This document shows, piece after piece, positions 1 through 64,000 of a DNA stretch of 64,000 nucleotides. This DNA is from an uncultured Bacteroidales bacterium. Lineage in GTDB: Bacteria > Bacteroidota > Bacteroidia > Bacteroidales > UBA932. The notes under the pieces were generated by a model. That model was not told where the DNA came from, searched no databases, and saw only the letters and a program-made list of their open reading frames with translations. Where the stretch lies: the NCBI GenBank assembly GCA_947305645.1, contig CAMZEC010000005.1, positions 1-64,000 on the forward strand, read 5' to 3'. A program made the position numbers and the translations under genes. Numbering within the stretch: position 1 is the stretch's first letter; the number at the start of each line of letters is the position of its first letter.

Positions 1-39
1 AAGAGCACCGTAATCCCATATTGGAATCACGGTGCAAAT

Positions 40-2094
40 CTAAAAGATGCTTACTGGAAGCTCCAATTTTATCTCAGACGAAGACGGTCCAACCTGGATC
101 AGGTAGTTGCCGGGATCCACCACCCAATTATGGTCGTCTATGCGGTAATGGGCGAAGGCAATGTTGGGAAGCAGTATCGAAACGGTCTTGGACTCCCCTT
201 TCCCGAGGCATACTTTTTCGTAGCCTTTGAGCTCACGGGCGGGACGCAGGACCTTGGATTCAGGACATGCCACATAAACCTGGGCCACTTCCGAAGCCGT
301 GACCTTGCCGGTATTCTTGATGGTAAAACTCAATACCAGGCCGGTGGCGCCGCGCTCTATTGAAATATCTGAATACTCGAAGCAGCTGTAGCTCAGGCCA
401 TAGCCGAAGGGAAACAGAGGCTGCACGCCGAAGTGCTCAACCCCGCGGTAACCAACGAAAATCCCTTCCTTGTACTCCGCATTAGGATAAGGATCGCGGT
501 TCTTGCTTTTTTGCTTAACCGCAGGAACCACTGCATGGTAGTTGGCGCTGGAGGGGTTCTTCTCGAAGCTGCCCCAGAAGGTGAACGGCAGGCGGCCGGA
601 CGGCGACACTGCCCCGGAAATGATGTCTGCAAGCGCGCGTCCGCTCTCCTGCCCGCCATACCACGCCATCAGCAGGCCCTTCACGCTGCCTATCCATGGC
701 GTGACGTCGAACTCGCCGCCGCTGTTGGCAACCACAAGCACATTGGGATTGATGGAAGCCACCTTTGCAATAAGCTCGTTCTGTCCTTCCGGAAGGGCGT
801 AAGTGCGGTCTGCGCCCTCCTTCTCGGTGTCGTGGTCGAAGCCTACGGAGACAATAACGGCCGTAGCCTTTGCGAGCGCCTTCCCGTCTATGTTACGCCA
901 GTCCATCAGCGTGGCCTTGTACTTCTTGCCCAGGGCGGAAATGCCCTGCCAGAGCGTGGTGGTCGTTCCCTCTATCGGGTCCATTCTGCCGGAACCTCCG
1001 CCGTAAGGGATGATGTCGGCGTTGGGCCCGAGCACCACTATATTGTTCTTGCGGGCGGCCTTGATGGGCAGTATTCCGTCGTTCTTGAGCAGCACCGGGC
1101 CCTCCAGCGCGGCGGCGTAGGCCTTCTCGCGTGACGGCGGATTGTTCTCGGGGATGGCGTCGTCTTTCATGGGCTTGTCCAGCAGGCCGTAGGCGGAGAA
1201 GACGGAAAGGATGTGCAGGCACTTCAGATCCACCACCGACTCGCCCACAGCACCGTTGTCGACCAGGGCCTTTACGGCCTGATAGTTAAGCACGTAGCCC
1301 CTCGGCATCTCCAGGTCCAGGCCGCTGTAGAGGCTGCCCAGGGTGGTGTAGGTAGAGGTCCAGTCAGACATGACTATGCCATCGTGGCCCCAGCGGCGCA
1401 GCTGGCCGATCAGCCAGGAGTTCTCTGCGGCGTGAGCCCCGTTCACGGGATTATAGCTGGTCATTACGGCGCCCACGTGGGCCTCCTCTACCGCCTTGCG
1501 GAAAGTGGGAAAATAAATCTCATTTATCGTACGCTCGTCTGCCAGCGATGCGGTGCCGTGGCGGTCGAACTCCTGGTTGTTCAGTGCAAAGTGCTTGATG
1601 GTCGCCACCACCCTCTGCTCCTGAATACCACGGATGTACTGAACCGCCGTCTCGGAAGCCAGATACGGATCCTCGCCGTAGTACTCGAAATTACGGCCGC
1701 AAAGCGCCGAACGGTAGATGTTCACGCCGGGGCAGAGCATTATGCGCACCCCGCGGGCGCTTGCGTCCCAGCCGATTCCGGTGCCGACCCCGTGGGCAAT
1801 CTCACGGTTGAAAGAGGCGGCAAGGCTCAAGCCGCAAGGATAATATGTACTGTTGGTTTTGTTGCGTACCCCCTGGGGGCCGTCCGCCATACGCACCGAC
1901 GGTATCCCAAGGCGCGGGACCGCAGCAGTGTGAAAACCGTCGTCCTGCCCGGTTATAAGGGCGCACTTTTCTTCCAGGGTCATCTGCTTTACCAGCGAGG
2001 CCGCACGTTCGCGGTCTTCCGCAGAAATGACGATCTGTGCCCTGACCGCCACTGCGGAGAGCAGGAGTATGGTAACAATGAGTGTACGTTTCAT
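40..2094 (-). CDS. Glycoside hydrolase family 3 beta-glucosidase-like, secreted
   Basis: Translation from MKRTLIVTILLLSAVAVRAQ (signal peptide) with GH3 motifs (KHFALNNQE, GIVMSDWTSTYT, C-terminal Fn3-like domain). The track ORF starts further upstream, but the signal peptide Met at 2094 is the better start. Confidence 0.93.
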   Translation of the reverse strand: MKRTLIVTILLLSAVAVRAQIVISAEDRERAASLVKQMTLEEKCALITGQDDGFHTAAVPRLGIPSVRMADGPQGVRNKTNSTYYPCGLSLAASFNREIAHGVGTGIGWDASARGVRIMLCPGVNIYRSALCGRNFEYYGEDPYLASETAVQYIRGIQEQRVVATIKHFALNNQEFDRHGTASLADERTINEIYFPTFRKAVEEAHVGAVMTSYNPVNGAHAAENSWLIGQLRRWGHDGIVMSDWTSTYTTLGSLYSGLDLEMPRGYVLNYQAVKALVDNGAVGESVVDLKCLHILSVFSAYGLLDKPMKDDAIPENNPPSREKAYAAALEGPVLLKNDGILPIKAARKNNIVVLGPNADIIPYGGGSGRMDPIEGTTTTLWQGISALGKKYKATLMDWRNIDGKALAKATAVIVSVGFDHDTEKEGADRTYALPEGQNELIAKVASINPNVLVVANSGGEFDVTPWIGSVKGLLMAWYGGQESGRALADIISGAVSPSGRLPFTFWGSFEKNPSSANYHAVVPAVKQKSKNRDPYPNAEYKEGIFVGYRGVEHFGVQPLFPFGYGLSYSCFEYSDISIERGATGLVLSFTIKNTGKVTASEVAQVYVACPESKVLRPARELKGYEKVCLGKGESKTVSILLPNIAFAHYRIDDHNWVVDPGNYLIQVGPSSSEIKLELPVSIF

Positions 2095-2099
2095 ATCAA

Positions 2100-4703
2100 T
2101 TACAATTGCTTGGTGACGGAATAGCTGCCTTCGAAGTAATCCATAACCTCGGTCTCGCCTGGCAGCGTGACGGAGGCAATAGCGTCTTTGGGAACCGTGA
2201 AGTTCCATGTCCAGCTGTCTCCGTCGAAACGCCAGGAACTCTTGATTGTGCCGGCGGCGGAGTCGTATTCGGCATCCAGCGAACCCAGGCGCTTGTCGGG
2301 CACGGGACGCATTATGATGTGCTTGAAGCCCGGTTCGGCAGGGTCGGCGGCAATGCCAGCGGCGGTCTCCCAGATCCACTGGCACACGCATCCGTAGGCG
2401 TAATGGTTGAAGCTGTTCATGCCCTTCGGGCCCATTCCGTGCTCAAGCGTGTAGCTGTTCCAACGCTCCCAGATGGTGGTGGCGCCGTTGTCCACGGAGT
2501 ATAGCCAGCTGGGGTTCTTATGCTGGAACAGGAGGTTCCAGGCGATGTCCGCCATGCCGTTGTCGGTCAGCGTGCCCATAAGTATGGAGGTGCCCAGGAA
2601 GCCCGTCTGCAGGCATCCGTCGTGGGCGGCGAAGTTCTCGCGCAGGCGTGCTTTCATGGTCTCCAGCGCCTCCCCTTCCACCAGCCGGTTCTTAAGGGCG
2701 AACAGGGCCGGCGTCTGCATGGAGTTAAGAATTTCCGTCTTGAAGCTGCCGTCGGCGTTCAGGAAACGCTCCCTCAGGTAGGCGCGGGCGGCATCTTCCA
2801 TGTCCTGGTAGCGTGCGGCGTCGCGACCGGTGGCCGCAGCCATGTCACGCATCATGCCGGCGTCTATGGCCCAGTAGGACGCGCCCAGGTAGGTCCAGTA
2901 CTCGTAGGCGTCCGGACGTATGATGCGGTTGCCCTTCTTGTCCTGCGTGAAGATGCCCTTCTCGTGCGACTCCAGCGGCTCGTAGCTGAGCCAGTCGGCC
3001 CACTGGTAGTTGCCGTTCTCGTGGGCAAGGGTGGCGTGGTCGTACCTGGTGTCGTTGATATGGTTGATCCACAGGTCCATGGACTCCCAGTTCTCATCTA
3101 CGATGGCGGTGTCGCCGAACTGCTTCCAGACGGTCCAGGGGACGATTACGCCGGCGTCGGCCCAGCCGAGGCGGCACATGCTGGTGGGCTCGGCGCCATA
3201 CTGGGCCAGCGGGGCCACTCCCGGGAAGGCGCCCGAAGGCGTCTGGGTGTCGCGCATGTCGCGCATCCACTTGTGGAAGAAGCGGTCGGTGTTGGCGAAG
3301 AAGGTGCCGGTCTCGGAGAACACCTGCGTGTCGGCCGTCCAGCCCAGGCGCTCGTTGCGCTGCGGGCAGTCGGTAGGCACCGACAGGTAGTTCGACCTCT
3401 GGCCCCAAAGGGTGTTGGATATAAGCTTGTTGACGCTCTCGTCGCCGGTGCTTATGCGGCCGGTCTCCAGGTTGCGGGCGATGGACGTTACGGGTATGGA
3501 CTCTATGAAGCGGAAGGTCACCTCGCCCGTGGCGGTGACAGAGATGAGGCGGTAGCCGAAGAAGGTGCAATGGGGATAATAGCTCACGTAACCCTTCTGC
3601 GGGCCGAAGGTGTACTCCAGTATCATGCCCTGGTCGGGGATGCGGAGGTTCAGGCGGTGGCAGCTGCCCTCGGGGCCGTCCATGCCGCGGCTCCTGGCGC
3701 CGTTGCCGTCGTTCAGCAGCTCGGCGGGCAGGCAGGTGAGCACCGTACCTTCGGCGGCTTTGAAGGAGAAGCAGGGCACGGCGGCGGCGTTCTGGCCGAA
3801 GTCCACGACCAGCGTCTCGCCGGGGTTGAGCTTCACTTTCTCGCCCGGCTTGTACTCACGCAGGACGACCACCTTGCCGTACTCCTCCTCGCTTGCGCCC
3901 TCAACGTCTTTCCATACGTAGCTGCGCTGCGGGGCCATGGCAAGGTCGCGGCGGAGGTAGATTTCCGCACCGTCGGTGGGGAAGATTTGTCCGTTGAATT
4001 CGGTGTTCACCTCCGGCAGGCCGAGATCCAGGGGCGTTTCGTAACCGGGCAGCTCGCGGGCGTCGTAGACCTCGCCGTCAAGTATGGCGGCGTGCTTCAC
4101 CGGACCGGCGATTCCGGCCCTCCAGTTGTCCGCGGTGGTGCCTATGAGCTCAGTGGTGCCGTCTTCGTATGTGAATTCAAGCACGCTGCGGAAGGCGCAC
4201 TTGCGGCCAATCATGCCTTCGTGGCCCGGAGGCGTCACGATCTTGTCCGCCCACCAGCCGGGGGTCACCTGGGCCGAGAAGAAATTGTGCTTTTTCCGAC
4301 TCTTTATTACCGCATCCGTGACATCGTAGGTGTAGGAATACTTGGTCTTGCCCCAGTGGGTGAAGCCGGGCTTGAGCACCTCCGTGCCTATGGGGCGGTC
4401 GTTCACGTACAGCTCGTACACGCCCAGGCCGGTGGTCATCCACTTCACGCTCTTCACGCGCTTTTCGTTCACCACGGACGCCAGGAACCAGCTGGCCCCG
4501 TCGGCCGCGCGGCAGTTCTTATTGGATTCCACCTTGCCCTCGATTACTGGCGCATCGGCTGCGGAAAGCCACTCGGAGCACTCCCATGCGCTGTCCGGAA
4601 GGGCTTCGGTGAGCTTGCCGGCAGGAGCCGTAGGGGTGGAACAGGAAATTATCAACAGAGACGCCAGGATGGCGGACAAAGAAATATTCAGGGTGCTGTT
4701 CAT
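2100..4703 (-). CDS. Alpha-L-rhamnosidase, GH78-like, lipoprotein signal
   Basis: Lipobox-like LLIISCS at the N-terminus; GH78-like body (DCPQRNERLGWTADTQVFSETGTFFANTDRFFHKWMRDMRDTQ). Confidence 0.92.
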   Translation of the reverse strand: MNSTLNISLSAILASLLIISCSTPTAPAGKLTEALPDSAWECSEWLSAADAPVIEGKVESNKNCRAADGASWFLASVVNEKRVKSVKWMTTGLGVYELYVNDRPIGTEVLKPGFTHWGKTKYSYTYDVTDAVIKSRKKHNFFSAQVTPGWWADKIVTPPGHEGMIGRKCAFRSVLEFTYEDGTTELIGTTADNWRAGIAGPVKHAAILDGEVYDARELPGYETPLDLGLPEVNTEFNGQIFPTDGAEIYLRRDLAMAPQRSYVWKDVEGASEEEYGKVVVLREYKPGEKVKLNPGETLVVDFGQNAAAVPCFSFKAAEGTVLTCLPAELLNDGNGARSRGMDGPEGSCHRLNLRIPDQGMILEYTFGPQKGYVSYYPHCTFFGYRLISVTATGEVTFRFIESIPVTSIARNLETGRISTGDESVNKLISNTLWGQRSNYLSVPTDCPQRNERLGWTADTQVFSETGTFFANTDRFFHKWMRDMRDTQTPSGAFPGVAPLAQYGAEPTSMCRLGWADAGVIVPWTVWKQFGDTAIVDENWESMDLWINHINDTRYDHATLAHENGNYQWADWLSYEPLESHEKGIFTQDKKGNRIIRPDAYEYWTYLGASYWAIDAGMMRDMAAATGRDAARYQDMEDAARAYLRERFLNADGSFKTEILNSMQTPALFALKNRLVEGEALETMKARLRENFAAHDGCLQTGFLGTSILMGTLTDNGMADIAWNLLFQHKNPSWLYSVDNGATTIWERWNSYTLEHGMGPKGMNSFNHYAYGCVCQWIWETAAGIAADPAEPGFKHIIMRPVPDKRLGSLDAEYDSAAGTIKSSWRFDGDSWTWNFTVPKDAIASVTLPGETEVMDYFEGSYSVTKQL

Positions 4704-4715
4704 ATTTGCTCGATA

Positions 4716-7001
4716 TTATTCGGCCACGAAGCTACGCACTTCACTGGTGCCATACTTGTGAATGGACGGGTCGCTGATTTGCCTGCATTCCCAGCTCACA
4801 TAGTAGTAATATGTGGTTCCGGGAGTGAGTCCTGTATAGGTATGGTAGCCGTTGCGGCTGATAGACGTTGACGGATAATAGGTGGGATCGGAAGACAAGT
4901 GAGCCCTGTAGGTGTATTCCATATAATTCTCAAGGTCCTCGGCTTCCAGGAACTCGGAATGCACATTCGCGGAACCGCCTCCAAGAACGGTAGCGGAGGT
5001 GTGCGCCGTCCAAACATGGCCGGCACGCGTTCCGCCCTTGACGGGACGTACGTTGCATTTCGTATAGCCGCGGGTGGTGCCGTCGGCGTAGTCTGAAGTT
5101 CCTGAATGGACATCTGCGCATAAGGCCCGGTTAGGGAGGCTGACAACGTCAATATTCAGCGAAGATGTCATCATAAAAGTACTTGAAGACTGCTTGGAAC
5201 TGCCGGTATAGTATCCGCATGCCGGGAAGGTTATGCTGTTCCCGTTTTTCTTGCTTGTATAGACATAACCGCCCTCGATATTGCTTCTGTCGCAGTTTCC
5301 CATCATTTCCGCAAAGTCGGCCGACGTGGGCGTGCGCCATTCGCCTCCCAGACAGACGGTAGCGGCATCGTCTTCCGCATCCAGGACTGTCTTCATATCC
5401 ATGAGACCGTCCTGCCCGTAAGCGGCACAGGTGGAGTACTTCCTGGCGTATCCGGTATTGTACGATCTGTACTGGTTCCAGTATTTGCTACCGTAGTAAT
5501 AGTTGTCGAATTCCTCGGTGGGACGCACTTCACCCCAGGCAAAGTAGTATCCGGCCGTGAGAGGGGCGTCGCTGCCCAGATTGAAGGTTGCCCACAGGGT
5601 GCCGCTAGGCAGGCCCAGGTCGACCAGTCCGGGTTCGACGTAGTCATAGTGCGTCAGGGTCGTATAACTGAAGTAGCTGTACTCGGGATAGAACGCAACG
5701 CCGTCTATAACCATGAATGGCATGAAACAATACTCGGTGCCTGGCGTGAGTCCTGTGACTGAATAGGTCACGCGGCCTTCTCCGTCAGGGGTCAGCGGGA
5801 TGATGTCTCCGGGATCGGCAGTATCCACTTTTACGGTTTCGAAGGGGTCGGGGGTCGCCGGGTCGAATGCAATAAGGCCGTAAGTTACAGATGTATGGGG
5901 CTTTCCGCCCAGGTCGAAGAGCAGGTGAGCCTCTATCGAGGTTTCTCCGGTAACGTAGCTCTCGTTCGTGAACGTAAGGTCGTAATGCTTCTCCAGTGTA
6001 ACGCTGAAGGTGGTAATGCCACTTTCGGGGAATTCTATAGTCCTGCCGAGGGCATCCAGGTCTACGCGCTTTTCATACCTCTCCGGTTCGCCTCCTTTGC
6101 CGCCCTTCCCGTCGTTAACGGTAACGTCGAATTTGAACCATCCGGACAGGGTTCCGGACAGGGTGCGGAGCCATAGAACGGCATTTCCGCTCCCGTCAAC
6201 CGTAACTCCTTCAGGATAGAAACTTATTAGCCCGCTGGGCTTGTTGAAAAGGCCCGTTTTGCCGAGCGTGGGGTCATACTCAACCATGTAGGCTCCCGGC
6301 CATGTCATGGGGAAGGTGAAGGTGCCGCTTTCCAGCGTCCTTCCGGCAGGAAGGCCTTTAAGGGTAATCTTGGCTATGGTTCCCACACGGGCAAAGCGCA
6401 GCGACAGTTCGTTGGGCTGGGTGGCGGAAGTCACTACCTGCGACACCATCAAGTCGGCATTGGGGTCGAAGGAATCGGCCGTGGGGTTCTGACTGGTGGG
6501 CATATTCACAAGCAGTGTGAAATGGTCAGGCGTGCTTGTGTCGCCCCAGTGTGACTCCCATTCGGCCTGGCTGTCTCCCGTCCAATTAACGGAGTACAGG
6601 CTGCCGCTGGGATATACGCCAACATATCGGAAATCACCTCCGGTGGGGTTTTCCGCCAGGGAAGTCCTGTCTGCAAAAGTGATGTTGAAGCTCGCTGTAG
6701 CGGCATCGGCTGCAAGGGCGTCGGACGCTTCAATCTGGTATGGAGCAGGGCGCGATTTCTCATCCATGCTGTAATTGCCCTGAATGACCTCCGCTACGTC
6801 TATCTGGTCACCGGCGGACCAGTTGGTATGGTAAGTGAGGCCGTCGACCTGTATGGCTGTGCGCGTGCCTGCTTCTCCGGCGTGTACCGTCATTGTGTGG
6901 ACGGGTGCGGTGGATGATTGAACGGTGATTTCAGCCTGGCAAGCCGATACGAGAGCCAGGACCGATATGATAAAAGCTATTCGTTTCATAGGTCCGCTCA
7001 T
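4716..7001 (-). CDS. Surface lipoprotein, fimbrillin-like N-terminus with FISUMP/DUF1566-like C-terminal part
   Basis: MKRIAFIISVLALVSACQAE lipobox; VDLGLPSGTLWATFNLGSD...YFAWGEV...GGEWRTPTSADF...CNVRPVKGG. Start is 7001 (MSGPMKR) or 6989 (MKR). Confidence 0.8.
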   Translation of the reverse strand: MSGPMKRIAFIISVLALVSACQAEITVQSSTAPVHTMTVHAGEAGTRTAIQVDGLTYHTNWSAGDQIDVAEVIQGNYSMDEKSRPAPYQIEASDALAADAATASFNITFADRTSLAENPTGGDFRYVGVYPSGSLYSVNWTGDSQAEWESHWGDTSTPDHFTLLVNMPTSQNPTADSFDPNADLMVSQVVTSATQPNELSLRFARVGTIAKITLKGLPAGRTLESGTFTFPMTWPGAYMVEYDPTLGKTGLFNKPSGLISFYPEGVTVDGSGNAVLWLRTLSGTLSGWFKFDVTVNDGKGGKGGEPERYEKRVDLDALGRTIEFPESGITTFSVTLEKHYDLTFTNESYVTGETSIEAHLLFDLGGKPHTSVTYGLIAFDPATPDPFETVKVDTADPGDIIPLTPDGEGRVTYSVTGLTPGTEYCFMPFMVIDGVAFYPEYSYFSYTTLTHYDYVEPGLVDLGLPSGTLWATFNLGSDAPLTAGYYFAWGEVRPTEEFDNYYYGSKYWNQYRSYNTGYARKYSTCAAYGQDGLMDMKTVLDAEDDAATVCLGGEWRTPTSADFAEMMGNCDRSNIEGGYVYTSKKNGNSITFPACGYYTGSSKQSSSTFMMTSSLNIDVVSLPNRALCADVHSGTSDYADGTTRGYTKCNVRPVKGGTRAGHVWTAHTSATVLGGGSANVHSEFLEAEDLENYMEYTYRAHLSSDPTYYPSTSISRNGYHTYTGLTPGTTYYYYVSWECRQISDPSIHKYGTSEVRSFVAE

Positions 7002-7150
7002 TAAAAATCACCTCCGTTGATAATATCACCGATAGAACCGGCCTCGCCCTCGGAACCGGGCACGATGGATGAAGAAAAGCCACTTGTGGCAATCAAAGAC
7101 AAAAGCCGGATTTCCAGTATCCGGACTGCAGGTTTGGTGTAATTTACCAT
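7001..7150 (-). CDS. Micro-ORF (49 aa) directly upstream of and overlapping the lipoprotein start
   Basis: Hand translation: MVNYTKPAVRILEIRLLSLIATSGFSSSIVPGSEGEAGSIGDIINGGDF*. Stop TAA overlaps the downstream ATG (TAATG). Not in the supplied ORF track. Confidence 0.6.
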   Translation of the reverse strand: MVNYTKPAVRILEIRLLSLIATSGFSSSIVPGSEGEAGSIGDIINGGDF

Positions 7151-7228
7151 ATTATCTTGAAGTTTTTATGCCGCACAACATCTTCGCCGCTGTTAAACGT
7201 CTTACTCGCTCCTAATGCGGGAGCAAAA

Positions 7229-7684
7229 TCAGTTGTTCTGATCCCTCAAAGCGTTGATCAAACGGACTACGTCCTTGCCCGAGCCTTCCAGTTCGTAGCC
7301 GCTCACGAAGCGGGTCACGGTGATGCGGTCTTCCCAGAGGCGGAGGAGGCGGTCGCCGACGGAGCGCTTGCGGTAGGCAAGCACCCCGTCGGTGCGGTTC
7401 TCCTTCTCGTAGCCGTGGGCCGACATCACCCTTTCCAGCAGAGGCGCCGTCTCTTCATCCGAGCCGGGCACGATGGCCTGCCTTCTGGCATAGCCGAAGC
7501 GCGGGTAGATGGCCGCGAACACCGCCATCAGCAGCGCAATCTGCCACAGCGAATCGTAGCCGTTAACGAATATCCTGGAGATATCCGCATCCACCACCTT
7601 CGCCACTATCAGGATGGCGATAATAAGGCACAGTATCACCATCAGCTGAACGAAGTACTTGACTGAACGTATAAGGTATCTCAT
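7229..7684 (-). CDS. Small membrane protein of unknown function
   Basis: 151 aa with two hydrophobic N-terminal segments (LMVILCLIIAILIVAKVV, IALLMAVFAAIYP). Confidence 0.7.
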   Translation of the reverse strand: MRYLIRSVKYFVQLMVILCLIIAILIVAKVVDADISRIFVNGYDSLWQIALLMAVFAAIYPRFGYARRQAIVPGSDEETAPLLERVMSAHGYEKENRTDGVLAYRKRSVGDRLLRLWEDRITVTRFVSGYELEGSGKDVVRLINALRDQNN

Positions 7685-7697
7685 AGCTGGTAACGTT

Positions 7698-7814
7698 AGA
7701 TTCTTCGCTGCGCTCAGAATGACAACTCTGTCATCCGCCTCTTTCTGTCATCCGGCCTCTTTCTGTCATCCGGCCTCTTTCTGTCATCCTGAGGAGCGAA
7801 GCGACGAAGGATCT
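7698..7814. repeat. Composite intergenic repeat: reverse AGATTCTTCGCTGCGCTCAGAATGACA, ~18-bp tandem TCTGTCATCCGGCCTCTT, then forward TGTCATCCTGAGGAGCGAAGCGACGAAGGATCT
   Basis: Read directly in sequence 7698-7724, ~7730-7781 and 7782-7814. Confidence 0.9.
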
Positions 7815-8766
7815 ACTTCCTGGCAACAGCGCGTTTGGCGGCGGCGACGAGGCCGGCGGCGTCGAAGCCCCAGGCCTTCATCAGCTCGGCGGGAGTGCCC
7901 GACTGGCCGAATTTGTCCTCACCGTTAACGAACTCGATGGGAGTAGGCAGCGACTTGGCGGCAACGCCTGCCACGGCCTCTCCGAGACCGCCTGCCCAGT
8001 TGTGCTCCTCGGCCACTACGGCGCAGCCGGTCTTCTTCAGGGACGCCAGAATCGCCTTCTCGTCCAACGGCTTCACGGTCGCCACGTTCAGCACCTCGGC
8101 GCTTATGCCCTCGGCCTCAAGGGCCTCGGCGGCCTGCAGGGCCTCCCACACCAGGTGACCGTTGGTAATGATGCTCACGTCCTTACCCTCGTTCAGGTTG
8201 TACACCTTGCCGATCACGAAAGGCTCGTCGGCGGGGGTGAAGTTGGGCACGGAGGGGCGTCCGAAGCGGAGGTACACGGGGCCGTTCCACTCGGCGGCGG
8301 CAACGGTGGCGTTCTTGGTCTGGTTGTAGTCGCAAGGCACCACGACGGCCATTCCGGGCAGCGCGCGCATGAGAGCAATGTCCTCCATGGTCTGGTGGGT
8401 CGCGCCGTCCTCGCCGAGGGTGATGCCCGCATGGGACGATGCTATCTTCACGTTGGTGTGGCCGTACGCCACCTCCTGACGCAGCTGGTCATAGACGCGG
8501 CCGGTCACGAACTCGGCGAACGAGCCGATGAAAGGCACCTTGCCGGTGATGGCGAGACCTGCCGCCACGCCTACCATGTTGGCCTCGGCGATGCCGCACT
8601 GGATGAACCTTTCGGGGAATTCCGCAGCGAAGGCGTCCATCTTGAGGGAGCCCTTGAGGTCTGCGGTGAGAGCGACAACGCGCCCGTCCTTGCGTCCGGC
8701 CTCAACGAGCCCTGCTCCGAAGCCGCTTCGGGTATCTACCTTACCCTGGTCTGTATATTTCTTCAT
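7813..8766 (-). CDS. Transketolase, C-terminal subunit
   Basis: DGATHQTMEDIALMRALPGMAVVVPCDYNQT; transketolase pyrimidine-binding and C-terminal domains. Confidence 0.95.
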   Translation of the reverse strand: MKKYTDQGKVDTRSGFGAGLVEAGRKDGRVVALTADLKGSLKMDAFAAEFPERFIQCGIAEANMVGVAAGLAITGKVPFIGSFAEFVTGRVYDQLRQEVAYGHTNVKIASSHAGITLGEDGATHQTMEDIALMRALPGMAVVVPCDYNQTKNATVAAAEWNGPVYLRFGRPSVPNFTPADEPFVIGKVYNLNEGKDVSIITNGHLVWEALQAAEALEAEGISAEVLNVATVKPLDEKAILASLKKTGCAVVAEEHNWAGGLGEAVAGVAAKSLPTPIEFVNGEDKFGQSGTPAELMKAWGFDAAGLVAAAKRAVARK

Positions 8767-8767
8767 A

Positions 8768-9607
8768 CTAATAATCGCCTAAAGTTTCTTCCAGTTGTTT
8801 CATTGCCTCTTCGCACTGCTCCGCGCTGGGGGCCTTGCCGTGCCACTTGTGGGTGCCGGCCATGAAGTCCACGCCGTGTCCCATCTCGGTGCGGAAGAGT
8901 ATCATCTTGGGCTTGCCGTTGGCAGCACGGGCAATCTCGAACGCCTTCAGGATGGACTCGAAGTCGTGTCCGTCGGCCTCTATGACCTCCCAGCCGAAGG
9001 CTGTCCACTTGTCGCGCAGGTCGCCTACGCCGCCCACGCTGTCCACGGGGCCGTCGATCTGCTGGCCGTTCCAGTCGGTGAACGCCACCAGGTTGTCCAG
9101 CCCGTGGTGTGCCGCCCACATGCCGGCCTCCCAGATCTGGCCTTCCTCGCTCTCGCCGTCGCCCAGCAGGCAGAAGACGCGCGTGCCGTCGGCGTCAAGC
9201 TTCTTGCCGAGGGCTATGCCGGCGGCGCAGGAGAGGCCCTGGCCTAGGGAGCCGGAGCTCTGGAAGACGCCGGGCAGGCCGTCGGTCACGCAGGGGTGCC
9301 CCTGGAGACGGGTGCCGAATTTGCGGAGGGTGCCCAGCTCGCTTACGGGGAAGTAGCCCGCACGCGCCAGCACGGAATAGTATACGGGGGCCAGGTGGCC
9401 TGCGGAGATAATGAAGGCGTCCTGCCCCTTGGCATCACGTTTCCATGTTGCGGGGTCGTGCTTCATCTCGCTGAAATACAGAGCGGTCATCACATCCGTG
9501 ATGCCCAAAGATCCGCCCGGGTGGCCGGACTTGGCCGTAGTCACCATTCGGACAATGTCCCTGCGGACTTGAGAGGCAATTCTGCCCAGTTCTTGAGGAT
9601 TAGCCAT
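8768..9607 (-). CDS. Transketolase, N-terminal (TPP-binding) subunit
   Basis: SGHPGGSLGITDVMTALYF, GDGESEEGQIWEAGMWAAHHGLDNLVAFTDWNGQQIDG. Confidence 0.95.
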   Translation of the reverse strand: MANPQELGRIASQVRRDIVRMVTTAKSGHPGGSLGITDVMTALYFSEMKHDPATWKRDAKGQDAFIISAGHLAPVYYSVLARAGYFPVSELGTLRKFGTRLQGHPCVTDGLPGVFQSSGSLGQGLSCAAGIALGKKLDADGTRVFCLLGDGESEEGQIWEAGMWAAHHGLDNLVAFTDWNGQQIDGPVDSVGGVGDLRDKWTAFGWEVIEADGHDFESILKAFEIARAANGKPKMILFRTEMGHGVDFMAGTHKWHGKAPSAEQCEEAMKQLEETLGDY

Positions 9608-9636
9608 ATAGAAATAATGATTATTGTCTTAGTTCA

Positions 9637-9644
9637 CAAAGATA
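9637..9644 (-). promoter_or_regulatory. Bacteroidetes -7 element TATCTTTG (transketolase operon)
   Basis: CAAAGATA on + strand, between divergent genes. Confidence 0.6.
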
Positions 9645-9656
9645 ACAAAAATAACT

Positions 9657-9664
9657 TATCTTTG
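9657..9664 (+). promoter_or_regulatory. Bacteroidetes -7 element TATCTTTG (lepA)
   Basis: TATCTTTG 8 nt upstream of the lepA ATG. Confidence 0.6.
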
Positions 9665-9672
9665 CACCTGTT

Positions 9673-11469
9673 ATGGAAATGGACCGAATTCGCAATTTCT
9701 GCATCATAGCTCATATAGACCACGGCAAGAGTACGCTGGCGGACCGCCTGCTGGAGCTTACCAGCACCCTGGCGGCGCGCGACATGGAAAACCAGGTGCT
9801 GGACGACATGGACCTGGAGAAGGAGAAGGGCATCACCATCAAGAGCCACGCCATCCAGATGCGCTACATGTACAAGGGCGAGGAGTACAGGCTCAACCTG
9901 ATCGACACTCCGGGCCACGTGGACTTCTCCTACGAGGTCTCGCGTTCTATCGCTTCCTGCGAGGGCGCGCTGCTGGTGGTGGACGCCTCGCAGGGCGTGC
10001 AGGCGCAGACCATTTCCAATCTCTATATGGCCATAGACCACGGGCTGGAGATCATCCCCGTACTGAACAAGATAGACATGGAGTCCGCGCAGCCGGAGCT
10101 GGTGACCGACGAAATCTGCGACCTTCTGGGCTGCGCGCCGGAGGACGTCTTCAAGGTCTCCGCCCGCACCGGCGAAGGCGTGCCGCCCATCCTGGACGCC
10201 ATCGTGGAGAAGATTCCCGCCCCTGCCGGCGACCCGTCCGCTCCCCTGCAGGCGCTCATTTTCGACTCCGTCTTCAACTCCTTCCGCGGCGTAATCGCCT
10301 ACTTCAAGGTGGCAAACGGCTGCGTGCGCAAGGGCGACAAGGTGAAGTTCTTCGCCACTGGCATGGAGTACGAGGTGGAGGAGGTGGGCTCGCTGAAGAT
10401 GAAGCTCATCCCGGGCACCGAGGTGGGCTGCGGCGACGTGGGCTACATCATCACGGGCATCAAGAGCGCCGTGGAGGTGAAGGTGGGCGACACCATCACC
10501 CACGTCGCCAACCCCTGCTCGCAGGCCATCGCCGGCTTCGAGGAGGTGAAGCCGATGGTGTTCGCAGGTATGTACCCCGTGCAGGCGGACAAGTTCGAGG
10601 AGCTGCGGGCCGTACTGGAGAAGTTCCAGCTGAACGACGCCTCCTTCGTGTACGAGCCCGAGAGCTCGCTGGCGCTGGGAAGCGGCTTCCGCTGCGGCTT
10701 CCTGGGCCTGCTGCACCTGGAAATCGTGCAGGAGCGCCTCTTCCGCGAGTTCGACATGGACGTCATCACCACGGTACCGAACGTCTCATATAAAGTATAT
10801 ACGATGCAAGGCGAGGTGCTCGACGTGCACAACCCCTCCGGCCTGCCGGCGCCGACTCTCATCGACCATATCGAGGAGCCGTACATCCGCGCGCAGATAA
10901 TCAGCAAGTCCGAGTTCTTCGGGCCCATCATGAAGCTCTGCCTGGACCGCCGCGGCACGCTGGTGAGCCAGCACTACATCACCGCCGAGCGCGTGGAGCT
11001 CAACTACGACATGCCGCTGAGCGAGATAGTGTTCGACTTCTACGACAAGCTGAAGACCATTAGCAAGGGCTACGCGTCCTTCGACTACCACATCACCGGA
11101 TACCGCCCGGCTAAGCTCGTGAAGCTGGACATTCTGCTGAACGGTGAGCCCGCCGACGCCCTGTCCACCCTGATTCACGAAGACAACGCCTACACCTTCG
11201 GCCGCAAGATGTGCGAGAAGCTCAAGGACCTCATCCCCCGCCAGCAGTTCGACATCCCCATCCAGGCTGCCATCGGCGCCAAGATCATCGCCCGCGAGAC
11301 CGTAAAGCAGGTGCGCAAGGACGTCACCGCCAAATGCTACGGCGGCGACGTAACCCGCAAGAGGAAATTGCTCGAAAAGCAGAAGGAAGGCAAGAAGCGC
11401 ATGCGCCAGATCGGCACCGTCCAGGTGCCGCAGAGTGCGTTTATGGCCGTGCTGAAGCTGGACAGCTGA
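9673..11469 (+). CDS. lepA: Elongation factor 4 (LepA)
   Basis: [26 protein letters not shown]...[15 protein letters not shown]; full-length 598 aa. Confidence 0.99.
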
Positions 11470-11487
11470 CGCTGTCAGATTTTAATC

Positions 11488-11514
11488 TGTCATTCTGAGC
11501 GAAGCGAAGAATCT
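11488..11514 (+). repeat. Single dispersed repeat TGTCATTCTGAGCGAAGCGAAGAATCT
   Basis: Same core as the elements at 7698-7814 and 62253-62415. Confidence 0.9.
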
Positions 11515-11518
11515 CTTT

Positions 11519-11546
11519 AAACCTCGGTACACCTTTTGCGTCTAAA
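11519..11546 (+). promoter_or_regulatory. Putative ECF sigma promoter AAACCT-N14-CGTCTAAA upstream of the sigma gene
   Basis: Same motif with identical spacing occurs at 12059-12086. Confidence 0.5.
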
Positions 11547-11553
11547 GAGTCGT

Positions 11554-12060
11554 ATGCTGGAGCAGGAAAGATTCTTCAATGAGCTGGTGCGGCAGTACAG
11601 CGAGCAGCTGTACTGGCACGTGCGCGGCATCGTGGGGAGCCACGAGGACGCGGACGACCTGATGCAGGAAATCTTCATCAAGGTGTGGCACGCTCTGCCC
11701 CGCTTCCGCGGCGACTCGGATCCCTTTACCTGGCTCTGGCGAATAGCCACCAACGAGGCCATCTCCTTTTTACGTAAGGCGCGCGTGCGTGCGGCACTGA
11801 GTTTCTCCCGCATCGATGCGGAAGCGGAGCGTATCAGCGACCCCAGCCCCTACTTCGACGGCGACAAGGCTCTCAGGGCCCTCCGCAAGGCCATCGCCTC
11901 CCTGCCCGACAAGCAGCGTCTGGTGTTCACCATGCGCTACTACGAGGAACTGAGCTACGAGCAGATTTCCGAGATAACGGGTACCAGCGTAGGGGCCCTG
12001 AAGACCTCCTACCATATTGCTTACGAGAAAATCAAGGACTTTCTGACCACCACCGATTAA
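11554..12060 (+). CDS. RNA polymerase ECF-type sigma factor
   Basis: HEDADDLMQEIFIKVWHALPRFRGDSDPFTWLWRIATNEAISFLRK (region 2) and LSYEQISEITGTSVGALKTSYHIAYEKIK (region 4). Start ATG 11554; the track extends to TTG 11536. Confidence 0.93.
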   Translation: MLEQERFFNELVRQYSEQLYWHVRGIVGSHEDADDLMQEIFIKVWHALPRFRGDSDPFTWLWRIATNEAISFLRKARVRAALSFSRIDAEAERISDPSPYFDGDKALRALRKAIASLPDKQRLVFTMRYYEELSYEQISEITGTSVGALKTSYHIAYEKIKDFLTTTD

Positions 12061-12086
12061 ACCTGTTACGAACTATTGCGTCTAAA
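12059..12086 (+). promoter_or_regulatory. Putative ECF sigma promoter AAACCT-N14-CGTCTAAA upstream of the 89-aa gene
   Basis: Spacing identical to 11519-11546. Confidence 0.5.
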
Positions 12087-12094
12087 TAAGCGAA

Positions 12095-12364
12095 ATGAAA
12101 AAGAACATGCCATATTCAACGCCGGAAGGATATTTCGAGGGCCTGCAGAACAGGCTCGGCGAGATTCCCGCACGCAAGAGCAGGATAAACCTGACGCCTT
12201 ACCTGGCTCTTGCAGCGAGCTTCATGCTTGCCATGCTCGCCGGCAATTACATACTTATGAAGACCACGGCCTCGCAGCCTGCGTCTGAAGACGAGATAGT
12301 TGAGTACCTCATAGATTCGGGCATGACTCTGGCCCAGCTTGAGGACGAAATATATAATTATTAA
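12095..12364 (+). CDS. Small single-TM protein, candidate anti-sigma/partner of the ECF factor
   Basis: 89 aa with TM PYLALAASFMLAMLAGNYILM; immediately follows the sigma gene. Confidence 0.65.
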   Translation: MKKNMPYSTPEGYFEGLQNRLGEIPARKSRINLTPYLALAASFMLAMLAGNYILMKTTASQPASEDEIVEYLIDSGMTLAQLEDEIYNY

Positions 12365-12377
12365 ATATGTTTTGGTT

Positions 12378-12986
12378 ATGAAAAAGTTGGTTTCCATTTT
12401 GCTGACAGTCAGCATCGCAGCAGTGGCTCTCGCACAGCCGCAGCAGCAAGGCCGCAAAGACTTCCACGACAAGTCGAAGGGCATTGTAATCCGTAATGAA
12501 GCGGAGAAATTCAAAGCCGAAAGGGTGGCTTTCATAACGTCCGAGGTCGGCCTCACCGCCGAGGATGCCCAGGCATTCTGGCCTATCTACAACAAGGCCG
12601 AGGCTGAACAGAAAGAGCTCAACGTGGCCGAGAAGAAAGCGTACATTGCATTAACCAAGGCTCTCAATGAAGGAGAGGGCAACGTAGACGCCCTTCTGGA
12701 CAACTACGTAAAGGCCAAGAAGGCTAATGTAAATGTCCACATCGGCTACATGAAGGAGTACAAGAAAGCCATCGGAACCGAAAAGACCGCCAAGTTCTTC
12801 GCCAGCGAGGAGAAGTTCCGCAGGAATCAGTTCCACAAGCTCGCCGATGAGTACAGGAAGAACTGCGGTCACAAAGGACACGGCGCACCCGGCAAAGACT
12901 TCAAAGGTGGCCGAAGCGGCGAATTCCGGGGCGGCCACAATGGCAACCAGCAAGGTGCCCCTCAGAGCATTCCCCAGGGCGAATAA
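12378..12986 (+). CDS. Periplasmic Spy/CpxP-like protein of unknown function
   Basis: Signal peptide MKKLVSILLTVSIAAVALAQ; charged helical body with WPIYNKAEAEQKEL; Gly/His-rich tail. Confidence 0.6.
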   Translation: MKKLVSILLTVSIAAVALAQPQQQGRKDFHDKSKGIVIRNEAEKFKAERVAFITSEVGLTAEDAQAFWPIYNKAEAEQKELNVAEKKAYIALTKALNEGEGNVDALLDNYVKAKKANVNVHIGYMKEYKKAIGTEKTAKFFASEEKFRRNQFHKLADEYRKNCGHKGHGAPGKDFKGGRSGEFRGGHNGNQQGAPQSIPQGE

Positions 12987-13007
12987 ATTCGTTCATTAAT
13001 CCGCTCA

Positions 13008-13046
13008 GCGGGCAAGGTCCCATTATACATGGCAGACCTTGCCCGC
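13008..13046. repeat. Perfect 12-bp-stem hairpin GCGGGCAAGGTC...GACCTTGCCCGC
   Basis: Inverted repeat read in sequence between convergent genes. Confidence 0.85.
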
Positions 13047-13084
13047 TATTCTATGTCTGAAGGTTGTACAGGGCACATTGCCGT

Positions 13085-13115
13085 GCAAGGTCCCCAGCCT
13101 AAAACGGGACCTTGC
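13085..13115. repeat. Perfect 10-bp-stem hairpin GCAAGGTCCC...GGGACCTTGC
   Basis: Second copy of the GCAAGGTCCC arm pair, 38 bp downstream of the first hairpin. Confidence 0.85.
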
Positions 13116-13125
13116 CCGGAATAAA

Positions 13126-13998
13126 TCAAATCGCCTTTGCGTAATGGGTAGGCTCCTTCTTCGGCGGCTCCGGATGCACCACCGAGGCGGGCTTCCTGGA
13201 CACGAAGGAATAAACCAGCAGTGCCACGCCGGCAACGATGAACGGAATGGAAAGCAGCTGTCCCATGTTCAGGGCCATGCTGTTCTCGAATTCCACCTGC
13301 GGCTCCTTGATAAACTCTATCAGGAACCTCATGCCGAAGCAACCGACCAGGAACAAGCCAAAAAAGAATCCCCTGTGAACTTTGTCCAGTTTCTTGGCGT
13401 AAACCCAAAGCAGAACCAATCCCAGAATCAGATAGCTTAACGACTCGTAGATCTGAGTGGGATGCTTGGGTTCGGTCTCTCCGCGAAGCTCGAAAACGAA
13501 GCCCCACGGTAAAGAGGTGACATCACCGTAAATCTCTGAATTAAAGAGGTTTCCAAGCCTTATCAAACAACCTGCAAACGCAACAGTAATCACCAGTCGG
13601 TCCATAATCCAGAGGAAGTCGAAGTCGTTCTTCTTTCCGTAATGCACAGAGAACCACCACATTCCCAGAAGCAGGGCAATGGCGCCGCCGTGGCTGGCAA
13701 GTCCGCCCTTCCAGGGCATGAAGATCTCCCAGAATCCGGCCCATGAGCCGAAGTAATAATCCGGCTGATAGAAGCAGCAGTGCCCGAGGCGTGCGCCCAC
13801 TATGGTAGCTATAAGCAAGGTATAAAGAAGCGGGTCCAGAAGCTTCTCAGGCACGCCCTCGCGACGGAAAAACCAGCGGAAGAGGTACCAGCCGATAATG
13901 AACCCGGAAACAAAAAGCAATGAATACCAACGAATTCCGAAATTTCCTATGGTGAAAATCTCGGGATTGACGTTCCAGTGTATCGCAAGCAATTCCAT
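13126..13998 (-). CDS. lgt: Prolipoprotein diacylglyceryl transferase
   Basis: MELLAIHWNVNPEIFTIGNFGIRWYSLLF...RLGNLFNSEIYG...HPTQIYESL. Confidence 0.96.
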   Translation of the reverse strand: MELLAIHWNVNPEIFTIGNFGIRWYSLLFVSGFIIGWYLFRWFFRREGVPEKLLDPLLYTLLIATIVGARLGHCCFYQPDYYFGSWAGFWEIFMPWKGGLASHGGAIALLLGMWWFSVHYGKKNDFDFLWIMDRLVITVAFAGCLIRLGNLFNSEIYGDVTSLPWGFVFELRGETEPKHPTQIYESLSYLILGLVLLWVYAKKLDKVHRGFFFGLFLVGCFGMRFLIEFIKEPQVEFENSMALNMGQLLSIPFIVAGVALLVYSFVSRKPASVVHPEPPKKEPTHYAKAI

Positions 13999-14013
13999 AC
14001 TCAAAAAATTTTT

Positions 14014-14021
14014 CAAAGATA
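14014..14021 (-). promoter_or_regulatory. -7 element TATCTTTG upstream of lgt
   Basis: CAAAGATA on + strand. Confidence 0.55.
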
Positions 14022-14096
14022 GGCTTTTTAAGGCGCATTAACAACCCAAAACAGGTATAATTTTTGCAGCAAAAGTCGCGCCCGTTACGTAAAAAC

Positions 14097-15473
14097 ATGA
14101 AAAAATCTATAGTAGTTTTAGCACTAATCTCGCTGACGCTGCAAACAGCCAATGCCCAGGAAACGGTCTATCTGACCCTGGACCAGGCCCTGCAGACGGC
14201 CCTGAGCGAGAACGCATCCGTCCGCATCGCGGACCTGGAAATCGAGCGCACCGGATATGCCCGTAAAGGCAGCTACGCCGCACTCTTCCCGCAGATTGAC
14301 GGCTCCGGCTCCTATCAGCGCACCATCAAAAAACAGGTAATGTACATGGACTTCGCCATCGGCGGCGGCTCGAGCGACGGCTCCGAAGGGGGCGGTTCGG
14401 TCTCCCGCGACGGCATCGAGGTGGGCCGCTGGAACACCTGGTCCACAGGCATATCGGCCAGCATGCCGCTGGTTAACGCACAGCTCTGGAAGAGCCTGCA
14501 GATAAGCGACCAGGACGTGGAGCTGGCGGTGGAAAAGGCACGCGCCTCCCGCCTGGAGACCGTCACCCAGGTGAAGAAGGCCTTCTTCACCGTCCTGCTG
14601 GCCAAAGAGGCGCTTAACGTTTATCAGTCGGTCTACGAGAACGCACGCGAGAACCTCGAGCTCACGCAGAAGAAGTACAACGCGCAGCGCGCCTCGGAGC
14701 TGGACCTCACCCGCGCAAAGACCACACTCGCGAACGCCGTGCCCAACATGTACGACGCCGCCAACTCGGTGGAGCTCGGCCTGTGGCAGCTGAAGGCCGT
14801 CATGGGGGTGGACCTGGACAGCAACATAGATGTCGCTGGCACCCTCAAGGACTACGCGGAAATGATGCTGGAGGCCCCCGAAAGCGGCTCCGACCTCAGC
14901 GGCAACTCCTCCCTGAGGCAGCTGGCCATCCAGGCGGAGCAGCTTGCGAACACCGTAAAGATGCAGCAATACGCCTTCCTGCCGTCGCTGGCAGTGGGCT
15001 TCAACTACAGCATCAACGCTATGGCCAACGACTACAACTTCAGCCAGTACAAGTGGTCCCCCTACTCCTACGTGGGCCTCAGCCTCAGCATCCCCATCTT
15101 CTCCGGAGGCAAGAGACTGAATGCAGTGCGGCAGGCAAAGGTGCAGGCGGCCGAGCTGGACATCCAGCGTACGAACACCGAACGCCAGCTGCAGATAGCC
15201 ATACGGCAGTACCTCGGCACCATGGACACCGCCACCAAGAGCTACGCCTCCGCCGCAAGCGCAGTGGAGACCGCCCAGAAGGCGTACTCCATCGCCCGCC
15301 AGTCGTACGACGTGGGCCGCAGCACCCTGACCGACCTCAACGACGCCCAGCTGGCGCTCACCCAGAGCGAGCTCGGCGTATGCCAGGCAATCTTCAGCTA
15401 CTTGTCTGCCAAGTCCGACCTCGAGGGCACCCTTGGCGCAGATTTCATAGAAAACAGCAACACAAATGAATAA
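14097..15473 (+). CDS. TolC family outer membrane efflux protein
   Basis: MKKSIVVLALISLTLQTANAQ signal; OEP repeat features; followed by adaptor and RND pump. Confidence 0.93.
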   Translation: MKKSIVVLALISLTLQTANAQETVYLTLDQALQTALSENASVRIADLEIERTGYARKGSYAALFPQIDGSGSYQRTIKKQVMYMDFAIGGGSSDGSEGGGSVSRDGIEVGRWNTWSTGISASMPLVNAQLWKSLQISDQDVELAVEKARASRLETVTQVKKAFFTVLLAKEALNVYQSVYENARENLELTQKKYNAQRASELDLTRAKTTLANAVPNMYDAANSVELGLWQLKAVMGVDLDSNIDVAGTLKDYAEMMLEAPESGSDLSGNSSLRQLAIQAEQLANTVKMQQYAFLPSLAVGFNYSINAMANDYNFSQYKWSPYSYVGLSLSIPIFSGGKRLNAVRQAKVQAAELDIQRTNTERQLQIAIRQYLGTMDTATKSYASAASAVETAQKAYSIARQSYDVGRSTLTDLNDAQLALTQSELGVCQAIFSYLSAKSDLEGTLGADFIENSNTNE

Positions 15474-16485
15474 AACACTCATTTTAGCCGCCGCCGTGCT
15501 GCTCGCAGGCTGCGGTCAACAGAACAGCGGGACCGGCGCCCAGGGTGCCCCCCAGCAGGAAACCAAGCCCCTGGTAAGCGTGATTACCGCAAGCAAAGAG
15601 CGCGTTCCGCAGACCGCCCTGTACTCATCTACCGTACAGGCCAACGTGGTCAACAACATAGCCCCTCAGAGCGGCGGCCGCATCCAGAAACTCAACGTGG
15701 AAGTGGGCGACTTCGTGTCCAAGGGGCAGGTACTCGCAGAGATGGACCGCGTGCAGCTGGACCAGGCGGAACTCAAGCTCCGCAACGACGAGACCGAGCT
15801 CGAGCGCGTACGCGCCCTGCTGGCCCAGGGAGGCATCTCCCAGGCGGACTTCGACCAGCTGGAGCTGGCCTGCAACGTGAGCCGCAGCAACTGGCGCAAC
15901 ATTGAGGAGAACACCATACTCCGCAGCCCCGTGAGCGGCGTGGTGACCGCACGCAACTACGACCGCGGCGACATGTACGCCATGTCCCAGCCCATCTATA
16001 CCGTGCAGCAGATCACTCCCGTGAAGATACTGGTGGCCATTTCCGAGACCGACTACACCCGCGTGAAGAAGGGCGACAAGGTCTCCCTCACCGCCGACGC
16101 CCTTCCCGGCAAGACCTTCGAGGGCACGGTGAACCGCCTCTATCCCGTGATGGACGCCGCCACGCACACCTTCAACGTGGAGGTGCTGGTGCCCAACACC
16201 CGCAGGGAGCTCCGTCCGGGGATGTACGCCCGCGTGACCGTGAATTTCGGCGACAGCGTCAGCATTACGGTGCCCGATTCCGCGGTCTCCAAGATGCAGG
16301 GCGCCGGCACCCGCACGGTCTTCGTAATCGACGGCGAGGACAAGGCGGTCATGAAGGTGGTGACCCTCGGGCGCCACTTCGACGGCAAGTTCGAGGTGCT
16401 CTCCGGCATCGAGGAGGGCGAGCGAGTGGTCGTTAAGGGCAATTCTACGCTCAAGGCAGGTCAAACAGTGGAAATCGGACAGTAA
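15466..16485 (+). CDS. RND efflux periplasmic adaptor (MFP)
   Basis: Lipobox VLLAGCGQQ; GGRIQKLNVEVGDFVSKGQVLAEMD; SPVSGVVTARNYDRGDMY. Confidence 0.95.
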   Translation: MNKTLILAAAVLLAGCGQQNSGTGAQGAPQQETKPLVSVITASKERVPQTALYSSTVQANVVNNIAPQSGGRIQKLNVEVGDFVSKGQVLAEMDRVQLDQAELKLRNDETELERVRALLAQGGISQADFDQLELACNVSRSNWRNIEENTILRSPVSGVVTARNYDRGDMYAMSQPIYTVQQITPVKILVAISETDYTRVKKGDKVSLTADALPGKTFEGTVNRLYPVMDAATHTFNVEVLVPNTRRELRPGMYARVTVNFGDSVSITVPDSAVSKMQGAGTRTVFVIDGEDKAVMKVVTLGRHFDGKFEVLSGIEEGERVVVKGNSTLKAGQTVEIGQ

Positions 16486-19400
16486 TGAGCATCTACAGAT
16501 CAGCGGTCAAGAACCCGGTAACCACCGCTCTCGTATTCATCGCCTTCATGATACTCGGTATCTTCTCGCTGAGCCGGACGAGCATCGCCCAGTTCCCCGA
16601 GTTCGATTCCAATACCATCATGGTGATGGCGTCTTATCCCGGAGCCAACGCCGCGGACATCGAGAACAACCTCACAAAGGTGCTCGAGAACGCCCTGAAC
16701 GGCGTTGAGAACCTTAAGGAGCTGACTTCCAGGTCCAAGGAGAACGTATCCCTGCTCACCCTGACCTTCGAGTACGGCACGGACATAGAGGAGGCGACCA
16801 ACAACGTCCGAGACAAGCTGGACATGGTCAACTCCAACCTGCCGGACGGCGCATCCATGCCCGTCATCTTCAAGTTCAGCGCGGACGACATGCCCATCAT
16901 GTTCCTCACGGCGACGGCCGACGCCAGCCTCGACGGATTGGACAAGATACTTGACGACCGCCTCGCCACCCCTCTGGCCCGCGTGCCGGGAGTGGGTACG
17001 GTGAGCGTCGCCGGAGCCCCCACCCGCGAGATCCAGGTCTACTGCGACCCGTCCCGCCTGGAGGCTTACAAGCTGAGCATCAGCGGCATTGCGGCCACCA
17101 TCGCCTCGGAGAACAAGAACCTGCCCTCGGGCAACATCGACATAGGCTCCAGCACCTACACCCTGCGCGTGCAGAAGGAGTTCAGCGACCCTTCGGAACT
17201 GCTGGACATCGTCGTAGGCACCGCCGGCGGACGTACGGTGTACCTGCGAGACGTGGCCACCGTGCGCGACGGCAGCGAGGAGCGGGAGCAGGAGTCGTAC
17301 ACCGACGGCATCCGTTCCGCCCGAATCATCATCCAGAAGCAGTCGGGCGCCAACACGGTCAACGTAATCAAGGGCGTCAAGAAGCAGCTGGAGAAGATCA
17401 AGCCCACCCTGCCCGCCGACGTGGACGTAACCATACTGGTGGACGGCTCCACGGAGATCATCAACACCATCAAGACGCTGCGGGACACCATCATAATCAC
17501 CTTCCTGGTGGTCATGCTGGTGGTGTTCCTCTTCCTGGGCAACTTCAAGTCGACCTTCATCATCGTGCTGTCGATCCCTATGGCCCTGCTGGCGTCGCTG
17601 GTGTACCTGTACGCCACCGGCAACACCCTGAACATCATTTCCATGTCCGCCCTGGCGATTGCCATAGGCATGGTGGTGGACGACGCCATAGTGGTGCTGG
17701 AGAACGTGTCCACGCACCTGGCGCGAGGGGAACGGCCCAAGGAGGCGGCTGTACACGGCACCTCCGAGGTGGGCATCTCCGTTATCGCATCCACCCTCAC
17801 CATGCTCTGCGTGTTCCTGCCGCTTACCATGATCAAGGGCATGTCGGGCATCATGTTCCGGCAGCTTGGATGGATAGTGAGCATAATCATGGTGGTCTCC
17901 ACCACCGCCGCGCTCACCCTCGTGCCCATGCTCTGCTCCCGCTGGCTCAAGCCTAACGAGAAGCACGGGCGTGCGTACAACGCCATCTTCGGGCCCGTCA
18001 ACCGCTTCATCGACTGGATCTCCAGGGGCTACGGGCACGTAATCCACTGGGCCACCAAGAGGCGTGCGGTCGTAATCATCGCCTTCGCCGTGGTGTTCGC
18101 CGCCGCCGTGGCGCTGATGGCCCCCGGCGTGAAGACGGAATTTTTCCCTCACAGCGACACCGACCGCATCTCCTGCAACATCGAGCTGCCCATGGGAACG
18201 GCGCAGAGCGTCACCCGCGAGTTCGCCTTCCGCCTCTACGACGACGTGCGCGAGGCGGTCCCGGAGGCGCAGCGCATCAACTTCACCTTCGGCCAGGCCG
18301 ACACCGACAACACCTTCGCCAACATGCAGAGCAACGGCACGCACATCATCTCCATGAACGTGCGTATCGGCACCAGCAGCACGCGCAAGCGCACCAGTGC
18401 CGAGATTGCCGACGTCATCCGCGGCGTGCTGAAGCACTATCCCGACATCCACCGAGCTACCGTTACCGAGGGCGGCGGACGTATGGGAGGCGCCTCGATG
18501 ATCAAGGTGGAGGTGTACGGCTACAGCTTCCAGACCACCGACGAGGTTGCCCGCGAGCTAAGGGCCAAGATGCTGGAGGACCCTGCCTTCGCGCAGGTGA
18601 CCCTGAGCCGCGACGAATACACGCCGGAGTACCAGATGGACTTCGACCGCACCAAGCTGGCCCTCAACGGACTCAACTCCACCACCGCCGGTGCGGCATT
18701 CAGCGCCGCCATGAGCGGCAGCGTGGCCTCCTTCTACCGCGAGGACGGCGAGGAGTACAGCATACGCGTGCGCTACGCCCCCGAGTTCCGTACGAGCATC
18801 GAGGACATGGAGAACATACCCGTGACCAACGGCCTCGGCAACGTGGTGCGCATGAAGGAACTGGGCAGCATCGTGGAGACCCTGGTGCCGCCGTCCATCG
18901 AGCGCAAGGACCGCGAGCGCCTGATTACCGTAACCGGTATCGTGGCGCGCGGAGCAGCCCTTTCGGACGCAGTGGAAGCGGCCCAGCGCGCCATTGACGC
19001 CACCGACGTGCCTGCCGAGCTGACCATCCAGATTGCCGGCGACTACGAGGAGCAGCAGGATATGTTTGCCGACCTTTTCCTGCTCATCGCGCTGATTATT
19101 ATTTTGGTTTACATGGTCATGGCGTCCCAGTTCGAGTCGTTCATGAGCCCGTTCGTGATTATGTTCAGCGTGCCGTTCGCAGTGGTGGGCGTGCTGCTGG
19201 GTTTCACGGTTTCCGGAGTGAACCTCGGAATGATGTCGCTGGTGGGTATAATAATTCTGCTGGGTATAGTGGTGAAGAACGGTATCGTGCTGATAGACTA
19301 CACCATACTGCTGCGCGAGCGCGGCATGAACGTGCGCGACGCCTCCACCACCGCGGCCCGCAGCCGTCTGCGTCCTATCCTCATGACCACCCTCACCACC

Positions 19401-19586
19401 GTGCTGGGTATGCTGCCTATGGCTATCGGCACGGGCGAGGGCTCCGAGATGTGGCGCGCCCTCGGCGTCACCGTGTGCTGGGGTCTTTCTATCTCTACCC
19501 TGGTGACCCTGGTGCTCATTCCTACCGTCTATTGTTCCATCTGCGTGCGCCAGGACAAGCGCAAGAAAAAACTCGCATTGAAATGA
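16485..19586 (+). CDS. RND efflux transporter permease (AcrB/HAE1-like)
   Basis: 1033 aa; GMVVDDAIVVLENV, MALLASLVYLYATGNTLNIISM, GIVVKNGIVLIDY. Confidence 0.97.
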   Translation: MSIYRSAVKNPVTTALVFIAFMILGIFSLSRTSIAQFPEFDSNTIMVMASYPGANAADIENNLTKVLENALNGVENLKELTSRSKENVSLLTLTFEYGTDIEEATNNVRDKLDMVNSNLPDGASMPVIFKFSADDMPIMFLTATADASLDGLDKILDDRLATPLARVPGVGTVSVAGAPTREIQVYCDPSRLEAYKLSISGIAATIASENKNLPSGNIDIGSSTYTLRVQKEFSDPSELLDIVVGTAGGRTVYLRDVATVRDGSEEREQESYTDGIRSARIIIQKQSGANTVNVIKGVKKQLEKIKPTLPADVDVTILVDGSTEIINTIKTLRDTIIITFLVVMLVVFLFLGNFKSTFIIVLSIPMALLASLVYLYATGNTLNIISMSALAIAIGMVVDDAIVVLENVSTHLARGERPKEAAVHGTSEVGISVIASTLTMLCVFLPLTMIKGMSGIMFRQLGWIVSIIMVVSTTAALTLVPMLCSRWLKPNEKHGRAYNAIFGPVNRFIDWISRGYGHVIHWATKRRAVVIIAFAVVFAAAVALMAPGVKTEFFPHSDTDRISCNIELPMGTAQSVTREFAFRLYDDVREAVPEAQRINFTFGQADTDNTFANMQSNGTHIISMNVRIGTSSTRKRTSAEIADVIRGVLKHYPDIHRATVTEGGGRMGGASMIKVEVYGYSFQTTDEVARELRAKMLEDPAFAQVTLSRDEYTPEYQMDFDRTKLALNGLNSTTAGAAFSAAMSGSVASFYREDGEEYSIRVRYAPEFRTSIEDMENIPVTNGLGNVVRMKELGSIVETLVPPSIERKDRERLITVTGIVARGAALSDAVEAAQRAIDATDVPAELTIQIAGDYEEQQDMFADLFLLIALIIILVYMVMASQFESFMSPFVIMFSVPFAVVGVLLGFTVSGVNLGMMSLVGIIILLGIVVKNGIVLIDYTILLRERGMNVRDASTTAARSRLRPILMTTLTTVLGMLPMAIGTGEGSEMWRALGVTVCWGLSISTLVTLVLIPTVYCSICVRQDKRKKKLALK

Positions 19587-19876
19587 AAGCTGTCTTTATA
19601 AGTTATAATCAAGCATATAGCGACGAGATTATCGAGGTGCTCGAGTCCGTGCGCCAGCGCGGCTACACCCGCTGGACCGACATACAGGGCCGCGGCGGCT
19701 TCAACGGCACGCCCCACCTGGGCGACCACGCCTGGCCCGAGCAGAACCACGCGGTGCTTACCGTGGTGGACGATTCCAAGGTGCAACCCATCCTCGACGC
19801 CCTGCGCACAAAAGACGAAGGCTCTCCCGACCTGGGTCTGAGAGCCTTCGTATGGAGTGTGGAGGAGGCGTATTAG
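19583..19876 (+). CDS. Small PII-like protein co-encoded with the RND pump
   Basis: MKAVFISYNQAYSDEIIEVLESVRQRGYTRWTDIQGRGGFNGTPHLGDHAWPEQNHAVLTVVDD...; ATGA overlap with the RND stop. Confidence 0.65.
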   Translation: MKAVFISYNQAYSDEIIEVLESVRQRGYTRWTDIQGRGGFNGTPHLGDHAWPEQNHAVLTVVDDSKVQPILDALRTKDEGSPDLGLRAFVWSVEEAY

Positions 19877-21130
19877 TTACTTCCTGATAGCTGCGATGCC
19901 GGGGAGCTCCTTGCCTTCGAGGGCCTCGAGCATGGCGCCGCCGCCTGTGGAGACGTAGCTGACCCTCTTGGCGTAACCCATCTGGGTGACTGCTGCAACG
20001 GAGTCACCGCCGCCTACGAGGGTGTATGCACCGGCCTCGGTGGCCTTTGCCAGCAGCTCGGCGATCTTGAGGGTACCCTTGGCGAAGGGAGCGATCTCGA
20101 ATACGCCGACGGGGCCGTTCCAGAGGATAGTCTTGGAGCCGAGGATGACCTTCTCCCATGTTGCGAGGGACTCGGGGCCAGCGTCAACACCTTCCCAACC
20201 TTCGGGAATTGCGTTCGAAGGAACGACCTTAGTATTGGCATCGGCGCTGAAAGCATCTGCGATGAGGGTCTGGGTGGAGATGTAGATGTTCACGCCCTTC
20301 TCCTTGGCCTTTGCGAGGATCTCGAGTGCCTGGGGCATGAGCTCGTCCTCGTGCAGGGAGTTGCCGATCTGACCGCCCTGGGCCTTGATGAAGGTGTAAC
20401 CCATACCGCCGCCGATGATGAGGTTGTCCACCTTCTCGAGCATATTCTCGAGAACTGCGAGCTTGCTGGACACCTTGCTGCCGCCGATGATAGCGGTGAA
20501 GGGGTGCTGGGCGTTCTTGAGCACGTTGTCGATGGCCTTGATCTCACCTTCCATAAGGTAGCCGAACATCTTGTCCTCAGGGAAGTAGTCGGCGATGAGG
20601 GCGGTGGAGGCGTGGGCACGGTGTGCGGTGCCGAATGCGTCGTTGATATAGCAGTCTGCGTAAGAAGCAAGAGTCTTTACGAAACCCTTCTGGGACTCCT
20701 TGACGGCTGCCTTGGCGGCCTTCTTCTCCTCGTCGGAAGCGTCCTCTGCGAGTCCGCGGGGCTTGCCTTCCTCTTCTGCATAGAAGCGGAGGTTCTCGAG
20801 CAGGAGGGCCTCACCAGGCTTGAGGGCTGCAACCTCGGCCTGGGCCTTCTGGCAGTCGGCTGCAAACTTGACGGGAACTCCGAGGCACTCGGAAACGTGT
20901 GCCTGGATGTGCTTAAGGGAGAACTTGTCGGCCACGCCCTTCGGACGTCCGAGGTGGGACATGATGATGAGGGAGCCGCCGCCTGCGAGCACCTTCTTGA
21001 GGGTGGGCATCGCCGCACGGATGCGGGTGTCGTCTGTAATCTCGAAATTCTCGTTAAGGGGGACGTTGAAGTCAACGCGTACGATGGCCTTTTTGCCTGT
21101 GAAGTCGTAGGAATCGATGTGCTGTTGCAT
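19877..21130 (-). CDS. pgk: Phosphoglycerate kinase
   Basis: [42 protein letters not shown]. Confidence 0.98.
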
Positions 21131-21182
21131 TGTTATTGAGTGTTTTTTGAAAATTCCGACGCAAATTTAGAAAAAAAAAACA

Positions 21183-21190
21183 TATCTTTG
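21183..21190 (+). promoter_or_regulatory. -7 element TATCTTTG upstream of micro-ORF/fimbrillin operon
   Basis: TATCTTTG 7 nt upstream of the micro-ORF ATG at 21198. Confidence 0.55.
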
Positions 21191-21197
21191 TTTTCCT

Positions 21198-21329
21198 ATG
21201 AAATATATGATGACAATGCCCTACAAAAAGCCGGAGCTTTCTTTAGAAGAAATAGAGCCGGACATTCTGATTTGCCAAAGCATGGGTCTCCCCGGAAGCC
21301 TCGAGGACACATATGATGAACCTATCTAA
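21198..21329 (+). CDS. Micro-ORF (43 aa) upstream of fimbrillin-like lipoprotein
   Basis: Hand translation: MKYMMTMPYKKPELSLEEIEPDILICQSMGLPGSLEDTYDEPI*. Not in ORF track. Confidence 0.6.
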   Translation: MKYMMTMPYKKPELSLEEIEPDILICQSMGLPGSLEDTYDEPI

Positions 21330-21342
21330 AGAGTATCGGACA

Positions 21343-23238
21343 ATGAAAAAGTTTTACATTCTTGCTCTTGCACTAGCGGCCTGTTCCTGCAGTGTGGAAG
21401 AACCTGGGACTTCCGTAACTCCTGACGAAAAGGAAGTCATCTTGCGCGCCGTTTACAGCGACGACGAAACAAAGACCGTCCGACAGGCTGACGGCAAGGT
21501 TTTCTGGTCTCCCGGCGAGGCTATCAGCGTTTTGAGAAAGACCGGCTACAGCAGCAATACACAAGTAGGTTGCTATAAGTTCGTCTCTACTAATACCGAG
21601 CCTCAGGCTTCCGTAGAATTCCGCGGCACGCTGCCTGATACGGGTTACGATCAGATTTGGGCGATATATCCTTATGACGAGCAAAACGCCCAGATCCGCG
21701 ACAGCTATGATGTTTTCAGCGGCAGTAGCTGGCTTCCGTTCCATCAAACTGCGGTGGCTGGTACATTCCCGGACCGGCTTTACATAGCGGCAGCGACAAC
21801 CACGACCAACGAACTGGTATTCAACCATCCGCTGGGCGGTATAAAATTTTCGCTGACCACCCCCGGGATCACAAAAGCCTATGTCAAGGCTTTTGATAAC
21901 GACCGCGTCGCCGGAATTGTCAGTTTGGGTTATAACTCCAACAGCGGCAAAATATATGCGGATTGGAGCAACCAGAATATTCCGGAAGAATCTATAATAG
22001 ATTTAGTTTCGGCAGACGGCAGTCCTTTCGAAACCGGGGCGGATTACTACTTCGTCATGCTTCCGCATAACTACAAAGGATTCGACTTTCTGTTCGAGCG
22101 CTCCGACGGGAAAATCCTCCGTCGTAAAATAGACAAGCAGGTGGAAATAAAACCTGCATGTTTCCGCACCCTCATGGAGGCAGACAGCGGCCTTGAGTGG
22201 GTGGATAATGTACTCTCCCTTTCGGCAACGAGTTTCGATGCATCGGATTACGCCTGTTCCTTCGACGTTGTCGGCACATCTTTCTCGGACATCAACGTTA
22301 CGCCCGACTGCGATTGGCTTGTCCTTTCCGACTCCAAGGGCGACACCAAATTCGGCCGCACTTACACTTTCCTTGTAAAGGCTAATTACGGGGCGGAGCG
22401 CAATGGTACCATTTCCTTCACCTCTGACGGCCAGACCGAGACTTTCACCGTCACTCAGGCCGCCTGCTCAAGGGCTGTTATCCCCGTCAGGCATAATTCC
22501 GGCGTCATTTTCACATCCACGACCTGTCAAAAGAGTTTCTCTATGACTAATGCCTTCGAGGCTATAAAAACGGAAATGGGCGACTCTTTCAACTATGCGG
22601 TAATCCATGCGAAAGACAGCAAGCTCTACTCATTCCCCACAGTTTTGAGCGGATGTTACTCTGTTAGCGCGCATCCCAATGGCTTTATCGACGGACGCAC
22701 AAAGATACTGAACAATATAAGCGACGCAGAAAAGATGCTGACCGATATCAGGTCTGCCATTTCCAACACCAACGATTATTACCGGCCCGTTACCTCTATC
22801 GGCGTAGCTTCCACGGTTGACGACGACAACATCAAGGTTGACGTGGATGTATACGGTGCGATGGCCGGATCTTACTGCATTGTAGCGATGCTGGTTGAAA
22901 GGAACGTGAGTATACAGCAGTATCCCCAGTCGGGCGGCGGCAAACACGATTACATCGCGCGTATCATGTTTACCTCCGGTCTATATGATTACGAAACGTT
23001 CAGTATCCCGTCCGATGGCGCCACAACTTCGTTTACTTATAACGGAACGCTGAAAAACACCTACAACCGTGACAATTTGTTCGTGTTTGTCTTTGTCTTG
23101 AATACCTACGGAACGCCGCCGAATCTTAATTTACTTGTCCTGCCAGACCATTGGACCAGTGGTAACAGAATGTGGTGGTACAACGACAACAGCCGCATGG
23201 CGCCTATAGGTACCAAGGTTGACCCGGAGCTGCAATAG
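21343..23238 (+). CDS. Fimbrillin-like lipoprotein with BACON-like domain
   Basis: MKKFYILALALAACSCSVEE lipobox; TKTVRQADGKVFWSPGEAISVL fimbrillin-like motif; BACON-like VTPDCDWLVLSDSKG...TISFTSDGQTETFTVTQAA. Confidence 0.8.
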   Translation: MKKFYILALALAACSCSVEEPGTSVTPDEKEVILRAVYSDDETKTVRQADGKVFWSPGEAISVLRKTGYSSNTQVGCYKFVSTNTEPQASVEFRGTLPDTGYDQIWAIYPYDEQNAQIRDSYDVFSGSSWLPFHQTAVAGTFPDRLYIAAATTTTNELVFNHPLGGIKFSLTTPGITKAYVKAFDNDRVAGIVSLGYNSNSGKIYADWSNQNIPEESIIDLVSADGSPFETGADYYFVMLPHNYKGFDFLFERSDGKILRRKIDKQVEIKPACFRTLMEADSGLEWVDNVLSLSATSFDASDYACSFDVVGTSFSDINVTPDCDWLVLSDSKGDTKFGRTYTFLVKANYGAERNGTISFTSDGQTETFTVTQAACSRAVIPVRHNSGVIFTSTTCQKSFSMTNAFEAIKTEMGDSFNYAVIHAKDSKLYSFPTVLSGCYSVSAHPNGFIDGRTKILNNISDAEKMLTDIRSAISNTNDYYRPVTSIGVASTVDDDNIKVDVDVYGAMAGSYCIVAMLVERNVSIQQYPQSGGGKHDYIARIMFTSGLYDYETFSIPSDGATTSFTYNGTLKNTYNRDNLFVFVFVLNTYGTPPNLNLLVLPDHWTSGNRMWWYNDNSRMAPIGTKVDPELQ

Positions 23239-24360
23239 ATGATTGAGTTTCCGTCATCTTTCTGGAAGGACTACGAGCTGCTGGACAGCGGCGCGGGCGA
23301 GAAGCTGGAGCGCTTCGGCGCATACGTGCTGGCGCGCCCCGAGCCTAAGGCGCTGTGGGACAAGAGTCTCCCGCAGGCCGAGTGGGACCGTCTGGCGCAC
23401 ACCCGCTTCAAGCCCGGCGCCGGTTTCGGCAAGGCCGGGAAGGAGGACAGCGGCACCTGGGAACGCCTGCATAAGATGGACGACCAGTGGTGGATCCGGT
23501 ATCCCATCGGCGGGGCTGCCGCGGAAGCAGTGGGGGCCGCGGCCACGTCCATTCTCGCTGCTTCGCAGCTGCGGCTGAGTAACGCCGCAACCCCCACCGC
23601 TTCTGCGGAACTCAGCCTCCGCCTCGGGCTCACGTCGTTCAAGCACGTCGGGGTGTTTCCGGAGCAGGCGCCCAACTGGGAGTTCATCTACCGGAAGTGC
23701 AAGGAGATGGACCATCCGAGGGTGCTGAACCTGTTCGCCTACACCGGAGCGGCGTCGCTTGCGGCACGTGCCGGAGGGGCGGAGGTCACGCACCTCGACT
23801 CCGTCCGCCAGGTGGTCACATGGGCCCGCGGGAATATGGAGCGCACAGGTTTGGAAAATATTCGCTGGGTCGTCGAAGACGCCATGAAATTCGCACGCAG
23901 GGAGGCACGCCGAGGCAACACCTACGACGGCATCATCCTGGATCCGCCGGCATACGGTCACGGGCCCGACGGCGAGAAGTGGAAGCTCGACGAGTGCCTC
24001 TTCGAGATGCTGCGCACCGTGGCTCAGATTCTTGCGCCCCACGGCTTCGTGGTGCTGAATTTGTACTCCAACGGCTACAGTGCCGCCCTCGGCGAAACGC
24101 TGGTTCGCGAAGCCTTCGGCGTCCCCGCCGCGAAGGCCGACGAGGGGGGTGTTTCGGCAAACCGTGGCCGCCCATGGCCGCGTGAATGGGAGGGGCCCGC
24201 CGCGTCAGCGGTGGGAGGGATGAGCGAAGCGAAGTTTGACGGGATACCCCCCTCCGAGGCCGCAACAGCGGCGGGGAACATAACCTCCGGCGAGCTGGCT
24301 CTCCGTGACGGGTTCGGCAAAGTTCTGCCGTTATCGATAGTTGTACGATTAGAGAAATAA
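23239..24360 (+). CDS. Class I SAM-dependent methyltransferase, RlmI-like
   Basis: FKHVGVFPEQAPNWEFIY, VLNLFAYTGAASLAARAGGAEVTHLDSVRQVVTWA, DGIILDPPAYGHGPDGEKW. Confidence 0.9.
   Translation: MIEFPSSFWKDYELLDSGAGEKLERFGAYVLARPEPKALWDKSLPQAEWDRLAHTRFKPGAGFGKAGKEDSGTWERLHKMDDQWWIRYPIGGAAAEAVGAAATSILAASQLRLSNAATPTASAELSLRLGLTSFKHVGVFPEQAPNWEFIYRKCKEMDHPRVLNLFAYTGAASLAARAGGAEVTHLDSVRQVVTWARGNMERTGLENIRWVVEDAMKFARREARRGNTYDGIILDPPAYGHGPDGEKWKLDECLFEMLRTVAQILAPHGFVVLNLYSNGYSAALGETLVREAFGVPAAKADEGGVSANRGRPWPREWEGPAASAVGGMSEAKFDGIPPSEAATAAGNITSGELALRDGFGKVLPLSIVVRLEK
23519..23608. repeat. Inverted repeat inside methyltransferase CDS (24-bp arms, 20/24 match)
   Basis: Left CCGCGGAAGCAGTGGGGGCCGCGG (23519-23542); right CCGCAACCCCCACCGCTTCTGCGG (23585-23608). 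Confidence 0.75.
24143..24254. repeat. Candidate in-frame palindromic element with GAGGGGGGT terminal inverted repeats
   Basis: GAGGGGGGT at the left end, ACCCCCCTC at the right end; internal GCCCGCCGC-GTCA-GCGGTGGG stem; contains TGAGCGAAGCGAAG. Confidence 0.6.
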
Positions 24361-24372
24361 ATACTAAAGATT

Positions 24373-25131
24373 ATGAAAAAGCTTTTATTGATTGCCGCGG
24401 CCCTGGTTGCCGCATGTTCGTGCGATTTCAGTGATATTTTCAACCGCTATGTGAAAGGCGACGGAATATCCGTAGATGTGCCCTGTACACTGCCGGAATT
24501 CGACTCGGTTTCTTCTTTGGGGTCTATAGATGTATTCTATACCCAGACTTCCGGAGAGCAGTCGGTAGTGCTTACTTGCGACGAGAACCTTGTGGAGTAT
24601 TATGATATCGCGGTTAAAAACGGAACGCTTAACGTGACTGTAAAACGGGGATATCTCGTGAATCCGGAGACAAAGACTTTCGTTACGGTCAACAGTCCCA
24701 ACCTTAAGTCTGTTAGCCTTACAGGGTCAGGTGACTGCTTCGTGAACGGAAATATCAAATCTTCCGAAGATCTTTCATTCTCACTTAGCGGCAGCGGTGA
24801 TCTGGAGTGCAACGGCAATATTGAATGTCCGGTCTTTACCAGCAAGACTACAGGCTCCGGAAACTCCACTATTCATCAGCTCGTTTCCGGGTCGGCAGTT
24901 CTCACGACCACTGGAAGCGGTGATATTTCGGTGAATACCATTACCGCCGAGAATATCGTTCTGGTGAGTTCCGGCAGCGGTGACGGCTATCTTGGATGCA
25001 AAGATGCCGGAGGCATCAACGTCCGCATCACCGGCAGCGGCAGCGTTACGCTCACAGGCAACGCCCGCAGCCTTACCGAAAAAGTCACCGGCAGCGGCCG
25101 TGTGAACAGTCGGAACTTGAATTTGGATTAA
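24373..25131 (+). CDS. DUF2807 (head GIN domain) putative lipoprotein
   Basis: MKKLLLIAAALVAACSCDF; repeated GSGD/GSGS beta-helix motifs. Confidence 0.88.
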   Translation: MKKLLLIAAALVAACSCDFSDIFNRYVKGDGISVDVPCTLPEFDSVSSLGSIDVFYTQTSGEQSVVLTCDENLVEYYDIAVKNGTLNVTVKRGYLVNPETKTFVTVNSPNLKSVSLTGSGDCFVNGNIKSSEDLSFSLSGSGDLECNGNIECPVFTSKTTGSGNSTIHQLVSGSAVLTTTGSGDISVNTITAENIVLVSSGSGDGYLGCKDAGGINVRITGSGSVTLTGNARSLTEKVTGSGRVNSRNLNLD

Positions 25132-26366
25132 AGATTGTTCTCCAGCAGGTCCAGCCGGGAAATGTAGGTGGCGCGCAATTGAGTCACTGCATCCTCGAAA
25201 CTGAGGTTTTCGTCCCCGTTAACAAGGAGCCCCTTGTTTTCCCAGCGGTCCCGGGCAGGATTCCATAGAGCGAAGTTCAGCTGCGCAGAAGCGGCGAACT
25301 TCGCTTTGTAATTGTCTATTTCTTCCGGAATACGACGCAGCTCCGGCAGCAATTCCATAAAGCGGGCGCGTACTTTTGCGCAAAAAGCGGGATCTTTGAA
25401 CAAACGCCCGTACCAGAAAGCCCTCTTGTTCAATGTGCCGGCAGTTCTCAAGGCGTTCTTGGTCAGGCACCAGTCGAAGTCCCAGCAGGGGCCGGCCTTG
25501 AGCTTGCCGCCTTCGTCCAGATGCATATATACGCTGCCGGGGTGCCTTAGCTCGGAATTGCCCATTATGTTAAACACCAGCCAGTAATCCACGAAGGAAT
25601 CGATGTCCAGGTATGCGGCATACCCTTTTTCGGGGTCGGCGAAATCCTTCCCGTACAAAGCGGCGGCGGCATCTTTGACGTATTTCTTGATGAAAGTCTC
25701 CCGCTCGGGCGTAAGCTCCTTTGCCGGCGGATACTTTACGGCAAACGGTATCCCGCAGAACAGGTAGGACGACGACCCGTGGTAGTCCTCCCACTGCACC
25801 TCGTTGTCGAAGTGGAAGTCAGACTCCAGCAAGTAGCCTCCGGGAGCGAGGTTGAGCCTGTCAGGCCCGACGGCAACCGACTCCGACAGCAGATACTGGC
25901 CGAGGTGCTTCCCGTTGATTACCAGCTCCACGGGCACGCACCGCGGTGTCCAATCCAGAGAGGTTAGGGACGACACCTTCATCGCCAGCAGGTTGCGCAT
26001 CAGCGTACGGTCGCAGAAGTTGGCAAGCAGCACCCAGTCGCGATGGGCAGGCATCCCGAGAAGGGGCACGTCGTCGGCAAGGCGCAGGCGGTACGGCTTC
26101 TTCGGCCAGCGCCAGGTTGTGTTGCCACGGCCCTTTACGGTGCAAGCCAGGGGTTCGGGGACCTCACGTCCGTCGGCGTCCTGGATTCGCAGTTGCGCCG
26201 CAATCCGCACTTCCTTCGACTCAATTGCCGCCCCACCTTCGGTATCGATGTATAATACCGGCAGGCCCGTATGCGTAAACGGAGTCCGTTCGACAGCACC
26301 GGCGGCAAGCGGAATCATCAAGACACAGAACAAAAATATTTTCCGGAAAACGCTCATTTCACTCAA
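25128..26366 (-). CDS. CotH kinase family protein, secreted
   Basis: CTVKGRGNTTWRWPKKPYRLRL; LMRNLLAMKVSS; GPCWDFDWCL. Confidence 0.88.
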   Translation of the reverse strand: MSEMSVFRKIFLFCVLMIPLAAGAVERTPFTHTGLPVLYIDTEGGAAIESKEVRIAAQLRIQDADGREVPEPLACTVKGRGNTTWRWPKKPYRLRLADDVPLLGMPAHRDWVLLANFCDRTLMRNLLAMKVSSLTSLDWTPRCVPVELVINGKHLGQYLLSESVAVGPDRLNLAPGGYLLESDFHFDNEVQWEDYHGSSSYLFCGIPFAVKYPPAKELTPERETFIKKYVKDAAAALYGKDFADPEKGYAAYLDIDSFVDYWLVFNIMGNSELRHPGSVYMHLDEGGKLKAGPCWDFDWCLTKNALRTAGTLNKRAFWYGRLFKDPAFCAKVRARFMELLPELRRIPEEIDNYKAKFAASAQLNFALWNPARDRWENKGLLVNGDENLSFEDAVTQLRATYISRLDLLENNL

Positions 26367-26368
26367 CG

Positions 26369-26376
26369 CAAATATA
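26369..26376 (-). promoter_or_regulatory. -7 element TATATTTG upstream of cotH-like gene
   Basis: CAAATATA on + strand. Confidence 0.5.
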
Positions 26377-26387
26377 ACATAATTTCA

Positions 26388-26395
26388 TATTTTTG
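26388..26395 (+). promoter_or_regulatory. -7 element TATTTTTG upstream of 343-aa lipoprotein
   Basis: Divergent to the cotH-like promoter. Confidence 0.5.
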
Positions 26396-26400
26396 TGGCA

Positions 26401-27426
26401 ATGAAAGGGCGGGTACATATTGTTCTGCTTGCGGCTGCATTTCTTCTGCTGACCGGCAGTTGTGCGACCCCGTCCGCCTTGTTCATGCAGACAGTAGAGA
26501 ATGGATACCGCTCCGGAATGTACAGTCAGGATCGTCTCCAGTTCGTGGATCCGGTAGGCGATGCATTCCTTCTCCGCAAACTGGATACAATTCCCGTCAA
26601 GCTCTGGACTTACTTTATTCATGCATCCCTGCCGCAGGCCGAGGGCCGCAAACAGAGTCCTTCCACCACTTCTTTCAAGATAGGAAATTCCTTGCCAATA
26701 GATACGGACAGGTTGCTGAACAAGTGCGCTATTGTCATGCGCGGGTATTTTCCGGAGATTATTCCATCTTCGTGTGACGAACACAAATGGTCTCCAGACG
26801 CCAGCGCCTACCTCCGCTATGGCTACTGGCACCGCCTCGGAAGGCGTATGTCCAAAGCCCAGCAAGACTGCCCGGCACCCACTTTGGGCATGACGAAACT
26901 GCTCATTTGCCTTTCCTGCGGATGGACGTCCCGATATTGCGTCACGGGGCAGGAAAATGCTCTGTCGCAGTGGATTATGCTTCGCCCCGACAGGAGTGTG
27001 GAACCTCATGAGCTTTTCTCCGAAAGCTATCGCCTTAACAAAGGCAACATCTATCTTGCTTTGCTAACCTGCGAAAACATACTCACCAAAATGCCGTTCA
27101 GGCCGGACCGGAACAAGGATCCCATGCAACGTAAACTCGCATATATACGTGATGACTCGGAGCCCCTGGGAGACAACTATGGGGCCTGGTACCATTTCTT
27201 CGGAGCCGCACTTTACGGCTTCGTGCGGTCCAGGTCACTGAGCACTTTCGTAGTTGACGTGGAAAGCTTCGGCTCTTTCTTCTACGAAGGCCCGGACCGC
27301 CAGGAAAGCTTACTGAACCGTTGCGGCGCCATTTTCGGCTCACAGCTTCGCACCATGTTCGAAAGCGCCGCCTGGTGCCTCGTCCCTTCAGACGCCAGGA
27401 CCGACTACCTTCTCCCCGGCGAATAA
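26401..27426 (+). CDS. Putative lipoprotein of unknown function
   Basis: MKGRVHIVLLAAAFLLLTGSCAT lipobox; uninterrupted ORF. Confidence 0.6.
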   Translation: MKGRVHIVLLAAAFLLLTGSCATPSALFMQTVENGYRSGMYSQDRLQFVDPVGDAFLLRKLDTIPVKLWTYFIHASLPQAEGRKQSPSTTSFKIGNSLPIDTDRLLNKCAIVMRGYFPEIIPSSCDEHKWSPDASAYLRYGYWHRLGRRMSKAQQDCPAPTLGMTKLLICLSCGWTSRYCVTGQENALSQWIMLRPDRSVEPHELFSESYRLNKGNIYLALLTCENILTKMPFRPDRNKDPMQRKLAYIRDDSEPLGDNYGAWYHFFGAALYGFVRSRSLSTFVVDVESFGSFFYEGPDRQESLLNRCGAIFGSQLRTMFESAAWCLVPSDARTDYLLPGE

Positions 27427-27470
27427 TGGGCCTTGCACTATTATTATATTGTTTCCTGCACGATTTTTGC

Positions 27471-27478
27471 TATCTTTG
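27471..27478 (+). promoter_or_regulatory. -7 element TATCTTTG upstream of DUF5686 gene
   Basis: TATCTTTG 15 nt before the ATG at 27494. Confidence 0.5.
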
Positions 27479-27493
27479 CCGGCTATATTGTTT

Positions 27494-30052
27494 ATGAAGC
27501 GATTTGCGGTAATATTGGCTATGCTTTTTGCGGCGTTGCAGCTCAGTGCCCAGACCACCAAGGTTAGCGGCACGGTGTGCGATGCGGATACGGGCGAGCC
27601 TATTCCCTTCGCCGGCATCTATTTCAAGGATACGACGATTGGCCTTACTGCAGATATTGACGGAAAATTCATCCTGCAGACCCGCGACCCCAAAGCGAAA
27701 GTGCTGGTCTGCCAGCTGCTGGGGTATCAGCCTCAGGAGATCGAGGTCAAGCACGGAGCATTCTCCCACGTGGACTTCAAGCTGAAGCTCTCCGACAACC
27801 AGCTCCCCGGAGCCTTCGTCAAGGCCGACAACCGAAGGATAAAGCGGCTTCTGGCCAACATAGACGCGCACCGCATAAACAACGACCCGGACCAGCGTCC
27901 CACCTTCCGGTGCAACATCTACAACAAAATGGAGCTGGACCTGTCGCATCCGCGCGAGGTGCTCACCAATAAGTATTTCCTGGAGCAGTTCGGCTTCATC
28001 TTCGATTACATGGACACCTCCGTGGTTAGCGGAGTTCCTTACCTGCCGGTACTTATCTCGGAGTCCGTGGTAGACCGCAGGCATACCTCCAACCCTACGG
28101 TAGACAACGAAGTGATTACCGCCAACCGCATCTCCGGCATTAACCCGGACGCCAACATGCTAAGCCAGTTTACCGGCAGCATGCACCTTCAGGTCAATTT
28201 CTACCGTCCCTTCATCAACACCTTCAATGTGGAGTTCCCCTCCCCCATCCAGAGGAACGGCCTCCTGTTCTACAACTACTACATCATTGATTCGCTGAAG
28301 GTTGACGGCCGAAAGACCTACCTGGTGCGATATCACCCCAAGCCAGGCATCTCCTCCCCCGCCTTTGACGGAGAGATGCACATAGATGCCGAGGAGTTCG
28401 CGGTGAAGCACATAACGGCCAAGATGGTCCGCGGCGGCAACGTCAACTGGCTGAGGGACATCGTACTGGAGACCGACTACCAGCGTCTGCCCGACTCCAC
28501 CTGGTTCTACGGGCAGGACAAGATGTACGCCGATTTTTCCATCGCGCTGGGCGACTCCACCCGCATGATGTCGGTAATCGGTACGCGACAGCTGAACTAC
28601 AGGGATCTCGACTTCTCCCCCATGGAGCCACTGAATCCGGGCGACGGCAAGGTGAAGGTGCTTCCGGAAGCAAACTACAAAGACGAGAGTTTCTGGGCGG
28701 CCGAACGTCCTTACGAGCTTACACCCAAGGAGCAGGGCGTCTATGACATGGTGAATCAGATTCAGGACGTAGATCTTTACAAGACCGTCTACAAGATAGC
28801 CTACACACTGGTAACCAGCTTCTACGACATAGGTCCGGTGGGTGTCGGCATAGGACAGCTGTATTCCAGGAATGAGCTGGAGGGGCACAAATTCAGGCTC
28901 AGCATGCACACGTCCAAGGAGCTGAGCAGGAAATTCAGGCTTACCGGAGCCGTATCATATTGCCTCAACAAGAACCCGAACGACTCCCAGGTCAAGGGAT
29001 CGCTTACCTACGAGCACCTGTTCGGATGGGAGCCGGAACGCAAACTTACCCTGGACGCACGATATGAGGTGTTCCAGCTCGGAAAGGGCCAGAGCAACCT
29101 CACCAGCGACAACTTCCTCACGTCCCTATGGGGCCGGCAGTCCAAGCTCGCCCCTATGATGAATTTCTCCGCCCGTTACCAGCACGAGTTCTCCATGAAC
29201 TTCAACCTGGAAGCCGAAGCGGCCATCAAGCGCTATTACTCCAACGTATTCGTTCCCATGATCGACTGGAAAGGGAACGTGTGGCCGAGTGTCGCGGAAA
29301 ACAAGCTCAGGCTCACCGGCCGATTCTCATGGGAGGAAACTGTAAATCGCGGCTTCTACACCAAGAGCTATATTCATTCCGACTATCCTATAGTGCTCCT
29401 TAATCTTGAAGGGTCACCCAAAATCGGACGGCAGAACGAAATCTCTTACTTCCGCCCGTCCATGGAGGTTTACTGGAAGTTCCGCATACCGCCTCTCGGC
29501 GTATCCGAACTGGACCTGAATACCGGTACCATCATAGGCCAGGTGCCCTGGATGATGCTGCAGATGTATCCCGGCAACGCCACCAACATCATGGACAAGA
29601 CGGCGTTCTCCTGCATGGAGTACTTCGAGTTCGGCTCCGACACCTGGGCCACACTGTTTTGGTACCACTGCTTCAACGGATTCTTCCTGGGCAAGATACC
29701 CCTGATCAGCAAACTGCAGCTTCGCGAGGAGTTCTCCGCCAAGATGGCATACGGCACGCTGCGCGACTGGAACAACGGCTCCGACTACATGTCGGGAGCC
29801 ACCCCGGAGGCCAAAGCCATGATGCGGTTCCCGCAGTGGGCGGACAGCCAGACGAGGATGACAACACTCGGTGGTGTGCCTTACATCGAGCTCGGAGCCG
29901 GTATATCCAATATCTTCCGCGTGCTCCGCGTCGATTTTGTCTGGCGAATTACACACAGGGAGGTCGAACAGCTGATGCCGGACGGCCAGGTACAGATGGT
30001 TCCGGCCCGCCGCCTCTGGACCGTAAACGTCGGTGCGGAATTCCGCTTCTAG
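27494..30052 (+). CDS. DUF5686 family protein with N-terminal carboxypeptidase-like regulatory domain
   Basis: KVSGTVCDADTGEPIPFAGIYFKDTTIGLTADIDGKFIL; long beta-rich C-terminal region ending EFRF. Confidence 0.88.
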   Translation: MKRFAVILAMLFAALQLSAQTTKVSGTVCDADTGEPIPFAGIYFKDTTIGLTADIDGKFILQTRDPKAKVLVCQLLGYQPQEIEVKHGAFSHVDFKLKLSDNQLPGAFVKADNRRIKRLLANIDAHRINNDPDQRPTFRCNIYNKMELDLSHPREVLTNKYFLEQFGFIFDYMDTSVVSGVPYLPVLISESVVDRRHTSNPTVDNEVITANRISGINPDANMLSQFTGSMHLQVNFYRPFINTFNVEFPSPIQRNGLLFYNYYIIDSLKVDGRKTYLVRYHPKPGISSPAFDGEMHIDAEEFAVKHITAKMVRGGNVNWLRDIVLETDYQRLPDSTWFYGQDKMYADFSIALGDSTRMMSVIGTRQLNYRDLDFSPMEPLNPGDGKVKVLPEANYKDESFWAAERPYELTPKEQGVYDMVNQIQDVDLYKTVYKIAYTLVTSFYDIGPVGVGIGQLYSRNELEGHKFRLSMHTSKELSRKFRLTGAVSYCLNKNPNDSQVKGSLTYEHLFGWEPERKLTLDARYEVFQLGKGQSNLTSDNFLTSLWGRQSKLAPMMNFSARYQHEFSMNFNLEAEAAIKRYYSNVFVPMIDWKGNVWPSVAENKLRLTGRFSWEETVNRGFYTKSYIHSDYPIVLLNLEGSPKIGRQNEISYFRPSMEVYWKFRIPPLGVSELDLNTGTIIGQVPWMMLQMYPGNATNIMDKTAFSCMEYFEFGSDTWATLFWYHCFNGFFLGKIPLISKLQLREEFSAKMAYGTLRDWNNGSDYMSGATPEAKAMMRFPQWADSQTRMTTLGGVPYIELGAGISNIFRVLRVDFVWRITHREVEQLMPDGQVQMVPARRLWTVNVGAEFRF

Positions 30053-30076
30053 AAAAGCCCTTCGGGCAAATCCATT
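30042..30076. repeat. 35-bp direct repeat, copy 1 (TCCGCTTCTAGAAAAGCCCTTCGGGCAAATCCATT)
   Basis: Identical to 33708-33742. Confidence 0.95.
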
Positions 30077-30100
30077 TTAAGCGTATATCTTTTTTTTTAG

Positions 30101-30108
30101 TATTTTTG
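30101..30108 (+). promoter_or_regulatory. -7 element TATTTTTG inside the repeat-bounded cassette
   Basis: Upstream of micro-ORF at 30134. Confidence 0.5.
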
Positions 30109-30133
30109 CGGAAATACTAACCGCAAAACCATT

Positions 30134-30256
30134 ATGTCCCAAACAAAATTATATTCGCCACCAGTGTGTGATGTGTCTGAATCATACCTGGTGGATATAT
30201 TATGTACCAGCCCAAGTGCAGGCGGGAGTGAAGATATAGGATACGAAGAATGGTAA
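30134..30256 (+). CDS. Micro-ORF (40 aa) upstream of large lipoprotein
   Basis: Hand translation: MSQTKLYSPPVCDVSESYLVDILCTSPSAGGSEDIGYEEW*. Not in ORF track. Confidence 0.6.
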   Translation: MSQTKLYSPPVCDVSESYLVDILCTSPSAGGSEDIGYEEW

Positions 30257-30270
30257 TAAATAACTCGAAA

Positions 30271-33200
30271 ATGAAAGCTAATAATATATTTATTTTGATA
30301 TCGGCGGCCGTAGCTGTTTCCGCTTGTGTTAAAGATGTTGAGCAAATTGAGCAAATTGGGCAACAGGTAACTATTTCCGCGTCACAAGAAGGTTCAGCAG
30401 GCACAAAAACCACCGTACAAAATGACGGCACCAAGGTGTATTGGGAGCCCGGTGATGCAATTAGCGTTTTTTATAATGGAACTGGCAGTAAATTCATCTC
30501 ACATAATACAGAGTTAGCTTCTATTGCCCAGTTCTCCGGCACTTTTTACGGGTTGGTCGGAAGCACTGAAGGATCAGTTTTTACGGAGAACATATGGGGC
30601 CTGTACCCATATCGGGAAGACGCATCATCTGACGGGCACTCAGTTTCGACCGTTCTGCCATCTTCACAAACTGCGCGAGCGGGGAGTTTTTCTCAAAAAA
30701 CTCATATTACCCTTGCCTGCTCACACGGGCTCAATCTCGCGTTTTATAATGTTACCGGCGGCGTCAGATTCTCTCTCACCAACCAAGGAATCAAGAAAGT
30801 AGCTTTTGAGGGATTAAATGGAGAATCTTTGGCCGGATCAATAAAAATAGCGTTCAGCGACGGTGTCCCGGTAGTATCTGAAATCTCAGAAGGAGAAAAG
30901 TGTGTGACTCTTTACGCTCCCGATAACGGAACTTTCGAAACCGGTATCTGGTATTACTTGTCGCTACTTCCGGGCGAACTGAAAACTGGATTTAAATTAA
31001 TCTTTTTCACTGATACAGGAGCCGGCCAAAGGCGATTCGAAAAGACCGTGACGATAAAACGGGGAATTTTCGGCAACCTTCCAAACGTTGACGAAGGTGT
31101 TACCTTTAAAAGCGAACCCGATGCAATTGACTTGGGCCTGTCCGTAAAATGGGCCTCTTGCAATGTAGGTGCAATAGACCCGGAAGATATTGGAGGCCGC
31201 TATGCATGGGGAGAATTAGACAGCAAGTCATTTTTTGACTGGGACAATTACAAGTGGTGCAACGGCACATATAATTCATTGACAAAGTATTGCACCAATG
31301 CTGAATATGGCACCGTAGACGGAAAAACCAGACTGGACGACGAAGATGACGTCGCCCTGGTGACATATGGAGGTAAATGGAGAATGCCTGATACGTTCGA
31401 GTTGAACGAATTATGGGAACTCTGCACGTGGACCAAGACCAATGTTGGCACTGTTTCCGGCTATACGGTCACAGGTCCCAATGGCAATTCAATCTTTATA
31501 CCAAATTGTGGACAAGCCGATGAAGGTGGACTGCATTTAACAGACGATGTGTTTATCTGGAGTGCCGAAACAGGTCAAATATATTCACATTATGGCACTT
31601 TGTTATCCACCTATTTCGGTTCGGTCACTCAGGGACTTCACAAACACGACGGTATTTGTGTAAGGGCAGTTTACGGAGATAAAAGTGCTCACGACGATAA
31701 ACATTATACCAATCTAAGCGAAACTGAAACCTCAAATTGTTATATTGTTTCAAAACCCGGTTATTACTGCTTCAATGCCGGAGTAAAAGGAAACGGTAAT
31801 GATCTTTTGGCAACTACACCCTACTCGGCAGAGGTTCTTTGGGAATCATTCGGCACCGATGTCAAACCTCAAGTTGGAGATGTTGTCAGCGATGTCCATC
31901 TGAATGGACAATACGTATATTTTAAATCAGGAAAAGACGGGAATGCGGTAATAGCCGTGAATGATGCCGGTGGGGACATCCTATGGTCGTGGCATATCTG
32001 GGTCTGCGATGGTTTTAACCCCGAACAGACTCAGCAAGCATATACCAACAATGTTGGCATAATGATGGACCGCAACCTGGGCGCCACCAAAGCAACGCCC
32101 AATACTGCAGAGGCGATGGGGTTAATGTATCAGTGGGGAAGAAAAGATCCCTTTATGAACGGAGCAAATTATTATAGCTCTAATTTAGCGTCTTCCACTA
32201 TATCATCCTGGCCGTATTACTCCATTGATCAATCCATTTTACAGGATAATACCACTCTAAACTACAGTATTGCAAATCCCACGACGTACATTACAAACGG
32301 CTCCGCCCCATTAGATTGGTACTGTATGGACAGTCAATATCAAAACGACGATCTTTGGGGACACAACGGAGATAAAACAGTTTATGACCCATGTCCTGCC
32401 GGATGGCGCGTCCCGCCAGGAGGCCCGAATGGTATATGGAGTGATTTTTCATCATCGACAGTTTCTCCCGAACAATACGGTATTATCTGCCCTCAAGGCA
32501 TTTGCGGAGACACGGCCTGGTATCCGCTTTCTGGAAACAGAGACGAATACAGCGGTAATATTCATTTCCAGGGAAGTATGGCTTGGTATTGGAGCGCAAC
32601 GCCGGTAAATAATTATTATGTCTATCTTCTGCTTCTAACATCAAGCGGCGCTATCAATAATCAAGTGTCCGACGGGCACAGGGTCAGCGGCCATGCTATT
32701 CGTTGCTGCAAGGACAAGGTGAATGTACCACAGTACACGGACCTCGGGTCAAAAGAGACGGCAAACTGTTATATGATAAACACTCCCGGCAGATATGGAT
32801 TCAACGCAACAGTTATAGGAAACGGTGATGCAGGCATTATTTCTGACGCCGGTTTCCATACATCTTCGAGTACAATCCATCCCTCCAAGGTGATTAAAAT
32901 TTGGGAAGATACTGAAAATGTGGTTTCCGACCTGTCTCTTGACAATGGCGTTATATCATTTAGCGCTTCGGACATCAAAGGAAACGCTTTGATTGCAGCT
33001 TTGGATGATAACGATTCAATCCTGTGGAGTTGGCATATTTGGAGAACAGACGACATAAACACCCATACTAACCCTAACGGATATGTTGTTATGGACAGGA
33101 ATCTTGGCGCAACGTCTGCGTCAGAATCGGAAACCGAAGCTTCTTACGGTCTGTTTTATCAATGGGGGAGGAAAGATCCGCTGACCAGACATGTATTTCC

Positions 33201-33705
33201 CCTATTGAAAAACACGCCACAATCCATTGAATACTCTATTCAGCATCCGGATACATACATTTATTCCGATATTGACGGTATTTATGATTGGCTTTCGGAA
33301 GAGAATGACAATTTATGGGGAAATCCTACAGGATATAACAAAGTTGATGATAAATATCCTTTAGGGCAGAAAACCATTTACGATCCATGTCCTCCGGGGT
33401 ATCAAGTTCCTCCTTATGATGTTTGGGACGGAATAAGTACTGAAAATGCCATTGAAAATAATACAGTCACCGGAAGAACATATGATGGTATTTGGTATCC
33501 CTATGCGGGTTGTATTTATTTCATGTCCATTTCTTCCTATAGTTATATTAACGCACTAGGGTATTATTGGACCAATTCACCTACTTCTGAAGACTCGCGA
33601 AAGTCTATCGATTTGGATCTTGGCGCTAATTTCTGGTATGTGAACCCCTACTTCCAGAATGCCAGAGCTCATGCATTTTCTGTACGCTGCATCCTAAAAG
33701 ACTGA
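30271..33705 (+). CDS. Large fimbrillin-like lipoprotein with repeated FISUMP-type modules
   Basis: KTTVQNDGTKVYWEPGDAISVF; duplicated SNCYIV/ANCYMI...ILWSWHIW...MDRNLGAT...QWGRKDP...YDPCP modules. Confidence 0.82.
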   Translation: MKANNIFILISAAVAVSACVKDVEQIEQIGQQVTISASQEGSAGTKTTVQNDGTKVYWEPGDAISVFYNGTGSKFISHNTELASIAQFSGTFYGLVGSTEGSVFTENIWGLYPYREDASSDGHSVSTVLPSSQTARAGSFSQKTHITLACSHGLNLAFYNVTGGVRFSLTNQGIKKVAFEGLNGESLAGSIKIAFSDGVPVVSEISEGEKCVTLYAPDNGTFETGIWYYLSLLPGELKTGFKLIFFTDTGAGQRRFEKTVTIKRGIFGNLPNVDEGVTFKSEPDAIDLGLSVKWASCNVGAIDPEDIGGRYAWGELDSKSFFDWDNYKWCNGTYNSLTKYCTNAEYGTVDGKTRLDDEDDVALVTYGGKWRMPDTFELNELWELCTWTKTNVGTVSGYTVTGPNGNSIFIPNCGQADEGGLHLTDDVFIWSAETGQIYSHYGTLLSTYFGSVTQGLHKHDGICVRAVYGDKSAHDDKHYTNLSETETSNCYIVSKPGYYCFNAGVKGNGNDLLATTPYSAEVLWESFGTDVKPQVGDVVSDVHLNGQYVYFKSGKDGNAVIAVNDAGGDILWSWHIWVCDGFNPEQTQQAYTNNVGIMMDRNLGATKATPNTAEAMGLMYQWGRKDPFMNGANYYSSNLASSTISSWPYYSIDQSILQDNTTLNYSIANPTTYITNGSAPLDWYCMDSQYQNDDLWGHNGDKTVYDPCPAGWRVPPGGPNGIWSDFSSSTVSPEQYGIICPQGICGDTAWYPLSGNRDEYSGNIHFQGSMAWYWSATPVNNYYVYLLLLTSSGAINNQVSDGHRVSGHAIRCCKDKVNVPQYTDLGSKETANCYMINTPGRYGFNATVIGNGDAGIISDAGFHTSSSTIHPSKVIKIWEDTENVVSDLSLDNGVISFSASDIKGNALIAALDDNDSILWSWHIWRTDDINTHTNPNGYVVMDRNLGATSASESETEASYGLFYQWGRKDPLTRHVFPLLKNTPQSIEYSIQHPDTYIYSDIDGIYDWLSEENDNLWGNPTGYNKVDDKYPLGQKTIYDPCPPGYQVPPYDVWDGISTENAIENNTVTGRTYDGIWYPYAGCIYFMSISSYSYINALGYYWTNSPTSEDSRKSIDLDLGANFWYVNPYFQNARAHAFSVRCILKD

Positions 33706-33707
33706 TA

Positions 33708-33742
33708 TCCGCTTCTAGAAAAGCCCTTCGGGCAAATCCATT
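33708..33742. repeat. 35-bp direct repeat, copy 2 (overlaps rimM 3' end)
   Basis: Identical to 30042-30076. Confidence 0.95.
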
Positions 33743-34179
33743 ATGATAGTACGGGTTGCACGGTCTACCGAGAGGATGAGGTCTTCGTGCAGGGGGACGA
33801 GTGCGTCACCGACGATGAGGCAGGGGTTGCCGGGGATGTCTTCGATGCCGGAGATTTCTCCTGCGAGGCGGTCGCCGTCGTAAAGGCTCCAGCCGGTGAA
33901 ATCTTCCTCCTCTTCCGCGTCGTCCTCTGCATCCAGCAGGATTTGCCTGCCGACCAATTCTTCGGCGTCGGCAAGGGTGTCGGTGTCGGTAAGGTGAACG
34001 ATTGCGCGGGAGTTGCCCCTGGGAGCCAGGGATTCAATAAAAAATGGAACCGGCAGCCCGTCGAATTCGACGAATACCGGTTCCTCAGTGTTGATTTCCG
34101 AGGCGTCGAAGTCGAGCATTCCGATGAGGATGTCGCCTTCGGTGCCGTTGGATTTCAGGATTTTGGCGATTGGAAGCAT
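33715..34179 (-). CDS. rimM: Ribosome maturation factor RimM
   Basis: [21 protein letters not shown]...SVDRATRTIIMDLPEGLF; adjacent to rpsP. Confidence 0.92.
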   Translation of the reverse strand: MLPIAKILKSNGTEGDILIGMLDFDASEINTEEPVFVEFDGLPVPFFIESLAPRGNSRAIVHLTDTDTLADAEELVGRQILLDAEDDAEEEEDFTGWSLYDGDRLAGEISGIEDIPGNPCLIVGDALVPLHEDLILSVDRATRTIIMDLPEGLF

Positions 34180-34745
34180 TATGCTTCTGCCTCGGCGGCG
34201 GGAGCTTCCTCAGCAGCGGTCTCCTCTACGGGAGCCTCTTCGGCAGCTTCGGCAGCGGCCTTCTCGGCAGCCTGTGCGGCGGCGAGCTCGGCGGCCTTCT
34301 TGGCGATGGCCTCGGCGCGTGCCTCATTTACCTTAGCTTCCTCAGCCTTGGCGGCTTTGCGGGCCTCGATTGCGGCATTCTTGAGTCCGGTCTTCTTGGC
34401 CTCGATCTTGGCATCCCTGCCAGCCTTCCAGTCGTTCCACTTCTTGTCAGCAGCCTCCTGGGTGAGAGCTCCCTTGGCGACACCGCCGTCGAGGTGGTGA
34501 CGAAGGAGAACGCCCTCATAAGAGAGGATGCGGCGAGTAACCAGAGTGGGCTCTGCACCTACCTTGATCCATGCCAGTGCGCGCTCGAAATTGAGAACGA
34601 TGGTAGCGGGGTTGGTGTTGGGGTTGTAGGAGCCGATCTGCTCGATGTAACGACCGTCACGCGGTGAGCGTGAGTCTGCCACAACAATGTGGAAGAATGC
34701 GAAATTCTTCTTACCGTGGCGCTGTAAACGAATCTTAACAGCCAT
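34179..34745 (-). CDS. rpsP: 30S ribosomal protein S16 with long Ala/Glu-rich C-terminal extension
   Basis: [42 protein letters not shown]. Confidence 0.97.
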
Positions 34746-34830
34746 TGTGAATCTGTTTGTTTAATTAATACTTTAGTACGCCCTACCCGAGAGCGGACTG
34801 CAAAGGTAGTAAAAGTTTTTGATTTTTAAC

Positions 34831-34838
34831 TATATTTG
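34831..34838 (+). promoter_or_regulatory. -7 element TATATTTG upstream of NHLP-type export operon
   Basis: TATATTTG 27 nt before the ATG at 34866. Confidence 0.55.
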
Positions 34839-34865
34839 CTAACTGATAACGCCGCATATCATCTC

Positions 34866-35732
34866 ATGAGTACAGAGAACCCTTTTTCCGCCGACAGCAG
34901 GAAGCAGGTCCTGCAATCCCCTGACCAGATTGCCAGCACGCTGAAAGTGACGGCCCTGCCGACCTACCTGCTCGCTTTTACGGCATTGCTGCTGCTGACA
35001 GCCTTTTTCGTATGGGGCTTCCTCGGCAGCGTCTCCGACAAGGTGTATTACAGCGGCGTGGTATTCCCTTCGGAAGGCACCACGGACGTCTCCCTCCCCA
35101 ACCGCGGAATGGTAAGGACCATTTTTGTCCACAGCGGAGACCATGTAGAGCAGGGCCAGTCGGTTGCCCTTGTTTCTATGGAAGACAGCTACAGCATTCT
35201 CACCAGCTCGGTGGAAGGAACTGTCATCAGCACCAAGGTAGACAACGAGCCCTTCGAGGCGTTTGAGCCCATAATCAGCGTTGTAAGCGGAAACCAGACC
35301 CAGACGCAGCGCTCCATCCTGATAGCCTACATCGACAACGCCGGCCAGCGTTACCTTCAGGAAGGCATGACGGCCCAGGTTTGGCCGGAAAATGAAAAAA
35401 GAGACGAGATCGGCTATGTCAAAGGCCGCGTAATGCGCATAGACCGCTACCCCGTTTCCGCCAGCGAGGTGCGCAAAACCCTCAAGAACGAGGAAATGGC
35501 GGGTCGCCTGCTCGCCTCCGGGGACATGATGTATCAGGTGCAGATAGAGCTGCTTCCCGCACCCGACGATCCGTCAAAATACTACTGGTCCTTCGGAGAA
35601 CCGGAAGACGTGAATATGAATGTAGGAACTTACTGCTCGGTAATGAGTGAAGTGAAGCGCCGCAGTATGTTCCAGTATTTGTTCGAAGAAACCAGAACGC
35701 GCTTCCGGAGCGCAAAACTCCGTTTCGAATGA
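34866..35732 (+). CDS. HlyD-like secretion protein, NHLP bacteriocin-system type
   Basis: Single N-terminal TM; LPNRGMVRTIFVHSGDHVEQGQSVALV; followed by two ABC exporters. Confidence 0.75.
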   Translation: MSTENPFSADSRKQVLQSPDQIASTLKVTALPTYLLAFTALLLLTAFFVWGFLGSVSDKVYYSGVVFPSEGTTDVSLPNRGMVRTIFVHSGDHVEQGQSVALVSMEDSYSILTSSVEGTVISTKVDNEPFEAFEPIISVVSGNQTQTQRSILIAYIDNAGQRYLQEGMTAQVWPENEKRDEIGYVKGRVMRIDRYPVSASEVRKTLKNEEMAGRLLASGDMMYQVQIELLPAPDDPSKYYWSFGEPEDVNMNVGTYCSVMSEVKRRSMFQYLFEETRTRFRSAKLRFE

Positions 35733-37465
35733 GCGGGAAAAAGGGAAGCAAGTCCACGGCGGCGCTGATCCGTCACTTCATGCGGGGAAGCATGACCTTC
35801 TTCTGGGTTACTTTCCTGCTGTACCTGGTGGACATAGTCGCATACCTGCTGGCGCCCTTCTTCCAGCAGATTTACACAGACAACATCATCACCCGCAAGA
35901 ATCCTGAGTGGTTCGGGCCTTTGATGACCTGCTACATCTTGCTGTTCGTCCTGGAGCTGGGGGTGTGGATGTCCATGAATCTACTTCGCAGAAGGCACTT
36001 TACCAAGATGGGCGTTCTGGCATCGTCCCGCTTCGTCCTCAACATACTGAAGCTGCCCATGCTTGCGATGGACCGCCTGTCGTCCGGAGAGCTGGTGGCC
36101 CGCTACTCCAGCATCACCAGCATCACGCGCACAATGGACCAGTTTTCCATCGGCCTCATCTTCGTCGTGCAATCCATCATCAGCGGAGTTATGCTGATGA
36201 TGTACAGCTGGAAACTGGGTCTGGTAGTGCTGGTGTCCATGTCCATTCTCGTTCTGGTGATGCAAGTGACGGCCGACAGCATGAAGAAGAAGGCCAAGGG
36301 GACCGAAGTAACCGATGCGCGCCTGCAGGGGGTCACCATGACAGGCATCAAGAATATGGAGACCATAAAGTCGATGGGAGGCGAGCGAGCCTTCTTCGCC
36401 AAGTGGGAGGAATCGTTCGTGGGTGCCCTGAACGTACGAGTGCGCTCCACCATGAGCACCATGGGCACCGGCTCCATCCCGCTGCTGGTCCTGCACCTGA
36501 GCAACGCCCTCATCCTGGTTCTGGGTGCATGGTACATCCTTAAGGGAGAGCTTACGCCAGGTATGCTGCTGGCTTCCCAGGCCCTGGCCGCCAGCATCAT
36601 CTACCCCATCAACTCGGCGGTCAAAGCCACCCAGAGTGTATATCGCAGCCAGGCCGCCATGGAGCGTCTGGAAGAGGTCGAGAAGGCCTGCGAAGGGCAC
36701 ACCCTGGAGCTGCCCGGCCTGGAAGATCTCCCGGAGCAACCGAAATTAAGGGGCGACATAGAGCTGAGAAACGTAAGCTTCGGCTACGACCGCAATCTTC
36801 CCCCCATCCTAAAGAATTTCTCCCTGAAGATCAAGGCGGGAGAGCGTATCGCCTTCGTGGGCTTTTCCGGCTGCGGAAAGAGCACCATCGCAAAACTCAT
36901 CTCCGGCTTGTATGAGCCTTGGGAGGGCGAGGTGCTGCTGGACGGAATTCCCGTGCAGCAAGTTAACCGCGCCGTCAAGATCAATTCCTTGTCGGTAGTC
37001 AACCAGGATATCACGCTCTTCGAAGGCACCATCGAGGACAACATCAAGATGTGGGACGAGTCCATCGAAGACTTCGCCATGGTGATGGCCGCCCACGACG
37101 CACAGATACACGACGAGATTGCAGAGCGCCCCGGAGCCTACCAGGGCCTTATGTCCGAGAACGGCAAGAACTTCAGCGGCGGCCAGCGCCAGCGCATTGA
37201 GATTGCCACCGCCCTGGCCAAGGATCCCTCCATCCTTATCATGGACGAAGGCACATCGGCCCTTGACCCCAAGACCGAGGAGAAAGTGATGCAGAACATA
37301 AGCAACCTGGGCATCACCATGGTGCTCATCGCCCATCGACTCAGCACCATACGCGACTGCGACTGCATCTATGTAATGGAGCAGGGCCGGATCAGCCAGC
37401 AAGGCACCCACGAGGAACTTATGCAGCAGGAAGGCCTCTATCGCGAACTTATGAAATACGCTTGA
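35729..37465 (+). CDS. ABC transporter permease/ATPase, NHLP-export type, no C39 peptidase domain
   Basis: FSGCGKSTIAKLISGLYEP, NFSGGQRQRIEIATAL, LIMDEGTSALDPKTEE; N-terminus begins directly at the TM domain. Confidence 0.85.
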   Translation: MSGKKGSKSTAALIRHFMRGSMTFFWVTFLLYLVDIVAYLLAPFFQQIYTDNIITRKNPEWFGPLMTCYILLFVLELGVWMSMNLLRRRHFTKMGVLASSRFVLNILKLPMLAMDRLSSGELVARYSSITSITRTMDQFSIGLIFVVQSIISGVMLMMYSWKLGLVVLVSMSILVLVMQVTADSMKKKAKGTEVTDARLQGVTMTGIKNMETIKSMGGERAFFAKWEESFVGALNVRVRSTMSTMGTGSIPLLVLHLSNALILVLGAWYILKGELTPGMLLASQALAASIIYPINSAVKATQSVYRSQAAMERLEEVEKACEGHTLELPGLEDLPEQPKLRGDIELRNVSFGYDRNLPPILKNFSLKIKAGERIAFVGFSGCGKSTIAKLISGLYEPWEGEVLLDGIPVQQVNRAVKINSLSVVNQDITLFEGTIEDNIKMWDESIEDFAMVMAAHDAQIHDEIAERPGAYQGLMSENGKNFSGGQRQRIEIATALAKDPSILIMDEGTSALDPKTEEKVMQNISNLGITMVLIAHRLSTIRDCDCIYVMEQGRISQQGTHEELMQQEGLYRELMKYA

Positions 37466-37468
37466 CCC

Positions 37469-39574
37469 ATGAACAACCTATTCTTCGAACAATTGGTCCA
37501 GCGTATTGAAGGAGACCGCAAGGCGATGAACCGGGCGGCCGACATCTTCCGCGGAATGATAGACCGCCGGGTGTGGAAAAAGCTCACGCTCAAGCGGGAA
37601 ATCCCGGAGGACCTCAACCAGCTGGAAGAGACATTCTACCGGCAGCAGATTTTCTTCCGCCAGGTTGACCTGGAAGGCAAGTGGTGGAGTCGCTGCTCCG
37701 GCAAGCTGCTGGCGTTTACGGCCAGTGACGACACGCCGGTGATTCTCACCCCCGGCTTTGCAGACTACACTTTCGTCCATCCGCAGACCGGGCACCGCTG
37801 CAACGTCCGCAAGCACATGGGCCTCCTCAAGAAAGAGGCGTTCTCGCTCTGCTACCCGCTACCGAAGGGCAAGCTTACCATCAGCTCGTTCCTCGGCCAC
37901 GCCCTGCGGCAGCTGAGCGTGTACGACGCCATCTGCGCCCTGTTGGCCTGCCTGGGCGTAGTGCTGCTCACCATGTTCACCCCGTACGCGTGTAAGCTGC
38001 TGTTTGACGAGGTAATCCCTTCCGGAGATTCCTCCCAGCTCACTCCTATTGCCGTGCTGCTCTTCAGCGCCGCAGCCGGGCTCGTGATGGTGCAGATGTC
38101 CCGCAACTTCCTGGTGGTAAGGATGAAGGACAAGACCGAGTACACCATGCAGACCTCGCTGATGACGCGCCTGCTTTCGCTGTCAACCGGATTCATCAAG
38201 AAGTTTTCTCCCGGAGAGCTTTCCAACCGCGTCCTTTCGGTTGTGCGGTTCTCCACCCAGCTCACGGAGGACATGCTTTCCACCATACTTACCCTGCTGT
38301 TCACGGTGGTAATGTTTATCCAGTTCTTCACCTACGGCGGCCCGCTGCTCTGGACGGGCATCCTGGTGATGGCGTTGTATATGCTTACCATCTACGTCCA
38401 GTATTCCTGCCGCAAGAAGGTCCAAAACCAGGCCAATGCGGCGGCATCCAAGCTTACCGGACTCATTTACAACCTGGCAGCCGGAGGCCAGAAGATACGC
38501 ACCAATGGCGCCGAGGTGCGGGCGTTCCACCACTGGGCCGAGGCTTATGAGCCTTCAGACCCCGACGGCAGCCGCTATCCTGCGCTGTTCAATTACAGCA
38601 ACTCCATCAGCTACAACTTCCGCATGGTGCCACTGATTGTGACCATGCTGGCCGCCTGGCACTACGGACTGGGACTCTCGGACTACATCGCTTACTGCAG
38701 CGTGCTGGCGATCGCCACCGAAGCCATTCAGCAGTTCCAGCGAATCACCAAGGTCCTGGCCCAGCTGGCGCCGGAAATCAAGCTTTGCACCCCTCTCCTC
38801 GAGGCGGAATCGGAAATGGAAGAAGGCTCCGTATTCCTCAAGGACATCAGCGGAACCATAGACATCCGCGGACTCAAGTTCCGCTACAATGAGGATATGC
38901 CGTACCTGTTCAACAACCTGAACCTCCGCATCAACCCCGGGGATTATGTGGCGCTGGTGGGACCTTCCGGTTGCGGCAAATCCACCCTGGTCCGACTGAT
39001 GCTGGGATTCGAAAAGGCAGAGAACGGCTCCATCTTTTACGACGAGCACAATCTGGACGACATCAACAAGCCCAGCCTCCGTCGCTACTGCCTCAGCATC
39101 TGCCTTCAGGACGGCCAGCTGGTAGAAGGCACGATACGGGACAACATACTCTTCGGCAACTCGTGGCTGAGCGACGACGTCGTGTGGGAGGCCGCACGCA
39201 TGGCAGCCCTGGACAAAGACATAGAAGCAATGCCCCGCGGCATGGACACCCCCATTACCGCCGACGGTCAGGGGGTATCCGGCGGCCAGCGTCAGCGTAT
39301 CCTGATGGCCCGCGCCCTCATTCGCAAACCCAGGATAGTCTTCCTGGACGAAGCCACATCGGCCCTGGATAACATCAGCCAGCACACGATCTCCGAAAAC
39401 CTGGCAAAGATGAACTGCACCCGCATCACCATTGCGCACCGCATGAGTACCATCAGGCAGTGCAACCGCATCATAGTGCTGGCCGACGGCAAGGTGGCCG
39501 AAGACGGAAGCTACGACGAGCTGATGGCCAATGGGGGCTATTTCAGTGAAATCATTAAACGGCAGACGGTATGA
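37469..39574 (+). CDS. ABC transporter permease/ATPase with N-terminal accessory domain, NHLP-export type
   Basis: GPSGCGKSTLVRLMLGFEKAENGSIFYD, GVSGGQRQRILMARALIRKPRIVFLDEATSALD; ~150-aa N-terminal non-TM domain. Confidence 0.85.
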   Translation: MNNLFFEQLVQRIEGDRKAMNRAADIFRGMIDRRVWKKLTLKREIPEDLNQLEETFYRQQIFFRQVDLEGKWWSRCSGKLLAFTASDDTPVILTPGFADYTFVHPQTGHRCNVRKHMGLLKKEAFSLCYPLPKGKLTISSFLGHALRQLSVYDAICALLACLGVVLLTMFTPYACKLLFDEVIPSGDSSQLTPIAVLLFSAAAGLVMVQMSRNFLVVRMKDKTEYTMQTSLMTRLLSLSTGFIKKFSPGELSNRVLSVVRFSTQLTEDMLSTILTLLFTVVMFIQFFTYGGPLLWTGILVMALYMLTIYVQYSCRKKVQNQANAAASKLTGLIYNLAAGGQKIRTNGAEVRAFHHWAEAYEPSDPDGSRYPALFNYSNSISYNFRMVPLIVTMLAAWHYGLGLSDYIAYCSVLAIATEAIQQFQRITKVLAQLAPEIKLCTPLLEAESEMEEGSVFLKDISGTIDIRGLKFRYNEDMPYLFNNLNLRINPGDYVALVGPSGCGKSTLVRLMLGFEKAENGSIFYDEHNLDDINKPSLRRYCLSICLQDGQLVEGTIRDNILFGNSWLSDDVVWEAARMAALDKDIEAMPRGMDTPITADGQGVSGGQRQRILMARALIRKPRIVFLDEATSALDNISQHTISENLAKMNCTRITIAHRMSTIRQCNRIIVLADGKVAEDGSYDELMANGGYFSEIIKRQTV

Positions 39575-40980
39575 GAAAGCTTTTGACAGTTATCCTTTGC
39601 TGCGTTCCGCTGGTCTGCCGGGCCCAAAGCCTGGACGAGATCATCCGTCTCGCCCAGGACAGCACCATAACCGCTTTCCAGAGCCGCTACCAGTATGAGT
39701 ACTACAGCCAGCGGAACGCCCGCTTCGAGGCGCTCAGGAAGCCGCAGCTGGAGTTCAAGCTCACGCCGAACTACCAGCGCATGATAAGCGACCCGGCGCG
39801 CACGTACGTGTACCTGCGCAACTATGACCGCCTCTCCACTGCCGCACAGCTGCGGCTGAGCCAGAAGGTCCTCGGACTGGGCGGCGACGCATATGTGGAA
39901 AGCCAGGCCATCTGGAGCGAGTACTTCGGCCACGACCAGAACGACCGTCCGCGGGACTTCGTGGCCCTGCCGTTCAACATAGGGTACCAGCAGGACCTCC
40001 TGGGATACAACCCCTACCGATGGGAGAAAACCATTGAAGACCAGCGCCTTGAGGCGGCCCGAAAGCAGCTCGGTTACGACCTGCACCGTATAGCCGAAGA
40101 GGCCACCACCCGATTCTTCCGTCTGGCCTGCGCGCAAGGGATGATGGACATGTGCCTTCGCAACAAGCAGACGGCCGACACGTTGTACGCCATCGCCAAG
40201 GAGAAAGCGAGCATAGCCATGGTGTCCCTGGCAGAACTCCGGTCTCTGGAGCTCCAGCGTCTCAACGCCGCCAACGCCCTCCTGAGTGCCCGCAACGAGG
40301 AACAGCTGGCCCGGGAGTCCCTGGCGGCCTACCTGCGCACCGATGTGCTCCCTTCCGGCAGCCGGCTTACGGTACCCACCAGCACGAAGCCGCTCTTCCT
40401 GTCCGACGGAGACGCCCTGGAAATGGCCAGGGCCAACGACCCCGGGCTGCAGCAGAAGAAAATGGAGCTTTCCGAGGCCCTCCAGCAACAGCAGAAGGCA
40501 CGCAGCGAGCAGGGGGTAAAAGTGGGGGTAGATTTGAGCGTGGGCATGCAGCAGCTTAGCAACACCTTCATCGGAGCGTATCAGCGGCCTCAGCTCTTTG
40601 CTCTCGGGGCGGTCTCTTTACGGGTGCCGATTATCGATAACGGCGCCGCCAGGAAGGGGTACGCTGCCGCTACGGCGTGGAAGTCCCGCGAGGAACAGGC
40701 GCTGAAGGAGCTGGAACGCGCCCTCAGCGAGGACGTGAAGACGACTATGGACAACTTACGCTCTCACGAGCAGATGCTTGCGCATACTTCTGAGGCCGTG
40801 ACCATGGCCGACGAGGTATTTGAACTGACGGCCGAGAATTATGCCAACGGCCTTTGCGACATAAACACTTACTCCATCGCCCAGAGCCGGCGTGACAACG
40901 CTTACAACCAGCATCTGAGGGCTCTGGCCAATTACTGGATTACCTATTACCATTTATTAACCCTTACTCAGTATGAATAG
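39571..40980 (+). CDS. TolC family outer membrane protein
   Basis: MRKLLTVILCCVPLVCRAQSLDEIIRLAQDSTITAFQSRYQYEYY; coiled-coil OEP architecture. Confidence 0.85.
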   Translation: MRKLLTVILCCVPLVCRAQSLDEIIRLAQDSTITAFQSRYQYEYYSQRNARFEALRKPQLEFKLTPNYQRMISDPARTYVYLRNYDRLSTAAQLRLSQKVLGLGGDAYVESQAIWSEYFGHDQNDRPRDFVALPFNIGYQQDLLGYNPYRWEKTIEDQRLEAARKQLGYDLHRIAEEATTRFFRLACAQGMMDMCLRNKQTADTLYAIAKEKASIAMVSLAELRSLELQRLNAANALLSARNEEQLARESLAAYLRTDVLPSGSRLTVPTSTKPLFLSDGDALEMARANDPGLQQKKMELSEALQQQQKARSEQGVKVGVDLSVGMQQLSNTFIGAYQRPQLFALGAVSLRVPIIDNGAARKGYAAATAWKSREEQALKELERALSEDVKTTMDNLRSHEQMLAHTSEAVTMADEVFELTAENYANGLCDINTYSIAQSRRDNAYNQHLRALANYWITYYHLLTLTQYE

Positions 40981-41806
40981 GTCTCTCGTTTTCATTGCCC
41001 TTCTTGGGGTGTTTGCTGCATGCAATTCCGGGCAGCAGGTCCCGTCTCAAGAAGCCGCTCCGGCTCCTGCCGCAGAGCAGGTAAGCACTCCGGCGGCTCA
41101 GGGTACAAACCTTCAGCGTACCATTGAGGCCAAGGGCTTTTCCAGCAAGGGGACTATCCAGGCTGTTATGGAGGTGCCTGTGTACAGCCGGATCAGCGAG
41201 CAGATTGTCAGTTTCGATATTATTTTGGGACAGCGTGTGCGTAAGGGGGAGGTTGTTGCCCGTCTGAGCAAGGATGTGCTTAACGATAAGATTGCGCGAT
41301 CCAGGGCTGAGTTGGAGAAGGCGGATTTCCAGTACCAGTCTATTCTTATGGGGCAGGGGTACAAGCGCAACGAGTTGGAGCAGGCGCCGGAGGATATTCG
41401 GCGGCAGGCGCGTGTGAACAGCGGTTATAATACTGCCAAGGCGGCCCTGCAGCAGTTGGAGCACGAGCTTACTTATTGTACTATTACTGCACCTCTTACG
41501 GGTGCCGTGAGCCGTATAGACGCTACGTTGTACAGTGCTGCGATTCCTGGCGTACCGTTATTCTATATTGTTGACACGCAGAATCTTAAGGTGTGTTTCG
41601 ACGTTCTGGAGAATGAGTTGCACAAGTTCCGGATGGGGTCGAGGATCAAGGTGGTGTCTATTGCGTACGCGTCTGAGGTGCACGAGGCGGTGGTGTCGGC
41701 GATCAGTCCGGTGGTGGAGAAGAACGGGATGGTGCATATGGAGGCGATGCTCCAGCCGCATCCGCACCTGATGCCGGGTATGACGGCCATCGTTACGCTG
41801 GAGTAG
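40973..41806 (+). CDS. Periplasmic adaptor (HlyD/MFP), lipoprotein
   Basis: LLGVFAACNSGQQ lipobox; QRVRKGEVVARLSKDVLNDKI; APLTGAVSRIDATLYSAAIPGVPLFYIVDT. Confidence 0.85.
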   Translation: MNRSLVFIALLGVFAACNSGQQVPSQEAAPAPAAEQVSTPAAQGTNLQRTIEAKGFSSKGTIQAVMEVPVYSRISEQIVSFDIILGQRVRKGEVVARLSKDVLNDKIARSRAELEKADFQYQSILMGQGYKRNELEQAPEDIRRQARVNSGYNTAKAALQQLEHELTYCTITAPLTGAVSRIDATLYSAAIPGVPLFYIVDTQNLKVCFDVLENELHKFRMGSRIKVVSIAYASEVHEAVVSAISPVVEKNGMVHMEAMLQPHPHLMPGMTAIVTLE

Positions 41807-42589
41807 CTATTTTCTGAATAGTCCGAAGACGGAGCTGCCGGAGCCGGACATGGCGGCATATGCTGCATCGCGGCGGTAGAAGTCTTCTATTAATGCCGTA
41901 ATCTCCGGATGAAGCGGGCAGACTGTTGATTCAAAATCGTTCTTTATTATACCTCGCCACTGGTTGATAGGTAATTTTAATGCTTCTTTTAGAGAAATCT
42001 CTGGTTTGGCAGGAATAATACCTGCATAAGCTTCCCTTGTGCTGACGGCAACGGGACGGCCGGTTTTCCTGTCGACAGGTATCTCTACACGCAGGTCGTA
42101 TGCAGAAAGGTCGATATCGAACGGCTCAAGAATCTCCCCGCGTCCCGTTGCGAACATAGGGCGGCAATAAACGAAAAAAGCGCAATCGGAACCCAGCCTC
42201 GCAGCGTAAGCTGCACGCTCAGGGTCGGATAACCCTAGGCTCCCGAGCTCATTGAGCGCGCGGAGCATGAAGGCAACGTCGGCGGAGCCGCCTCCGAGGC
42301 CGGCACCGACGGGCGCGCCCTTGGCCAGATGGATGGAGACCGCCGGCAGCGAGGGAAAATCGGCCTTCAGGAGCTTCCAGGCGCGGACGGTAAGGTCGTC
42401 CATGGGGTCCCAGTCAACTCCACCTTCGCGCTCTATCTCTATCGACAGCTCCTCGGCAGGCTCCACCGTGAGCTCGTCTCCGAGGCCCCAGTAGGGCACG
42501 AAGAGGGTTTCCAGGTCGTGGTAGCCGTCCGGGCGCTTCCGAAGGACATTCAGTCCTACGTTAACCTTGGTGCAGGTTTTAAGTGTCAT
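41807..42589 (-). CDS. ispE: 4-diphosphocytidyl-2-C-methyl-D-erythritol kinase
   Basis: KVNVGLNVLRKRPDGYHDLETLF; GAPVGAGLGGGSADVAFML; MSGSGSSVFGLF. Confidence 0.97.
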   Translation of the reverse strand: MTLKTCTKVNVGLNVLRKRPDGYHDLETLFVPYWGLGDELTVEPAEELSIEIEREGGVDWDPMDDLTVRAWKLLKADFPSLPAVSIHLAKGAPVGAGLGGGSADVAFMLRALNELGSLGLSDPERAAYAARLGSDCAFFVYCRPMFATGRGEILEPFDIDLSAYDLRVEIPVDRKTGRPVAVSTREAYAGIIPAKPEISLKEALKLPINQWRGIIKNDFESTVCPLHPEITALIEDFYRRDAAYAAMSGSGSSVFGLFRK

Positions 42590-42590
42590 G

Positions 42591-44405
42591 TTACCAGATG
42601 TATGTCCTGCGCTCAGGAGGCAGGTAAAGCACGTTGTTGCGGTCCACGTCGTACAGGTCGTACCACATATCGGTGTTCATCACCACTCCGTTGACTCTGT
42701 TCCGGCAATGGGAATGGATGTCTGAAGACATTATTACGGACAACTTTTCCGGGCTGTATTTGATATTGTAAAGATCGGCATAGGCCTCATAGAACTTCTT
42801 GAGCTGCTTTACATACTCCTCTCCGTTATAGCCTTGCTCGAGCAGATATGTCTCATAAGCATCCCGGGCTATCAGGAAACCGCCGAGGTCGGAGATATTC
42901 TCAGTAATCGTGCGAGCGCCGTCACCGTAAACGCCAGGATATGCCACGGGGTCATATTCCAGAGAATTATAGCATTTGATAAGCTTGTCCTGCCTTTCCT
43001 TAAAGGCCATTTGGTCCGCTACCGTCCACCAGTTTCGGATGCGACCCAGGGCATCATACTTTGCACCTTCGGAGTCGAATCCGTGAGTCATCTCGTGGGC
43101 TTCCACCGAAAGTGCCGCCCACTGGCGGGCCTCCGAAACGGACGGATCCACATTGGGCGGAAGCATCATCGCCGGGAGAATCATTATGCTGTTGTATTCG
43201 CGCCTGTAATTGGCATTCACGACAGACAGGTCGGCCACATCCAAGCTTCCGTCAGACTTCTTCGTAACCAGGGTAAGCTGTCCGCTGAGTGCGTCACGGG
43301 TGCCGATCAGATTCTTCATAAGACGGAAATCGCTGCGTTTAAGGATATTCACAGCTTCCGCCATGGACTCGCACTTGCTGAGGTCCGGCAGACAGTCATC
43401 GTACCATTTATCTGGAGATCCGGCAAAGACCAGCATCTTGTCCAGCTTGTCAAGCGCATTGTTGCGGGTGGTTTCGCTCATCCAGTCCAGATTTTTGATG
43501 CGCTTGCGGAAAGCCTCACGAAGCTTCTCGATACGTTCAATAAAGTGTTCTTTCAACTGAGGAGTGACGTATTTCTCAGCCAGACGGCAGGAAAGCTCGT
43601 AACCCACACAGCTACGGGCCATGACTTTGGCGGTTTCTACAGTCCAGTCGCTTTTTTTAGCAGCGTTGTACCGCGCCAGACCTTCTTCGCTCACAAACGG
43701 ATAGAACTCTCTCCAGCCCGCATTCCAGAAAGCGGCATACTGATCCGGCCCCACGCTTCTCAGCACCCCCAATAACGTTAACGTCATATCGTTGTAATAA
43801 AGGGTGGAGGGGTCCATTCCCATGCCTTCACATATCCAGTCGATTTCTGTCTTAACAGAAGCGTCCAAATCCTGGTATGAGTACTTATATGCGGAATATT
43901 TTTGGCTGAGCAGTCCTATAATCCGGCCGTCTTTCCAGTCGTTGCCAAGGGTCAAGGGTATCGTTAACGCACCCTCTGTAATCAACTGCCCTACGCCGCG
44001 GTAGAAGCCTTCGCGGGTATCCGGAACCGGATATTTTGCAGCCAGTCCCACCAAATATGCCTCGGCGGCTTCCCGGTGCCCGTAAATCTCATCCATCAAC
44101 TGGAAAAATCTTGTCAGCGAAGGATCGCCGTCTATAGTATTCTGTACCATCTGGTCCATTACAGGAGCAATACTGTACAGTCCGCCAACGGCATCCTTCG
44201 CGGGAACAGGAGTTTTGTCCTGCCACGCTCCGTTGCAGTAGCGGAAGAAATCGTCTCCCGGGTCTACGGACAAATCCTTGTTGGCATCCATAGGAAACGG
44301 CAGGGGGTCAACAGCAGACTCCGGCCACAACGCTTCACAGGAAGAAAAAAGGGGAAGACAAACGACTGCGAAAGCCAGCGCCTTCAAAAACATACGGTTT
44401 TTCAT
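42591..44405 (-). CDS. M13 family zinc metallopeptidase, lipoprotein
   Basis: LPLFSSCEALW lipobox; HEMTHGFDSEGAKYDALGRIRNWWT; CRNRVNGVVMN. Confidence 0.94.
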   Translation of the reverse strand: MKNRMFLKALAFAVVCLPLFSSCEALWPESAVDPLPFPMDANKDLSVDPGDDFFRYCNGAWQDKTPVPAKDAVGGLYSIAPVMDQMVQNTIDGDPSLTRFFQLMDEIYGHREAAEAYLVGLAAKYPVPDTREGFYRGVGQLITEGALTIPLTLGNDWKDGRIIGLLSQKYSAYKYSYQDLDASVKTEIDWICEGMGMDPSTLYYNDMTLTLLGVLRSVGPDQYAAFWNAGWREFYPFVSEEGLARYNAAKKSDWTVETAKVMARSCVGYELSCRLAEKYVTPQLKEHFIERIEKLREAFRKRIKNLDWMSETTRNNALDKLDKMLVFAGSPDKWYDDCLPDLSKCESMAEAVNILKRSDFRLMKNLIGTRDALSGQLTLVTKKSDGSLDVADLSVVNANYRREYNSIMILPAMMLPPNVDPSVSEARQWAALSVEAHEMTHGFDSEGAKYDALGRIRNWWTVADQMAFKERQDKLIKCYNSLEYDPVAYPGVYGDGARTITENISDLGGFLIARDAYETYLLEQGYNGEEYVKQLKKFYEAYADLYNIKYSPEKLSVIMSSDIHSHCRNRVNGVVMNTDMWYDLYDVDRNNVLYLPPERRTYIW

Positions 44406-44980
44406 AAAGTATCAGATTCTTCGATACCGGCCCGCAGAAGCACCGGAGCCAGGAACGCCTCGACTTGCATACGGCGGGCTTCCTCCTCAGGGATGCCGCG
44501 GGAACGCATGTAGAACAGTTCTTCGGGATTAAGGTAGCCGGTGGTGGCGCCGTGCGAGCACTCCACGTCGTCGGCATAAATCTCCAGCTGCGGGCGGGAC
44601 TCGGCGACGGCCGTCTCCGACAGCAGCAGCGAATGGTTCTGCTGGTGAGCAACAGTGCGCACTGCATCCTGGGCCACGTACACGAGGCCGTTGAAGGATA
44701 CCTTCGCGCTCCCGCCGACGACGCTCTTGAAGAGCTGCTCGGAGCGGCAGCCGGGCACGTTGTGGCGGACCACCACGTTAAGCTCCACCTGCTCGGAGCC
44801 GCTGCTGAGGGAGGCTCCGGCAAGATCCAGCGAGGCCCCGGGGCCGTCCAGATCGATCTCCAGCGACAGCCGGCAGCTCTCGCCCTCCGGCACCACCAGC
44901 GTCATCTTGAGCGACTCTCCGGCAGCCAGCCGCAGGAACGACGGTACAGCGTCGCGACCTATGACAAATACGCTATCCAT
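44402..44980 (-). CDS. sufD: Short SufD-like Fe-S cluster assembly scaffold (C-terminal domain only)
   Basis: 192 aa; QNHSLLLSETAVAESRPQLEIYADDVECSHGATTGYLNPEELFYMRSRGIPEEEARRM; adjacent to sufC. Confidence 0.88.
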   Translation of the reverse strand: MDSVFVIGRDAVPSFLRLAAGESLKMTLVVPEGESCRLSLEIDLDGPGASLDLAGASLSSGSEQVELNVVVRHNVPGCRSEQLFKSVVGGSAKVSFNGLVYVAQDAVRTVAHQQNHSLLLSETAVAESRPQLEIYADDVECSHGATTGYLNPEELFYMRSRGIPEEEARRMQVEAFLAPVLLRAGIEESDTL

Positions 44981-45722
44981 CGATGCTGTCGTAACCTTGG
45001 GTTTCTATCTGCTGCACGAGTTCGGCACCGCCGGTGGCCACGATACGGCCGTTCTTGAGCACATGCACCACGTCCGGCACGATGTACTCCAGCAGGCGCT
45101 GGTAGTGGGTTATGACGATGGATGCCGTCTGCGGCGAGCGGAGGCGGTTGACGCCGTCGGCCACAATGCGCAGCGCGTCCACGTCCAGGCCGCTGTCGGT
45201 CTCGTCCAGGATGCTCAGGACGGGCTCCAGCATGGCCATCTGGAATATCTCGTTGCGTTTTTTCTCGCCGCCGGAGAAGCCCACGTTCACTTCCCGCTTG
45301 GCGAATTCGCCCTTCATCTGCACGAAGGCCATCTTCTCCTTGAGGAGCTTCAGATACTCCGCCGGCTTGAGCTCGGGCAGACCTGCTGCCTTGCGGCGCG
45401 CATTCATGGCAGCCTTCATGAAGTTGGTGATGCTCACGCCGGGAATCTCCATGGGGTACTGGAAACTCAGGAAGATGCCGGCCCAGGAGCGCTCCTCCGG
45501 GGCCATGGCCAGCAGGTCGCGGCCGTCGTAGCTAATCGAACCGGACAGAACTTTGTAGTCCGGCCGGCCGGCGAGTACCGAGCTGAGGGTCGATTTGCCT
45601 GCGCCGTTGGGGCCCATGATGGCATGCACCTCGCCACGGCGTATGGTGAGGTTCACTCCCTTCAGTATCTCACGCCCTTCTATTCCGGCGTGGAGGTCCC
45701 TTATATCAAGTAAAGTATCCAT
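44973..45722 (-). CDS. sufC: Fe-S cluster assembly ATPase SufC
   Basis: MGPNGAGKSTLSSVLAGRPDY; GFSGGEKKRNEIFQMAMLEPVLSILDETDSGLDVDALRIVADGVN. Confidence 0.97.
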   Translation of the reverse strand: MDTLLDIRDLHAGIEGREILKGVNLTIRRGEVHAIMGPNGAGKSTLSSVLAGRPDYKVLSGSISYDGRDLLAMAPEERSWAGIFLSFQYPMEIPGVSITNFMKAAMNARRKAAGLPELKPAEYLKLLKEKMAFVQMKGEFAKREVNVGFSGGEKKRNEIFQMAMLEPVLSILDETDSGLDVDALRIVADGVNRLRSPQTASIVITHYQRLLEYIVPDVVHVLKNGRIVATGGAELVQQIETQGYDSIDG

Positions 45723-45723
45723 C

Positions 45724-48342
45724 TTATTGTTTTTCAATTACGTCCAAAAGCACTTTCTCCATCACCTTATATCCGTCCAGGTTGGGATGTACGGCGTCGA
45801 TCCTGTACCGTGCGTCCATGGAGCCGTCCTCTGCGGCCAGCGCGGCATGGTAGTCGGCCAGGAGAAGTTCATGCTCCGCAGCGTAGGCCTTGATGAGGGC
45901 GTTCAGCCGGTCTATCTGAGGCCTTGGGTCGCCTATACGCTTGCGCCAGCCTATCTCGCCTGCCGGGCAGACGGTGCAGAGAATGGGCTTGATGCCGTTC
46001 AGCTGCGCCAGTTCCACCATGGAGACAATGTTACGGAAGGCATTTTCTACGGAGATGTAGCCGTTGTTGCGGGCAATGTCGTTGATGCCTATGAGAAGGG
46101 CCATGTACTCCGGATTCAGTTCGATAACGTCCGGGCGTATGCGGGACAGCAGCTCAGCTGTGGTCTGTCCGCTTATGCCGCGGCCGGCGAAGTTGTGCTC
46201 CGCGAGCCACTGGGGGTCGAATGCGGCCCAGTTCTGGGTGATGGAGTCGCCGAAGAGCACCAGCCTGGGGCTGTCGGTAATCTGCGCGTTGCTCTTCTCG
46301 TACCAGGAGAACTTGGCCCAGTCCTTGTCGGTCTTGCTCCACTGCTCCGGCTGCTTGCGGATTACCGCCGCCCAGCCGCCTCCGGGGGCCATCTTTACGG
46401 TCACCTTGCCGTCTGCCGGGAAGTCGAGCCACAGGTGCCTGTAGTCCCTTGCAGCCTTGTCGGCGTTGACGCCGTCGCAGAAGATCTCGACGACGGAGGC
46501 GTCCTTGATGCACGAGAGGTCGAGGGTGAGCTCACGGGCGTTCCAGTCGGTGATGGCGCCCACGTACCATACATCCCCCTTCCTGCGGGCCTCGGCCACA
46601 TATTCACCGGCCTTGCCATCCAGGGCAACTGTCTCGTCCCACACGGTGGGCACGCCGGCGATGAACTTGAGGCACTCGGGCTCCTTCATATAGTTGGACG
46701 GGGAGTCGCAGAGCATGGTCAGATGGGCGTCGAAGATGATGTACTCCGCAAGCTGGCGGCAGCGGGTGCCCTGGGACATGCCTTCGGTGTTCACGCTGCG
46801 GAAGTTGGATTTGGTGGCGTTGCGCATTGCGCCCTGGGTGTAGTCGCAAGGACCGGCGACCAGGCGCACGAAGGGTATGGTGGTCTCGTATGTCACGAGA
46901 TCGAGCTCCGGTTTGCCCCACTTGACGTTCTCCAGGCCGTACACGCCCTCGAAGTTCACCACGTTGGGCCAGGTGCGCTGGAGGCCCGCCGGCTTGAAGG
47001 CGCCGTGAAAATCGAGCATAAGGTGATAGCGGGCGGCTGTCTCCGCGGCGCGGCGGTAGAAGTCCACCACTATCTGGTCGTCGCGGTCCATGAAGTCCAC
47101 CTTGAAGCCCTTGACGCCCATGGCGGAGTACTCCCGGCAGGCACGCTCCATGTCCTTGTCGAACGCCCACCATCCGGCCCACAGAATAAGGCCCACACCC
47201 CTTTCCTGAGCATATTTGCAGAGCATCGGAAGGTCGATTTCCGGCACCACCTGGAAGAGGTCGGCCTTCTTGTTCACGGCCCATCCTTCATCCAGAATAA
47301 CGTACTCGATGCCGTTGCGGGAGGCAAAATCGATATAGTACTTATACGTGTCGTTGTTCACTCCGGACTTGAAGTTTACGCCGTACACGTTCCAGGCGTT
47401 CCACCAGTCCCAGGCGACCTTGCCGGGGCGCACCCAGCTGAAGTCCTGCCCCGCTTCCGGCTCGCGGCCGAGCAGCCACGGCAGGTCGCAGGCAAGCAGG
47501 TCCTTGTCTTCCCGGGCAACTATGACGATACGCCAGGGGAAGGCCTCCGAAGCATCCGCCTTGGCGATATAGTCTTCGCGCGACTTGATTATGCCCTGCA
47601 GCATGTTGTGGCCGCCCTGCTTCACCTCTTTGGGATACGGGGCGAATACCCCCTCCAGAGCCGTGTCGCCGTCTTCGTTGGACAGGAACATGCCGGGATA
47701 GTCCAGCAGGTCGCTCTCCGTGATGCAGACTTTCATGCCTGCCGGGGCGTCCAGGGTGACGGGGAGGAAGGCCAGGCGGCCGCTCTCCCATTTGCTGAGC
47801 TCCGTAACCGTATAGGTGGATTCGAAGGAATTGAAGAACTGGCCTTCGTAGCCCTCGCCGCGCCTGCGGACGTAGGGGATGAAGCCCCTGGAGTCCTGCC
47901 CGAAGCGGAAGGCCGCCTCCTCCGACACCACGTTGAACGGGGCCTTGCGGTCCGCCACGAAGCGGTAGGCGGCGCCGTCGTCATAGGCACGGAAAACGAT
48001 GCTGTAGCCCTTGCAGCGGAGCGTGAGCTCGTTGCATGCCTCATGCACCCGGGCCTGACGGTAGACCACCGGGGTGACGTTGCGGTCGACGCTGGCGCGG
48101 ACGGCCTTGCGGACCTTCACGTCACGGCCGAACACGGTGCCATCGTCCAGGGTCAGGGACAGGGCCGAAGGCTCCAGCACCTTCGTGCCGTCCATGGCTA
48201 CGGCCCACGTCGTCTGCGTTCCGGCAGATACCTCCACCTCCAGCTTGCCGGAAGGGGATTGCAGCTTGTAAACCTTCTCTGCCGCGCTCAAATCAAGAGC
48301 CATGCAGGCGAACAGGACCGTCAGGATGAGTTTTCTATTCAT
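45724..48342 (-). CDS. GH97 glycosidase fused to C-terminal SGNH/GDSL hydrolase domain
   Basis: GH97 features (EYVILDEGWAVNKK, GVKGFKVDFMDRDDQ) then SGNH block I SPRLVLFGDSITQNW and C-terminal DAVHPNLDGYKVM. Confidence 0.92.
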   Translation of the reverse strand: MNRKLILTVLFACMALDLSAAEKVYKLQSPSGKLEVEVSAGTQTTWAVAMDGTKVLEPSALSLTLDDGTVFGRDVKVRKAVRASVDRNVTPVVYRQARVHEACNELTLRCKGYSIVFRAYDDGAAYRFVADRKAPFNVVSEEAAFRFGQDSRGFIPYVRRRGEGYEGQFFNSFESTYTVTELSKWESGRLAFLPVTLDAPAGMKVCITESDLLDYPGMFLSNEDGDTALEGVFAPYPKEVKQGGHNMLQGIIKSREDYIAKADASEAFPWRIVIVAREDKDLLACDLPWLLGREPEAGQDFSWVRPGKVAWDWWNAWNVYGVNFKSGVNNDTYKYYIDFASRNGIEYVILDEGWAVNKKADLFQVVPEIDLPMLCKYAQERGVGLILWAGWWAFDKDMERACREYSAMGVKGFKVDFMDRDDQIVVDFYRRAAETAARYHLMLDFHGAFKPAGLQRTWPNVVNFEGVYGLENVKWGKPELDLVTYETTIPFVRLVAGPCDYTQGAMRNATKSNFRSVNTEGMSQGTRCRQLAEYIIFDAHLTMLCDSPSNYMKEPECLKFIAGVPTVWDETVALDGKAGEYVAEARRKGDVWYVGAITDWNARELTLDLSCIKDASVVEIFCDGVNADKAARDYRHLWLDFPADGKVTVKMAPGGGWAAVIRKQPEQWSKTDKDWAKFSWYEKSNAQITDSPRLVLFGDSITQNWAAFDPQWLAEHNFAGRGISGQTTAELLSRIRPDVIELNPEYMALLIGINDIARNNGYISVENAFRNIVSMVELAQLNGIKPILCTVCPAGEIGWRKRIGDPRPQIDRLNALIKAYAAEHELLLADYHAALAAEDGSMDARYRIDAVHPNLDGYKVMEKVLLDVIEKQ

Positions 48343-48934
48343 TTTTATTGAATTTTCGTTTCCAGCTGATCAGCGACCAGATGCCGTTGGCCAGGTACAG
48401 GGCGCTCACAATCGGCATCACATACAGACCGGCGCTGATGTAGAGCACAATGTTGGCAATGTTGACTATCATCCACATTATCCAGCACTCCCAGTATTTG
48501 CGGGCACTCAGGAACTGGGCCAGCAGGGTGAGCATAAGGATATAGGAGTCCAGCCAGGGCTGGGGATCAGGGGCAAAAACGTCCGGCCATTGAACGGGCA
48601 GCCACTGCAGAGCTTTGGCCCAAAGGGTGCCGCACAGGACCACCACGGTAAAGGCATTAACCCACTGCCACTTTTTCATCCTGCCGATACGCAGGTCGCC
48701 TTCGCTGTTTTTCTCTTCCTCTTTAGGATGCGTCCACCTCCAGTGCCCGTATGCGTTGATGGCAAAAGCCACCGGCTGCAGCAGCATGGCGCTGTAAAGA
48801 TGCTGGTGCCAGAAAAGGCTGAACAGGAATATGTTGTACACATACCCCACCCAGAAATTATACTTGGAGCCCCGCCCCGCCAGAAACACGCAGGACAGGC
48901 CAAGAACCGCGGAAACTATTTCAACCCAGCTCAT
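48335..48934 (-). CDS. pnuC: Nicotinamide mononucleotide/riboside transporter PnuC
   Basis: 199-aa multi-[48 protein letters not shown]. Confidence 0.9.
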
Positions 48935-50376
48935 CCTACTGCCCCCTCCAGGGACACGCTGAGGAGCTTCTGAGCTTCAATTGCAAATTCCATGGGAAGG
49001 CGGCTTAGGACTTCTTTGGCGTAGCCGCCGACTATCAAAGCGGTAGCGTCCTCCGGCGAAATGCCCCTCTGGCCGCAGTAGAACAACTGGTCGTCGCTGA
49101 TCTTGGAGGTCGTGGCCTCATGCTCCACCACCGCCTGCGGGCAGCGGTTCATGATGACGGGGAAGGTGTGCGCGCCGCAACGGTTGCCTATAAGCAGCGA
49201 GTCGCACTGGCTGAAATTGCGCGCCCCCACGGCCCCGGGGTTCACCCTGACGAGCCCGCGGTAGCTGTTCTCACTGTGCCCGGCGGAGATGCCTTTGGAG
49301 ACAATCCTGCTGCGGGTGCCGCGGCCGATGTGTATCATCTTGGTTCCGGTGTCCGCCTGCTGATAATTATTGGTCATAGCGACGCTGTAGAACTCCGAAG
49401 AGCTGTAGTCGCCCATGAGCACGGTGCTGGGGTACTTCCAGGTGACGGCGGAGCCCGTCTCCACCTGCGTCCAGCTGAGGTGCGAGCCCGCACCTCGGCA
49501 CAATCCCCTCTTGGTCACGAGGTTGAGTATGCCTCCGCGGCCCTCGGCATCTCCGGGGTACCAGTTCTGCACGGTGCTGTACTTCACATCGGCGTCTTTC
49601 TCGACGATGATTTCCACCACCGCCGCGTGCAGCTGGTTCTCGTCGCGCATGGGGGCGGTGCAGCCCTCCATGTAGCTAAGTTTCGCCCCTTCGTCGGCCA
49701 CGATGAGCGTACGCTCGAACTGCCCCGTGCCGGCAGCGTTGATGCGGAAGTAGCTGCTCAGCTCCATGGGGCACTCCACTCCCTTGGGCACGTAGCAGAA
49801 AGAGCCGTCGGAGAAGACCGCCGAGTTCAGGGCGGCGAAGAAATTGTCGCCGGCTGGCACCACGGACGCCAGATACTTGCGCACCAGCTCCGGATGCTCG
49901 CGCACCGCCTCGGAGAAGGAACAGAAGATTATCCCCTTGTCTGCCAGCGTCTTGCGGAAGGTGGTGGTTACGCTTACGGAGTCGAACACGGCATCCACAG
50001 CAACCTCCTTGCTCTTCACGCCGGCGAGCACTTCCCGCTCCTTCAGGGGTATGCCCAGCTTGTCGAAGGTCTCCATGAGCGCCGGGTCGATTTCCGTAGG
50101 GCGCTCGCTGTCCTTCTTGGGGGCGGCGTAATAGATAATGTCCTGATAGTCAATCTTCGGCAGCTTAAGGTGGCCCCAGTGCGGCTCCTCCATCTTCTGC
50201 CATTTGCGGAAGGCGTCCAGGCGGAAGTCCAGCAGCCACTGAGGCTCCTGCTTCTTGGCGGAAATCAGCCGTATGATGTCCTCGCTCAAGCCTTTGGGCA
50301 CATACTCCTGCTCGACTTCCGTTACGAAGCCTTCCTTATACTCCTGCCTGGTGAGGTCTTTCAGCAGCTCATCCAT
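48931..50376 (-). CDS. sufB: Fe-S cluster assembly protein SufB
   Basis: [68 protein letters not shown]. Confidence 0.97.
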
Positions 50377-51283
50377 TGGCAAGACATTTTGCCACCTCGG
50401 AAGCGAGGCGGGCGTTGTTGAGCACAAGCTGTATATTGGAGGCGAGCGAGTCGCCGCCGGTGATATCCTTCACGCGTGCCAGCAGGAAGGGAGTGGTCTC
50501 CTTGCCCTTGATACCCTTCCGGGCGGCCTCGGCAATTGCCTGGTCGATGGCGGCGTTGATTCGGTCCGGGTCCATGGAGTACTCCTCCGGGATGGGGTTG
50601 GTGACCAGCATGCCGCCGCGAAGGCCCATGTCCATCTTGGCACGGAAGGCGTCCGCCACCTCCTCCGGCGTATCCAGGCGGTAGTCCACCTTGAAGCCGC
50701 TGCGACGGGTGTAAAAGGCCGGCAGCTCTTCGGTACCGTAACCGATTACCGGCACACCCTTGGTCTCCAGGTACTCCAGAGTGAGGCCGAGGTCAAGGAT
50801 GCTCTTGGCGCCGGCGCAGATAACCATTACGGGCGTCTGTGCCAGCTCCTCCAGGTCGGCGGAAATGTCCATGGTGGTTTCCGCTCCGCGGTGCACGCCT
50901 CCTACGCCGCCGGTGGCGAACACCTTGATGCCCGCCATGGAAGCGATAATCATGGTTGTGGCGACCGTGGTGGCTCCGTCGAGCCCGCGGGCCACGAGCA
51001 CCGGCAGGTCGCGACGGGAGGTCTTGGCCACCCCTCGCCCCTTCTTGCCCAGATACTCGATTTCAGCCTCCGACAGACCGGCTTTCAGGCGGCCGCCTAT
51101 GACGGCTATGGTCGCCGGCACGGCTCCGTTCTCACGAATGGTCTTTTCTACCCTCAGGGCCGTCTCCACGTTCTGCGGGTACGGCATTCCGTGTGATATT
51201 ATAGTGGATTCCAGAGCCACGACCGGGCGTCCGTTCGCCAGGGCCTCGCGCACCTCCGGATGTATATCCAGATACTTGTTCAT
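50369..51283 (-). CDS. psuG: Pseudouridine-5'-phosphate glycosidase
   Basis: [52 protein letters not shown]. Confidence 0.96.
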
Positions 51284-51304
51284 AAGTAGTGAATTTCTTG
51301 CTTG

Positions 51305-51312
51305 CAAATATA
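51305..51312 (-). promoter_or_regulatory. -7 element TATATTTG upstream of psuG operon
   Basis: CAAATATA on + strand. Confidence 0.55.
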
Positions 51313-51334
51313 ATTCTTTTTAGGGGAAAATGCC

Positions 51335-51342
51335 TATATTTG
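51335..51342 (+). promoter_or_regulatory. -7 element TATATTTG upstream of psuK-like operon
   Basis: 7 nt before the ATG at 51349. Confidence 0.55.
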
Positions 51343-51348
51343 TGTGCT

Positions 51349-52224
51349 ATGAAGATTATCGTCATCGGCGGCGCAAACATCGATATCTGCGCCACAACCG
51401 CGGGGCCATTCGTGGCCAAAGATTCTAATCCCGGCACCGTACGAACCGCTCCCGGCGGCGTAGGACGCAACATCGCCCACAATCTCGCACTTCTCGGAGA
51501 CGACGTAAGCCTCATCACCATTTTCGGAGACGACAACTTCGGCCGCATGCTCAAGGACAGCTGCAAGCGGCTGGGCATAGACACGTCCCTGAGCGAGACC
51601 CGCAGGGGCGCCCGCAACGCCTGCTTCGTGAGCATCAACGGCTCCGACGGCGAGCTGCTGGGAGGCGTGGCCGACATGGCCGTGACGGGCCTGATGACCC
51701 CCGAATGGCTGGAGAGCCGCCTGGGCAAGATCAACAAGGCGGACGCCGTGGTGGCCGACGCCAACATCCCCGCCGACACCCTCAGCTTCCTGGTGGGCAG
51801 CTGCATGCCTCCCCTGTACATCGACGCCGTCTCTTCCGCCAAGGTCGCACGCCTGAAGGAGGCCCTCCACGAGACCCGCCTGTCCGGCGAAAAGGTCTTC
51901 GCCGTGAAGCTCAACCGACTTGAGGCGGAGGTGCTGCTCCCGCAGGACGGAAGCCTCGACAGCAAGATACAGCGGCTCTACGTGAGCATGGGTTCCGAGG
52001 GCGTGGTTGTGCGCGAAGACGGGGAACAGACGCAGATAGAAGCGCTCCCGGCACACGGAATCGTGAATGCCACGGGAGCCGGAGACGCCTTGCTGGCCGG
52101 CATAGTGCACGCCGGTCCGGACGCCCCCGCCGTAGATGCGGCACGCTTTGGCCAGGAGTGCGCCCGCTGCTGCCTGCAGTCGCCCGACGCGGTGAGCGAT
52201 ATGATAAAAACGTTAAAACTCTAA
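51349..52224 (+). CDS. psuK: PfkB-family kinase, likely pseudouridine kinase
   Basis: MKIIVIGGANIDI...PGGVGRNIAHNLALLG; NATGAGDALLAGIVH; divergent to psuG. Confidence 0.82.
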   Translation: MKIIVIGGANIDICATTAGPFVAKDSNPGTVRTAPGGVGRNIAHNLALLGDDVSLITIFGDDNFGRMLKDSCKRLGIDTSLSETRRGARNACFVSINGSDGELLGGVADMAVTGLMTPEWLESRLGKINKADAVVADANIPADTLSFLVGSCMPPLYIDAVSSAKVARLKEALHETRLSGEKVFAVKLNRLEAEVLLPQDGSLDSKIQRLYVSMGSEGVVVREDGEQTQIEALPAHGIVNATGAGDALLAGIVHAGPDAPAVDAARFGQECARCCLQSPDAVSDMIKTLKL

Positions 52225-52228
52225 TACA

Positions 52229-53590
52229 ATGTCTACTGAAAATCTTCAAGGAATCTACGACGCACGCAAGCTGGGCCGGGGAAAAATGCTCACGCTCGGC
52301 CTTCAGCACATGTTTGCAATGTTCGGCGCAACTGTGCTCGTCCCGGTTATTACCGGACTCTCCATGTCCGCCACGCTGCTGTTCGCCGGCGTCGGGACCC
52401 TCATCTTCCATCTGCTGACCAAGCTCAAAGTACCCGCGTTCCTGGGCTCTTCCTTCGCATTCCTCGGCGGATACGCCACGGTGGTGCAGATTGGCGCAAA
52501 CCAGGGACTTGATGCCGCCGCATCGTTGCCGTACGCCTGCATCGGCGTGTTCTGCGCCGGCCTTATGTACTTCGTGCTGGCAGGCTTGTTCGCCGCATAC
52601 GGCCCCAAGAAGGTTATGCGGTTCTTCCCGCCCATCGTGACCGGCCCCATCATCATAGCAATCGGCCTTTCGCTCTCAGGTTCCGCAATCAACAACTGCG
52701 CACAGAACTGGTGGATAGCCGTCCTGGCCATCGCAATCATCATCGTATGCAACATCTGGGGCAAGAAGATGATCAAGATCATCCCCATCCTGCTGGGCGT
52801 CCTGGGCAGCTACGCCGTTGCCGCCTGCATCGGCCTGTGTGACTTTACGGCCGTTAAAGAAGCTGCCTGGATAGGCGTTCCGTTCAAGATGGAGAACACA
52901 GCTTTCCATGTGTTCCAGAATCCCAACTGGGGCCTCGTGGTAACGGCCATCATCGCCATTATCCCCATTTCGCTGGCCACCATGATGGAGCATATCGGCG
53001 ACATGTGCGCCATCTCCTCCACCACAGGCATCAACTACCTCGAGGATCCCGGCCTGCACCGTACGCTTATGGGCGACGGCCTCGCCACCGCACTGGCCTC
53101 CCTTTTCGGAGCTCCGGCCAACACCACCTACGGCGAGAATACCGGCGTGCTCAACCTCACCAAGGTGTACGACCCGCGCGTGATCCGCATCGCCGCCTGC
53201 TTCGCAATCATCCTGTCTTTCTGCCCCAAGTTCTCCGCCATTATCGCCTGCATGCCTGCAGCCACGATCGGAGGCGTTTCGCTGGTGCTTTACGGTATGA
53301 TATCAGCCGTGGGTATCAGGAATATCGTTGAAAACCATGTGGACTTCAAGCTCGCCCGCAACGTCATAGTCATGGCTCTTATCCTGGTGCTGGCGGTTGG
53401 CATTTCCTACAGTCAGGCAGGCTGCCTCGACCTCGGCTTCACCAAGCTCTCCGGCCTCGCAGTCGCCGCTCTGGTAGGTATTGTGCTGAATGCCATCCTG
53501 CCCGGCAAGGACTATGAATTCGGTGCCAACGAGCAGGGAGACATGGCCATCGATTTCGAAATCAACCCGTCTTTGAGAAAGAAACAATGA
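52229..53590 (+). CDS. Uracil/xanthine permease (NCS2, UraA-like)
   Basis: GLQHMFAMFGATVLVPVITGLSMSATLLFAGVGTLIFH. Confidence 0.93.
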   Translation: MSTENLQGIYDARKLGRGKMLTLGLQHMFAMFGATVLVPVITGLSMSATLLFAGVGTLIFHLLTKLKVPAFLGSSFAFLGGYATVVQIGANQGLDAAASLPYACIGVFCAGLMYFVLAGLFAAYGPKKVMRFFPPIVTGPIIIAIGLSLSGSAINNCAQNWWIAVLAIAIIIVCNIWGKKMIKIIPILLGVLGSYAVAACIGLCDFTAVKEAAWIGVPFKMENTAFHVFQNPNWGLVVTAIIAIIPISLATMMEHIGDMCAISSTTGINYLEDPGLHRTLMGDGLATALASLFGAPANTTYGENTGVLNLTKVYDPRVIRIAACFAIILSFCPKFSAIIACMPAATIGGVSLVLYGMISAVGIRNIVENHVDFKLARNVIVMALILVLAVGISYSQAGCLDLGFTKLSGLAVAALVGIVLNAILPGKDYEFGANEQGDMAIDFEINPSLRKKQ

Positions 53591-54120
53591 CAGACAGCGA
53601 ACTCATCAAAACCATACGCATCGTTCCCGACTACCCCATGAAGGGCATTCAGTTCTTCGACGTGACCACCCTGTTCAAGAACCCCGAGGCCTTCAAGGAA
53701 GTTGTGGACCGCATATGCGCGCTTTATGCAGACAAGGGCATCACCAAGGTTGCCGGCATCGAGTCCCGCGGATTCATCGCGGGAGCGGCCATCGCCTCCC
53801 GCCTGGGTGCGGGCTTCGTGCCCATACGCAAACCCGGCAAGCTGCCTTCCGGAACACTCTCCGAGTCCTATTCCAAGGAATACGGGCGTGACACCATAGA
53901 GATGCATTCGGATGCCATAGAGCCCGGCGACGTGGTGCTGATTCACGACGACATCCTGGCCACCGGCGGCACTGCATCCGCCGCGGTAAGGCTGGTCAGC
54001 CGTATCCACCCCAAGGCGGTGTATGCCAATTTCATAATAGATATTACCGACGTTCCGCGCAGCGCGCCCATTCCGGAAAGCGTTCCTGTAAGCGCCGTGC
54101 TCCATCTTTCAGAGAGATAA
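53587..54120 (+). CDS. apt: Adenine phosphoribosyltransferase
   Basis: IRIVPDYPMKGIQFFDVTTLF; GIESRGFIAGAAIA; VVLIHDDILATGGTASAAVRL. Confidence 0.96.
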   Translation: MTDSELIKTIRIVPDYPMKGIQFFDVTTLFKNPEAFKEVVDRICALYADKGITKVAGIESRGFIAGAAIASRLGAGFVPIRKPGKLPSGTLSESYSKEYGRDTIEMHSDAIEPGDVVLIHDDILATGGTASAAVRLVSRIHPKAVYANFIIDITDVPRSAPIPESVPVSAVLHLSER

Positions 54121-54144
54121 ATTTGTTTAACTTTTATAAAAACT

Positions 54145-54864
54145 ATGTCCAAAAAACTATTCCTTGCTGCAGCAGTTGCAGTGCTTGCCTTCACTCAAGA
54201 AGCAAAGGCCCAGACTAACGTCCAGTTTTTCTATGACTTCGGCCGTAGTTACTTTACCACTACAGTAGAAGGGTTCTACGGAGACAAATGGGGAGACACC
54301 TTCTTCTTCATCGATCATTACTATGCAACCCAAGCAGACCGTCAGCTCGGTGACGGCTCCGCCATTAACGGAAGCTATTTCGAGATTGAGCGCAACCTGA
54401 ACTTCTGGAAAGACACCAAGCTTGCCGACCTCAGCCTCCATGTAGAGTATGACGGAGCAACCTGGGGGTCGGGAGTAGCCTGCATAGGTGTTAACTACTT
54501 CCTGCATTCCAAAGACTTCAAGAACATCTTCAACCTGGCCTTGATGTATGACCACCACATCGGATACGGCTATGCCAGCGTTCCCGTAAAATTCACCGGC
54601 GTATGGGGCATGCAGGACCTCTTCGGCCTGGAAGGTCTCCGCTTCAGCGGTTTCATCGATATCTGGGGCCTGGACAGCGATTTCGGGCTTGCGGGCAGCT
54701 CCAAGTTTACCATCCTCACTGAGCCTCAGCTTTGGTATAACGTCGGAAGGCACTTCGGTGTGGATAACCTGCATCTCGGCGGCGAGGTGGAACTCTCGTA
54801 CAATTTCGCCGGCAACAAGGGCTTCATGTGCAATCCCTGCCTCGGTGCCAAGTGGGTATTCTAA
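54145..54864 (+). CDS. DUF5020 family / Tsx-like outer membrane protein
   Basis: TNVQFFYDFGRSYFTTTVEGFYGDKWGDTFFFIDHYY; beta-barrel pattern ending in WVF. Confidence 0.8.
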   Translation: MSKKLFLAAAVAVLAFTQEAKAQTNVQFFYDFGRSYFTTTVEGFYGDKWGDTFFFIDHYYATQADRQLGDGSAINGSYFEIERNLNFWKDTKLADLSLHVEYDGATWGSGVACIGVNYFLHSKDFKNIFNLALMYDHHIGYGYASVPVKFTGVWGMQDLFGLEGLRFSGFIDIWGLDSDFGLAGSSKFTILTEPQLWYNVGRHFGVDNLHLGGEVELSYNFAGNKGFMCNPCLGAKWVF

Positions 54865-54877
54865 GCTTTCTTGAACC

Positions 54878-56230
54878 ATGAAACCTTTCGCAGCTAAACT
54901 CTTCGGTTTCGACAACTCGAAGAACAACGTCCGTACCGAGATCATCGCCGGAATCACCACCTTCCTTACGATGGCCTACATCCTGGCCGTCAACCCCGGT
55001 ATCTTCAGCGCCCTCGACGGCATGCCCGGCGGTTCCGTCTTTACCGCAACCGCACTGGCCGCCATCATAGGTACTGTCGTTATGGCCATTTACGCCAAGA
55101 AGCCTTTCGCGCTGGCTCCCGGCATGGGCCTCAACGCCTTCTTCGTGTATACCGTGTGCCTCGGAATGGGATACACCTGGCAGTTCGCACTCACCGCGGT
55201 GCTTATCGAAGGAATCCTGTTCATCATCCTGACGGTCACCAAGGTGCGTTCCTGGCTAATCAACGCCATTCCCGGCACCCTCAAGAAGGCCATCGGAGCA
55301 GGCATCGGCCTCTTTATCGCCTTCATCGGACTGCAGAACGCCGGCATAATCGTAAACAATGACGCAACTCTCGTAGGCCTCGGCAACATTACCGAGGGCA
55401 AGGCCCTGCTGGGCATGATCGGCCTCTTCATCACCGCGGGTCTGGTTATGGCAAAGGTGCGCGGAGGTATACTCTGGGGCATTCTCATCACCGCCGTCAT
55501 CGGCCTGTTCATCAAGGATCCCGCTACCGGTGACGCCATCACGCAGCTGGCACGCAACGAGGCCGGCGGCATCAAGCTCATCTCGCTGCCCGACAGCATG
55601 GCGCCTATCTTCTGCCAGTTCGAGCTTGGCCAGATCTTCAGCTGGGATATGCTGGTAGTGGTTTTGACCTTCCTCTTCATCGATATGTTCGACACCATGG
55701 GCACCATTATCGGAGTGCACCAGGGAGCCGGCCTCATCCCTGAAGGAAACAAGCAGGACGACATCCCCGGAATGGAGAAGATGTTCCTTGCCGACTCCAT
55801 CGCCACCGTTTGCGGCGCATGCCTCGGCACCTCCACCACTACGACTTACGTAGAAAGCGCCTCCGGCGTGGGAGAGGGCGGACGTACCGGCCTCACCGCA
55901 TTCAGCACTGCCGTCTGCTTCGGCCTGGCCCTCTTCTTCAGCCCCATTTTCCTGGCGATTCCGGGTGCTGCAACTGCTCCTGCCCTTATAATCGTAGGTG
56001 TGATGATGATGCCCGCCATCAAGCGAATCCACTGGGACGACTACTGCAAGGCCATCCCTGCGTTCCTCACCATCATCATGATGCCTCTGGCATATTCCAT
56101 CTCCGACGGTATCCTCATCGGCGTCATCTCTTACGTTCTCTGCCACGCGGTAGCCGGCAAGTTCAAGGAGATTTCCGTCACGATGTGGGTTCTGGCGGTG
56201 CTGTTCATCCTAAGGTATATCTTCATCTAG
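54878..56230 (+). CDS. Purine permease (NCS2/AzgA-like)
   Basis: [59 protein letters not shown]. Confidence 0.94.
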
Positions 56231-56231
56231 C

Positions 56232-56939
56232 ATGGGCAATATTCCTACTCCTCACATCAACGCCAAGTACGGCGAGATTGCCGAGACGGTAATCATGGCC
56301 GGAGACCCTCTCCGCGTGAAATTCATGGCGGAGAAGTATCTGGAAGACATATATCAGTTCAACGAAGTCCGCGGGATGCTGGGTTACACCGGCACCTACA
56401 AAGGCAAACGGGTGAGCATGATGGGCCACGGCATGGGCATACCGTCCATAGGCATCTATACCTACGAGCTGTTCAATTTCTACGGGGTAAAGACCATCAT
56501 CCGGGTAGGCTCGGCCGGCGCATACCAGAAGGACCTGAAGCTGGGAGACCTTATCCTGGCCATGGGCGCCTGCACCGACTCCAACTACGGCTCACAGTAC
56601 GAACTGCCCGGCACCTTCGCCCCCATTGCCGACTACGAACTGCTTAGCAAGGCCGTGAAGGCCTGCGAAGAGTTCGGCTACGACTATAAAGTGGGCAATG
56701 TCATGTCTACCGATATATTCTACAGGGACATCCCGCAGATAGAAAAGTGGATAAAGATGGGTGTCCTGGGCGTTGAGATGGAGGCGTCTGCCCTGTATTT
56801 GAACGCTGCACGTTCCGGCAACCGCGCCCTGGTAATCAATACGGTCTCCGACCATTTGATTACCGGGGAGGTTACCACATCAGAACAGCGCAGGACCACC
56901 TTCACGAGGATGATGGACGTTGCGCTGACTCTGATATAG
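56232..56939 (+). CDS. deoD: Purine-nucleoside phosphorylase DeoD-type
   Basis: [58 protein letters not shown]. Confidence 0.97.
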
Positions 56940-56953
56940 TATTTAAGCTGTCG

Positions 56954-57805
56954 CTATTCGAAATTCCTGGACGCAAAAGGAAGCGACCAGCGGAGAGCAA
57001 GGTGCCAGTATTCCCAGTTATGCACACCGTCGCGCACTCGGAATTCACTGTGCACCTTTGCTTTACGCATCTTCATGTGGAGGTCCATGGACTGCTGCAG
57101 CAGGAAGTCGTCGTCGCCGCAGTCAAAGAACCATGCCACGGTGCGCAGTTGCTTCAGGGTTTCCTTGCCGGCATTGTCTATAAAGTCCAATGCCGAGTGC
57201 TCCCTAACGGCCTCGCTTACGTACCAGAACTTGTCTTTCGCAGCTTTGCCGTCGTTCACCTCGCCTCCTTTGTTGTCAAGCCAGGCGCTCATGGCGTAGC
57301 AGCTGGAAAACATGTCCGGGTGCCTCTGGGCATACACGGTGCTGCCGCCTCCGCCCATGGAGAGGCCCATTATGGCCCTGCGGCCCTTGCTGCCGCCGCA
57401 GGAGTATTTCTGCTCGACCGAGGGGACGAGCTCGCCGAAGAAGAAGTCCTCGTAATTCCAGCCGGGCATGTTGAAGTAGCCGTTCCAGGTGTTGTGGATG
57501 TCCGGGCCGCCGGCGTTGGGCATCACTATTACCATGGGGACCGCCTCGCCGGAGCGGATGAGCTCGTCGGCGACAAGCTGGAGGCCTCCCCTGCCGGCCC
57601 AGGCGGCATAGTCGTCACTAAGGCCGTGCAGCAGGTACACTACGGGATATTCGCGCGCGGTTGTGCCGTAGCCGTCGGGCAGATAGACGTTATACTTCAC
57701 CGCCTCCCCCAGCACGGAGCTGTAAAGGCTGTCCGTGACCACCTTTCCGGCCCACAGAGGCAGGGCGGCAAGGGTGGCCGCAAGTACAAGGGCCAGCCTT
57801 TTCAT
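56954..57805 (-). CDS. Secreted esterase-like alpha/beta hydrolase
   Basis: PVVYLLHGLSDDYAAW; RAIMGLSMGGGGSTVYA; HNWEYWHLAL. Confidence 0.88.
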   Translation of the reverse strand: MKRLALVLAATLAALPLWAGKVVTDSLYSSVLGEAVKYNVYLPDGYGTTAREYPVVYLLHGLSDDYAAWAGRGGLQLVADELIRSGEAVPMVIVMPNAGGPDIHNTWNGYFNMPGWNYEDFFFGELVPSVEQKYSCGGSKGRRAIMGLSMGGGGSTVYAQRHPDMFSSCYAMSAWLDNKGGEVNDGKAAKDKFWYVSEAVREHSALDFIDNAGKETLKQLRTVAWFFDCGDDDFLLQQSMDLHMKMRKAKVHSEFRVRDGVHNWEYWHLALRWSLPFASRNFE

Positions 57806-58281
57806 CAGAATCTCCAGACCAGGTTGGTGCCCCAAGTAGTGGCAGAGAACTGGTATTTGGGAATGTAGGTGCTGAAGTCTATGGTAAAATGCTTGCCGAA
57901 GTCGAATGAGAAGCCGCTCTTACCACCCCAGGCGAAAGCCTTTGTCTGCGTGTCATACCCAAGCATAAGACCGGTGTGGGGGAAGAACTTGAAGCCCTTG
58001 GGGCCAATGGCGACGCCGATTTCCGGGTTGATGAAGGCTCCGAAAATCTTGTCTTTAGGAAAGAAATCGCCGAAAACCTCTATCGAAGGGGCGAAAGATA
58101 CAAATGCGGCACGGTTATAGTTACGGAAACCGACGGCAGCGCCAACGCCGAAGTCACTTGCGGAAAAATTGGCCAGTGCGCCGAGGGATGCGTAAGTTGT
58201 AGTCTTCCTTTGGGCCGATGCGGTTGTGGCGGCAGCCATGGCCAAAACTGCAATAACAGCGATAACAATTATTCTCTTCAT
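57805..58281 (-). CDS. Small secreted beta-barrel-like protein of unknown function
   Basis: MKRIIVIAVIAVLAMAAATTASAQ signal; C-terminal aromatic TNLVWRF. Confidence 0.65.
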   Translation of the reverse strand: MKRIIVIAVIAVLAMAAATTASAQRKTTTYASLGALANFSASDFGVGAAVGFRNYNRAAFVSFAPSIEVFGDFFPKDKIFGAFINPEIGVAIGPKGFKFFPHTGLMLGYDTQTKAFAWGGKSGFSFDFGKHFTIDFSTYIPKYQFSATTWGTNLVWRF

Positions 58282-58349
58282 TGCTTTTGATTTTTTTGCA
58301 AAGTTCACAATTATCCGGCAGTAAAGCAAGAATATTCGGGTCTAGTTAT

Positions 58350-58357
58350 TATATTTG
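58350..58357 (+). promoter_or_regulatory. -7 element TATATTTG upstream of 390-aa secreted protein
   Basis: 16 nt before the ATG at 58374. Confidence 0.5.
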
Positions 58358-58373
58358 CATAGATTGGATGTGT

Positions 58374-59546
58374 ATGAAACGACTGCTTACAATGTTATTC
58401 CTCGTGCTGCCGCTGTGCCTGATGGCGCAGACCAAGGCCGAGACTTCTATGTTCAACAAGACGCTCAAGCGACAGACTGTGAAGTCTGCCGAGCAGTTCC
58501 TGAAGAAGTATCCGGCGTCTGTTTATACTCCTAAAGTCGTCAGGCTCAGGGACTCCCTTGTATTCTTTGCGCTCAAGCCGGAGGATGCTGCCGGTGTGCT
58601 CGCCTTCCGCAAGGCGTACCCCGATTCGTACTTCCGTCCGCTGGCAGACCAGAGGGTGATGGAGCACAACACGAGCGGCATCTCCCATGAGGAGGCGCTG
58701 CGGATCGCCGGCGACTGCCTGGACGCCATAGGCTGGAAGAAGGACAACGTGGAGCATGTGCTGGCCCTCGACAAAGGGCTCGACATGCGTATCCTTTCGC
58801 CCTCCGGCGAATACGAAGAGGCCCGGTCGATCCCGGTGTATTCTCTTCAAGAGGCGCCCTCGGCCCCCGTGCTGGCGCGGCCCCTGCAGGTCGTGGCACC
58901 CCTGGGCGAACGCAACTATTTGCACTTCGCATACTTGAACGGCGACTCGGAATACGTCGAGCTGCTGTACCTGCCGGAGGATGATATAGTGAACGAAGTG
59001 TTGTTTTACGGCACGCCTGTTCGCCCTTCCGAAGGGGAAACCTACAGGATCGAGGGTCAGTGCCCGGAGATGATGGAGGGCATATCCCCCACGGCCGAGG
59101 TGCTGTGGCTGACCGCCAGGCTCAAGGAGAACCCCTCCCTGGTGGAGCTGTCGCGTGCCGACCTGCTCACCGACGAGTCTATACGTTGGTGGCTGGACAA
59201 GAATCCCAAGGCGCGGAGCACGGCGTCGCGCATCAGCTTTGGACGGCTCGACCCGGAATGCTCGATGGTGGAGGCTTACAAAAAAGCGCACAAGGAAAAG
59301 GGACGGATCAGCAATGCCGCCTTGTTCAACATTCGCGGCTATACCGTCATCTGCGCAGCATCCAAGAACGGCAGCGAGTACACGCTGGTGTGGTGCGAGC
59401 CCGTCTGCAAAAACAAGAAGACCGACCGCTTGCTGAATTCCATCTACTTCGATGCGGACGGCACCACCCTCAACTTGTTCTATTATCACGGCAACACCAC
59501 ATACAAGTACAGGATCTCCCTTGCCTCGCAAAGTATAAGAAGATAA
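58374..59546 (+). CDS. Secreted protein of unknown function
   Basis: MKRLLTMLFLVLPLCLMAQ signal; uninterrupted ORF. Confidence 0.7.
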   Translation: MKRLLTMLFLVLPLCLMAQTKAETSMFNKTLKRQTVKSAEQFLKKYPASVYTPKVVRLRDSLVFFALKPEDAAGVLAFRKAYPDSYFRPLADQRVMEHNTSGISHEEALRIAGDCLDAIGWKKDNVEHVLALDKGLDMRILSPSGEYEEARSIPVYSLQEAPSAPVLARPLQVVAPLGERNYLHFAYLNGDSEYVELLYLPEDDIVNEVLFYGTPVRPSEGETYRIEGQCPEMMEGISPTAEVLWLTARLKENPSLVELSRADLLTDESIRWWLDKNPKARSTASRISFGRLDPECSMVEAYKKAHKEKGRISNAALFNIRGYTVICAASKNGSEYTLVWCEPVCKNKKTDRLLNSIYFDADGTTLNLFYYHGNTTYKYRISLASQSIRR

Positions 59547-59563
59547 ACTGTAAACTCAATAGC

Positions 59564-60100
59564 ATGAAAAGAATTACATCATTTTTTATTGCACTCATCT
59601 GCACTGCAAGCCTTTTTGCCCAGAACAGTCAACTCCCTGTAGTCAAGGAGATTGTATCCATCACTAACGAGAACACAAACCGGACGGTGGACGTGGTCAA
59701 TATCCCTGTCGACGGCGTGAACCGCTATTTTCTCCATGTTGGAAATATGGGTATAGGCGACAAGGTCGCACAGATTGAACTGGATCCCGTTTGCCGGCTC
59801 TACATTCCCCTGGGGAACAACATTACAGACGCAGTAACTGCAATGGAAGCGCTCAAGACCCTTTACAAAGAGCCAAAGGGCACGATGCGCGAAATCCAGG
59901 GCAGCTTCAAGCCCTTCTTCCCCACAGAAGAGACAGAGACCGTACAGGTTTACAGGCACCAGCCCCTTCTTACCAACCAGCTTCAGTTCGTCATCGAGCG
60001 TGACGGCTATTCCCGCGTGGCTTACCTTGACAAATCCGACTTCAACTCGCTCCTCAACGGTTTGAAACTTCACGGCAAGCTTTATCCTTCAGAATTATAG
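59564..60100 (+). CDS. Secreted protein of unknown function
   Basis: MKRITSFFIALICTASLFAQ signal; internal start inside track ORF 59060..60100. Confidence 0.7.
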   Translation: MKRITSFFIALICTASLFAQNSQLPVVKEIVSITNENTNRTVDVVNIPVDGVNRYFLHVGNMGIGDKVAQIELDPVCRLYIPLGNNITDAVTAMEALKTLYKEPKGTMREIQGSFKPFFPTEETETVQVYRHQPLLTNQLQFVIERDGYSRVAYLDKSDFNSLLNGLKLHGKLYPSEL

Positions 60101-60107
60101 TAAAAGC

Positions 60108-61430
60108 ATGAAACGGCTCAGCATCATTATAGTATTTCTCTGCTGGTGGGCAATAGCCTTTTCGCAGGAGACCTATCTGCCGGCTTCCGAACTTCCGGAT
60201 CTGATTAAATGCCTTCCCGCTCCGCCGGAGAAAGGCACGCCGGCTTTCAAGTACGACGTACAGCGCTACAGATGGGGCAAGGCACAGCGCAGCAATCCCG
60301 AACGGGCAGCCATGGCCAGCAGGGACGCCGTCTGGAGTTACGAGGCGCTGCTTGCGGAGCTGAGCGTCCCCTTCGGCATCGAGATCTCGGTGTCAAACAC
60401 CCCGGAGCTCTGGAAACTCGTCACCACCAGCCTGGCCACTACCGACCAGATGAGGGTGGCCCCCAAAGCCTACTACCACCGCACGCGGCCGTTCGTATAC
60501 TTCAAGGAAAAGGCGTTCCTGGAGGATGACGCCCAGTTCAGCGGCGAAGGCAGCTATCCCTCCGGGCACACCATGCGCAGCTGGACGGCGGCACTCGTGC
60601 TGGCGGAGGTTAACCCCGGAGCTGCCGATGCCATATATGCGCGGGCGTGGGAGAGCGGCATCAGCCGTGTCATCTCCGGCGCCCACTGGCAGAGCGACGT
60701 AGACGTTACGCGCCTTGCCGCCAGCATCGGCTATTCCCGCCTGCAGACCAGCCCGGCCTTCCGCACGCAGATGGCACTGGCGCAGGAGGAATTCCGCCGC
60801 CTCGCATCTCCCGACCAGGGCGGAAGGGAGCACTTCGTGAAGATTTCCGACGTAATCCCCGACGTCATCCTGGAGATACGCTACTACAGCACCCATAATT
60901 TCGTGGGCCAGCGGATCGACGGCTACCTGGCACCGACGGCCCTGATGACCCGGCAGGCGGCCGACAGCCTCAAGGCAGTAAGCGACGAGCTGAAGGCCCG
61001 GGGCTACCGCCTCAAGATTTGGGATGCGTACCGCCCGCAGTGCGCCGTAGACCATTTCGTCCGCTGGGCGGCAGATGTCCCCGACACCCTGATGAAGCGC
61101 TATTTCTATCCCGACGTAGACAAGAGCCGCCTCTTCGAACTGGAGTTTATTATGGAAAAATCCGGCCACACACGCGGTTCGACGGTGGATTTAACCCTCT
61201 TCGACATGGATGCAGAGAAAGACGTAGATATGGGCGGCCCCTTCGACTGGTTCGGCGAGGAAAGCCATCCGGACTACCGTGGCATCACGGAAGAGCAATA
61301 CGCCAACCGCATGATCCTGAGGGATGCCATGCTCCGCCACGGCTTCAAGCCGCTGGACAGCGAATGGTGGCACTTCACCCTTAAGAACGAGCCCTTCCCG
61401 GATACTTACTTCACATTCCCGGTATTCTGA
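60108..61430 (+). CDS. Class A acid phosphatase / D-Ala-D-Ala dipeptidase (VanX, M15D) fusion
   Basis: N-terminal KAYYHRTRPF, GSYPSGHTMRSW, SRVISGAHWQSDVD; C-terminal SGHTRGSTVDLTLFD and SEWWHFTL. Confidence 0.9.
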   Translation: MKRLSIIIVFLCWWAIAFSQETYLPASELPDLIKCLPAPPEKGTPAFKYDVQRYRWGKAQRSNPERAAMASRDAVWSYEALLAELSVPFGIEISVSNTPELWKLVTTSLATTDQMRVAPKAYYHRTRPFVYFKEKAFLEDDAQFSGEGSYPSGHTMRSWTAALVLAEVNPGAADAIYARAWESGISRVISGAHWQSDVDVTRLAASIGYSRLQTSPAFRTQMALAQEEFRRLASPDQGGREHFVKISDVIPDVILEIRYYSTHNFVGQRIDGYLAPTALMTRQAADSLKAVSDELKARGYRLKIWDAYRPQCAVDHFVRWAADVPDTLMKRYFYPDVDKSRLFELEFIMEKSGHTRGSTVDLTLFDMDAEKDVDMGGPFDWFGEESHPDYRGITEEQYANRMILRDAMLRHGFKPLDSEWWHFTLKNEPFPDTYFTFPVF

Positions 61431-61439
61431 TCGATTCCT

Positions 61440-62249
61440 TTATTTAGGAAGCCCGAAGGCGTCGGACATTTCCTTCATCTGGGCATCGGTCATGCCGTCG
61501 GGCTCAAAGCCCATGTTCCGGGCTGCGATATAGATTTGAGCGCTTTTGTTCAGGACGTCTACCTGGTCGAAGGCGCTCATTATGTCGGTATCTACGGCAA
61601 ACACGCCGTGCTTTTCCCACATCACCACGTCGTAATCCTCCTCCAGGGTACGTATGGTCGCCTCTGCCAGCTCTACGCTGGAGGGCAGCATATACGGAAC
61701 CATGCCCAAGCCTCTGGGACAGAATGCTTTGGTCTCAGGGATCATGGACCAGAGCATTCGGGTGGCGGCATCCTTTTCCATCCACTTTTTGCTGTGGGTG
61801 AGGGCTACCAGCTCGATGGGATGGGTGTGCAGGGAGGCTCTGTACGGGGAGCCTTTTGCCAGCAGGTAGTCGTGTACAGCCAGGTGGGAAGGGAGCTCGG
61901 AGGTGGGCATCACCAGGCGGTCGGCCACTATTTCGTAGGTCGCACAATCCGGCAGTATGCGGATTATGGAGCCGTTGGCCATTGGGCTCTTCGCCAGGTC
62001 CCGCATGCGCTTGCCGGTGCCCTTGCAGTAGAACCAGCAACCGTCCAGATGAGGCAGCGTCTTGCCTATGGGCATGGGCTCGCTGATGGCCGGCAGGGCC
62101 CTCATGTCGTCATCCACCCATCGGGTGATGTTGACGGTGATGTTGCCGCCGTTGCGTTCGGCCCAGCCTTTCTGCCACAGGTAGCCGGCGACTTCTGCCA
62201 CCTGCCTGACTTCGGCCTTCATGGCCTTGTTTTTATCCAGTATGCTCAT
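61440..62249 (-). CDS. rhaD: Rhamnulose-1-phosphate aldolase
   Basis: GWAERNGGNITVNIT; HLAVHDYLLAKGSPYRASLHTHPIELVALTH; WEKHGVFAV. Confidence 0.93.
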   Translation of the reverse strand: MSILDKNKAMKAEVRQVAEVAGYLWQKGWAERNGGNITVNITRWVDDDMRALPAISEPMPIGKTLPHLDGCWFYCKGTGKRMRDLAKSPMANGSIIRILPDCATYEIVADRLVMPTSELPSHLAVHDYLLAKGSPYRASLHTHPIELVALTHSKKWMEKDAATRMLWSMIPETKAFCPRGLGMVPYMLPSSVELAEATIRTLEEDYDVVMWEKHGVFAVDTDIMSAFDQVDVLNKSAQIYIAARNMGFEPDGMTDAQMKEMSDAFGLPK

Positions 62250-62252
62250 ATA

Positions 62253-62415
62253 GATTCTTCACTTCACTTCGTTTCGTTCAGAATGACAAGCGAATCACTT
62301 CGTTTCGTTCAGAATGACAAGCGAATCACTTCGTTTCGTTCGGAATGACAAGCGAATCACTTCGTTTCGTTCGGAATGACAAACGAACTGTCATCCTGAG
62401 CGGAGCGAAGGATCT
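62253..62415. repeat. Composite intergenic repeat: reverse element, three 31-bp tandem units GAATGACAAGCGAATCACTTCGTTTCGTTCR, then forward TGTCATCCTGAGCGGAGCGAAGGATCT
   Basis: Tandem units at 62281-62311, 62312-62342, 62343-62373; forward terminal element 62389-62415. Confidence 0.92.
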
Positions 62416-62416
62416 G

Positions 62417-63667
62417 TTACCTCTTACTAGTGACGTCTTTTTCGTAACGTTCGATTTCCGGGATAAACGCCTCGCCCACGGGCACGCCGTTCTTGTAGTT
62501 GAAATAGTCGAACACGGCGCCGAAAGGCAGGGTCTTGGCCTCTTCCAGCAGGGCGAGACGCTGGAAGCCCTTGCCTGCGTCTTCGTACTCGCGCAGCATC
62601 TCGAGAGGCTCCAGCAGAGCGCTCAGGAGGCACTTCTGGGTGGCGCGGGAGCCGATTACGTAGGCTCCGATTCGGTTGATGGCGGCGTCGAAGTAGTCCA
62701 GGCCTATGTGGGCACGGTTCAGGGCGTCGGCGCGCACAATCTCCTTGAATAGGTCCAGCGTCTGGTCGTTCATGATGGTCACGTGGTCGGAGTCCCAGCG
62801 TATGGGGCGGGAGACGTGAAGCATGAGCTCCGGAACGAACAGCAGCAGGGACGCCACCATGTCGGAGACGTTCTCCGTCATCTCGTAATGGCCGGTGTCC
62901 AGGGTGTACATGAGCTTGCGGGTGGCACAATAGCCGGCCACGAAGTCGTGGGAGCCCACGGTGTAGCTTTCCAGGCCTATGCCGAAGAGCTTGGCCTCCA
63001 GGCAGGTCTTCATGCCGGGAAGCTCCTCCTTCAGGATTTCATCCAGGGACTCGGCGAATATCTCGCGGTAGCGCTTGCGCTCTACTGTCTGGTCCTTGGA
63101 GCCGTCATGCACCCAGATGTTCATGATGCAGGGGTCTCCCTGGGCCTTGCCCATGGCGTCGGCTATACGGCGGCAGCGCTTGGTGTGCTCGATCCAGAAG
63201 TCGCGTATGCCCTTGTCGGGGTTGGAGAGCGACAGGTCCCCGCTCTTGGGGTGCCCGAAAGAAGTGGAGTTGAAGTCAAGCTTGAGCCCATTCTCCCGGG
63301 CCCACTGTATCCAGCTCTCGAAGTAGCGTACGTCCACCTGGTCGCGGTCTACGAACTTGCCGCCGAAGTCTCCGTATATCTCGTGGAGGTTCAGGCGGTG
63401 GTTGCCGGCGATGAGGCTCTTGGCGAAGAGGACGTCACTGCGGACCTCCTCTATGTTGCGGGCCCTGCCGGGATAGTTGCCGGTGGTCTGTATGCCGCCG
63501 GAGAGGCCTGCGGCGCTCTCGAAGCCGATTACGTCGTCGGTCTGCCAGCAGTGCAGGGAGATGGGCGTCTTCTCGACGGTCTCTATTGCCTTGTCCGTAT
63601 CCACGCCCAGGGCGGCATAGCGCTCGCGGGCAATCTCATAGGACTTCAGGATCTGTGCTTCTTTCAT
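62417..63667 (-). CDS. rhaA: L-rhamnose isomerase
   Basis: PISLHCWQTDDVIGFE; GLKLDFNSTSFGHPKSGDLSLSNPDKGIRDFWIEH; located between rhaB- and rhaD-like genes. Confidence 0.93.
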   Translation of the reverse strand: MKEAQILKSYEIARERYAALGVDTDKAIETVEKTPISLHCWQTDDVIGFESAAGLSGGIQTTGNYPGRARNIEEVRSDVLFAKSLIAGNHRLNLHEIYGDFGGKFVDRDQVDVRYFESWIQWARENGLKLDFNSTSFGHPKSGDLSLSNPDKGIRDFWIEHTKRCRRIADAMGKAQGDPCIMNIWVHDGSKDQTVERKRYREIFAESLDEILKEELPGMKTCLEAKLFGIGLESYTVGSHDFVAGYCATRKLMYTLDTGHYEMTENVSDMVASLLLFVPELMLHVSRPIRWDSDHVTIMNDQTLDLFKEIVRADALNRAHIGLDYFDAAINRIGAYVIGSRATQKCLLSALLEPLEMLREYEDAGKGFQRLALLEEAKTLPFGAVFDYFNYKNGVPVGEAFIPEIERYEKDVTSKR

Positions 63668-63668
63668 T

Positions 63669-64000
63669 TTATAAAGGGTTATAAGTTTTAACTTTAAACG
63701 TTTCGGCTATTATGCGGCGCATTTCCCAGCGGTCTCGCACCAGGCCGGCGGCCTTGGCCTGAATCATAACGTTGCCTATGGCGGTAGCTTCGGCCGGGCC
63801 GGCGACGACGGGGAGCCCTATCGCATCGGCGGTCCACTGGTTAAGGAGTTCGTTGGCGCTGCCGCCGCCGATGATGTGCAGTTTCTCTATCTTGAAGGGG
63901 GCGAAGCCCTGCAGCATGTCCAGCACCTCTTTGTAACGGTCGGCCAGGGAATGGTAGATGCAGCTGACGATCTGGGCGTCGGAGAGATTTGCTCCCTGCG
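63669..64000 (-). CDS. rhaB: Rhamnulokinase, C-terminal part (truncated by window edge)
   Basis: IEKLHIIGGGSANELLNQWTADAIGLPVVAGPAEATAIGNVMIQA; frame stays open to the window end. Confidence 0.88.
   Translation of the reverse strand, partial: QGANLSDAQIVSCIYHSLADRYKEVLDMLQGFAPFKIEKLHIIGGGSANELLNQWTADAIGLPVVAGPAEATAIGNVMIQAKAAGLVRDRWEMRRIIAETFKVKTYNPL

Follow-up and report, generated by a model that had tools for sequence, protein, structure and literature searches.

The window, that is, the whole stretch of 64,000 nucleotides analysed here, carries on its minus strand a 49-aa micro-ORF (7001..7150; sequence MVNYTKPAVRILEIRLLSLIATS / GFSSSIVPGSEGEAGSIGDIINGGDF). Its position, sequence and TAATG end are exactly those given in an earlier note on this DNA. 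The proposed leader (7082..7150, minus strand) contains a YxxP motif and an IATS boundary, with a Tyr-to-Ser distance of 19 residues. The proposed core (7004..7081, minus strand) is an acidic Gly/Ser tail of 26 residues with a GGDF end, which the orthologs keep and which would be set free by cleavage. The micro-ORF lies directly upstream of a lipoprotein gene (4716..6989, minus strand; lipobox LVSAC), and the two had been described as overlapping. However, the probable start of the lipoprotein is Met 6989 (MKRIAF...), 11 nt past the micro-ORF stop, with 7001 as an alternative start. The TAATG overlap is also absent from the ortholog in genome G110 (77% identical), where TAA is followed by 12 nt (AAGGGCAGGATT) and ATG. 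The lipoprotein possesses a fimbrillin-like N-domain (104 bits with the N-domain HMM) and did not match Mfa_like_1 (PF13149) in Pfam. Its structure, predicted from single-sequence input, reached a pLDDT of 37, too low to be used, and the sole match of its profile in the PDB, the signal-peptide stretch of BamM, was discarded. At 7720-7820, the window also holds a short tandem stretch of about three copies of ctgtcatccggcctcttt running into tcatcctgaggagcgaagcgacgaaggatct, which resembles a dispersed intergenic repeat.

Two sister micro-ORFs are located on the plus strand, so that the window contains three in all, each directly upstream of a lipoprotein gene, as previously noted. The first (21198..21329) has several candidate ATGs, the shortest form beginning at 21216, and consists of leader MPYKKPELSLEEIEPDILICQS and core MGLPGSLEDTYDEPI. 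It precedes a lipoprotein gene (21343..23238, plus strand) whose product combines a fimbrillin-like N-domain (119 bits with the N-domain HMM) with BACON and Omp28 (Pfam). The second (30134..30256; leader MSQTKLYSPPVCDVSESYLVDILCTS, core PSAGGSEDIGYEEW) is followed by a gene (30271..33705, plus strand) for a protein with a lipobox and a FISUMP (Fib_succ_major)-like region, for which the Pfam matches to Fib_succ_major and Lcl_C are sub-threshold. The probable starts of these lipoproteins, 21343 and 30271, lie 13 and 14 nt past the respective micro-ORF stops. The label 'fimbrillin/FISUMP-type' previously given to the downstream proteins is appropriate for the common N-terminal domain but not for the whole proteins, as the BACON and Omp28 composition of the protein starting at 21343 illustrates.

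The 49-aa micro-ORF is a real gene and belongs to a family without annotation. The earlier note had named a dN/dS ratio near 1 as one result that would speak against a gene; relative to the nearest ortholog, in G110, the ratio is about 0.11 (dN 0.098, dS 0.89; differences at codon positions 8/1/20), which favours a gene. The lipoprotein has close homologs at 62-77% identity in G110, G275, G332 and the rumen Bacteroidales MAG Tb.RUG.210, and the micro-ORF is kept upstream in all lipoprotein orthologs found. The peptides of G275 and Tb.RUG.210 are identical; as the two may be one strain or nearly so, they do not count as two fully independent cases. Across the family, the conserved Ser is encoded by both codon types (AGY 64, TCN 33). 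Searches of the peptides against Pfam and NCBIfam identified no family (best values 0.17 for lasso_cyano and 0.07 for DUF6128). The earlier note was right in describing a small protein that lacks annotation, is under selection and belongs to a family whose members are paired with fimbrillin-like surface lipoproteins. A spurious frame, open by chance, would fit the short length and the missing database family, but the dN/dS ratio, the orthologs, 103 non-redundant relatives and the lack of matches in reversed DNA leave practically no room for it, and we regard it as refuted.

A first family profile, built from nine peptides, gave matches at E≤1 in 54 of the 61 genomes of the genus, and 16 matches at E≤10 in the window's own genome. 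The 7001-7150 peptide matched the family HMM at 1.4e-15, being itself among the training sequences of the model. The background was assessed in 864 kb of contiguous sequence, comprising the window and two 400-kb stretches that were not random: both contigs were known beforehand to contain at least one match, and one of the genomes, G031 (18 family matches), was known to be rich. Among 5,403 micro-ORFs in this sample, 13 scored at least 12 bits, five of them in the training set and eight outside it. No match of at least 12 bits was observed among shuffled peptides or among 3,834 micro-ORFs from reversed DNA. The pattern of YxxP, hydrophobic stretch, [CA]-x-S and acidic tail, to which the earlier note had drawn attention, therefore occurs far above chance (13 versus 0 in the controls). 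A literature search, in which subscription papers and preprints were outside the scope, returned no account of the peptide family or of its pairing with lipoproteins. Some arrangements of peptide genes deserve mention. In G044:C3:152000-160000 (~2644-2912, plus strand), two family peptides are encoded in tandem, the second starting 4 nt past the first stop, ahead of a 1003-aa secreted protein with no obvious lipobox. In G012:C74:15000-34000, three very similar peptides (minus-strand coordinates 6224-6395, 11121-11292 and 14927-15143) are spaced about 4-5 kb apart and each is followed by a lipoprotein, resembling local duplication of a peptide-lipoprotein cassette. G499 encodes peptides of the form MKKxYxxPxx...ATS... 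with an RRxGIWDED end and no lipoprotein after them; these may form a sister family distinguished by its tail.

The anatomy of the peptides was analysed in 101 alignable members. Since members were found by profile and filtered for [YFH]xxP, the presence of this motif is no evidence, but spacing, boundary and tail composition are. Tyr and Ser are 19 residues apart in 89 of the 101. At the boundary [IL]-[CA]-x-S, position -4 is always hydrophobic, position -3 is C (68%) or A (26%), and position -1 is S (97%); position -2, assuming a boundary after Ser, is variable (A 24%, Q 18%, T 12%). Signal peptidase I prefers small residues at -3 and -1, and the peptide boundary fits this rule. Past the Ser, conservation falls and the composition shifts abruptly. 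The tails comprise 10-33 residues with 25% D/E, 2% K/R and zero Cys. W or F is the last residue in about half of the peptides, and an aromatic residue is found within the last three positions in 78 of the 103 non-redundant members. Judged on the fixed spacing between YxxP and the boundary, the family has an RRE-binding motif, and the conserved residues are consistent with a leader-core precursor composed of this motif, a signal-peptidase-like site at fixed distance and a tail. YxxP is the characterised RRE-binding motif of lasso peptides (PMC12710340), and a PqqD-like RRE binds its leader with nM affinity and hands it to the protease (PMC5067487).

Of the 61 genomes of the genus, 52 encode a PqqD protein, about 90 aa long. 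At most inspected loci, its gene lies in an operon with genes for an HprK-like kinase, an S26-type peptidase, an ABC exporter and sometimes an NTP_transf_5 protein, and this operon is conserved in the genus and in other families. In the window's genome, it is found on contig C40 (G000:C40) in the order kinase, peptidase, PqqD, ABC, so that both an RRE protein and a candidate leader peptidase are available there; the exceptions to this rule are G031, G007, G018 and G544. In the peptidase, Ser, His-Arg and GDG are invariant. One member matched archaeal-type signal peptidase I (1.8e-8, under the curated cut-off), and the peptidase profile matched signal peptidase IB in the PDB (0.0014).

The co-occurrence of peptides and operon was quantified in 198 genomes of the order. 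With a confident peptide defined as E≤1e-8 and kinase presence as E≤1e-30, both set post hoc when the lists had already been seen, the kinase was found in nine of nine genomes with a peptide (7 genera, 7 families) versus 3 of the 189 others. At looser cut-offs, the values were 11 of 12 versus 17 of 186. The nominal p-values (2e-13 and 7e-10) overstate the association, because the models were partly derived from counted genomes, the cut-offs were post hoc and relatedness leaves the genomes non-independent. The association within the genus was no more than moderate (by Mann-Whitney, p 0.001; by Fisher, p 0.04), and incomplete genomes confound it. PqqD alone was rejected as a marker, being too common in the order and showing weak co-occurrence (p 0.06). 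Peptide and machinery are directly linked in G413, where the operon begins with the gene of a family member, some 36 nt in front of the kinase gene; kinase, peptidase, PqqD, NTase and ABC follow. In G501, a peptide-lipoprotein pair adjoins the operon, with a terminator-like hairpin between them, and elsewhere the precursor genes are dispersed. In G544, none of the components of the operon is present, and the peptide frame there is without an in-frame ATG, GTG or TTG start; we count this coincidence in favour of a shared machine. Counted against it are mismatches in other genomes: G031, in which, despite 18 family matches, kinase and peptidase were undetected and only an isolated PqqD was found; G007 (61% complete), with two matches and none of the three components; G018, with one borderline match; and G013 and G020, which have the operon but gave no match with the first peptide model.

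A recognisable lipoprotein start follows 90 of the 103 non-redundant members, at a median of 14 nt past the stop and with some overlaps. Among the exceptions, some members precede genes for an M20 peptidase, an MlaE permease and, in G037, a product that is not a lipoprotein, and the members of G413 have no lipoprotein downstream. This layout would suit a cis-acting leader cistron, whose translation controls the lipoprotein or couples to it by termination-reinitiation, the peptide being incidental or an arrest sequence. Bacterial leader ORFs so arranged are well known, and regulatory leader peptides (uORFs) likewise are short ORFs directly upstream of a gene, as is true in the genus. Nevertheless, we consider this explanation unlikely. 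The distance from stop to Met is the ordinary intra-operon spacing of the examined genomes; some members lie only 7-46 nt behind other cistrons and are therefore not simply first-cistron leaders; and of the G413 members, which dispense with the lipoprotein, one heads the PqqD operon. We detected no RNA structure signal across the micro-ORF (z 0.36) and no Rfam match. The leader motif, the fixed spacing and the co-occurrence with the operon would also be left unexplained, and uORFs differ in having neither a conserved leader-core anatomy nor linkage to a processing operon. Translational coupling, suggested by the earlier note on the basis of the TAATG junction, is a weak candidate for the main role of the gene and probably secondary, given that the overlap is not conserved, that some members are operon-internal and that those of G413 are without a lipoprotein.

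Downstream of each of the 13 high-scoring peptides lies a lipoprotein whose N-domain is fimbrillin-like and carries a TKT...W..GD motif. Conversely, the N-domain profile, whose training set overlaps about four of these 13, detected, at a threshold of 25 bits, 23 of the 536 predicted genes, of which 13 have a peptide and 10 have none; none of the 536 bore a peptide in the absence of the N-domain, though the simple gene caller had missed the lipoprotein at 30271. The C-terminal domains of the partners are diverse (GH18, pectate lyase, tyrosine phosphatase, BspA-type LRR, Omp28, FISUMP). Several partners match the fimbrillin-like proteins of Mfa_like_1 (4 of 38 at E≤0.01, the window protein not among them) and share the common N-domain with them, but most do not match, and their C-terminal parts are enzymes, LRRs, FISUMP and others. 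In G031:C16:1-400000, N-domain lipoproteins with and without a peptide of their own stand side by side, sometimes in the same operon; the gene at 216478, for example, has no peptide gene and that at 218986 has one. A comparison of operon positions (a peptide accompanies 13 of the 15 N-domain genes that lie far from the preceding gene and 0 of the 8 that lie close to it; Fisher 9e-5) was dropped as circular, because a gap of 2-15 nt leaves no room for a peptide.

The similarity of the tails covaries with that of the N-domains (97 pairs; Mantel r 0.40, with p at 0.0005, the lowest value that 2,000 permutations allow), whereas leader similarity showed no correlation with N-domain similarity in the same pairs (r 0.02, p 0.33). 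When same-genome pairs and similar N-domains were excluded, r for the tail was 0.36 to 0.25 with the same p. Plain co-inheritance should affect the leader as well, unless constraint on the leader itself has saturated it, in which case the covariation of the tail could partly reflect co-inheritance. The covariation and the single peptide gene per lipoprotein cassette would also be expected of a cytoplasmic microprotein that has no relation to the PqqD operon and serves fimbrillin-like lipoproteins as a chaperone or in targeting. Such a function seems improbable to us: lipoproteins leave the cytoplasm through Sec and fold outside it, and YxxP, the [CA]-x-S boundary, the co-occurrence with the kinase and the linkage in G413 would have no explanation.

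Taking these findings together, we think that the micro-ORF probably encodes an RRE-guided, RiPP-like precursor that shared machinery cleaves and exports and whose tail partners the adjacent lipoprotein. The stand-alone PqqD-fold protein, encoded elsewhere in the genome, would bind the N-terminal YxxP segment and hand the precursor to the signal-peptidase-like S26-type protease of the same operon, which would cut after [IL]-[CA]-x-S. The acidic tail may then be modified by the HprK-like kinase, together with the NTP_transf_5 protein where present, and would be exported by the ABC transporter of the operon. One operon would thereby serve many precursor genes scattered over the chromosome, and each freed tail would act with the fimbrillin-like N-domain of the lipoprotein whose gene directly follows its own, serving as a ligand, a cap or a partner in assembly. 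A point against the model is that it would be unusual for an S26-type peptidase to work in the cytoplasm. More tentatively, the family could represent a new class of RRE-guided peptides in Bacteroidales, in which one PqqD/S26-peptidase/kinase/ABC machine handles many dispersed acidic peptides, each with a dedicated extracytoplasmic lipoprotein partner, in a RiPP-type pathway for surface-protein assembly or signalling and not for antibiotics. If this is true, a RiPP-type pathway has been repurposed for building or tuning the Bacteroidales cell surface, and deletion of a single operon would test many peptide-lipoprotein pairs together. For PqqD-like proteins with no obvious peptide, the family offers candidate substrates with a checkable motif; short genes of the present kind are easily overlooked by annotation.

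The closest known systems are lasso peptides with a split B1 (PqqD-type RRE) and B2 protease, such as paeninodin, which share the YxxP leader, the stand-alone PqqD-fold RRE, the HprK-like kinase, the ABC exporter and sometimes a nucleotidyltransferase. This raises the question of whether the peptides give rise to ordinary macrocyclic RiPP antibiotics, as precursors of lasso-like bacteriocins that happen to be encoded near lipoproteins, since leader, PqqD, kinase and nucleotidyltransferase occur in lasso clusters too. We judge this to be quite unlikely. No asparagine-synthetase-like lasso cyclase (lactam synthetase) appears in the gene lists of the inspected operons, and it is not bacteriocin-like to occur in many copies per genome that all go with one lipoprotein domain. 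Compared with the paeninodin type, an S26-type peptidase replaces B2, there is no Thr at leader position -2, and the precursors are dispersed and paired with lipoproteins. A cyclase does occur in G013, in a separate lasso-like cluster (G013:C1:482000-494000) with asparagine-synthetase-like, sulfotransferase-like and PqqD-like proteins.

The kinase is also distantly related to those of the HprK-related kinase A systems (TIGR04352) and to ScmC of the SynChlorMet cassette (TIGR04249), systems that have PqqD-like partners as well. Its scores of 15.9-26.3 bits are far below the curated cut-offs of 200 (TIGR04352, for which it reached 15.9-20.3 bits) and 125 (TIGR04249). The operon described here differs from both in its partner genes and in the dispersal of its peptides.
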